Virus record (IMG/VR): IMGVR_UViG_3300034198_022499
Span: 1-34,146 of that record
Length of the DNA: 34,146 bases
Reading direction: 5' to 3' (one strand)
Source of the DNA: a virus
The position numbers and the translations under genes were made by a program. The notes beneath the pieces were generated by a model. That model was not told where the DNA came from. It was given only the letters and a program-made list of their open reading frames with translations, and did no database searches. The first letter of the stretch is position 1, and every line of letters starts with the position of its first letter. Of this stretch, positions 1-34,146 are shown in pieces.

Positions 1-2
1 CA

Positions 3-125
3 AATGGCGAACCCACCCGTCTTCTCTTGTCACTTCAGGCATGGGGAGCATCAAGTAAAGCTGATGCTAAAAGTAAGGCAGCAGCAATGAGCAAGCGTCT
101 TGACGCTAAGAAGGGTAAGAAATAA
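3..125 (+). CDS. C-terminal end of an unknown Lys/Ala-rich protein (5' partial)
   Basis: The frame is open from the left edge to a TAA at 123-125 and gives about 40 residues. The end is rich in Lys, Ala and Ser and finishes with DAKKGKK. The two genes that follow end in similar lysine-rich tails (KKKGK and KAGKK), so this may be a third member of the same small family, but the part that would carry the cysteine motif lies outside the window. The stop overlaps the next start as TAATG, which suggests translational coupling. No function can be assigned. Confidence 0.6.
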   Translation, partial: NGEPTRLLLSLQAWGASSKADAKSKAAAMSKRLDAKKGKK

Positions 126-292
126 TGGCAATGTGCAAGTGTGGCAAATGTGCTACGTGTAAAGCCCGTGCAAAGAAAGACGCCCCCACGGGAAAGAACG
201 CAAAGCTTGCTTCGATGTATGGAGACAAAAAGAAAATCACTCGTGGCGATGTTATTACTGCCGCCAAGATGAACAAGAAAAAAGGTAAATAA
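125..292 (+). CDS. Tiny Cys/Lys-rich protein, copy 1 (CxCxxCxxC)
   Basis: A 55-residue protein. It begins MAMCKCGKCATCKARA, which puts cysteines at residues 4, 6, 9 and 12, a CxCxxCxxC cluster able to bind a metal ion. The rest is strongly basic and ends in KKKGK. The start overlaps the previous stop (TAATG), and its own stop overlaps the next start in the same way. The first 16 residues closely match those of the next gene, so the two look like a tandem duplication. No family is recognised. A basic, possibly zinc-binding, nucleic-acid-associated role is only inference from composition. Confidence 0.7.
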   Translation: MAMCKCGKCATCKARAKKDAPTGKNAKLASMYGDKKKITRGDVITAAKMNKKKGK

Positions 293-543
293 TGGCAATG
301 TGTAAGTGCGGTACGTGCGCAGCTTGTAAGAAGCGTGCAGCCGATAAGAAGAACAAGCCCTATATCGGTTCATCTGCTGATAAGAAGCAGGATGCCAAGA
401 CGATGAGGGGCATGACCCCTGCCCAGAAGGCAAAGTTCAACAAAGAGGACGCCAAGATGGACAAGAACACCAAGCTCACCAAGGCGCAAGACACTAAGAA
501 GGACAATGCTCTAGCCAAGAAGATTAAGGCTGGCAAGAAGTAG
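292..543 (+). CDS. Tiny Cys/Lys-rich protein, copy 2 (CxCxxCxxC)
   Basis: An 83-residue protein beginning MAMCKCGTCAACKKRA, with cysteines at 4, 6, 9 and 12 exactly as in the gene before it. The remainder is a low-complexity, lysine-rich, probably disordered or helical tail with many Lys, Asp and Ala residues, ending KKIKAGKK. It is the last gene before a strong terminator, so the three small genes appear to end a transcription unit that begins left of the window. Function unknown. A metal-binding, nucleic-acid or virion-associated protein is possible but not shown. Confidence 0.75.
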   Translation: MAMCKCGTCAACKKRAADKKNKPYIGSSADKKQDAKTMRGMTPAQKAKFNKEDAKMDKNTKLTKAQDTKKDNALAKKIKAGKK

Positions 544-560
544 TTCTAAGTAAAAAGAGT

Positions 561-587
561 ATACCCCGCCAAGTGCGGGGTATTTCT
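561..587 (+). terminator. Rho-independent terminator
   Basis: A perfect 9-bp stem, ATACCCCGC (561-569) with GCGGGGTAT (575-583), closes a 5-nt loop and is followed by TTTCT. It lies 17 nt after the stop of the last small Cys-rich gene and probably ends that transcript before the tail module. Confidence 0.85.
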
Positions 588-598
588 CTATCCTTAAA

Positions 599-751
599 GT
601 GTGGGTATTCGTGCGAATACTCATCCAGCTTGCTGGACCTGCCGCCTCTTTTAGGGGATTTTGCGAAATGATTGATTTCGGTTTACGTGCCATGCCTAAA
701 ACGTGCGTGCCAGGTTCAGTCGTTTTGCTCTCAGGAATGGTCAGGTCATAA
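599..751 (+). other. Structured stretch with three inverted repeats; doubtful small ORF
   Basis: Three inverted repeats lie in a row: GTATTCG-TG-CGAATAC at 605-620, TCCAGC-TT-GCTGGA at 624-637, and CGAAAT-N5-ATTTCG at 664-680. The frame from a GTG at 599 (or an ATG at 668 with AGGGG upstream) is open to a TAA at 749-751 that overlaps the next ATG. It would encode 50 or 27 residues. I do not recognise the product, and the inverted repeats explain the sequence at least as well as coding does. It may hold operators, a promoter region or a small structured RNA for the tail operon. Confidence 0.4.
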
Positions 752-1014
752 TGGCAGGAGTAGCTCGCGCCACTGCTAAAGCGCACCTGACTGCACACCT
801 CATGTCTGATGAGGTCAAGAGTCATCTCAAAAAGCACGGGTGGGACGCCGACGTTGCTGACAACGTCTCAGTGCACTTTGAGGGCGACAAGTTCAATTTC
901 CGTATCCACCCAGATTACGCAGAACGTGCGTGGGTGCATGAGTACGGTTCGCCAGAGCACCCGCCTACGGCTGCTCTTCGCAAGTATGGCAAAGAAAGCT
1001 TTGGGGGATTCTAA
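751..1014 (+). CDS. Small neck/tail-completion protein candidate (HK97 gp10-like?)
   Basis: An 87-residue protein. The ATG at 751 is preferred because AGG lies 6 nt upstream and the ATG overlaps a TAA. A GTG at 703 in the same frame would add 16 residues. The C-terminal half has RAWVHEYGSPEHPPTAALR, which resembles the end of HK97 gp10-like tail-completion proteins, where an E-Y/F-G-T/S-x-x-x-P-P-x-P segment is common. Its place just before the candidate tail-terminator gene and the sheath fits a head-tail joining role. The stop overlaps the next start (TAATG). The family call is tentative; the coding call is good. Confidence 0.7.
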   Translation: MAGVARATAKAHLTAHLMSDEVKSHLKKHGWDADVADNVSVHFEGDKFNFRIHPDYAERAWVHEYGSPEHPPTAALRKYGKESFGGF

Positions 1015-1664
1015 TGACTTTCTTGCTTAGTGAAGACAAGGCCCTTCGTGAGAAACTCCAGGGGATGCAGGTTGAGGACCAGAAGTCAATAGCGGATGGT
1101 AAGCCACGTACTGTTGGTGTGTGGTTTGGACAGCCTGACCAGGAAATTCGTAACCAGTCTTATCCATACATCACAATTGACATGCTGGGAATTACTCGTG
1201 ACACAGAGCGCGAAATGCGCGGCATTGTCTCCCCGTCTTATCTCATGCCAGAAACCTTTCCCGCTAACGTAGACGGCGCGGAATTGCACTTGCCGATTCC
1301 CGTAATGATTGACTATCAAATCACTACGTATGCACGGCACCCTCGCCATGACCGAATGATTATTGGGCAACTTTTGTATACAAAGTTTCCTATTAGATTT
1401 GGATATCTAGAGTTGGATGATGGAACCATCCGACGTTTAGATGTTCAAGATGTTGCAAAACGCGACATCACCGAACAAGCAAAACGCTTGTTTGTAAACG
1501 CTATAACAGTGCGGGTCTCCAGTGAGGTTCCGCTAGGCACACTAAAGAACCTTTACCAGGTTACGAACATTACTCTGGAAGACCCCACTCTCGTAAGCAT
1601 CGTTGGTCGCCCCGGTGAACCTCTTAAATACGGTGTTTTTGATGGGGAAGTTAACATAACGTGA
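1014..1664 (+). CDS. Tail-terminator/neck protein candidate
   Basis: A 216-residue soluble protein with no obvious catalytic motif. It starts at an ATG overlapping the previous stop. It lies directly before the sheath gene, the place where contractile phages often encode the tail terminator or completion protein (gp15 or gp3 type). The middle (residues about 45-115) looks beta-rich, with segments such as YPYITIDMLGI and ELHLPIPVMIDYQI. I do not recognise a specific family from sequence, so the role rests on gene order alone. Confidence 0.7.
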   Translation: MTFLLSEDKALREKLQGMQVEDQKSIADGKPRTVGVWFGQPDQEIRNQSYPYITIDMLGITRDTEREMRGIVSPSYLMPETFPANVDGAELHLPIPVMIDYQITTYARHPRHDRMIIGQLLYTKFPIRFGYLELDDGTIRRLDVQDVAKRDITEQAKRLFVNAITVRVSSEVPLGTLKNLYQVTNITLEDPTLVSIVGRPGEPLKYGVFDGEVNIT

Positions 1665-1707
1665 CAATTCGGAACCCCCAGAATAAACCCAACCCTAAGG
1701 AGAAAAA

Positions 1708-3207
1708 ATGACCGCATATGGTCGTCCGGGCGTTTACATTACTGAACGTCTTCTCCCCGCGCCACTTACCTCTACGGCTACAACCAGCGCTGCTGGTGCT
1801 TGTGTCGGTACGTTTTCACGGGGACCCATAACCGTTACTCGCGTCTCATCTTGGTATGAGTTCTCAAGTATTTTTGGCGGCTATGACATTGCCCACCCTG
1901 CAACTTTTGGTGTAGGAATGTTCTTCCAGAATGGTGGAACTGAACTGTATGTTCGCCGTGTGTTGAACAGCAGCAGCTTTGCTACCGCCAACCTTGTTAC
2001 ATCCACGGCTACCGTAGTAGCTGCATTTACCGCTCGTACTCCCGGTGCTGATGGCAACAAACTTCGCGTTGAGGCTACCCGTCGTGGGTCAACCTCTTAC
2101 TACGACGTTGTTGTCTACCGTGAAAACGGTTCTGATGCAGGAACCACGGATGACATTATTGTTGAGCAGTACCTGAACGTTGTGTTCAACGATGTCAACT
2201 CACCTGATTACATTGTCCCTCTCGTAAACAACTCTTCGCAGTACCTGACGATGACTATTGGAGCAGCTGCCAGCGGTGTTCCTCTGGGCACCGTTCTTCC
2301 GCTTGCAGGAGCTACTACGCCAGACGTTGCTCCTACCGCAACAAACTTCACCGATGCGTTGGCGGACTTTAACACTGTAGGGCGTCCCTTGGTTATCTTT
2401 GCGCCTGAGATTTACCGTACAACGCTTTCTACAGGAACGGCAGCTACCGTAGTAACCGGACTAGTTACGTGGGCTAACGCAAACGACGGCTTTGCTGTTG
2501 TAGACACGGACGCCAACGTTACTGTTGCTAACGCGGTTACTGCGGCGGCTAGTTATGGCGTGTCAAGTAACGCGGCGGTTTACTACCCCCACATGTTCAT
2601 GGCTGACCCTCTTGGTCGTAATTCAGCTGCCATCCGCAAGGTTGGTCCTGCTGGTGCTGTTGCCGGTCTCTACCTTTCTACTGACCGCCAGTTTGGTCCT
2701 TACAAAGCCCCAGCCGGTCTTCGGACCGCGCTTGGCGGAGTAGTTGCCACGGAACGGGTCTTTACCTCTACTGAGCTGGACACCCTTAACTCTAGCCTGA
2801 CTCCGGTAAACGCTATTCGTAGCATTCCGGGCGCTGGTGTTGTTGTTATGGGTGCTCGTACTCTGAAGCAGGATGGAACGGCTAACCGTTACGTCTCGAT
2901 GCGTCGTTCTCTCATCTACTTGAAGAAAGAACTTCAGGGCCTTACGCAGTTTGCTCTGTTTGAGAACAACGACGCAGACCTGTGGGCACGCCTCCGCACG
3001 TCTATCGGCGTGTTCCTGACGGGCTACCTGAACCAGGGTGGTCTTGCCGGTGCTGGCCCTACGGAAGCCTTCTTCGTGAAGTGTGACCGTGAAAACAACA
3101 GCACCGATACGGTCGCTAACGGAGAGGTGCACATCGAAGTTGGTGTGGCCCTTGAGTACCCGGCAGAGTTTGTTGTCTTGACCCTCAGTCAAAAGACTGC
3201 GGCGTAA
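1708..3207 (+). CDS. Contractile tail sheath protein
   Basis: A 499-residue protein that forms the outer contractile tube of the tail and drives the inner tube through the host envelope on contraction. The N-terminus has the sheath signature GRPGVYITE, followed by GTFSRGP and then GGTELYVRRV, typical of the inner domain. The C-terminus (VHIEVGVALEYPAEFVVLTL) matches the C-terminal arm that links neighbouring subunits. The Ala/Thr-rich middle (residues about 90-260) is the variable outer domain. Length is usual for the family. A strong AAGGAG lies just before the ATG. It is followed at once by the tube gene, the standard pairing. Confidence 0.95.
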   Translation: MTAYGRPGVYITERLLPAPLTSTATTSAAGACVGTFSRGPITVTRVSSWYEFSSIFGGYDIAHPATFGVGMFFQNGGTELYVRRVLNSSSFATANLVTSTATVVAAFTARTPGADGNKLRVEATRRGSTSYYDVVVYRENGSDAGTTDDIIVEQYLNVVFNDVNSPDYIVPLVNNSSQYLTMTIGAAASGVPLGTVLPLAGATTPDVAPTATNFTDALADFNTVGRPLVIFAPEIYRTTLSTGTAATVVTGLVTWANANDGFAVVDTDANVTVANAVTAAASYGVSSNAAVYYPHMFMADPLGRNSAAIRKVGPAGAVAGLYLSTDRQFGPYKAPAGLRTALGGVVATERVFTSTELDTLNSSLTPVNAIRSIPGAGVVVMGARTLKQDGTANRYVSMRRSLIYLKKELQGLTQFALFENNDADLWARLRTSIGVFLTGYLNQGGLAGAGPTEAFFVKCDRENNSTDTVANGEVHIEVGVALEYPAEFVVLTLSQKTAA

Positions 3208-3226
3208 TCGAAGGAGAAAATAAATA

Positions 3227-3835
3227 ATGGCAACCATTATTAACAACCGGTCAAATCTTGCGACCGACCCGATTAGGAACTTTAGGTTCCTGGTCATCTT
3301 CAAGCCGTTCGACCCGAACAACTTGAATTTGACCAGTAGCACCTCTGGTGTTCCTATCGGTTTCACCTCGGTATCGGGTCTGTCAGTTACTACTGACAGC
3401 ATCCCTTACCGTGAAGGTGGGTATAACACGACGGTTCACCAGATTCCTGGTCAGACGACGTTTGCTCCCATCTCATTCCAGCGTGGTGTAACGCTTGGCT
3501 CAAACCAGAACTGGGAGTGGATGCGTAAGCTCTTCCGCACCGTTCAGGCTTCGGGAAGCTCCACCACTCTCACCAACTTCCGTTGCGATGTTGAGATTCA
3601 GGTTCTTAGCCACCCCATTGCGGGCGCTAACCCCGATGACCCAACCGCAACCAAGGGTGGGGACCACGTTGCTCTGCGGTTCCAGGTTTACAACGCGTGG
3701 ATTACCTCCGTCGCGTATTCTGACCTTAACGCTGGTGACAATGCCATCTTCGTTGAGCAGATGACTCTGGTCCACGAGGGCTTTGATGTCAACTGGGCTG
3801 CCGATTACAACAACGGTGCTCCTAACTTCGACTAA
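3227..3835 (+). CDS. Tail tube protein (T4 gp19-like)
   Basis: A 202-residue protein that forms the stacked hexameric rings of the inner tail tube through which DNA passes. Near the N-terminus NFRFLVIFKP and then GFTSVSGLSVTTDSIPYREGG match the T4 gp19/PVC tube pattern (F-x-V-x-I, then a-s-G-L). The C-terminus contains LNAGDNAIFVEQMTLVHEGFDV, the usual last strands. AAGGAG precedes the start. The sheath gene is directly upstream and the assembly-protein gene directly downstream, as in other contractile phages. Confidence 0.93.
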   Translation: MATIINNRSNLATDPIRNFRFLVIFKPFDPNNLNLTSSTSGVPIGFTSVSGLSVTTDSIPYREGGYNTTVHQIPGQTTFAPISFQRGVTLGSNQNWEWMRKLFRTVQASGSSTTLTNFRCDVEIQVLSHPIAGANPDDPTATKGGDHVALRFQVYNAWITSVAYSDLNAGDNAIFVEQMTLVHEGFDVNWAADYNNGAPNFD

Positions 3836-3855
3836 CTATTAATAAGGAATAAACA

Positions 3856-4677
3856 ATGGAAAACAATACAATTGAAGCCGCAAAGAACCCCGGCCTTGCT
3901 AACAAGCTTGCCCAGGAAGCCCTTGCTGTAGACGTAGAACAAGACGCCCCAAAAGAAGCAGTAATCAAACTTCCTTCGGATACTGTCGTTGACCTCCCTG
4001 GTGGGTATATTTCGCCCACTGGGGAGGTTATCAAGACCGCTGAAGTTCGTGAGCTTACTGGACGGGATGAAGAGGTTATCGTCAAGAGCACTACGGTAGG
4101 AAGAATGCTTGGTACGATTCTTTCTCGCGGTGTGGTCTCTATCGGTGGAGAAAAAGCAACGGAATCAATGCTTGACTCTTTGTTTACCGGAGACCGTGAG
4201 GCTCTTCTTCTTGGAATTTACCGCGTAACATTTGGAAACCCCGCTGAGCTTCGTGCTTACTGTGGTGGTTGCGATGACTACAAGGACGTATCCGTAGACC
4301 TTCTTTCGGATATTAAAACAAAGATTCTTGTAGACCCGGTGGAAAACCGTGAGTTTACGGTAAAAGGTAAAAAGCACGAGTACACCGTAATGCTTCCTAC
4401 TGGAATCACTCAAAAGGAGCTTAACAATAACCCAGAGAAGACGTTGTCGGAACTTGGCTCAATTCTTTTGCAGAGCACAGTTGTTGCAATCGATGGGCAA
4501 GTTGTTTACAACAAGGAACAGATTCTTAGTCTGGGTATCTTAGACCGTCGAAAGATTGGCGAAGAAATTTCGCAGCGCAGTCCTGGGCCAAAGTTTGAGG
4601 ACATCAAAGTCACTTGCCCAGAGTGTAACACTGAGGTGGTGGTTCCGATTAGCCTCGGAGGGTTGTTTCAATTTTAG
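3856..4677 (+). CDS. gp26-like tail/baseplate assembly protein with zinc ribbon; upstream part of a frameshift pair
   Basis: A 273-residue protein with the segment VRELTGRDEEVI at about residue 58, two CxxC pairs (C136/C139 and C254/C257) that could form a zinc ribbon, and a C-terminus ending in GGLFQF. This pattern fits the T4 gp26-type baseplate protein family found between tube and tape measure in many contractile systems. There it probably acts as an assembly chaperone or hub factor rather than a bulk virion part. The stop codon TAG directly follows a UUUU run. A second open frame continues for 51 codons beyond it without a usable start codon, so a longer +1 frameshift product of 324 residues is likely. 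Family assignment is from memory of the family pattern. Confidence 0.8.
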   Translation: MENNTIEAAKNPGLANKLAQEALAVDVEQDAPKEAVIKLPSDTVVDLPGGYISPTGEVIKTAEVRELTGRDEEVIVKSTTVGRMLGTILSRGVVSIGGEKATESMLDSLFTGDREALLLGIYRVTFGNPAELRAYCGGCDDYKDVSVDLLSDIKTKILVDPVENREFTVKGKKHEYTVMLPTGITQKELNNNPEKTLSELGSILLQSTVVAIDGQVVYNKEQILSLGILDRRKIGEEISQRSPGPKFEDIKVTCPECNTEVVVPISLGGLFQF

Positions 4678-4678
4678 C
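4657..4678 (+). promoter_or_regulatory. Probable +1 programmed ribosomal frameshift site
   Basis: A Shine-Dalgarno-like GGAGGG (4657-4662) lies inside the gene, nine nt before UUU-UAG-C (4672-4678). A P-site tRNA-Phe on UUU can slip one base forward onto an identical UUU, while the slow UAG stop occupies the A site. Reading then continues as AGC-GCC in the next frame. A stimulatory SD, a slippery codon and a stop are the same elements used at bacterial prfB, though the SD spacing here is longer (nine nt against three). Confidence 0.6.
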
Positions 4679-4831
4679 GCCAAAACCTACGCCGAGCTAT
4701 TTACGGAGTGGACAGCACTAACAAGAAGTTTTAACGGTTGGACTCTTTCTGAGATAAAAGACCTCTCAGTAAGAGAACGGTACAACTGGCTAGAAATAGC
4801 TAAGGGGTACGGAAACTTAGCTAAGGAGTAG
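4676..4831 (+). CDS. Frameshifted C-terminal extension of the gp26-like assembly protein
   Basis: Fifty-one codons in the +1 frame relative to the upstream gene, beginning SAKTYAELFTEWTAL and containing SVRERYNWLEIAKGYG, then TAG. There is no ATG, GTG or TTG in this frame from 4559 onward; the only upstream candidate, a TTG at 4556, lies well inside the previous gene and has no SD. It therefore reads best as an extension made by frameshifting. The pattern (an acidic aromatic start, then a short helix with R-R/E-R-Y/W) resembles the second tail-assembly chaperone product of other phages. It lies just before the tape measure gene, where such pairs are normal. Confidence 0.65.
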   Translation, partial: SAKTYAELFTEWTALTRSFNGWTLSEIKDLSVRERYNWLEIAKGYGNLAKE

Positions 4832-4832
4832 C

Positions 4833-7493
4833 ATGGAAGACAAAGACGCGAGTAGTGTAGCTCGCACCATGGCTACTAGCGCTGCCAAAGAAATCGCTGC
4901 TACCGAAAGAAACACTAAAGCCTTAGAAAGCCTGACCACTGCCACTAAAACTAAGGGCGGTGGAGGCGGTGGTGGTGGCCCTCGAATGCCGGGTGCTCCA
5001 GCTGGGTCGCCTACGGGAAACCAGGGCGGCACAATGATGAGCGGGTCTTTGGCATCCGTTCCGTCGTACCCCTCTACTGGCGCAAGCCGTATGGAAGGCG
5101 GCATGAACCTCCTGGCTGGTGCGCTGGGGGCCGTTGGCGGCTTTGCCAAAGTGGGCATGGCAGCAGTTACGGGCGTTTCTAACTTGATGCCCGAAGTACA
5201 GGCTACGGTTAACCGTGAGGCTCAATTCTACAACGCCTCGGTATCGGGCGGTGGCGGTATGTCTCGCCAAGGACTCAGACAAGCTACTTTTAACGCCATG
5301 AAAGGCGGCATGACCAGTGTCGGCTCTGATGGAATGGTTGGAGAGTTTCTTGCCAGCCGTGGTATGGTCACGGATTCCACCCGTGGTAGTACTTACATGC
5401 AAACGGTGCGAAGTGTTAGCAACGCCGCTAAATACTTAAACATGAGTAATGACCGAGCTGCTGTAGCGGTAGAAGGTCTTACTAGCGGAACGACCTCTCG
5501 TAGTATGCTTCAGAATTTGGGCATTTATACCTCTGATTTAAAAACGGGTAAAGCAAAAACCCAAGGTCAAATAATGAGTGAGATTGGAGACCGGCTTAGT
5601 GCTGGTCGAGGAACCGCCACCGCCGACCAAGTAAACGAGTCTTTCCGTAGAGGTAACTTGGGTGCTTCATTGGCTGGCTTGGGACTGTCAGAAGACCAGC
5701 AACAAATTATGCGTCAATTTTTGGTTGAAAAGGCCAAGGGCAATAACATGGACTTGTCGAGTGATGAGGACATGGCAAAGCTTTCTGAGATGGCTGGGGT
5801 AAACCCAAATCAATCGGGTATGACGATTACCGGTATGCAGACCGGTGCTATGAATAAAGCGGCAGAGCCGTACATCAAAGGTATGCAAGCAGCCGTACCT
5901 GCTATGCAAGCTCTTACCGATGCTTCGGGTATTTTAGCGGAACAGTTTGGTGAAGCTAAAGCCGCCATTGAAACAGTAGCAGGTAGTCGTGAAGGTGGCG
6001 CAGTAATTGGCGCTCTTAAGATGGCTATGGAGGGCCTTACTGAAGTTGTCAGCGGACTAGTAGGCGCTTTTGGTGGCCTCATGTCACTTTTAGGTACGTT
6101 TGGCATTGGCGCTGGGGCTGCTGGTGGTGCGGCTGCTACTGGAGCAGCTGTGGCTGGTACGGCTGCTACTGGAGCAGCTGTGGCTGGTACAGTTGCCGTT
6201 GTTGCGGCTACTCAGGTAGGTTCAAAGCTGGTAAACGATGCTGTTGGGCAACAACTCTCTACTGCCCCAGGCATTGGTGTTGAAAAAAGCGCAGCTTCTT
6301 GGTCTTCTTATTTGTCAACAACTCAAGCGGCGGCTTCAACTGGTGGCGGCTTCGGAATGCCCACGGCAGATGGAAAGGCCGGGGATTTATTTGGGTTTGA
6401 TGCTGGAACTAAAAAATGGCTACAAGAAAACCCTAAATGGGCTAAAGCTCATCCGGGAGATAAACCAGACATTTGGGCACAAATATTTCAAAAAGACTCT
6501 AAGGGTGGACAATCGTCCAGTATTAACGCCAACGGTATTACTGGTTCAGCGGATAAAAAAGGCAACATTACTTTCATTATGCCTGTTCAAGGTAAAATTA
6601 CGGATGGTTTTGGACCGCGTACACCTCCTACTCCAACGTCTTCGTCTTACCACAAAGGTATCGACGTTGCTGCTTCTGAAGGTTCGCCTATCGTTGCTTC
6701 TGCTGAGGGCCAAGTCATTTCTTGTGGCCCGGATGGTTCATACGGTAACGTGACGCGAATTAAGCACCCCAACGGCTACACCACGGTTTATGCTCACCAG
6801 TCTCGCATTGGAGTCCGTATGGGTCAGAATGTACGACAAGGTGAACGTATTGGCGCTGTGGGTACCACGGGAGATTCCACTGGCCCCCACCTTCACTTTG
6901 AAATTAGAAATGCTGGAGGAGCTCCCATTGACCCAATGAAGGTTATCGGTGGCGCATTCAACATGGTTGGCGGTAGCGCGGAAGCACAGACTAGTGGCTG
7001 GGGCGGGAGCGCTGGAGCAGTTGACTTAGACTCAATCATTGACCAACGCGCTAAGCAAAAGGCAGAAGTACCCGCTGCTTTGGGTGGCATGGGAGCCGGT
7101 GGAAGCCGGGGTAACGGCTCGGATACTTTTGGGGCAAAAATTAGCAGCCTAAAGGGCGCTATGAAAGGCTCTAATACTAGCTCAGGCAACAACAACCTGA
7201 CCAATAACCGTATGAGCATTTCTCTCCCTGGCGCACCAAGCGCTAAAACGGGAGACTCCTACGTTGCTCAAGATGGCCCCGTAAACGTTCACGCTGGTGA
7301 GGCTATCCTCAACGCGGACGAAGCCGCTAGTTGGCGCAGGTCCAAAGCTGGAGGTAATAGGGGAGGCGGAAGCAACGTGACTATCAACGTAAGTGTTGCA
7401 CAAGCAAGTGAATCAGAAGCCCGTCGTTTTGCCACAATGATTAAACAGTACATTGACCAAGACGACATGATTAACCGAATGGGAAGTAAATAA
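4833..7493 (+). CDS. Tape measure protein with M23 endopeptidase domain
   Basis: An 886-residue protein that sets tail length and is probably ejected ahead of the DNA. After a polar N-terminus there is a poly-Gly stretch (about residues 46-53). A long helical region follows, then a Gly/Ala-rich hydrophobic stretch (about 395-470) able to cross a membrane. A peptidase M23 (LytM-like) domain lies at about 585-705. It has the zinc and catalytic residues in order: H607-x3-D611, H655, and H686-x-H688 in GPHLHFE. It should cut peptidoglycan cross-links during DNA entry. The last about 60 residues are polar and variable. AAGGAG overlaps the stop of the frameshift extension. A perfect 30-bp tandem duplication lies within the hydrophobic stretch. 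Confidence 0.92.
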   Translation: MEDKDASSVARTMATSAAKEIAATERNTKALESLTTATKTKGGGGGGGGPRMPGAPAGSPTGNQGGTMMSGSLASVPSYPSTGASRMEGGMNLLAGALGAVGGFAKVGMAAVTGVSNLMPEVQATVNREAQFYNASVSGGGGMSRQGLRQATFNAMKGGMTSVGSDGMVGEFLASRGMVTDSTRGSTYMQTVRSVSNAAKYLNMSNDRAAVAVEGLTSGTTSRSMLQNLGIYTSDLKTGKAKTQGQIMSEIGDRLSAGRGTATADQVNESFRRGNLGASLAGLGLSEDQQQIMRQFLVEKAKGNNMDLSSDEDMAKLSEMAGVNPNQSGMTITGMQTGAMNKAAEPYIKGMQAAVPAMQALTDASGILAEQFGEAKAAIETVAGSREGGAVIGALKMAMEGLTEVVSGLVGAFGGLMSLLGTFGIGAGAAGGAAATGAAVAGTAATGAAVAGTVAVVAATQVGSKLVNDAVGQQLSTAPGIGVEKSAASWSSYLSTTQAAASTGGGFGMPTADGKAGDLFGFDAGTKKWLQENPKWAKAHPGDKPDIWAQIFQKDSKGGQSSSINANGITGSADKKGNITFIMPVQGKITDGFGPRTPPTPTSSSYHKGIDVAASEGSPIVASAEGQVISCGPDGSYGNVTRIKHPNGYTTVYAHQSRIGVRMGQNVRQGERIGAVGTTGDSTGPHLHFEIRNAGGAPIDPMKVIGGAFNMVGGSAEAQTSGWGGSAGAVDLDSIIDQRAKQKAEVPAALGGMGAGGSRGNGSDTFGAKISSLKGAMKGSNTSSGNNNLTNNRMSISLPGAPSAKTGDSYVAQDGPVNVHAGEAILNADEAASWRRSKAGGNRGGGSNVTINVSVAQASESEARRFATMIKQYIDQDDMINRMGSK
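6130..6189 (+). repeat. Perfect 30-bp tandem duplication in the tape measure gene
   Basis: Two identical 30-bp units (6130-6159 and 6160-6189) each encode ten residues around AATGAAVAGT within the hydrophobic Gly/Ala stretch. The repeat keeps the frame. Because tape measure length sets tail length, gain or loss of a unit could change the tail slightly. Confidence 0.95.
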
Positions 7494-8533
7494 TGTCTTT
7501 TTATAGTCCTTTTAAGGTTCAGAAAAGTAGTGTTCCGCCAGCTATTGCAAAACCCAGACGACCCGTTCGGGACCCAAATATGGTTGCAACAAGCGCCAGG
7601 TCGCTGAGCGCATATTATAGGTCTACTGGTCGGGTCCCTATTGTTCCTATCCCCAGGCTTGGCGGTGCGGAACCTACCCCGCCAGAAACTAGGGGTCCTG
7701 CTCTTACGTATAACGCTAACGAGCTACTTTACAATGTTGGTTGTGTTAAAGACGCTTACTTTAGAGACTCTCGTGGATTCTTTAAAACAATGTCTCCTAC
7801 TCCTGAAGGTAGGGTTAGCGACAGAGTAACTACGGTTACTAACCCCAATCAGCTGTGGCAAAATGTTGGTACTAATAAAGGCATGATTACTCTTTTTGTT
7901 CCTGCTGGTTCTGACCCTGGAGCAGATGGAGCTATAGTTCCTGATTTAGCGCAAACAAAACTTCAGCCCGCAGAACACCGTCGTTATGGATTTCAATTTC
8001 ACTACAATCCTACGGAAATAACCATGAACTTTGCCGGTGCGCCTAACACCGACGCGGCAATGGAAATTTCCGGTCAAGAAAAGTTTAACCTTGTAGGTTC
8101 CCAAGTAACTCAAAGTACTATTTCTTTCGACATGGTTTTTAACCGTGTGTTTGATATGAATTATTACAGACTCGACGGGACTATTAAGTCAGACTTTAAA
8201 AAGAAAGATGGCATTAATCTTTATTCTCCAAGAATGCCAAAAGATGAAATTGAAGAGAAAGAAATTTTTAACAAGGGAACAATGTACGACGTTGAGTTCC
8301 TGCTATCTACGGTTCTAGGATTCAAACTCAACACAAAACTTCGTGGTGTTACCGCTGACGTAGGTTGGCTTAGTGGTCGCCCTGTAGAACTTTACTTAGG
8401 ACGTTCTCTTAAATACGTGGGCTTCATCAATAGCTTTAGTCTTACCCACAAAATGTTTAATGAAAGAATGACTCCTATCTTCTCGATTGCAAGCTTGAGC
8501 TTCAACCGTATCCCAGACTACAACGGAATGTAA
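7493..8533 (+). CDS. CIS-tube-like hub linker/tail protein
   Basis: A 346-residue protein. From about residue 163 it has YGFQFHYNPTEITMNF, the hallmark of the CIS tube family (proteins such as Afp7 and Pvc7, which join the tube to the hub and often carry LysM). Beta-rich segments follow, such as VGSQVTQSTISFDMVFNRVFD and SRPVELYLGRSLKYVGFINSFSLTH-like strands. No LysM is visible in this gene, but the next gene encodes one, so the two may share a role that is fused elsewhere. The first 110 residues are Pro-rich and unlike the family. The start overlaps the tape measure stop (TAATG). Confidence 0.75.
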   Translation: MSFYSPFKVQKSSVPPAIAKPRRPVRDPNMVATSARSLSAYYRSTGRVPIVPIPRLGGAEPTPPETRGPALTYNANELLYNVGCVKDAYFRDSRGFFKTMSPTPEGRVSDRVTTVTNPNQLWQNVGTNKGMITLFVPAGSDPGADGAIVPDLAQTKLQPAEHRRYGFQFHYNPTEITMNFAGAPNTDAAMEISGQEKFNLVGSQVTQSTISFDMVFNRVFDMNYYRLDGTIKSDFKKKDGINLYSPRMPKDEIEEKEIFNKGTMYDVEFLLSTVLGFKLNTKLRGVTADVGWLSGRPVELYLGRSLKYVGFINSFSLTHKMFNERMTPIFSIASLSFNRIPDYNGM

Positions 8534-8535
8534 TC

Positions 8536-8814
8536 ATGATATACACAGATAGCCGCTATGCAAACGGAGACATTTTTAGGGCCTACAATAGTAGGTCTGA
8601 AAACTATGAAGTTACTGTGTTTAGGAACTTTCCAACAGAACGCACGGATTACTTTTTGTACGTTTGGGCAGAAGGGGACCGCATTGATTTGGTGTCTAAA
8701 GGGTTTTTAGGTACAGCGGCTTTGTGGTGGAGAGTCATGGACTACAACCCAGAAGTTCTTAACCCACACACTATTCCCGTAGGTGCGACGATTAGGATTC
8801 CTAATGTCAACTAA
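8536..8814 (+). CDS. LysM/gp53-like baseplate protein
   Basis: A 92-residue protein. Its second half reads YVWAEGDRIDLVSKGFLG, then ALWWRVMDYNPEV, then IPVGATIRIPN. This is the LysM-type layout found in tail protein X and in the gp53-like wedge or hub clamps of contractile tails: entry through GDR-x-D-x-[IVL]-A, a WW-x-[IL] helix, N-P, then an I-P-x-G-x-x-[IL]-x-I-P ending. It probably lies in the baseplate and may touch peptidoglycan. It starts two bases after the previous stop, and its end overlaps the next gene by 11 nt. Confidence 0.75.
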   Translation: MIYTDSRYANGDIFRAYNSRSENYEVTVFRNFPTERTDYFLYVWAEGDRIDLVSKGFLGTAALWWRVMDYNPEVLNPHTIPVGATIRIPNVN

Positions 8815-10096
8815 TTTAAGCCACTTAAACAATCCCAAATCAAAGCCTCGGCGCATAACAAAGTTTAAGCTTAGTTTTCCTACTATTCCTTCTTTGTTGA
8901 AAGAACCCCGAAAAGTTGACTTGTATGAAAAACAAGGCAACCACGATGTCCTGGTTGTAACCTTTACCACTACCGGACAGACGTGGTTTGACACAATTCA
9001 AACGGGTGTTCCTGTTCAATTTCACTGGAACCAGGGAAGTCTAGAGAGAACCTGGTATGGGTATGTTTCTTCTATTTCTAAGACGGTTGCCCCCTCACAA
9101 CGAGAACGTCTTATGGAAGTTCACTGCATTGGGTCTTCGTTTCCATTGAAAGAACGGGCAACAAAAACTTTTACGGATGTAACAGTTTCTGAAGTAGCGG
9201 CTATTATTGCTCAAGAAAATGGTTTGGGGTTTGTTGGGGATAAAGACTCTCGAAGGTTTCCACAACTAGTTATTGCGGGGCATTCGTACTGGGAGTGGCT
9301 CCAGGAGCAAGCAAAACGCATTGGGTTTGCAATGTTTGTAAGTGAAAACACCCTGTACTTTAGAGATTTTGATTCAATTATCAATCAAAATGTAACTTCT
9401 ATTCCAACGCTCTATTCAGACAATTCAAGCAGCACTTACCGAGGACAATATTTTGATAGGACTCTAGACGAGTTTGAGGTAATGAAAAGCGAATACGCGG
9501 AAAACTCTGACCATTTAAGGACCGAAAAGAACTTGTCTGGCGTCAATCCCTTTACTGGTGAGATGGTTTCTTCTGTATCTTCTCCCGGAGATTCGGGGGA
9601 TAAATTGAGGTCAAACGTTAGTGACGTTTTATTTTCGGAATACCGCACAGACCAAGTTGTCCTCTCCAATAAAGACGCCGAGTCCGCTTCTAAGGGCGCG
9701 GCTTCTATGGCGCGGTTTAACTTGCCCGCCAGAGTTAAGTGTGCGGGAGACCCTCGTTTTCGCCCGTATTACCCGGTTCGCGTACTGGGAACAGGAAACC
9801 TTACAGATGGCTACTGGGTAATCAAAGAAGCGCACCACATTTTTCAAAAGTTTGGCGATTACAACGTAACAATGAAAATTGTTACAGACGGTACTGGGGC
9901 AAACAACGTTACAAACTTTCGAGGAAATGAAAATAGGGATGTTAGCACAGTCAACATACCTGAAAGATTAGCCTTTCCTATGCACCAACTGACTAAAGAC
10001 ATTAAACTAGTAACTTCAGCACCGGGCTTTTTGCCTGGGGAACAAGGATTCAAAAGAACTCCTGCTCTGTGGCAAACCGTAACGAGGAAACCATGA
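8804..10096 (+). CDS. Baseplate hub protein (gp27/late control D-like)
   Basis: A 430-residue protein that should form the trimeric hub joining tail tube to the central spike. The first half has a hub-domain pattern: ITKFKLSFPTIP, GVPVQFHWNQ, TWYGYVSSIS, and later SYWEWLQEQAKRIGFAMFV, which matches the region where gpD/gp27 proteins have W-x-x-L-x-x-L-A-x-x-x-G-x. The ATG at 8804 is chosen because GGA precedes it closely; a GTG at 8783 would add seven residues and increase the overlap. The gene follows the LysM-like gene and is followed by the gp25-like wedge, a normal order. The stop overlaps the next start (ATGA). Confidence 0.8.
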   Translation: MSTNLSHLNNPKSKPRRITKFKLSFPTIPSLLKEPRKVDLYEKQGNHDVLVVTFTTTGQTWFDTIQTGVPVQFHWNQGSLERTWYGYVSSISKTVAPSQRERLMEVHCIGSSFPLKERATKTFTDVTVSEVAAIIAQENGLGFVGDKDSRRFPQLVIAGHSYWEWLQEQAKRIGFAMFVSENTLYFRDFDSIINQNVTSIPTLYSDNSSSTYRGQYFDRTLDEFEVMKSEYAENSDHLRTEKNLSGVNPFTGEMVSSVSSPGDSGDKLRSNVSDVLFSEYRTDQVVLSNKDAESASKGAASMARFNLPARVKCAGDPRFRPYYPVRVLGTGNLTDGYWVIKEAHHIFQKFGDYNVTMKIVTDGTGANNVTNFRGNENRDVSTVNIPERLAFPMHQLTKDIKLVTSAPGFLPGEQGFKRTPALWQTVTRKP

Positions 10097-10509
10097 CCGT
10101 ACCTGTTATTGCAGAAAAAGCAATCTCCCTGCCTTTCACGTTTGACTCCACGGGGAACATTGCAAAGACTGTTGACCAAAGTAAAATTTGGCAAGATAAA
10201 GTTAGGTCTGCGGTTGGCACCATTCTTGGCGAACGTGTCATGCGCTCTAATTTTGGGTCAGATGTCTCGTTTTCTCAATTTGACACGGTTGGGGAAATTC
10301 AAAGAACTATTGAAGAAAATGTATCCGCGTTATTTTCTTCAACATTCCCTACACTAGAAGTAAAGGATATTCTTGCAGAGTACAACGTTTCTTCAGAGGA
10401 ACTCGTTGTTTCTGTTGAATATCTGCTTCCTAATCAAGATGAAGTAAGAACCCAAGTCGGTATAGCTACCCTTTCTGGTACGCAACCGTTGTATGAGGAG
10501 AACTCGTGA
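10093..10509 (+). CDS. Baseplate wedge protein (gp25/gpW-like)
   Basis: A 138-residue protein of the T4 gp25/P2 gpW family, which starts sheath assembly at the baseplate. The key segment GERVMRSNFGSDV (about residues 44-56) matches the conserved G-E-R-x-M-x-P-x-F-G, with Ser in place of the usual Pro. The second half contains VSSEELVVSVEYLLP, the usual strand. The ATG at 10093 overlaps the preceding stop and has GAGG upstream; an in-frame start at 10069 is less likely. It precedes the J-type gene, the common wedge pairing. Confidence 0.9.
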   Translation: MTVPVIAEKAISLPFTFDSTGNIAKTVDQSKIWQDKVRSAVGTILGERVMRSNFGSDVSFSQFDTVGEIQRTIEENVSALFSSTFPTLEVKDILAEYNVSSEELVVSVEYLLPNQDEVRTQVGIATLSGTQPLYEENS

Positions 10510-12407
10510 GTATCGAGCCAGAAACCACCCCAGTAAGCCCCGCTCCGGTAACAATTGATTACACCGGTAGGGATTACTACTCTTTGCGAGATGCGCTAAT
10601 TACTCGCGTCAAAGACCGTGTAAACACAAACTCGACTAGCAAATGGTACGGAAACGACCCGGCGGACTTTGGTGTTGCCCTTATTGAAGCGTTCTCATAC
10701 ATGGGAGACGTTGTAAGTTACTACATTGACCGTATTGCTAACGAGTCTAGTATTTTTACGGCAACTCAACGAGAAAGCATTTACAACCTGGCAATTGGGT
10801 TGGGGTATACCCCCTCAGGGTATAAAAGCGCAACCTGTTCAATCCGTTTTACTAGAACTGCAAGCGGCTCGGCGGCTACAATTCCTGCGGGCACACAAGT
10901 TACTGGAACAGTTACAGTCAACGACACAACTGTACGCCTTACGTTTACGACTACAGAAGCAGCAGTTTTTGCAATCGGTGTGACAGTAATCACGGTTTCT
11001 GGAACGCACGGTGAGTATGTCTCTACTCGTACTGCCAACGCTGCAAGTGGTGCTGGAGATATTGCTGGAGAACTTATTGGTCGGTCAGATGGAACTGCTT
11101 TTCAAAGCTATGCTTTCAGAGAGTCACAAGTTGTAGACGGTACTACAACTGTGTACGTAAAAACCGGTGACGTATACGGCGTCTGGAATAAAGTTGACCA
11201 CCTTATCGACTACTCTCCAGTAGATAGTGTTTACAGACTCAACACAAACGCAAACAATACCGTTTACATTACTTTTGGTGATGGTGTTTCAGGAGCCATT
11301 CCGGTAAACCACTCCGATATAAAAGCAGATTATCTTTACGGTGGCGGAACAATAGGTAACATTCCTATTGGGGCACTGTCTTATATCTCTTACGTTCCGG
11401 GTGACCCTAACGTTAGCGCGTACAACGCAACTTACACAGTAACCAACACTACGGTAGGTACGGGAGGAGTTGACCCAGAATCAATCGATTCAATTAAGGC
11501 CAACGCTCCGTTAGCAACAACTGCTCTTAACCGAGCTGTTTCACTTTCGGATTATAGTAGTCTTGCGCAGCAGAACACTTTAGTAGGGAAAGCAAACGCA
11601 ATTTCTACAATCTGGTCAAACGTAACGGTGTATGCAGCTCCTCGAAGAGAAGCAAACTCTACAGATTATTACCCAGGAAAAGACGAAGCAAACACGGCGG
11701 TAACAGCTGAGTGGACTGACCTGCAAACTTCATTGTTGGCTTCTTTTGAGGGTAAAACGCAAATTGGAGTACAACTCACTATTTCGCCCCCTACGTACAG
11801 CAACGTTTCTTTGGCTATTACGTACAGTAAATTTCCTCAGTTTACATCCTCCGTTGTTGAATCTTACATACAAGAGTACATTGCAACGTATTACTCTTTT
11901 TCAACGAATACGTTTGGGCAAGTTATTCACCCTGAAGAAATTGAATTTCTCTTGCGTTACGCTCCCGGAATTAACAATGTAAAAGTTACTACGTTGTATC
12001 GCACTGGAGAAGCCGCTATTAGAAACAGCCTTGCGGCAACTGCGGGAGAAATCTTCGTCTTTAAACCGACAAACCTTGTTATTACGGCATTGGGCACAGT
12101 TGCTACGTTGGATACTTTCTCAGCAACAAACAGCGGTGCGTTCAGCCCTGCTTGGTCTTCTGGAAACACGTTTGGTGACTACACCACTACAGTGACTGCG
12201 GGCAGTGCAAACATCGTAGTGACGGCTGTCCCCACAGACACTGACGCAAAAACGTACATTAATGGCACGGTTGCTTACTCGGGCGGAACTAGCACTCCTA
12301 AAACAGTTACTACTCCAGTAGGAGTGACTGAGATTACAATCCTGGTCGTTGCTGAAGACGGCACTACTTCTAAGACGTACACATTGACGGCTGTTCGGAT
12401 TAGCTGA
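10506..12407 (+). CDS. Baseplate J-like wedge protein with C-terminal beta-sandwich domain
   Basis: A 633-residue protein of the baseplate J/T4 gp6 family, which forms the ring of the baseplate wedge. The N-terminus (IDYTGRDYYSLRDALITRV, then DPADFGVALIEAFSYMGD) and the segment NLAIGLGYTPSG are typical. VYITFGDGVSGAIP (about residue 255) is the J core, and AVSLSDYSSLAQQ is the usual start of the second domain. The last about 95 residues (538-632) look like a cadherin-like beta-sandwich module: F-SPAWSSGN...Y-TTTV, then TITILVVAEDGTTSKTYTL-like strands. This domain is not part of the standard J protein and may be surface-exposed. GTG start overlapping the previous stop. Confidence 0.9.
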   Translation: MSIEPETTPVSPAPVTIDYTGRDYYSLRDALITRVKDRVNTNSTSKWYGNDPADFGVALIEAFSYMGDVVSYYIDRIANESSIFTATQRESIYNLAIGLGYTPSGYKSATCSIRFTRTASGSAATIPAGTQVTGTVTVNDTTVRLTFTTTEAAVFAIGVTVITVSGTHGEYVSTRTANAASGAGDIAGELIGRSDGTAFQSYAFRESQVVDGTTTVYVKTGDVYGVWNKVDHLIDYSPVDSVYRLNTNANNTVYITFGDGVSGAIPVNHSDIKADYLYGGGTIGNIPIGALSYISYVPGDPNVSAYNATYTVTNTTVGTGGVDPESIDSIKANAPLATTALNRAVSLSDYSSLAQQNTLVGKANAISTIWSNVTVYAAPRREANSTDYYPGKDEANTAVTAEWTDLQTSLLASFEGKTQIGVQLTISPPTYSNVSLAITYSKFPQFTSSVVESYIQEYIATYYSFSTNTFGQVIHPEEIEFLLRYAPGINNVKVTTLYRTGEAAIRNSLAATAGEIFVFKPTNLVITALGTVATLDTFSATNSGAFSPAWSSGNTFGDYTTTVTAGSANIVVTAVPTDTDAKTYINGTVAYSGGTSTPKTVTTPVGVTEITILVVAEDGTTSKTYTLTAVRIS

Positions 12408-14170
12408 TGATTCTAGACTCTTATGGAAACCGTAGATTTTACGGTATCTATAGGGGGATTGTCGTTAGTAACGCTGACCCCCTTAACAAAGGGCGCGTTA
12501 AAGTTCAGATACCGCAGATTCTTGCAAAAGAGATTACGGATTGGGCTTGGGTAAAAGACGCTAATGGTGTGCGTGTTAACCCGCCTAAAATTGGTCAGGG
12601 AGTTTGGATTCAGTTTGAGGGTGGAGACCCTTCTTTCCCAGTACTGTCCGGAACGTTTGGTGTAAACCAAAACTTACTAAACCTGTCTTTGGATGGTCTT
12701 TCCGATGTTGACACCGCTGGGGTTACTAACGGTCAGGTAATTAAGTATCAGTCTTCAACCAGCTCTTGGATTCCCGGGGCGGGCGGGTCGGTAACCAGCA
12801 TCACAGCGGGCACCAACCTTACGGGCGGAACCATAACGTCCGCGGGAACGATTGCTCTGAGCGCAACACCAACGGGTGTCACGTCAATTAACGGGGTCAC
12901 GCTTCCTACAAGCGGGTCGTTTATCACTTCAGCGACAACTTCCTTGCCAAACGTTACCTCAGTAAATAGCACCACTATTCCTGCCAGTTCAACGCTTGTT
13001 ACCACCAGCGATACAGGTTCGGTTACTTCAACAATGCTTCTTGACGGAACCGTCGTTAACGCAGACATCAATGCCTCCGCTGCAATTGCCGCGTCAAAAA
13101 TATCGGGTACGGCTGTTACGTTAGCCGACACAGGCACTGTAACCAACACAATGTTGGCTGGGTCAATTGCGAACAGTAAGCTTTCAAATTCTTCTATTAC
13201 TTTTGGTTCTACGTCTCAAGCTCTAGGTAGCACCATTAGCAACATTGCCGGTGTGACTATTAACTCAACTACAATCCCATCAAGTGCAACACTGCTTACG
13301 TCGTCTACGTCAGCTGGTGGCGACCTTACTGGCACGTATCCTAACCCAACACTTGCAACCTCAGGTGTTACGTTGGGAAGTTATGGCTCGGCTTCTGCTG
13401 TTGCAGCTTTTACAGTAGACGCTAAGGGGCGCTTAACCGCCGCAAGCAATACGACAATTGAGATTGCACCAAGTGCCGTTACGGGAACTGCTGTAATAAC
13501 AACTGACTCACGATTAAGTGACGCTCGTACACCCACAGCTCACGTTCATTCGAGTGACGACATTACTTCTGGCACGTTGTTGATTGCTCGGGGCGGAACT
13601 GGTGTTTCGACCGGTGCGGGCTTGGTTCCCATCATTCCCACCAGCGTTTCTTCTACTGGCGGAAGTGTTTCGTTTAGTAGTTCAACAGGCAAAATAACCG
13701 CTACCGGCAATAACACGGCAATTGTTGTAAACGGCGTTTTTTCGTCAACATATACAAATTACCGCATTGTCATAAACGATACGGCGGGCGGTGACTATAT
13801 GTCTTTCAGAAGCGTAAATTCCTCCGGGACTGTAAACACAACGTCAACCGCGTACAACTGGCAAAATATCGGCGCACAGGCGGGAAACATATATTACGGT
13901 TCAGGCTTTTTCGCTAGTTTAGATTCGCGCTTTCAAATGTCGGCTATGGACGCCAATTTTTCTGCTCGGTCTTTTGACGTTTACGCTCCTTTTAGCTCGT
14001 CAACGCGAACCTCGATAGCGGGGAATGGACGTTGGGGCGCTTCGGGCGCGCCGACGGCTTGGACATTTGCTGGTTCCATGAACTCAACTGCTACAACAGC
14101 CGGTTTTCAGTTGTTTGTTCCAAGTGGAACGTTTGCAGCAACAATAATGGTTTACGGGTATAGGGAGTGA
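12407..14170 (+). CDS. gp5-type OB-fold spike protein fused to fibre repeats
   Basis: A 587-residue protein. Residues about 8-88 match the OB-fold of gp5/VgrG/gpV spike proteins: YGIYRGIVVSNADP, KGRVKVQIPQI, WAWV, then IGQGVWIQFEGGDPSFPVLSG. From about residue 105 the rest is Ser/Thr/Gly-rich fibre sequence with loose repeats such as NSTTIPSSATLL. It includes the widespread fibre motif GGDLTGTYPNPT (about 304-315), DAKGRLTAA and ARGGTGVSTG. The C-terminal about 150 residues look like a globular beta tip. A usual spike has a lysozyme or beta-helix here. The protein may therefore be a central spike, or a fibre attached through the hub. Confidence 0.8.
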   Translation: MILDSYGNRRFYGIYRGIVVSNADPLNKGRVKVQIPQILAKEITDWAWVKDANGVRVNPPKIGQGVWIQFEGGDPSFPVLSGTFGVNQNLLNLSLDGLSDVDTAGVTNGQVIKYQSSTSSWIPGAGGSVTSITAGTNLTGGTITSAGTIALSATPTGVTSINGVTLPTSGSFITSATTSLPNVTSVNSTTIPASSTLVTTSDTGSVTSTMLLDGTVVNADINASAAIAASKISGTAVTLADTGTVTNTMLAGSIANSKLSNSSITFGSTSQALGSTISNIAGVTINSTTIPSSATLLTSSTSAGGDLTGTYPNPTLATSGVTLGSYGSASAVAAFTVDAKGRLTAASNTTIEIAPSAVTGTAVITTDSRLSDARTPTAHVHSSDDITSGTLLIARGGTGVSTGAGLVPIIPTSVSSTGGSVSFSSSTGKITATGNNTAIVVNGVFSSTYTNYRIVINDTAGGDYMSFRSVNSSGTVNTTSTAYNWQNIGAQAGNIYYGSGFFASLDSRFQMSAMDANFSARSFDVYAPFSSSTRTSIAGNGRWGASGAPTAWTFAGSMNSTATTAGFQLFVPSGTFAATIMVYGYRE

Positions 14171-14172
14171 TA

Positions 14173-14367
14173 ATGAGTGAAGAAATTATGGGTAGCGAGT
14201 ATGTGCCTTCGGCAGAGGAACTCGCCGCTAACGCAGCGCTAGTTGCCCAAGCGAAAGAGAATAAAGAACGCGAGTTGGAGCAAGTGGCACTCAAAGAAAC
14301 TGCCCTAGTAAAACTTGCCGAACTGGGGCTTACTGAAGAAGAAGCACGCGCTGTCATTGGGTTATAG
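14173..14367 (+). CDS. Small acidic helical protein in the fibre region
   Basis: A 64-residue protein from the ATG at 14173, which has GGGAG five bases upstream; a GTG at 14167 would add two residues. It is Ala/Glu-rich and helical, with SAEELAANAALVAQAKENKE and a C-terminus LAELGLTEEEARAVIGL that resembles a small UBA-like helical bundle. Similar short proteins are often found next to phage fibre genes, but I cannot name a function. It could be an assembly helper. It follows the fibre gene by two bases. Confidence 0.7.
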   Translation: MSEEIMGSEYVPSAEELAANAALVAQAKENKERELEQVALKETALVKLAELGLTEEEARAVIGL

Positions 14368-14422
14368 GCAATAAGTCCCCATATAAACGGGCAAAATAGA
14401 AGTAAGACTTTAAGGAGACGCC
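14368..14422 (+). promoter_or_regulatory. Short gap with a possible promoter -10
   Basis: This 55-nt gap contains TATAAA at 14382-14387; TTGGGT lies 19 bp upstream, inside the end of the previous gene. TTAAGGAG precedes the next GTG. The promoter call is weak, because the spacing is wide. Confidence 0.25.
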
Positions 14423-14884
14423 GTGGCGGCTAATTACCCTGGAAATACAATCTCTTTACCGGCTAAAACAGACGGTACAGACACGGTTGTTGCAGCGGAC
14501 GTTAACTCAGCATACGACGAAATAAAAGCTATAGGGGATGAGCTGGGTCTTAGCCCTAGAATTCGTACCGCTGGTGCTTGGGGCGCAATTACCTCTAGTT
14601 CCGCTTGGACGGACCCTGTTGGAGCTACTCCTGCTACCGTAAAACTTCGGCTTGACAACATTGAGCTTGGAGTAAGAATTGCTACCAATAATTTGGTAAA
14701 CAAATTTGGTGGTTCTACCATTACCCCTTCGGGCACAACGGTAGTTGGCCTTAAGCTTGCTGCTATTACAAGTCAGACAGCCAACCTTATTGAGTTTTCT
14801 GCGCCGGGTAGCGCCACAGCCGTAACTTATGTCACACCTGCTGGGACGTTGGTAGCCAACGACTTTGATGGTGGCGGCGCTTAA
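14423..14884 (+). CDS. Small tail fibre-like structural protein
   Basis: A 153-residue protein starting at a GTG with AAGGAG seven to nine bases upstream. The N-terminus (YPGNTISLPAKTDGTDTVVA, then VNSAYDEIKAIGDELG) is a pattern common at the start of phage fibre-like proteins. The C-terminus, SQTANLIEFSAPGSA then YVTPAGTLVANDF, is a beta-repeat also seen in trimeric fibre stalks. This suggests a short fibre or fibre-connector. The role is inferred from pattern and from position between the spike-fibre gene and tail protein I. Confidence 0.7.
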   Translation: MAANYPGNTISLPAKTDGTDTVVAADVNSAYDEIKAIGDELGLSPRIRTAGAWGAITSSSAWTDPVGATPATVKLRLDNIELGVRIATNNLVNKFGGSTITPSGTTVVGLKLAAITSQTANLIEFSAPGSATAVTYVTPAGTLVANDFDGGGA

Positions 14885-14893
14885 GGAGCATAA

Positions 14894-17320
14894 ATGCCTC
14901 GGTATACTACTTTTAATTACAACTCTGGTGCATATTACGGAACTTCCGCTACTAGCACGTTGTCTATTGCGCCCTTTTATGGCATCGCAATAAACTATGA
15001 CAACATTTTTTTGAGTTGGAAACAACCAGCCACAGACATTGTGCGTATTAGGGTTGTTCGTAATTCCGATAACTTTTCTGAATCTCAAGAAGACGGAATC
15101 ATTGTTTATGACGAGACGTCAATTTCACCAGAACAACAACAGTACAAGTTGGATGGTGCCGCTCCTATTGGAGAAACATCTCGTTCTGTTTACCTAACCA
15201 CAGGTGTGCAAGATGCTACGTATTTTCCAGGAGTTCAGGCCCTACCTTCGGGCAAAAACGTTTACTACACAATCTGGGTGCTTAGCCTCAATGAAGCAGC
15301 AACGGCGTTGGTCTGGACTAACGTGGGGTCTTTGGAAATTCTATTGGCAACAGACCATGCGACCATACTTGCTAATACCGATGACGTGGTAGGTACCGGC
15401 ACAGTTACAGGAACAAAACCGGATTCAAATAGAACTCGAACACGGACTACGCACGAAAAGTTTTTGGACCTTTTGCCAAGAACGTTTACGTCAGAAACTC
15501 AATCACCATTAGATGAAATTAAACAAAACTCAGATTTGTATAAGTTTCTTGGCGGTCTTTCGTACACCCTTGATGAGCTAATGACTCTAGCGGATTTTTT
15601 GCTACCGGATTACACTGCGGCTAATTTTTCTACGAGTATCTTAGATGCAAAGGCATACGACTTAGGGCTTACTCAAGACAACCGTGCATCCACAAAATAC
15701 CAAAGGCAGTTGGTAAGAGAAGCCCGTTATATTTATGGTTCTAAGGGAACTCCAAAAAGCGTAACTACTTTGATTGAAGCCATGACGGGTTTTGATGTTG
15801 CTTTAACTTCCTCCCCAAACCTAATGACTTCTAACCAGGACAGCACTTTCAGACGCGGCGTTGGACTTTGGAAAACGTACAACGGATGCGCCGTTTATGC
15901 AAGAAACTTTTTTACGCCAGTTCCCATTGCTACAGAAGCAAACACCATTGACCTAAGGTATACGGGACAAGTGGCTATTAAAACAGCCGGTGCGTGGATG
16001 TCAAACGGAGTAACTCGCCCTGTTACTGAAGGCATCAAAGTTTCTCCTAACACCGAGTACACCTTTAGTTATTATCAACAAAAGAACACAGGTGCACCAA
16101 CAGTGACCTCTACGCCCAGTGTTTTTTGGTTTGACATTTACGGAAACAAAATTCGGCAAGTAACGGGTAGTAATTACACAGTAACCACTTCTTGGGCCAA
16201 ACAAAGTGTTACAGCAACTGCGCCCCCAGCGGCTACAGCCAACATAACCCAGTTTCAGATAAGTTCTGGAACAGCAACTGTAACTATGGCTAGTACATCT
16301 GCGTTTACTACTAATGACCCTGTTTTGATTAACATTCCACAATCGGGCGCTTATGCCGGTTTTTCAAAAAAAGTTACAGTAACAGTAGCTTCTGGCACCA
16401 CCCTTACCTTTACTACTACTGACGGCAACGTTACGGTTGGAACCGGCGCAGCGACTGTTGGAAACGCTTCTAGGGAAGCGGCTGCATTTGCTGGTGTACA
16501 ACTTACGTTTAACAATGTGGTTACAGGGTCGGTTAGTTATGATGCAGCCGTTGCCCAGACTGGATACCCAGATTATTACGTGTTGCTAGACAGTATGCAA
16601 TTTGCTGTCTCTTCGGTTACAAGTTTTAATGAGGCCAGGGGAATCACGGCTACCTTAGCGCCGAGTAAAACAAATTACATTCTTAACCCGTCCTTTGAAA
16701 CCAACACCACTGGGTGGTCAACGACAGCGGGAACACTTACTCGGGAGTCGCGTTTTCCACCGGGCCTTGCTGCGGGGTCAAAGTGCCTTCAAGTAGTAAC
16801 TAGTGTATCTTCGGTTGTTTCTACGACAACCAATGCAGGAACCAGCATTGCTGGTAGGCACTACACGCTGTCCGTCTACCTTAGAGCGAACGCGGGTACC
16901 CCTACGGTAACCGTATCCTTAACCCCAATAGATAATGGGACCCTCGGAACTGCCGCCAGTAAGGCCGTTGTACTGTCAACTTCCTGGCAAAGGTTTGAAG
17001 TAACCGCTTTTGTTCCGCTAAGTTACACGAACATATCTTTTAAAGCAAGCGTGACTACTAGTGTCCAAATTGATATAGACGCAGTTCAAGTGGAACAAGC
17101 TTACGTGGCTAGAGATTACTTTGACGGAAGTATGACAGAGCTTGGAGCAAGCGTTGCTTCTAATGGAGAATCTATTCTTTTCTACAATAAGGCTGAGCGT
17201 CTTTCGCGCCTTTTTGTTGAACTAACAAAGTACTTGCCAAATAACACGCCGTACATTGTTCGGTCTTCTACGGGAATTGAAACTGTTCAGGGTTCTAGGT
17301 TTGCCAATTTTTCGGCGTAG
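14894..17320 (+). CDS. Tail protein I-like baseplate protein with carbohydrate-binding-like domains
   Basis: An 808-residue protein. Residues about 25-155 look like a fibronectin III-like beta domain. Residues about 190-300 match tail protein I, which links fibres to the baseplate: LLPRTF, SILDAKAYDLGL, then RQLVREARYIYGSKGTPKSV and IEAMTGF. Residues about 350-580 are beta-rich. Residues about 594-745 look like a CBM4/9-type jelly-roll: YILNPSFETNTTGW, then HYTLSVYLRAN, TSWQRFEVTAFVP and IDIDAVQVEQ. A second, weaker copy of that pattern lies around residues 350-440. The protein may bind host surface sugars directly. It is the last clear tail gene. Confidence 0.8.
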   Translation: MPRYTTFNYNSGAYYGTSATSTLSIAPFYGIAINYDNIFLSWKQPATDIVRIRVVRNSDNFSESQEDGIIVYDETSISPEQQQYKLDGAAPIGETSRSVYLTTGVQDATYFPGVQALPSGKNVYYTIWVLSLNEAATALVWTNVGSLEILLATDHATILANTDDVVGTGTVTGTKPDSNRTRTRTTHEKFLDLLPRTFTSETQSPLDEIKQNSDLYKFLGGLSYTLDELMTLADFLLPDYTAANFSTSILDAKAYDLGLTQDNRASTKYQRQLVREARYIYGSKGTPKSVTTLIEAMTGFDVALTSSPNLMTSNQDSTFRRGVGLWKTYNGCAVYARNFFTPVPIATEANTIDLRYTGQVAIKTAGAWMSNGVTRPVTEGIKVSPNTEYTFSYYQQKNTGAPTVTSTPSVFWFDIYGNKIRQVTGSNYTVTTSWAKQSVTATAPPAATANITQFQISSGTATVTMASTSAFTTNDPVLINIPQSGAYAGFSKKVTVTVASGTTLTFTTTDGNVTVGTGAATVGNASREAAAFAGVQLTFNNVVTGSVSYDAAVAQTGYPDYYVLLDSMQFAVSSVTSFNEARGITATLAPSKTNYILNPSFETNTTGWSTTAGTLTRESRFPPGLAAGSKCLQVVTSVSSVVSTTTNAGTSIAGRHYTLSVYLRANAGTPTVTVSLTPIDNGTLGTAASKAVVLSTSWQRFEVTAFVPLSYTNISFKASVTTSVQIDIDAVQVEQAYVARDYFDGSMTELGASVASNGESILFYNKAERLSRLFVELTKYLPNNTPYIVRSSTGIETVQGSRFANFSA

Positions 17321-17323
17321 AAT
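17318..17323 (+). promoter_or_regulatory. Candidate -10 element for a leaderless start
   Basis: TAGAAT overlaps the stop of the tail protein I gene and ends seven bases before the A of the next ATG at 17330. No Shine-Dalgarno is present. This fits the TANNNT -10 with transcription starting at or beside the ATG, as seen for leaderless actinobacterial genes. There is no clear -35. Confidence 0.35.
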
Positions 17324-17329
17324 ACCCTT

Positions 17330-17608
17330 ATGGATAATTTTTTTGTAGTAGTTATTGCGGGTATGGCTGTAGGTTTTTCCACGGAACTTATAGGCACTCT
17401 TGTGGAGCGTTTTACCGCGTTCTCTTCACCAGTTATCAAGCAAGTATTATCGGCCCCTTTCGGCGCTTTGTACTGTTGGCTGCTCGGGGTGTCTGGGTGG
17501 GAGCTTCTGGTGTTCTCCCTTGCTTCAGGATTTTTTGCTTTGATTATTATGTATTGGATTAATCGTCCTGTGCAGATTCAGCAAGTCATGTCACGTCGCC
17601 TTCCATAA
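17330..17608 (+). CDS. Small membrane protein, holin candidate
   Basis: A 92-residue protein with hydrophobic segments at about residues 4-24 and about 40-78; the second could hold two spans (ALYCWLLGVSG and LLVFSLASGFFALIIMYWI). The C-terminus is basic and polar (RPVQIQQVMSRRLP). Small size, two or three membrane spans, a charged tail and position at the end of the tail module fit a holin, but no endolysin lies next to it in this window, so the role is open. There is no Shine-Dalgarno before the ATG. Confidence 0.8.
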   Translation: MDNFFVVVIAGMAVGFSTELIGTLVERFTAFSSPVIKQVLSAPFGALYCWLLGVSGWELLVFSLASGFFALIIMYWINRPVQIQQVMSRRLP

Positions 17609-17612
17609 GGTG

Positions 17613-17618
17613 TATAGT
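17613..17618 (+). promoter_or_regulatory. Candidate -10 element for a leaderless initiator mRNA
   Basis: TATAGT lies seven bases before the ATG at 17626, so transcription should begin at or next to the start codon. The only SD-like bases (GAGGG) touch the ATG too closely to work as an SD. No clear -35 is present. This would be the promoter of the replication operon. Confidence 0.45.
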
Positions 17619-17625
17619 CGAGGGC

Positions 17626-18672
17626 ATGAATCTACCTCCTGAATTTTTTGCGACGGAACTTACGGCAACGGAATTTAAAGTCGTTGTTTCGCTGTACCAT
17701 CTATCCGGCCCTGAGTGGCTCGTAGAAGCGACAACAGATGAACTTGGGGTGCTGACTGGTTATAGCGCTGAAAGTCTGCGACGCGCCTTCAGGGGGCTGG
17801 AGAAGGCAGGTCTGTTGGACACGGTCCGTACCAAGCGCAACTTTGGCAAGTGGTCTAAGAACCGTTACCAGTTGGTTTTACCATCCCACAATACTGTGGA
17901 TTTGAAGCCGGAACCATCCCTCGTATCTGTGGGGTGGTCAGAGCCACCATCCCACAAATCTGTGGGGTCAACACGTGGTACTACATGGCTACCTGCCCCA
18001 GCTATTAACTATAATAACTACAAAACTAGTGTGATAAAGAATACTTCGTATTCTTTACGGAACACCGAAAGTGTTCCGCTAATGAAGGGTGTGAATGTGG
18101 AAAAATGGAAACCTCTCGGTGAAGATACGACCGGCGATGATGACATTGGAGGCTTTGGTCTTTTCGATGATGAGGTCCCGGCTATGCAGAAGCCCAAGCT
18201 CAGCATGAACAAGAAAGACCCCAAGACTCGGGGTCGCCGCCCAGAATCTGAGTGGACCCCGTTTGACGTTGCCGTCGAGTTTCAGTTTCAACTTGGTCGC
18301 CGTTTTCCGTACATTCCAGGTTTGGTAAACACCCGTGCCGTTGCCGGTGCGTTGCGCGGTTATCGATTCAAGGTTAAAACCACTGGGGATATCGAGATGG
18401 AAATTATGCGGATGTTTTTTGAGGACGAGCGTAATCTGCGCAACGCTGATGAGCAAGCAAGCACAATCCACACTCGTTACCTCAGCATGTTCAAGACTCA
18501 CATGACGCGGGCGTATGAACGACTGGGCCTAGACTCGCCGGTTTTTAAACAAGACCAAGCAGAACCAGTTCAGCATGTGTATGCTTCTGACGGTAAGCAG
18601 TTTGTAAATTCTCTCTTGGGCCGAAAGAGGATGGCTGAGTACGAATCAAAGTTGACCCAGAAGGGACACTAG
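17626..18672 (+). CDS. Winged-helix replication initiator (lambda O-like layout)
   Basis: A 348-residue protein. Residues about 8-90 form a winged-helix domain: LTATEFKVVVSLYHLSG, TTDELGVLTGYSAESLRRAFR, GLEKAGLLDTVRT and NRYQLV. Residues about 90-190 are a low-complexity linker that includes three 11-residue repeats starting PSHNTV, PSLVSV and PSHKSV. Residues about 205-310 are a helical C-terminal domain (WTPFDVAVEFQFQLGRRF). The next gene is a DnaC-like loader and the helicase follows soon after, so this protein probably binds the origin and recruits the loader. The DNA for its linker carries three iterons, an AT-rich stretch and hairpins. No strong sequence match to lambda O is claimed; the similarity is in architecture. 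Confidence 0.75.
   Translation: MNLPPEFFATELTATEFKVVVSLYHLSGPEWLVEATTDELGVLTGYSAESLRRAFRGLEKAGLLDTVRTKRNFGKWSKNRYQLVLPSHNTVDLKPEPSLVSVGWSEPPSHKSVGSTRGTTWLPAPAINYNNYKTSVIKNTSYSLRNTESVPLMKGVNVEKWKPLGEDTTGDDDIGGFGLFDDEVPAMQKPKLSMNKKDPKTRGRRPESEWTPFDVAVEFQFQLGRRFPYIPGLVNTRAVAGALRGYRFKVKTTGDIEMEIMRMFFEDERNLRNADEQASTIHTRYLSMFKTHMTRAYERLGLDSPVFKQDQAEPVQHVYASDGKQFVNSLLGRKRMAEYESKLTQKGH
17881..17965 (+). repeat. Three 19-bp iterons at a 33-bp period
   Basis: The units are CCATCCCACAATACTGTGG (17881-17899), CCATCCCTCGTATCTGTGG (17914-17932) and CCATCCCACAAATCTGTGG (17947-17965), each preceded by A and separated by 14 nt. Copies 1 and 3 agree at 17 of 19 bases, copies 2 and 3 at 16. Units 1 and 3 contain the dyad CCACA-N4-TGTGG. 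The 33-bp step is about three helical turns, placing all three on one face of the DNA, and it also keeps the reading frame. Confidence 0.9.
18035..18078 (+). repeat. Two abutting perfect hairpins
   Basis: TAAAGAATAC-TTC-GTATTCTTTA (18035-18057) is a 10-bp stem with a three-base loop. CGGAACAC (18058-18065) pairs with GTGTTCCG (18071-18078) around a five-base loop. They touch with no bases between them and lie inside the initiator reading frame, beside the AT-rich stretch. They may be structures used when the origin is single-stranded, or binding sites. Confidence 0.85.
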
Positions 18673-19392
18673 GTGTTCAAGATTGAATCTCTTCCCCCAG
18701 TAAAGCGTTACTGGTTGGCGAAGAACTCAAACATTCCAGTGCGCTACCTTCAATGGGATTTTGAGGACATCGAAAAAGACATGGGGACAATCCCTACCGA
18801 TTTGACCGACTGGATGAACGACCTTCTTTCTGGGGAAATCATCATGAAGGCTGGCAACTTAGGGAAGACCGGTTTGGGAATTTTGTTTGACGGTTCTCCG
18901 GGACGAGGAAAGACTACGCACGCTGTAGCCATTCTCAACGAGTTTATCCGGGCGCTTCCCGAAGACGACCGCGCTTCTGCCCTAATGCACGTACACCCGT
19001 CTTCCTACGGGCACAAGTTTCGCCCCATCTATTACATGACCTACACGGATTTCCTGTACCGCAAGAAGGCTATCTTTGATGCCGACTCAGACGTTCGTGC
19101 AAGCCTTCAGGATGAAATGGATGGGTTCCACGGTCGTTGCCGTGATGACGCTTACAACGTTCGCTTGCTTGTCCTTGATGATTTGGGTAAAGAGTACGGC
19201 TCTAAATACGACGACTATTCTTTTGACGATATTTTGCGCACTCGATACGACAAGGGTCTTCCCACGATTATCACTACTAACGTAGAGATGGAGAAGTGGG
19301 ACAAAATGTACTCTGAAGCAATGGGTAGTTTCGCCCATGAAGCTTTTTTAAGGGTTAAACTAGAAGGAGAAGACCTCAGGAGGGGACAGTGA
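18673..19392 (+). CDS. DnaC-like replicative helicase loader ATPase
   Basis: A 239-residue AAA+ protein that should load the phage DnaB-like helicase at the origin. Walker A is GSPGRGKT (residues 74-81) and Walker B is LLVLDDLG (D169, D170). A sensor-type TIITTN follows, with DDILRTRYDKG between, the usual place of an arginine-bearing helix in DnaC/IstB-type ATPases. It starts with GTG directly after the initiator stop, with AGAAGG upstream. It is followed by a SWIM-finger gene, overlapping by four bases. Confidence 0.88.
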   Translation: MFKIESLPPVKRYWLAKNSNIPVRYLQWDFEDIEKDMGTIPTDLTDWMNDLLSGEIIMKAGNLGKTGLGILFDGSPGRGKTTHAVAILNEFIRALPEDDRASALMHVHPSSYGHKFRPIYYMTYTDFLYRKKAIFDADSDVRASLQDEMDGFHGRCRDDAYNVRLLVLDDLGKEYGSKYDDYSFDDILRTRYDKGLPTIITTNVEMEKWDKMYSEAMGSFAHEAFLRVKLEGEDLRRGQ

Positions 19393-19697
19393 AAGGCGCA
19401 AGTGTAAACATGGACTGGCGAACTATTCAGCTGTTTCTTTCTGACGACGGCGTTCATGAAGTTGAGATTGTGGTAGACGATTACCGCAAGATGCGTTGCA
19501 CCTGTTCGTATTACAAAACAGGAAAACGTTGCAAGCACATCCGACACATCCGCGCACAGATTGACAGGAACGGTGGAGATTACTCCATAAAAATTCCTGA
19601 GTACTTGTCTGACGAAGACCTTCACGAAGCTCTACTGAGTCCAGAGAGTTTTCGCGAGTTGCTTATTCACCACTCACACATCGAAGTCCTCCCGTGA
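19389..19697 (+). CDS. SWIM-type zinc finger protein
   Basis: A 102-residue protein with C37-T-C39, eight residues, then C48-K-H50, which fits the SWIM zinc finger (CxC-xn-CxH). SWIM fingers bind DNA or proteins and occur in Swi2/Snf2-type ATPases, MuDR transposases and recombination factors. The GTG at 19389 has AGGAGGGG just upstream; an ATG at 19410 is possible. It lies between the helicase loader and the helicase. An SNF2-type helicase encoded at 22347 could be a partner, but that is speculation. The C-terminal 40 residues are acidic and helical. The stop overlaps the next start (GTGA). Confidence 0.8.
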   Translation: MKGASVNMDWRTIQLFLSDDGVHEVEIVVDDYRKMRCTCSYYKTGKRCKHIRHIRAQIDRNGGDYSIKIPEYLSDEDLHEALLSPESFRELLIHHSHIEVLP

Positions 19698-20113
19698 TTG
19701 GTGGGGACATCTCAAACGAGACCCCGCCCCGAATAATCGTAAACATTGATGTGGTTGTTCGTTCGGACATAGACGAGCAACGCCGACTGCTTTTGGGTAA
19801 TAAGCTAGACCGACGTGTCTTAGGGTTGAATAACGCTGAGCTTTCACTTTTGTGGAACAAGTCTTACCAGTATGGCTTAGCCATAGAACTAGCTGCGTTT
19901 TCAGACGAGCTCTGGACGCAAGAACATTTAGATAAACTTATGTCTCGACTTGATAACCGAGGCGGTAATCCATTTAATTACGCAGAACTTTATGCAAACA
20001 TTTCTGACTTCATTAGCGAGTTGCCTTACCGTGCAAACCTCAAAGGTGTGGTAGATATTGATGAGCGAGTTGCGCGGTATGGTTCGTGGGGTATAGAACT
20101 TAACAGCTTGTAA
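19694..20113 (+). CDS. Unknown protein in the replication operon
   Basis: A 139-residue soluble protein starting at a GTG that overlaps the previous stop. I do not recognise a family. It begins with a short beta-like segment (RIIVNIDVVV), continues with helical sequence including NNAELSLLWNKSYQYG and LAAFSDELW, and ends with WGIELNSL. Its position between the SWIM-finger gene and the DnaB-like helicase suggests a replication accessory, but nothing in the sequence shows a specific activity. Confidence 0.7.
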   Translation: MIGGDISNETPPRIIVNIDVVVRSDIDEQRRLLLGNKLDRRVLGLNNAELSLLWNKSYQYGLAIELAAFSDELWTQEHLDKLMSRLDNRGGNPFNYAELYANISDFISELPYRANLKGVVDIDERVARYGSWGIELNSL

Positions 20114-20129
20114 CTAATAACGAGGGAAA

Positions 20130-21377
20130 ATGGCGAACGATAACGAATACCGACTTCTAAGCAAAGTCATCACTGACCGAAACATCATCCCGGTTCTTGA
20201 ACAAGGAATCCAGGATGATTGGGTTATTGATGACGACCTTCGTCGCGTCTGGAAGTTCACTCGTGAGCACTACGTCAAGTACCGTGAAGTTCCTACTTAC
20301 ACCACGGTTAAAGATAACTTTCCTAACTTCGACATCCTAAATGTTGAAGACACGATTGATTACCTTATTGACCAGATGGTGGCTTTCCGTCGCCGTTCTT
20401 TGGCTCTTGAAGGAACAGCCAGCGTTGTAGCAAAACTCCAGCGTAACGAAAATGACGCGGCTATCGAAGAGATGTCCCGCACGGTAACTATCGTTAATGA
20501 GCAAGGCCAAGTAGGTACTCACCACATTGACGTTACTCAAGACCCCAGCTCCCGTTTGCTGGACTACGAAAAAATTAAAGACTCTAAACTTCTAGGCATC
20601 CCAACTGGGTACCGTCTCATTGACGAGGCAACCGCTGGTCTTCAGGGCGGACAACTCATTACCGTTATCGCTCCACCTAAGACTGGTAAGTCACAGATTG
20701 CTTTGCAAATCGCAATCAACACCCATTTAGATGGCAAGACACCTATGTTCCAAAGTTTTGAGATGAACAACATGGAACAAGTTCAACGTCACGATGCCAT
20801 GCGTTCTCACATCTCGCATTCCCGATTGCGCCGAGGAATTCTGAATGAGGAAGAGTTTTCTCGTTATACAGCTACTTTGGGTTCTATGAACGATATGCAC
20901 CCGTTCCATTTAGTGGATGCCGTTAACGGACTTACCATAGATTCTTTGATGGCTAAGGCTGACCAACTACAGCCAGACATTCTTTTTATTGACGGTGTTT
21001 ACCTGATGCTGGACCAGGTTACCGGTGACTCTAATACGCCACAAGCACTCACCAATATCACCCGAGGGCTTAAGCGGGTTGCTCAGCGCCTAGACATTCC
21101 CGTTGTAATAACCACTCAAACACTCCTGTGGAAGATGCGGGGCAACAAAGTTACCGCAGACTCTATTGGTTATTCATCTTCGTTCTTTCAAGACTCCGAC
21201 GTAATTCTTGGTTTGGAGCCTATAGAGAATGATGAGTCAACTCGTCTTTTAAAGATTGTCCAGTCTCGTAACTGCCCACAAGAAGAAACTTCTATTATGT
21301 GGGGATGGGAGACGGGCTGTTTCCACGATGAGGAGTCAAGGGGCTCTTGTAAGTTCTGCGTTCCCTGGACAATCTAA
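20130..21377 (+). CDS. Replicative DNA helicase (DnaB-like)
   Basis: A 415-residue RecA-fold helicase that unwinds DNA ahead of the phage polymerase. Walker A is APPKTGKS (residues 181-188), preceded by IPTGYRLIDEATAGLQGGQL, the typical entry into the DnaB motor. Walker B is ILFIDGVYLM (D288). VVITTQTLL fits motif H3, and SSSFFQDSDVILGL matches motif H4. The N-terminal 120 residues are helical. The C-terminus ends with C-x4-C-x7-C-x2-C-like cysteines (TGCFHDEE, SCKFC), which is unusual and might bind metal. GAGGGA precedes the ATG. The primase start overlaps the stop. Confidence 0.9.
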   Translation: MANDNEYRLLSKVITDRNIIPVLEQGIQDDWVIDDDLRRVWKFTREHYVKYREVPTYTTVKDNFPNFDILNVEDTIDYLIDQMVAFRRRSLALEGTASVVAKLQRNENDAAIEEMSRTVTIVNEQGQVGTHHIDVTQDPSSRLLDYEKIKDSKLLGIPTGYRLIDEATAGLQGGQLITVIAPPKTGKSQIALQIAINTHLDGKTPMFQSFEMNNMEQVQRHDAMRSHISHSRLRRGILNEEEFSRYTATLGSMNDMHPFHLVDAVNGLTIDSLMAKADQLQPDILFIDGVYLMLDQVTGDSNTPQALTNITRGLKRVAQRLDIPVVITTQTLLWKMRGNKVTADSIGYSSSFFQDSDVILGLEPIENDESTRLLKIVQSRNCPQEETSIMWGWETGCFHDEESRGSCKFCVPWTI

Positions 21378-22354
21378 TGAACGTAGATATTGAGAGCGTC
21401 CTTATTGAGCTGGGCATTGACTTTGATGTTCGTGGCAATGAAGCCAACGGGCTATGCCCTATGCACTACGAGCGTGTTGGTAGGAAAGACAACTCGCCAT
21501 CATGGTGGATAAACCTTGAGACCGGTCAACACATTTGTTTCTCTTGTCACTACAGCGGAGGCTTACTACATTTAGTCTGCGATGTCAAGGGTTTTTTCAT
21601 AGAATCTTGGGGAGATTTACACGACCCAGATTACACTTCCGCAAAGGTGTGGTTGGCTAATGTTGCCCAGATTTCCCCTGAGCGTCTGGCCCAAGCACTG
21701 ACCGACATGCCTCGCTTTGCTCAGTCATACGATAAGCCAATCGAGATGTCTGACGCCCGTCTTGCGGTTTACTCCGACCCTCCACTAGAACAGTTGCTTG
21801 CTAAAAACATTACTCTTGAATCTGCTCAGGTTTACGGAATCCTTTGGGACACCAAGACCGACTCTTGGGTTCTTCCGCTTCGTGACCCACACACGGGTAA
21901 GCTTCTCGGTTGGCAAGAAAAAGGTACTCTGAACAGGCGTTTCATGAACCGTCCCCCAGGCCTAGCCAAGTCTAAAACACTATTTGGCGTGGATATTATG
22001 CCGGATGAACTGACCATACTTGTGGAATCTCCTTTGGACTGCGCACGAATTTACTCTGCCGGATTTCATGGAGCCGTTGCAGTGTGTGGCTCTATCATCA
22101 GCGACGCCCAGGTAAAACTGATACGTAATTCAGACCGCGTAATTTCTGCTTTAGATAATCCGAAGGTAGACGATGCGGGGCGTAAAGGTTCGGCAGACTT
22201 GATTTCCCTTAGCAGTCGTTACGGGTTAAATCTTTCTTTCTTCAATTACGGAGACTCAGGTAAAAAAGACCCAGGAGACATGACGGACGACGAAATCGCT
22301 TGGGGATTAGAACATGCGGTATCATCGTTGTACGGAGAAAGCGCATATGTTTAA
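21377..22354 (+). CDS. DNA primase with zinc-binding and Toprim domains
   Basis: A 325-residue primase that makes RNA primers for lagging-strand synthesis. The N-terminal zinc-binding site is C27-x2-H30 with C54-x2-C57, in GLCPMH and CFSC. The Toprim domain starts with the acidic E217 (ILVESPLDCARIYSAG). It continues with D260 in ALDNPKVDDAGRKG, a DN-x4-DAG arrangement longer than the compact DND-x-AG of DnaG and T7 primase. KKDPGDM near the end matches the last conserved Toprim segment. The helicase is encoded by the previous gene, with overlapping stop and start, so the two are probably made together. Confidence 0.88.
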   Translation: MNVDIESVLIELGIDFDVRGNEANGLCPMHYERVGRKDNSPSWWINLETGQHICFSCHYSGGLLHLVCDVKGFFIESWGDLHDPDYTSAKVWLANVAQISPERLAQALTDMPRFAQSYDKPIEMSDARLAVYSDPPLEQLLAKNITLESAQVYGILWDTKTDSWVLPLRDPHTGKLLGWQEKGTLNRRFMNRPPGLAKSKTLFGVDIMPDELTILVESPLDCARIYSAGFHGAVAVCGSIISDAQVKLIRNSDRVISALDNPKVDDAGRKGSADLISLSSRYGLNLSFFNYGDSGKKDPGDMTDDEIAWGLEHAVSSLYGESAYV

Positions 22355-23915
22355 AGGTACCCTCAAGCCTTACCAGGTAGAAGCCGTTGATAAAATGGTG
22401 GACCTGCAAGCGGTACTTGTTGCGTATGAAATGGGTCTGGGTAAAACTCCCATGACAATCTCCGCAATTGAGAACTTGAGAGATAAGGGAACGGTAACCA
22501 AAACCGTCCTTGTCCTCTGTCTTGCAAGCCTTAAATATCAATGGCAAAAAGAGATTACTAAGTTCAGCGATTCAACGGCTGTAGTTATTGACGGCACACC
22601 TAAACAGCGACTTGCTTTGTACGAGGTATACCAAAAGTATGACTACATCATCATGAACTACGAACAAGTGGTCAATGATTGGGAAACCATTAGCAAAATG
22701 GATTTTGACGCCATCATTTGTGACGAAGCAACTGCCATCAAAGGGTTCCGGTCAAAACGGTCTCGTAAAGTAAAAGACCTAGCAAAGAATGTTTCCATCA
22801 GGTTTGCTTTGACAGGGACTCCCATTGAGAATGGACGCCCAGAAGAAATCTTCTCTATTATGCAATTTGTCAATAAAGACGTTTTGGGAAGGTTTGACCT
22901 TTTTGATAAAACATTTATTGTTCGCAATCATTTCGGCGGTGTTCAACGTTACCGAAATCTTCCTGTTCTAAATACCTCCCTCATAGAACACACCGTTCGT
23001 AAATCGCAAACCGATGAAGACGTAAAACCTTTCCTACCAGACGCGGTTTATCGAGAGCCTTTGTTGGTTTCTTTAGACAGCAAAAACAAAGCTGTTTATG
23101 AGTTTATTGCGCAAGACTTAGTCAACTTGTTGACCGAAGCCAGCCAGATGTTTGGAGCAGGGTTTAGCCTTGCGGCACATTACGGTCAGACTCAAGCACC
23201 TAACGACCCGGCAAATGAGCTGCGCGGTCAAATTATGTCCAGGATTACAGCGCTAAGGATGCTGTGCTCTCACCCCAACCTTTTGTGGGACAGTTACCGT
23301 AACTTTGAGAACCACACAGGAAAAGGAAGTGCTTATATTCACTCCTTAGGAGACGCAGGACTCTTGGATGACCTGTATAAGTCACCCAAACAAGATGCCA
23401 CAATGGCTTACCTGTCCGAACACTTGAGCATTGACTCTTCTTACAAAGCCGTTGTTTTTGCTTCCTACCTGGGTTCCGTTGACTCACTGGTGAAGAAACT
23501 TGCTGAAAAGAAAATAAACGCAGTTCCTTATACCGGAGAAATGAATGCCAAAGAAAAAGAAAAAGCAAAAGTCAAGTTTCAGACTGAGCCAGAAGTACGC
23601 GTTCTTGTATCTTCGGACGCAGGGGGTTATGGAGTCGATTTACCGCAAGCCAATCTTCTTGTCAATTACGACCAGCCTTGGTCGGCAGGTCTTTCCGTAC
23701 AAAGAAACGGAAGAATCAACCGAACCTCCTCGACTTGGCCCACAATAACTATCCAAGACATTTTGGTTAAAGACTCAATTGAACAACGGCAATACGACAT
23801 GCTGAAACAAAAGAACGCTATAGCAGATGCCGTACTGGATGGTCAGGGCATTAACTCTCGTGGCGGTATTGACCTCACAGTAGGTAGCCTGATAGGATTT
23901 CTCACTAATAGTTAG
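22347..23915 (+). CDS. SNF2-type DEAD-box helicase/ATPase
   Basis: A 522-residue superfamily 2 ATPase. Motif I is EMGLGKT (G30-T34) and motif II is CDEAT (D126-E127). Motif III is LTGTPIENG, and motifs V and VI are VSSDAGGYGVDLPQ and VQRNGRINRTSS. This is the SWI2/SNF2 arrangement, and phage members act in branch migration, recombination or replication restart (UvsW-like role). The ATG at 22347 is chosen for GGAG upstream and the match of FKGTLKPYQ to the usual start of motif Q; an ATG at 22314 would add 11 residues. It overlaps the primase gene by eight bases. Confidence 0.88.
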   Translation: MFKGTLKPYQVEAVDKMVDLQAVLVAYEMGLGKTPMTISAIENLRDKGTVTKTVLVLCLASLKYQWQKEITKFSDSTAVVIDGTPKQRLALYEVYQKYDYIIMNYEQVVNDWETISKMDFDAIICDEATAIKGFRSKRSRKVKDLAKNVSIRFALTGTPIENGRPEEIFSIMQFVNKDVLGRFDLFDKTFIVRNHFGGVQRYRNLPVLNTSLIEHTVRKSQTDEDVKPFLPDAVYREPLLVSLDSKNKAVYEFIAQDLVNLLTEASQMFGAGFSLAAHYGQTQAPNDPANELRGQIMSRITALRMLCSHPNLLWDSYRNFENHTGKGSAYIHSLGDAGLLDDLYKSPKQDATMAYLSEHLSIDSSYKAVVFASYLGSVDSLVKKLAEKKINAVPYTGEMNAKEKEKAKVKFQTEPEVRVLVSSDAGGYGVDLPQANLLVNYDQPWSAGLSVQRNGRINRTSSTWPTITIQDILVKDSIEQRQYDMLKQKNAIADAVLDGQGINSRGGIDLTVGSLIGFLTNS

Positions 23916-23926
23916 AAAGGATTATT

Positions 23927-24139
23927 ATGGGTAAGAAAAAGTTAACTGACGTTCAAAAACCTTATGTTCGCCCATCAGGAGCGGAGATTAGGGCTCGGTA
24001 TCTTTCTTTTGAGAAAGAAACGTTGGAGGACCTCAAAGGTCTTTATGGGACATCTGCTGAAGAAATGTACGGCATCATGCAGAACCCCGAGCGTTACACT
24101 GACGAACAACTTGACCAAATTTTATACGGAAGGCGGTAA
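23927..24139 (+). CDS. Small unknown protein
   Basis: A 70-residue, charged, mostly helical protein with a basic start (MGKKKL) and acidic end. Segments include GAEIRARYLSFEKETLEDL and NPERYTDEQLDQILYG. AAAGGA precedes the ATG. I do not recognise a family. It is a separate small gene in the middle of the replication operon and the next gene begins two bases later. Confidence 0.7.
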   Translation: MGKKKLTDVQKPYVRPSGAEIRARYLSFEKETLEDLKGLYGTSAEEMYGIMQNPERYTDEQLDQILYGRR

Positions 24140-24141
24140 TC

Positions 24142-24585
24142 ATGGCTGAAGTTATTCCTGAAGAGGGAGTTCGTTTTGCAGACCCAGATTCACTAGAAAC
24201 ACAACTGCGTGAGTACATGAAGCTAAAAGCCAGTCTTGAGTTTATGGAGACTCGCAAGAGTGAGCTTCGAGAAAAACTTTTTGCTCAAATTGAAGAGCAC
24301 GGTTTTGAAGACGACAAGGGTAACCTCACTCTTGAGTTAGGCGCTGGAATTGAAGGCGTTGCTCGAATAGAGAAATCCCGTCGTGTTCAGCGCAAACTTG
24401 ACGAACTTACCGCAGAACGAATTATTGAAGAAACAGGCATTGGAGATGACGTGTACAAAACGGTACGCGTCATTGATGAAGACGCCCTCATGGCTTGCCT
24501 TTATCAGGACAAGATTACAGAAGAGCAACTTGATGAGATGTTCCCAGCAAAAATCGTTTGGGCACTTATGACCCGGAAGAAGTAA
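24142..24585 (+). CDS. Unknown coiled-coil protein
   Basis: A 147-residue acidic protein. Residues about 17-50 are a predicted coiled coil (SLETQLREYMKLKASLEFME and SELREKLFAQIEEHG). A beta-like segment follows (NLTLELGAGIEGVARIEKS), and then helices to the end. Coiled-coil followed by a strand-rich part is reminiscent of phage Gam- or Gp157-like host-nuclease-inhibitor or DNA-binding proteins, but the match is too weak to name. The stop overlaps the next start (TAATG). Confidence 0.7.
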   Translation: MAEVIPEEGVRFADPDSLETQLREYMKLKASLEFMETRKSELREKLFAQIEEHGFEDDKGNLTLELGAGIEGVARIEKSRRVQRKLDELTAERIIEETGIGDDVYKTVRVIDEDALMACLYQDKITEEQLDEMFPAKIVWALMTRKK

Positions 24586-25067
24586 TGGCTGGTCTACGTA
24601 GTGATGAAGAAATTCTCAAAGCGTTTGAAGGGCTAACAACTGCCCCTGGGTCTAAACGCCAACGAAAGTCCACTACGCCAGAAGCAGACCGGAAACGCGC
24701 AAAAGCTTTTGGGGAAACTAACGGGTGGGATTCTACTCCCATTATTAAAATCCTTAAAGGTGAAGAGCAAGAGCTTTTTACTGTTGGTGCGTTGGCCCAC
24801 GCCCTAGAGAAAAAAGTTGTTACTATACGTTTGTGGGAGAAAAAGGGGTACATCCCAATGGCTCCTTACAGGTTACGGTCCAAACAACTCAACGGCAATA
24901 AAGTAAACGGTAATCGTGTTTACACGCGAGAACTTATTGAAATTGCAGTAGAAGAGTTTGACCGCCGTAAACTGCTTGGTTCCGCGCGTGTCGAGTGGAA
25001 TCAGCTTAGTGACTTGACTGATACGCTAGTTCGTAGATGGCAAGAAGCTATCAAACGAGAGTCGTAA
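24585..25067 (+). CDS. MerR-like helix-turn-helix protein
   Basis: A 160-residue protein. The ATG at 24585 overlaps the previous stop and has GAAGA upstream; a TTG at 24558 could add nine residues. Residues about 70-110 match a MerR-type winged helix: FTVGALAHALEKKVVTIRLW followed by EKKGYIPMAPYR. A sensor domain typical of MerR regulators is missing; the C-terminus is a short helical region with VRRWQEAIKRES. It could regulate phage genes or be a small DNA-binding factor of the recombination set. It ends within 51 bases of the next gene's start. Confidence 0.78.
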   Translation: MAGLRSDEEILKAFEGLTTAPGSKRQRKSTTPEADRKRAKAFGETNGWDSTPIIKILKGEEQELFTVGALAHALEKKVVTIRLWEKKGYIPMAPYRLRSKQLNGNKVNGNRVYTRELIEIAVEEFDRRKLLGSARVEWNQLSDLTDTLVRRWQEAIKRES

Positions 25068-25117
25068 GACCTCACATCCAACAGAGTGCGAAAGCCTCAT
25101 TACCGAAAGAAACCAAT

Positions 25118-25798
25118 ATGCAAACACCATCAGTAGATGCCTCAGACTACGACGGACCAGCGGTTCTCGTAGAAGATGCACCCGATGCAACTCCAAAGCA
25201 CGGCACCAGCGTCCAAGCTGGATGGGGTGCCGCAGACGCTCTTCTTAAGCCTAAGACGAGCGACTACCCCCAGGACCTCAAGTTCTCTGAATCAGTACAG
25301 TTGATTCGTTTTCTTGATGATGGACCTTTTAAGGTTTATCAACAGCACTGGATTGAGCGCGAAGGAAAGAAGTCTTTTGTTTGCCTTGAGACAGAAGCAG
25401 AATACAAGGGAACCCCTGAGGCTTGCCCTCTTTGTTCCGTTGTTGGTGACAAGCCCCGTGGAAAGCTTGCTTTCAACGTTCTGGTTTGTACCGAAGAGGT
25501 TCCCGTTGTGAAGATTCTTACCGCTTCTCCACAGCTGGCAAACCAGCTCCGCGCTATCAATGACGACCCACGTCTGGGTACGCTGAGCAAGCACTACCGT
25601 GCCATCTCTCGTCACGGGACCGGACCACTTACCTCGTACTCTATTGACCGGGTAATGGCTCGTGACCTTGCAGAAGAGTGGGACTTGGATGCAGACAACC
25701 TTGAAGGCGTCGCTGCTACAGTGACGAAGTACGACGCATCCGCAGTTTACGTAACCCCTCGCGCTGAACTGCTGGAAATCGCCAGGGCTCTGGTCTAG
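25118..25798 (+). CDS. Single-stranded DNA-binding protein (gp32-like)
   Basis: A 226-residue protein. The ATG at 25118 is used; an in-frame start at 25037 would add 27 residues and overlap the MerR-like gene. H77, C89, C103 and C106 (H-x11-C-x13-C-x2-C) resemble the zinc site of T4 gp32 (H-x12-C-x9-C-x2-C). The segment after it (GKLAFNVLVCTEEVPVVKIL) fits the gp32 core, and ASPQLANQL follows as in other phage gp32-like proteins. It coats single strands at the fork and in recombination. The first 40 residues are disordered and Pro/Asp-rich. It lies just upstream of the polymerase gene. Confidence 0.75.
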   Translation: MQTPSVDASDYDGPAVLVEDAPDATPKHGTSVQAGWGAADALLKPKTSDYPQDLKFSESVQLIRFLDDGPFKVYQQHWIEREGKKSFVCLETEAEYKGTPEACPLCSVVGDKPRGKLAFNVLVCTEEVPVVKILTASPQLANQLRAINDDPRLGTLSKHYRAISRHGTGPLTSYSIDRVMARDLAEEWDLDADNLEGVAATVTKYDASAVYVTPRAELLEIARALV

Positions 25799-25807
25799 GT
25801 CTCCACC

Positions 25808-25835
25808 GGGGGGTTGGGGTTATCGGTTACCCCCC
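25808..25835 (+). terminator. GC-rich hairpin after the single-strand-binding gene
   Basis: GGGGGGT (25808-25814) can pair with ACCCCCC (25829-25835) around a 14-nt loop. TCCTT follows rather than a full U run, so it may end or attenuate transcription after the previous gene without being a strong terminator. Confidence 0.5.
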
Positions 25836-25845
25836 TCCTTAAACC

Positions 25846-25886
25846 GGGGGCTGAGATGTCTTTTTCCTTTCTTCATCTCAGCCCCC
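25846..25886 (+). terminator. Perfect 13-bp hairpin with pyrimidine loop
   Basis: GGGGGCTGAGATG (25846-25858) pairs fully with CATCTCAGCCCCC (25874-25886). The 15-nt loop is all T and C. There is no U run after it (ACCAATC). It stands 21 bases before the polymerase ATG. Attenuation or an RNA processing or stability role is as likely as termination. Confidence 0.6.
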
Positions 25887-25907
25887 ACCAATCTTTAGAG
25901 GGGCAGT

Positions 25908-27911
25908 ATGAACATCATCACCACCCAGGAAGCGCTTGATGAATTTGTCTCAGCGTATTCTAAGGTCGAAGCTTTTGCGTTTGACGTAGAGACTATTGGA
26001 GAAGACCGAGGGAATCCAGTAATCAACGATGTCTGTTGGATTTCTTTTGCGACGGATGGACGTGTAGACGTAATCCCCATGGGCCATCCCAACGGAGAAT
26101 TTGAGGCTTACACTAAGCCTTTGTTGCTAGAAGGACAGCGACGAGTTGCCGCCGGTAAGCCACTGCTGGAGTCAAGTTACTCCAAAGACCGCAGTAAATG
26201 GGTTGCTGTATTTGGTTCTCCTCCAGAACAGTTGACCCCCTCAGAGGTGTTTTCTGCTATAAAACCCCTTATGTTTGGCCCCCAGTTAAAGATTGCTCAC
26301 AATGCAAAGTTTGACCTAAAATCCGTAGCCAAGTATTACGGAGGCGTCGTTCCTAGCAAACCTTACTTTGATACTTTGATGGCGGGGTTTATTGTCAACA
26401 ATCTTAATCGTCACAACTTAAACCTCGCCGCTTGTGTGAAACGAGAGCTTGGAGTTGAAGTAGAGAAGGGTGTCGGGTCTAACGTTGCCGAGTATTCCTT
26501 CTCAGTAGTTGCAGAGTATTCCGCTATTGACGCAAAAGTCACTTGGGATTTGTATAAGGTTTACGCCGCAAAACTTTCTGACAGCTTGTCTCGCGTTTGG
26601 AAACTAGAGATGGACTGTCTTGCTGCTTTGTGCGACATGGAGTTGACGGGCGCTCTCATTGACGAGACAGAACTAAATTTATTGTCTATCAGGATTAATA
26701 GAGACAAAGAATCTGCGGAAGCAAAAGCCTACAAAATTGCCGGTAAAGCATTTTCGATTAATTCTGTCCCTGTAAAGCAACAGCTCCTATATGCTCCCCA
26801 GACTCCCGGAGGCAAGCCAAGGATTAAACCCAATCCTAAATTTAACCAAGCACTTACAAAAAAAGGGTTAGAAGCACGAAAGCTTAATTACCCCCTTGAA
26901 CCAGCACACTTTTCAGTTAGCGCTGATGCCTTGGAGATTTTTCGTGGTCAAGACGATTTGGTAACCGCTCTTCTGGAGTACCAGGACCTTAACAAGTTGA
27001 TGACTACATACGTAACTCCCTACACGGGTGGTGACGTAAAGCGGGTGTTAAATGGAAAGTCTAAGATTATAGAGAAAAAAAGTCTTCTTGTCAAGGGTCG
27101 AGTGCATACTAATTTTAAAGCACACGGAGCAGAGACCGGTCGGTTTTCTTCTACTGAGCCAAACCTTCAGAACATTCCGTCTTCAGGAGAGTACGGAAAA
27201 CTTGTGCGAAACTTGTTTGTAGCACCGCCAGGTCACAAACTTGTGGTTGCCGACTACTCCCAGATTGAACCCCGCGTAATGGCCTCTCTTTGCAATGACC
27301 CTATTCTTGTTGCTAACTATAGAGACGGTGGGGATATCTACACCACCATTGGTGACACTATGGGAGTTGACCGCAAGGCGGGTAAGGTTCTTGTTTTGGC
27401 TATCTCATATGGAGTTGGACCGGAAAAGATTGCTTCAAGCATTGGTTGTAAGGTGACTGAAGCAAAGGCTCTGTTGCGTAACTTTGAAGAGCGTTTTCCC
27501 ACCATTTCCCAGTACAAGGGGCGCATTGTTCGGCTAGCTAAACAGCGTCGCCCCATCCCTTACGTAGAGACCTTGCTTGGTCGTCGTCGTTACATTCCTG
27601 ACCTATTGAGCCGTGAGACGGGGTTGTTAGCCCGCGCGGAACGACAGGCATTTAACACCATTATTCAAGGGTCAGCCGCCGACATCATGAAGTTGGCAAT
27701 CATTCGTGCGCACTCCTGCTTCGTTGACGAGCCTGATATAAACGTGATTCTTACCGTACACGATGAACTTGTGACGGTATGTCCCGAGGACCGTGTTGAA
27801 GAAACTGAAGAAGCAGTTCGCGTGTCTATGGAGGGTATCAAATTAAAAGAGATTACAATTCCACTTGTTGCTGATATACATACCGTAGAAAAGTGGGGTC
27901 AAGCAAAATGA
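25908..27911 (+). CDS. DNA polymerase, family A, with 3'-5' exonuclease
   Basis: A 667-residue replicative polymerase. The proofreading domain has D26-V-E28, N132-x3-D136 and Y204-x3-D208. The polymerase motifs are A, D449 in VVADYSQIEPRVMASL; B, R489-K-A-G-K493 to Y501-G; and C, H618-D619-E620 in VHDELV. No 5'-3' exonuclease domain is present. In motif B the residue matching E. coli Pol I Phe762 is Leu497. AGGGG lies upstream of the ATG. The gene follows the single-strand-binding gene after a hairpin-rich gap, and its stop overlaps the next start (ATGA). Confidence 0.93.
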   Translation: MNIITTQEALDEFVSAYSKVEAFAFDVETIGEDRGNPVINDVCWISFATDGRVDVIPMGHPNGEFEAYTKPLLLEGQRRVAAGKPLLESSYSKDRSKWVAVFGSPPEQLTPSEVFSAIKPLMFGPQLKIAHNAKFDLKSVAKYYGGVVPSKPYFDTLMAGFIVNNLNRHNLNLAACVKRELGVEVEKGVGSNVAEYSFSVVAEYSAIDAKVTWDLYKVYAAKLSDSLSRVWKLEMDCLAALCDMELTGALIDETELNLLSIRINRDKESAEAKAYKIAGKAFSINSVPVKQQLLYAPQTPGGKPRIKPNPKFNQALTKKGLEARKLNYPLEPAHFSVSADALEIFRGQDDLVTALLEYQDLNKLMTTYVTPYTGGDVKRVLNGKSKIIEKKSLLVKGRVHTNFKAHGAETGRFSSTEPNLQNIPSSGEYGKLVRNLFVAPPGHKLVVADYSQIEPRVMASLCNDPILVANYRDGGDIYTTIGDTMGVDRKAGKVLVLAISYGVGPEKIASSIGCKVTEAKALLRNFEERFPTISQYKGRIVRLAKQRRPIPYVETLLGRRRYIPDLLSRETGLLARAERQAFNTIIQGSAADIMKLAIIRAHSCFVDEPDINVILTVHDELVTVCPEDRVEETEEAVRVSMEGIKLKEITIPLVADIHTVEKWGQAK

Positions 27912-28336
27912 ACTTTTGGCGAAAAAATTATTCCGCAGATATTTCTGTGGCTGAGATTCAAGCCCGCATACGCGGTTTTGTTTACGATTCCCAGATTCCC
28001 AATCCACAAGAAATTTCGTCTTTTCTTGGGTGTTCAGCAATAAGTGAAGAAGTGAACAACAAAGAGGAAGAAGAGAGCGATTTACGAGTAGGTCGAATAT
28101 CCCCCTTAATTCCAATCCTGTATGCACTATCTCACGCCATGGCACAGGGCACGGTTGCACATCAGAAAGAGGTTGCTGAAGAAGAAATTCCTCCAGAAGC
28201 CTGGAAAGCAACTCAAAAGATTTTTACACAAATTGCAACTAATACTTTGGTAGGTGCAATCTCCCAACTTGTAGACTTAGGGATGCTCAACATGCCCTCT
28301 CGAAAAAGGAACTCAATATGGAAAAAGAACCGTTAA
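27908..28336 (+). CDS. Unknown protein after the polymerase
   Basis: A 142-residue soluble protein whose ATG overlaps the polymerase stop. It has an N-terminal helical segment, a stretch of Glu (about residues 50-57, NNKEEEESD), and a hydrophobic helix with IPILYALSHAMAQG. No family recognised. Because the gene is coupled to polymerase translation, a polymerase accessory role is possible, but nothing in the sequence shows it. The stop is inside the start of the next gene (19-base overlap). Confidence 0.68.
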   Translation: MNFWRKNYSADISVAEIQARIRGFVYDSQIPNPQEISSFLGCSAISEEVNNKEEEESDLRVGRISPLIPILYALSHAMAQGTVAHQKEVAEEEIPPEAWKATQKIFTQIATNTLVGAISQLVDLGMLNMPSRKRNSIWKKNR

Positions 28337-28578
28337 CTTATGACCAGAAGTTTTCTCTTGCCATTGCAAAGTTTAAAAAGTTGGGGAATAAACACCCTGC
28401 TATGGTCTGGTACTCCGAAGCAAAGTTCCTGTATTCTTTAATTCCTGAACTAATTGAGTTACTAGAACTTGGTAAGCAATTTAATATTGACAAACTTACT
28501 CACGAAGAGGATATTGCTGCTCACATAGAATACATCCACTTTGTTGACAAGGTTGTAGGAGAAAAAATAGATGAGTAA
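28318..28578 (+). CDS. Small unknown helical protein
   Basis: An 86-residue protein from the ATG at 28318, mostly helical and mixed charge, with YDQKFSLAIAKFKKLG and LIPELIELLELGKQ. Not recognised. It overlaps its upstream neighbour by 19 bases and its downstream neighbour by eight, as is typical of this tightly packed operon. Confidence 0.68.
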   Translation: MEKEPLTYDQKFSLAIAKFKKLGNKHPAMVWYSEAKFLYSLIPELIELLELGKQFNIDKLTHEEDIAAHIEYIHFVDKVVGEKIDE

Positions 28579-28954
28579 CGCCGACTGGTGGGCTAAGAAA
28601 ATGGCGGAGCAAGGCAAGTCTCCTGCGCCACAAGGCCGTCCAGACCCAACACCGCAAATGCCTATGAGTCAACAGCCGATGGCGCAAATGCCCCAGCTTC
28701 AACGACCTACGAGTGAAAGGGCACAAAGTGCATCACAAACGGCTTCATGTCCTGACTGTGGGTCTGGTAACTACATGTCAGTGGCTAATTCTGCTCCCCG
28801 TTGTTTTGACTGCGGGTATCCTCTGGAGCAGTCTGGTTCTCGTTACGGTTCTCTTGCTGGCGCTCACGTCGAAGGTTCGGCAAAAGCGTCCATGGGAAAC
28901 GACATTCAAAGCAATTGGAACCCACAAGGAATCATCGGTAGGATTGGTGAATGA
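28571..28954 (+). CDS. Zinc-ribbon protein with disordered N-terminus
   Basis: A 127-residue protein. The first about 58 residues are a Pro/Gln/Met-rich disordered segment. Then C60-x2-C63 and C78-x2-C81 (CPDCGSGNYM and RCFDCGYP) form a zinc ribbon, followed by QSGSRYGSL and a short polar tail. Small zinc-ribbon proteins of this shape are known in phages of Actinobacteria, but their function is not established. Sequence-specific DNA or RNA binding is plausible. It overlaps the gene before it by eight bases. Confidence 0.8.
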   Translation: MSNADWWAKKMAEQGKSPAPQGRPDPTPQMPMSQQPMAQMPQLQRPTSERAQSASQTASCPDCGSGNYMSVANSAPRCFDCGYPLEQSGSRYGSLAGAHVEGSAKASMGNDIQSNWNPQGIIGRIGE

Positions 28955-28983
28955 CCAATACCACAATAGATAAGGAAAACAAA

Positions 28984-29166
28984 ATGAAGACTAATATGGA
29001 TGCAATGGTAGAGACTCACGAAATGGACGAGTGGATTAGCAAGGCGTACATTCGCGGACGCGAGTTTGAGCGTGACCGTATCGTCAACATTCTAATGAAG
29101 AATGACGCCGACTCAAAGCTCGACCTTATTCTAAGCAGTTTCTGGAGCGCTAATGACGACCATTAA
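28984..29166 (+). CDS. Small protein with an ER-rich helix
   Basis: A 60-residue protein from the ATG at 28984, which has AAGGA upstream; an ATG at 28951 would add 11 residues and overlap the previous stop. Its main feature is KAYIRGREFERDRIVNIL, a charged amphipathic helix. Two other small proteins encoded near the right end (32596 and 32886) share a similar GxxxERxxI-helix. Function unknown. It precedes the RecA-like gene, overlapping by 14 bases. Confidence 0.65.
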   Translation: MKTNMDAMVETHEMDEWISKAYIRGREFERDRIVNILMKNDADSKLDLILSSFWSANDDH

Positions 29167-30205
29167 TCCCGAAGCCAAAAAAATTATGGCAGCAATCAAT
29201 AAGCGCTTTGGCGATAACATTGCTGTCATTGGACAAGACATCCGACAAGACCTAATCAAAAGTATTACAACAGGTTCCACAACTTTTGATTACATTCTTG
29301 GTGGGGGGTTTCCCGCTAACCAATGGAACGAACTTGTGGGCGACCCCAGTCACGGTAAAACTGCTCTTGCACTCAAATGTATAGCCGCTAATCAAGCCAT
29401 CAAGGAAGACCACACAACGGTATGGATTGCTGCTGAGCAGTGGGTTCCAGATTACGCAGAGTTGTGTGGCGTGGATACCAGCCGAGTGATAGTCGTTGAA
29501 ACCAACATCATGGAAGAGGCTTACGACGCTGTGTTGGCGTTTGCTGAGTCTAAGTCCATTGATGCTATTGTCATTGACTCTCTACCCGCCCTAGTTCCAA
29601 GTCCAGAAAATGACAAGAACATGGATGAAATGACAGTTGGTCGTGGTGCGCTTATTACAAATAAGTTTTTCCGCAAAGCCGGTTCAGCGATGAAGCGGAG
29701 TCTCGTTGAGGCCGAACGACCAGTTCTTGGGATTGTCATTAACCAATACCGCATGAAGATTGGTGTCATGCACGGGGACCCACGTACTACACCAGGAGGA
29801 CAAGGTAAAGATTACGCGTACTTTACCAAGTGCGAAGTTCGTCGTGACGAGTGGATTGAAGCTGGAACGGGTACCAACAAAGTGCGAGTAGGCCAACGAA
29901 TGAAAATTCGTACCACCAAAAATAAGGTAGCCCCACCACAGCGTGTTGCTTACGTAGACTTTTACTTTCAAGACCACGGCATTTATGGTGCCGGAGATTT
30001 TGATTTTGCCAAAGAAATTGCGTCTATGGCAATTGTAAAGGGAATCGTAGACCGTAAAGGTGGCTGGATTTATTACGGTGAACGTAAATGGCAGGGACAA
30101 GAAAACCTTGTGAACTCGATTCGTGAAGAAGTTGACCTCATGGAAGACTTGCGAGAAAAAGTTTTGCACACACCGGACAGCATTATGGAGGCCATGAGTG
30201 AGTAA
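29153..30205 (+). CDS. RecA-like recombinase
   Basis: A 350-residue strand-exchange ATPase for recombination-dependent replication and repair. Walker A is GDPSHGKT (residues 63-70), the catalytic acid is E95 (WIAAEQWVPDYAEL) and Walker B is IVIDS (D142). RPVLGIVINQYR matches the L1/L2-adjacent Asn-Gln segment of RecA and UvsX. A C-terminal lobe follows. It is slightly shorter than bacterial RecA. GGAG lies just before the ATG. The genome also encodes an SNF2-type helicase, a gp32-like protein and resolvases, so a full recombination set is present. Confidence 0.92.
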   Translation: MTTINPEAKKIMAAINKRFGDNIAVIGQDIRQDLIKSITTGSTTFDYILGGGFPANQWNELVGDPSHGKTALALKCIAANQAIKEDHTTVWIAAEQWVPDYAELCGVDTSRVIVVETNIMEEAYDAVLAFAESKSIDAIVIDSLPALVPSPENDKNMDEMTVGRGALITNKFFRKAGSAMKRSLVEAERPVLGIVINQYRMKIGVMHGDPRTTPGGQGKDYAYFTKCEVRRDEWIEAGTGTNKVRVGQRMKIRTTKNKVAPPQRVAYVDFYFQDHGIYGAGDFDFAKEIASMAIVKGIVDRKGGWIYYGERKWQGQENLVNSIREEVDLMEDLREKVLHTPDSIMEAMSE

Positions 30206-30440
30206 CTACGTTCACACCGACGTGGAATGGGCAAAGAAGTTACATTCCGATTTTGAACAGTATATGGGTCAATGCTGGAATCTTGCGTATGACGAAGATG
30301 AAGCCACTAGCGAAGGGTTTGAAACCCTATCTGGTCAGCCGTATTGCGGTTGCGGAGATTGCGAAGTTCGCGAAATTTTTACGTTTTTAATCCCACGCAT
30401 CATTGAGGCGTATAAAGCTGGCATCCTTGTCGAAGAGTGA
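30198..30440 (+). CDS. Small protein with CxCxxC motif
   Basis: An 80-residue protein. A GTG start at 30198 overlaps the RecA stop. The motif C50-G-C52-G-D-C55 is followed by EVREIFTFLIP and EAYKAGILVEE. A CxCxxC-x-V-R-E layout like this is common in small phage proteins, where the metal site is unproven. The first 45 residues are acidic. The gene sits between the RecA-like and nuclease genes; it may be part of the recombination set, by context only. Confidence 0.68.
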   Translation: MSNYVHTDVEWAKKLHSDFEQYMGQCWNLAYDEDEATSEGFETLSGQPYCGCGDCEVREIFTFLIPRIIEAYKAGILVEE

Positions 30441-30747
30441 GGGGCAAAAGCAATCTCAAGCTCATGAAAAACGTATTGCCAAAGCCATCGGAGGTAGCAC
30501 TACCGCTGCCTCCGGTGCTTTTTGGTCTAGAAAAGGAGACGTTCGTAATAACGATTTACTTATAGAGCACAAGTGGACAGGAAAGAAAACAAAAACAATT
30601 AGTTCTGTTGAACTAAAGAAGATTACTATTGAAGCAATCATGGATGGAAGACTTCCTGTATTTGGTATCCACCTTGACGGTGAAGATTACGTAATTCTTC
30701 TTGAAACAGATTTTCTAGAGATGTGGTATAAAACACACGATGCTTAG
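30427..30747 (+). CDS. Hjc-like PD-(D/E)XK nuclease
   Basis: About 106 residues. From TTG 30427, motif positions are E14, then SGAFWSRKGDVRNNDLLIEHK with D43 and E47-x-K49 as the catalytic D/ExK. This matches Hjc- and VRR-NUC-like Holliday junction nucleases (SGA...KGD...E-x-K). The start is uncertain: there is no ATG or GTG in frame, and TTG 30427 overlaps the previous gene by 14 bases. A TTG at 30403 is another option. A second resolvase candidate, RuvC-like, is encoded at 33086. The stop lies within the next gene's start. Confidence 0.78.
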   Translation: MSKSEGQKQSQAHEKRIAKAIGGSTTAASGAFWSRKGDVRNNDLLIEHKWTGKKTKTISSVELKKITIEAIMDGRLPVFGIHLDGEDYVILLETDFLEMWYKTHDA

Positions 30748-31060
30748 AGACGAATCCTGGCGCGACGATGCGCAGTGCAATGGTGTAGACACGGAGTTGT
30801 TTTTTCCCCCAAGAGACAAGGACCTTTACAGAAGTATTGCCGCTAAAGCCAAACTCCATTGTTTTGGTGCCAATGGAAGACCTGAGTGTCCGGTCAGAGT
30901 CCAGTGCCTTCTTTACGCCATTGAAACAGACGAGGTGCACGGAATTTGGGGAGGTATGAGTCACAGAGAACGTAACGCCTTGCTCAGAAAATGGAAAAAA
31001 AGCCCCCACAGTTCGATGCCCATTAAAGATTACATAGAGTTGGTGAGTAAGAAAAGATAA
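30740..31060 (+). CDS. WhiB-family iron-sulfur regulator
   Basis: A 106-residue protein with the layout of WhiB-like (Wbl) transcription factors. W7-R-D-D-A-Q-C13 comes first, followed by C41, C50 and C56 for a [4Fe-4S] cluster, then HGIWGGMSHRER, matching the G[IV]WGG turn that links to the basic DNA-binding tail. Spacing is C41-x8-C50-x5-C56; the usual form is C-x2-C-x5-C, so six extra residues sit between two cluster ligands. Wbl proteins are almost exclusive to Actinobacteria and their phages. Phage versions can displace host WhiB regulators and block superinfection or septation. Confidence 0.85.
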   Translation: MLRDESWRDDAQCNGVDTELFFPPRDKDLYRSIAAKAKLHCFGANGRPECPVRVQCLLYAIETDEVHGIWGGMSHRERNALLRKWKKSPHSSMPIKDYIELVSKKR

Positions 31061-31917
31061 TGGTTGATAAAAAGTCTGACCTCAAAATGTTTTTGGATAC
31101 TACATCCAAACCCTCTCGCCTTATTGGTTCTGTTGAACGGTACATTCTGTCTAGGCCACCTGGAGACCGTTCTACCACAGTGTTGCACCCGTCAGAAATC
31201 ATTAAAAAAGATTGGTGCCATCGAGCAGCCTATTTTCTTCTTCAAGGAAAACCTAAGGCTCCTGACCGTTTTCCTTTGCGTGTACAAAGCATTTTTGACG
31301 AAGGCCATGCCATCCATTACAAATGGCAACGTTGGTTTCAAGACATGGGTGTCTTGTACGGCAGGTTTATCTGCTCGGCTTGTGATGATGTAACTCTGGG
31401 CACTTCCCCAAAAGAATGCCTACACTGCCAAGCCCCATGGACCAAGCTAACCTACGACGAAGTAACTTTGTATGACGATTCCCTCCGCATTAAAGGGCAC
31501 ACCGACGGTTGGATTAAAGGAATCAAAGAAGACTGCTTGATTGAGATAAAGTCAATAGGTCCTGGTACCTTGCGAAGTGAAGTTCCCCACCTTTTTCCTG
31601 ATAACAACGGGGACTTTATGAAGGTGTGGGGGAACATTCGACGACCGTTTTCTCCCCACATTATGCAGGGGCAAATGTACCTTGAACTTATGAAGCGAAT
31701 GGGCACCCCAGTAAATGAAATTGTTTTTTTGTACGAGCTTAAAGCAGACCAATCGTACAAAGAGTTTTCTGTTAAACCTGATTATGAACTTGTTCGTCAT
31801 GTTTTTGACGCCGCACGGCAAGTCGTAAACGCGGTTGAAGAAAACACTGCCCCATCATGTAATGTAGGACCTAAAGGGTCGTGCAAGCAATGCGCGCCAT
31901 ATAAGGAGGAGTCATGA
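31060..31917 (+). CDS. Cas4-like PD-(D/E)XK nuclease with Fe-S cysteines
   Basis: A 285-residue protein. Active-site residues are D149 (GHTDGWI) and E162-I-K164 (LIEIKS). H68-like histidines sit in GHAIHYKWQRW, and QGQMYLEL fits the QxxxY motif IV. C53 near the N-terminus and C267, C275 and C278 near the C-terminus fit the four-cysteine [4Fe-4S] pattern of Cas4 and AddB nucleases. A further pair of CxxC (C105/C108 and C120/C123) lies in an inserted zinc-ribbon-like loop. No CRISPR array or cas1 is present, so this is probably a phage recombination or DNA-processing nuclease. It starts at an ATG overlapping the WhiB stop. Confidence 0.85.
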   Translation: MVDKKSDLKMFLDTTSKPSRLIGSVERYILSRPPGDRSTTVLHPSEIIKKDWCHRAAYFLLQGKPKAPDRFPLRVQSIFDEGHAIHYKWQRWFQDMGVLYGRFICSACDDVTLGTSPKECLHCQAPWTKLTYDEVTLYDDSLRIKGHTDGWIKGIKEDCLIEIKSIGPGTLRSEVPHLFPDNNGDFMKVWGNIRRPFSPHIMQGQMYLELMKRMGTPVNEIVFLYELKADQSYKEFSVKPDYELVRHVFDAARQVVNAVEENTAPSCNVGPKGSCKQCAPYKEES

Positions 31918-32132
31918 CATCTATTAAAGGAAAAGTAACCGTTGTCTATTACGTAGACATTGACGCAGAAGTAGAAGCTTTTGTGCAAGAAACGGGTAAA
32001 GAGCCATCGCCTAATTACCTTATTTCTGAGGTAGTCCCAACAAAGTTTGAAGAGATGGAATTTTTTGAGTGGGATGACATCAAGGTGACTTTGGTGGACT
32101 GGGAACTTGAGCAAGATACTTTGGGAGAATAG
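31914..32132 (+). CDS. Small acidic unknown protein
   Basis: A 72-residue, strongly acidic protein starting at an ATG that overlaps the Cas4-like stop (ATGA). Two beta-like segments (GKVTVVYYVDIDAEV and IKVTLVDWEL) flank a helical part. Not recognised. It sits between the nuclease and a larger unknown gene; a DNA-mimic role is possible from its acidity, but I have no direct evidence. Confidence 0.65.
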   Translation: MTSIKGKVTVVYYVDIDAEVEAFVQETGKEPSPNYLISEVVPTKFEEMEFFEWDDIKVTLVDWELEQDTLGE

Positions 32133-32134
32133 AA

Positions 32135-32596
32135 ATGGAAGTTTTGCAAAGGTTTGCTGATTTTGGCATTGAGTTTACCAAACCACCTTTGGACCAGGTA
32201 GAAATGCCTATGGACATTACCGACCTTAGTAGCGAACAGTTGGCAGAGAAGTTTACTGAGTTGACGGCATGGGCAGATTACATTGCTTCTCAAATGGCAA
32301 TTTCTCAGATTGAAGAGCGCTCAGCTTTAAAAAAGTTGGAGTTTGCAGAAAACACTCAGCTTGTACAGCGTATGGGAGCCGCAACTCGTGGTGAGCGAAT
32401 CACCATTGTCAAAGCTCAAATTTCTGTTGACCCCACGATTGTTTCTCTTTCCCAGGATTATGAAAACAAGTACGCTTACCGCAAGATGGTAGAAATGCTG
32501 TTAAATAACCACGAACGTGACCTGTCACTGGTTTCCCGAGAAATTACTCGTCGTACCCACGACCAGCGAGCCATGCGTAAGGACTGGGGCGTGTAA
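32135..32596 (+). CDS. Unknown helical protein
   Basis: A 153-residue protein, mostly helical and charged. Residues about 30-75 carry SSEQLAEKFTELTAWADYIA and ERSALKKLEFAENTQ, likely a coiled coil. The C-terminus has HERDLSLVSREITRRTHDQR. I do not recognise a family. The position among recombination and regulatory genes hints at a DNA-related role only. The stop overlaps the next start. Confidence 0.7.
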   Translation: MEVLQRFADFGIEFTKPPLDQVEMPMDITDLSSEQLAEKFTELTAWADYIASQMAISQIEERSALKKLEFAENTQLVQRMGAATRGERITIVKAQISVDPTIVSLSQDYENKYAYRKMVEMLLNNHERDLSLVSREITRRTHDQRAMRKDWGV

Positions 32597-32790
32597 TGAG
32601 TGAGCGTAGTTTAACTAACACTTATTGGATGGAAATGGGCGCAACAAAAGAACGCGCAAAGATACTTGAAAGTCTGCACCAACTGCTTTCAGACGAAGTC
32701 AAAGATGTAGCAGGAGACATGGACCGCGCACGCGGTATTGAAATGGCGATTGAACTGATTAATGGCAAAACGCCCAAAACACGTACATGA
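32596..32790 (+). CDS. Small protein with an ER-rich helix, second of three
   Basis: A 64-residue protein containing GATKERAKILESLHQLL, the same charged helix pattern as the small proteins encoded at 28984 and 32886. It ends with basic residues (GKTPKTRT). No family is recognised. The start overlaps the previous stop (TAATG), and the next small gene starts within its 3' end. Confidence 0.65.
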   Translation: MSERSLTNTYWMEMGATKERAKILESLHQLLSDEVKDVAGDMDRARGIEMAIELINGKTPKTRT

Positions 32791-32875
32791 ACTTGAAGCG
32801 TGGGCTTGGTGGATAACCATACTTATCGTGGTTATCGTTTCACCAATAGCTGTAATTATTCTATTAAACCTTTAG
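32762..32875 (+). CDS. 37-residue single-span membrane protein
   Basis: An ATG in another frame inside the end of the previous gene opens 37 codons to a TAG at 32873-32875. The peptide has a basic N-terminus (MAKRPKHVHELEAWAWW) followed by an unbroken hydrophobic run of about 20 residues. One membrane span with a positive N-terminus suggests the N-terminus stays inside. The SD is weak. It fills the gap before the next gene, whose SD follows its stop, so the coding call is fair. Function unknown. Confidence 0.6.
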   Translation: MAKRPKHVHELEAWAWWITILIVVIVSPIAVIILLNL

Positions 32876-32885
32876 GAGAATTAAA

Positions 32886-33089
32886 ATGAAGGAGAAAAGC
32901 CCCCTTCGCCAACACGACATCCGAACTGGCGCAGAGCAGGAACGGGAACGCATCATTGCGCTACTAGAAGCTGAAGTATGGGATGCACCTGAGATTGCTG
33001 ACCCATACGTGAGACACATTATTGGGCTTATCACTGGAGAAAATACAGTAAAAGAAATAAACAACTTGTTGGGAATCATAGGCAAATGA
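32886..33089 (+). CDS. Small protein with an ER-rich helix, third of three
   Basis: A 67-residue protein with an AGGAG before its ATG. It contains GAEQERERIIALLEAE, like the helices of the genes at 28984 and 32596, then DPYVRHIIGLITGENTV. Function unknown. The stop overlaps the start of the RuvC-like gene (ATGA). Confidence 0.68.
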   Translation: MKEKSPLRQHDIRTGAEQERERIIALLEAEVWDAPEIADPYVRHIIGLITGENTVKEINNLLGIIGK

Positions 33090-33673
33090 CTGTTGGTAAA
33101 GAAAAGCATTTCGGTCCCGGAGTATCCAAGACCAAGTTCATTGCTATTGGCATTGACCAGTCACTTACTGGGTTTGCCCTGTCAGCGGTTAGTTTAGACG
33201 ACCCCAGTCACCACGACACATGGGTGTACAAGTCCCCGTACAACGGCGTACAGAGGCTGTACGACATCTCTCAGTGGATGCGCGGAAAGCTCATGCTGAT
33301 GTCTGGTCACAAGATTGTAGACGTTGCCATGGAAGGTACTGTTTTGGCATCCCATTCGGCGTTGGTGTTAGGTGAGTTGTCCGCCGTTGTAAAGATGACT
33401 TTGTGGGTAATGTACGGCAACCAACCAGAACTTCGCACACCACTTCAAGTTCCGCCCATGACACTCAAGAAGTACGCGTCAGGTAAGGGAACTTCCAAGA
33501 AACAAGAGATGTTGTTACAGATTTACAAGCGTTGGGGCATTGAATTTAACGACGACAATGCAGCAGACGCGTATGCCCTTGCCAGATTGGCTGGAAGCGT
33601 GCAAATTGACGCCATAGAAAAAGCAATTGTTGAACAAGTTTCTGATATTAGATACCGGGACACGGTTCAATAA
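33086..33673 (+). CDS. RuvC-like Holliday junction resolvase
   Basis: A 195-residue RNase H-fold nuclease that should cut Holliday junctions made during recombination or before packaging. D24 (IGIDQSLTGFAL), E83 (VAMEGTV) and D157/D161 (DDNAADAYALARL) match the four catalytic acids of RuvC. The first 18 residues are an extra polar leader. It follows a short gene by overlap. A second nuclease of resolvase type is encoded at 30427, which makes the set partly redundant. Confidence 0.88.
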   Translation: MTVGKEKHFGPGVSKTKFIAIGIDQSLTGFALSAVSLDDPSHHDTWVYKSPYNGVQRLYDISQWMRGKLMLMSGHKIVDVAMEGTVLASHSALVLGELSAVVKMTLWVMYGNQPELRTPLQVPPMTLKKYASGKGTSKKQEMLLQIYKRWGIEFNDDNAADAYALARLAGSVQIDAIEKAIVEQVSDIRYRDTVQ

Positions 33674-33727
33674 CTTCTGTACCCTGATAGTGAGGATGGC
33701 ACCGACTATTATTAAGGAACACCATCC

Positions 33728-34021
33728 GTGTCAGAAGACATCGTTATCAATTCGTCCGAAGAACCATTCCTCAAAGTTGCCGCAGGTTCTAACCCGCAAG
33801 CACTAGCCTCAGCAATTGCCCACGCAATTTACGACACTCGAATGGTCAAGTTGCGTGCCGTTGGAGCAGGAGCAAACAACCAGGCCGTAAAGGCAATCGC
33901 CATTGCCCGTGGGTATGTCGCTCCCCGAGGTCTTGACTTAGTTTGCAAGCCTGGGTTTGCCACCATTGAATCACGAGATGGTGAGATTTCTGCGATTGTT
34001 TTTGTCGTTACAGCAAGCTAA
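33728..34021 (+). CDS. SpoVS-like protein
   Basis: A 97-residue protein with the SpoVS pattern: FLKVAAGSNPQALASAIAHA, VKLRAVGAGANNQAVKAIAIARGY and then IVFVV. SpoVS is a small Alba-like-fold protein that in Bacillus affects sporulation through an unclear route, probably by nucleic-acid binding. It is found in many bacteria and some phages that are not linked to sporulation. GTG start with AAGGA upstream. The about 54-bp gap before it holds GATAGT (33686-33691), a weak -10 candidate. Confidence 0.85.
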   Translation: MSEDIVINSSEEPFLKVAAGSNPQALASAIAHAIYDTRMVKLRAVGAGANNQAVKAIAIARGYVAPRGLDLVCKPGFATIESRDGEISAIVFVVTAS

Positions 34022-34035
34022 ATAACCTCTACTCT

Positions 34036-34044
34036 TGATATAAG
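34036..34044 (+). promoter_or_regulatory. Extended -10 promoter candidate
   Basis: TGATATAAG at 34036-34044 matches eight of nine bases of the TGnTATAAT extended -10. It lies in the 38-bp gap before the last gene and would allow separate transcription of that gene. No clear -35 is seen, as expected for this type. Confidence 0.35.
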
Positions 34045-34059
34045 AGCTAAGGAGTTCTC

Positions 34060-34146
34060 ATGGCAAATTGGTCCAGCATCGGTCACGGTATGCGCCGTCG
34101 CATGGGTGCGCCATCTAACCACCACGAAGCAGCAGGTACAAACATG
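34060..34146 (+). CDS. Start of an unknown gene (3' partial)
   Basis: An ATG with AAGGAG upstream opens 29 codons to the right edge: MANWSSIGHGMRRRMGAPSN and then HHEAAGTNM. The N-terminus is basic with a few His residues. Too little is present for a family call. It seems to begin a new cistron, because a promoter candidate lies just before it. Confidence 0.7.
   Translation, partial: MANWSSIGHGMRRRMGAPSNHHEAAGTNM

Follow-up and report, generated by a model that had tools for sequence, protein, structure and literature searches.

Does the middle of a phage initiator gene also serve as the place where replication of the phage begins? The origins of large lytic phages, especially those of Actinobacteria, are mostly unmapped, and an earlier note on one uncultured phage contig had proposed that a gene for a winged-helix protein conceals an origin of the lambda type. 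Here we take up that proposal for the window, by which we mean the whole stretch of DNA analysed (34,146 nt; IMGVR_UViG_3300034198_022499, positions 1–34,146), in which the gene under study occupies positions 17,626–18,672. We computed the structure of the repeat element, its conservation as DNA, the covariation of its palindromes, the matching of recognition helix to iteron and the signal for an internal start; on these sequence data, and with a probability that we put at roughly 0.78, the element is a phage replication origin lying within its own initiator gene and working like the lambda origin and the origins of RepA_N plasmids.

The phage and its initiator gene

The window encodes a tail sheath, a baseplate wedge, DnaB, a DnaG-type primase and a family A polymerase, in keeping with the earlier description of a contractile phage with its own helicase, primase and polymerase. 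The nearest cultured phages by DnaB, family A polymerase and tail sheath (32–48% identity) are the Streptomyces phages BRock, GiJojo, LuckySocke, Alone3 and pSt2308, and because this BRock group is closest by helicase, polymerase and sheath, the host is probably an actinobacterium. Elsewhere in the window lie a tape-measure-sized tail protein (4833–7493) with a peptidase/endolysin-type domain near residues 580–715 and, in the replication module, an SNF2-type helicase, RecA and a weak match to a Cas4-like nuclease (22314–23915, 29153–30205 and 31060–31917).

Relatives of the initiator are encoded on about 70 uncultured phage contigs. Our comparisons draw on 75 loci from IMG/VR, plus others recovered by DNA pattern alone, and most locus counts below refer to the 51 relatives that are non-redundant at the linker. 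Protein and DNA searches of the cultured phage collection gave no detectable initiator homologue, such that the five Streptomyces phages resemble the window phage in DnaB, polymerase and sheath but not in this gene, and no relative was confirmed in bacterial and archaeal genomes. The small proteins that precede the loader gene in actinophages ET08, E3 and pSt2308 were considered as separate versions of the initiator; those compared, that of pSt2308 among them, have no detectable relation to it. When 2.9 million viral contigs were scanned for the DNA of the element alone, 50 stretches came back, all of which belong to the initiator family except two chance matches (L100 and L133). In three contigs of 91–95 kb (L148–L152, L153–L157 and L158–L162) the first and last pieces share end sequence, and these genomes are thus probably complete.

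The initiator's match to phrog_678 spans residues 25–157 (E 1e-7); lambda O matches the same family with E 1.7e-35, and between the initiator and lambda O itself a direct comparison gives a weak match (E 0.01). AlphaFold2 models residues 1–83 as a winged helix, 91–180 as a disordered linker with pLDDT below 50 and about 195–348 as a helical C-terminal domain, a layout which places the element in linker-coding DNA, between the same two domains as the earlier note had it. The best solved structures for the winged helix are those of the plasmid RepA N-terminal domain (4pql, 4pt7 and 5kbj, Z about 9–10), and the Pfam RepA_N model has no significant sequence match in the initiator. For the C-terminal domain there is no clear structural relative: the best match is to residues 30–119 of lambda P, at a structural Z of 5.2 with a non-significant profile comparison, and we do not claim lambda P as a relative; nor was a link between this domain and known loader partners established. 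The DnaC-like loader gene expected behind the initiator is indeed there, its GTG start at the base directly after the initiator's stop codon (Table 1).

Table 1. Positions in the window of the initiator gene, the element that it contains and the neighbouring loader gene.
Feature	Position	Strand	Basis
Initiator gene, 348 aa	17626–18672	+	PHROG 678 'replication initiation O-like', E 1e-7; AlphaFold2 domains
Winged-helix-coding part, recognition helix SAESLRR	17626–17874	+	Best solved match plasmid RepA N-terminal domain
Iteron 1 (ACCATCCCACAATACTGTGGATT)	17880–17902	+	Pattern scan
Iteron 2 (ACCATCCCTCGTATCTGTGGGGT), left half most degenerate	17913–17935	+	Pattern scan
Iteron 3 (ACCATCCCACAAATCTGTGGGGT), perfect 6-4-6 palindrome within	17946–17968	+	Pattern scan
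TCAACA, conserved junction of last iteron and AT-rich stretch; in relatives usually TCAACAGC	17968–17973	+	Relatives
Putative unwinding element, an AT-rich stretch (78% AT) that takes in hairpin 1	18004–18057	+	Most AT-rich 54-mer class in window
Palindrome/hairpin 1: TAAAGAATAC ttc GTATTCTTTA, 10 bp, loop TTC	18035–18057	.	Covariation, shuffles
Palindrome/hairpin 2: CGGAACAC cgaaa GTGTTCCG, 8 bp, loop CGAAA	18058–18078	.	44/44 loci with hairpin 1
Shine-Dalgarno-like AAGGG ahead of internal start	18085–18089	+	Start-signal scan
Predicted nested in-frame product, residues 158–348, C-terminal domain alone, from GTG 18097	18097–18672	+	Shine-Dalgarno and start conservation
DnaC-like helicase loader (AAA+ ATPase)	18673–19392	+	phrog_50, E 1.5e-26; IstB family, E 8e-7

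Iterons, AT-rich stretch and paired palindromes

Copies of ACCATCCCaca..TGTGGggt begin at 17880, 17913 and 17946, which bears out the three iterons with an exact 33-bp period that had been reported. The pattern CATCCCNCNNNNCTGTGG with up to two mismatches finds all three and one off-site match with two mismatches, a total of four that no shuffle reaches (0/100), and synonymous-codon shuffles of the initiator gene never equal the triple (0/300). The iterons are near-palindromes, that is, inverted repeats themselves like those of lambda, and the third holds a perfect 6+4+6 palindrome (CCCACA-AATC-TGTGGG). Relatives share the order of iterons, TCAACA, AT-rich stretch, two hairpins and loader gene. 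The iteron sequence varies greatly among them, with palindromy kept in most; many loci space their iterons by 33 bp, others by about 24–30, 36, 42, 45 or 54 bp.

Iteron number varies as well, from five down to a single half-site: of the 51 non-redundant loci, roughly 30 carry at least two and about 8 a single one; the remainder, about 13, retain a half-site only, which adjoins TCAACA and is accompanied by no iteron arrays elsewhere in those loci. The earlier note had held that relatives with the same initiator and no iterons at this place would speak against an origin. The half-site-only loci go part of the way towards that, but the half-site stays at its fixed place; this softens the objection, and a real qualification remains. 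Two very similar phages (L067 and L079) have unequal iteron numbers, such that copy number changes quickly. In L003 and L029 the last iteron is followed by TAGTAATAATAGTAATAGTAATAGTAGTAA, a run of TAG/TAA triplets adjoining the iterons and not seen in the split-gene relatives described below; it may recall the DnaA-trio elements of bacterial origins, or may be only Ser/Asn codons.

Repeats inside a gene could reflect nothing more than a repeated linker of 11 residues, and the window's copies do all lie in the same frame, 33 being a multiple of three. However, the synonymous codons are frozen across the element: where the residue is unchanged, the same codon is used 461 times out of 519 (89%) within it and 1696 times out of 2797 (61%) elsewhere, an odds ratio of 5.2 over 14 relative pairs that partly overlap, some sharing a member, and are thus not fully independent. 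The DNA is conserved beyond what the protein needs, which is the check that the earlier note had proposed. Shuffles that preserve the protein destroy both repeats and hairpins, and palindromy persists where the encoded peptides differ (PSHNSV, PCLQPEAS, LPPLENEG). Because the AT-rich stretch and both hairpins also stay conserved where the gene is split and they are intergenic, we consider a mere by-product of coding hardly credible.

The AT-rich stretch noted behind the iterons is confirmed, with 73% AT at 17998–18057 and its densest part in the last 54 bp, a composition equalled by 0.006% of the 54-mers in the window. The two hairpins seen there are likewise real features of the sequence, and abut directly. 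Across relatives hairpin 1 has a stem of 8–14 bp, a loop that is always TTC or TAC and a constant centre, ATACTWCGTAT; it is present in 44 of the 51 non-redundant loci (60 of 67 sequences), and the hairpins are missing in the other seven. Its covariation scores 0.50, a value that none of 500 shuffles reaches (their score being 0.13); sliding the frame of pairing brings it down to 0.15 or lower. Among 35 distinct versions, both sides have changed in 11 of 12 pairs (83 cells in total), and synonymous shuffles recreate the hairpin in 0 of 1000 trials for the window and in 0 to 19 per 1000 across the loci that have it. As these loci had been chosen by perfect stems, the search was repeated with G-U allowed, and G-U then occurs in 2 of 60 loci, at the outermost pair. 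Hairpin 2 accompanies hairpin 1 in all 44 loci, with 265 Watson–Crick and 6 G-U pairs out of 271. The near absence of G-U from covarying palindromes points to both acting as DNA rather than as RNA structure.

The loop of hairpin 1 on the lower strand is always C-GAA-G or C-GTA-G, and such loops form unusually stable DNA triloops. The DNA parameters used give folding energies that fail to tell one strand of hairpin 1 from the other, and the argument for the lower strand thus depends on loop sequence only. Template switching during replication can in part maintain perfect palindromes of this kind. The core motif of hairpin 1 occurs at one site per contig in each of eight contigs of 79–95 kb, always at the initiator gene.

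What, then, might the palindromes do? Tentatively, and at rather less than even odds, we suggest that the pair is a distinct origin element acting as folded DNA, whose hairpins would prevent the melted origin from re-closing and steer loading or priming, and which would separate the two products of one gene (or, in one clade, two genes). It is also conceivable, though on balance we doubt it, that only the iterons and AT-rich stretch make up the origin, and that the palindromes serve some other DNA transaction merely beside it, for example as the site of a recombinase or nickase or as a dyad for another protein. Their strict palindromy and constant centre would suit such a site, as would their absence from the seven non-redundant loci that keep iterons or half-sites and TCAACA-like junctions. 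On the other hand, the two palindromes are always kept together, their distance behind TCAACA is always similar, and the start of the C-terminal domain always follows them, all of which argues for a part in the origin itself.

A second start signal and a split form of the gene

Directly past the palindromes, an internal start signal precedes the C-terminal domain. Counting as a start any ATG, GTG or TTG in frame whose Shine-Dalgarno duplex is at least as stable as -5 kcal/mol, we find one in 47 of the 48 non-redundant relatives with a locatable domain boundary, versus 8% of control blocks; that of the window, at -5.5, is among the weaker cases. In a clade of five non-redundant relatives (L087 and L089–L092; support 98/92), nested among fused genes, the winged-helix gene stops at a TGA within the half-iteron GTGAACA, leaving the half-site at the coding edge, and a separate gene for the C-terminal domain begins past hairpin 2. 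The two genes of L089, for example, lie at 3929–4153 and 4268–4801. A further relative, L093, has the same layout and likewise encodes the C-terminal domain separately, while an apparent split in L048 is most likely a one-base assembly error, its near-copy L012 being intact. Together, the conserved internal start and the split clade strongly suggest that the C-terminal domain is also produced alone, as a predicted second product.

A start signal behind a hairpin invites a regulatory reading, in which the array is an operator through which the winged-helix protein controls transcription of its own gene and the hairpins are RNA elements governing downstream translation. A DNA-binding protein whose putative sites lie within the gene encoding it is what such a reading expects, and in most relatives the internal ribosome-binding site follows closely on hairpin 2. 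Yet the scarcity of G-U pairs in both hairpins is unlike RNA stems and no Rfam family matches at its threshold, while the AT-rich stretch, the occurrence of the element once per genome and the immediately following loader gene are in keeping with an origin. We therefore think regulation of this kind unlikely as the main role of the element.

A candidate origin and its precedents

If the winged helix binds the iterons, the two might be expected to change together, and across all the non-redundant loci compared the half-site beside TCAACA does track the recognition helix. Helix RTTxWR goes with G[AC]AAC, GRTSxSK with [CT]GAACA, SRESIR with TTGGC or CTGGC, xESxRR with GTGGG or GTGTG, and GREAxRR and similar helices with GAGG. 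In a phylogeny built from the C-terminal domain without the winged helix, five changes are inferred, and RTT and GAAAC switch together in each; three of the five fall on well-supported branches. Phylogenetically independent pairs number three, too few for significance, and helix and iteron can travel together by linkage, since they lie within about 200 bp of each other.

From these features we infer origin function and a scheme of how it might operate. The winged-helix domain would bind the palindromic iterons, probably as one dimer on each, and the array with its bound protein would melt the AT-rich DNA next to it. The phage-encoded DnaB would then be set on the separated strands by the DnaC-like loader together with the initiator's C-terminal domain. 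The pair of abutting palindromes would delimit the melted region on its far side, most likely folding as hairpins (or a cruciform) on melting, blocking re-closing and marking the place of loading or priming, and the ribosome-binding site just past them would yield the second protein. A GC-skew peak, which the earlier note had thought might mark the origin, does not appear: in three contigs with terminal repeats cumulative skew is weak, with no turn at the site.

Read as an origin, the element gives this group of uncultured phages a precise, single-copy candidate, and indicates that the lambda plan can coexist with a phage-encoded helicase, primase and polymerase. The relatives also form a natural series (helix versus iteron type, fused versus split genes, iteron arrays of five to a single half-site, palindromes present or absent) from which it may be learned which parts of an origin are needed.

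The comparison with lambda gene O holds as to order, lambda likewise having iterons, an AT-rich tract, an inverted repeat and then the P gene. As in the window, the lambda initiator has an N-terminal DNA-binding domain, the origin lies in mid-gene with the loader gene next, and the iterons are palindromic with CCC..GGG ends beside an AT-rich tract (PMC7466680, PMC5043065). One relative's iteron (L015/L006, ACCATCCCACGAAAACGAGGGGT) is close to that of lambda (ATCCCTCAAAACGAGGGA). The differences are equally clear. Iterons are spaced by 33 bp in the window, and by 24–45 bp and other distances in relatives, versus 20–24 bp in lambda; the window has two perfect, abutting palindromes, whereas lambda has one, an imperfect inverted repeat of 12 bp after the AT-rich tract; the window's loader is a DnaC-like AAA+ protein and lambda P is not AAA+; and the window's C-terminal domain is not detectably related to lambda O or P. 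Unlike lambda, the window phage has its own DnaB, primase and polymerase, and a predicted internal start for the C-terminal domain.

Lambda is not the sole precedent, however, as RepA_N plasmid origins also lie in linker-coding DNA (PMC5703833). In the staphylococcal pSK41 type, four Rep boxes sit centrally in rep, and the linker is origin-encoded and dispensable (PMC5703833). RepA_N initiators provide the closest solved fold for the winged-helix N-terminal domain and have a separate helical C-terminal domain too, DnaD-like in their case, but theirs is a plasmid system that relies on host proteins, and in the parts of that account available to us paired covarying palindromes, an internal start and an adjacent loader gene are not described (PMC5703833). 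For the second product, the RepR/RepR' pair of plasmid pIGRK offers a parallel, with an N-terminally shortened initiator likewise made by in-frame internal initiation; the protein family differs, and in-frame Rep pairs, known in plasmids, are called uncommon there (PMC6854812), whereas the start signal is near-universal in the present phage group. Neither the paired palindromes nor the hidden second start signal is known from lambda. The arrangement as a whole is a variant of a known plan, to which the paired DNA palindromes, the conserved internal start, the split form and the phage context are new.
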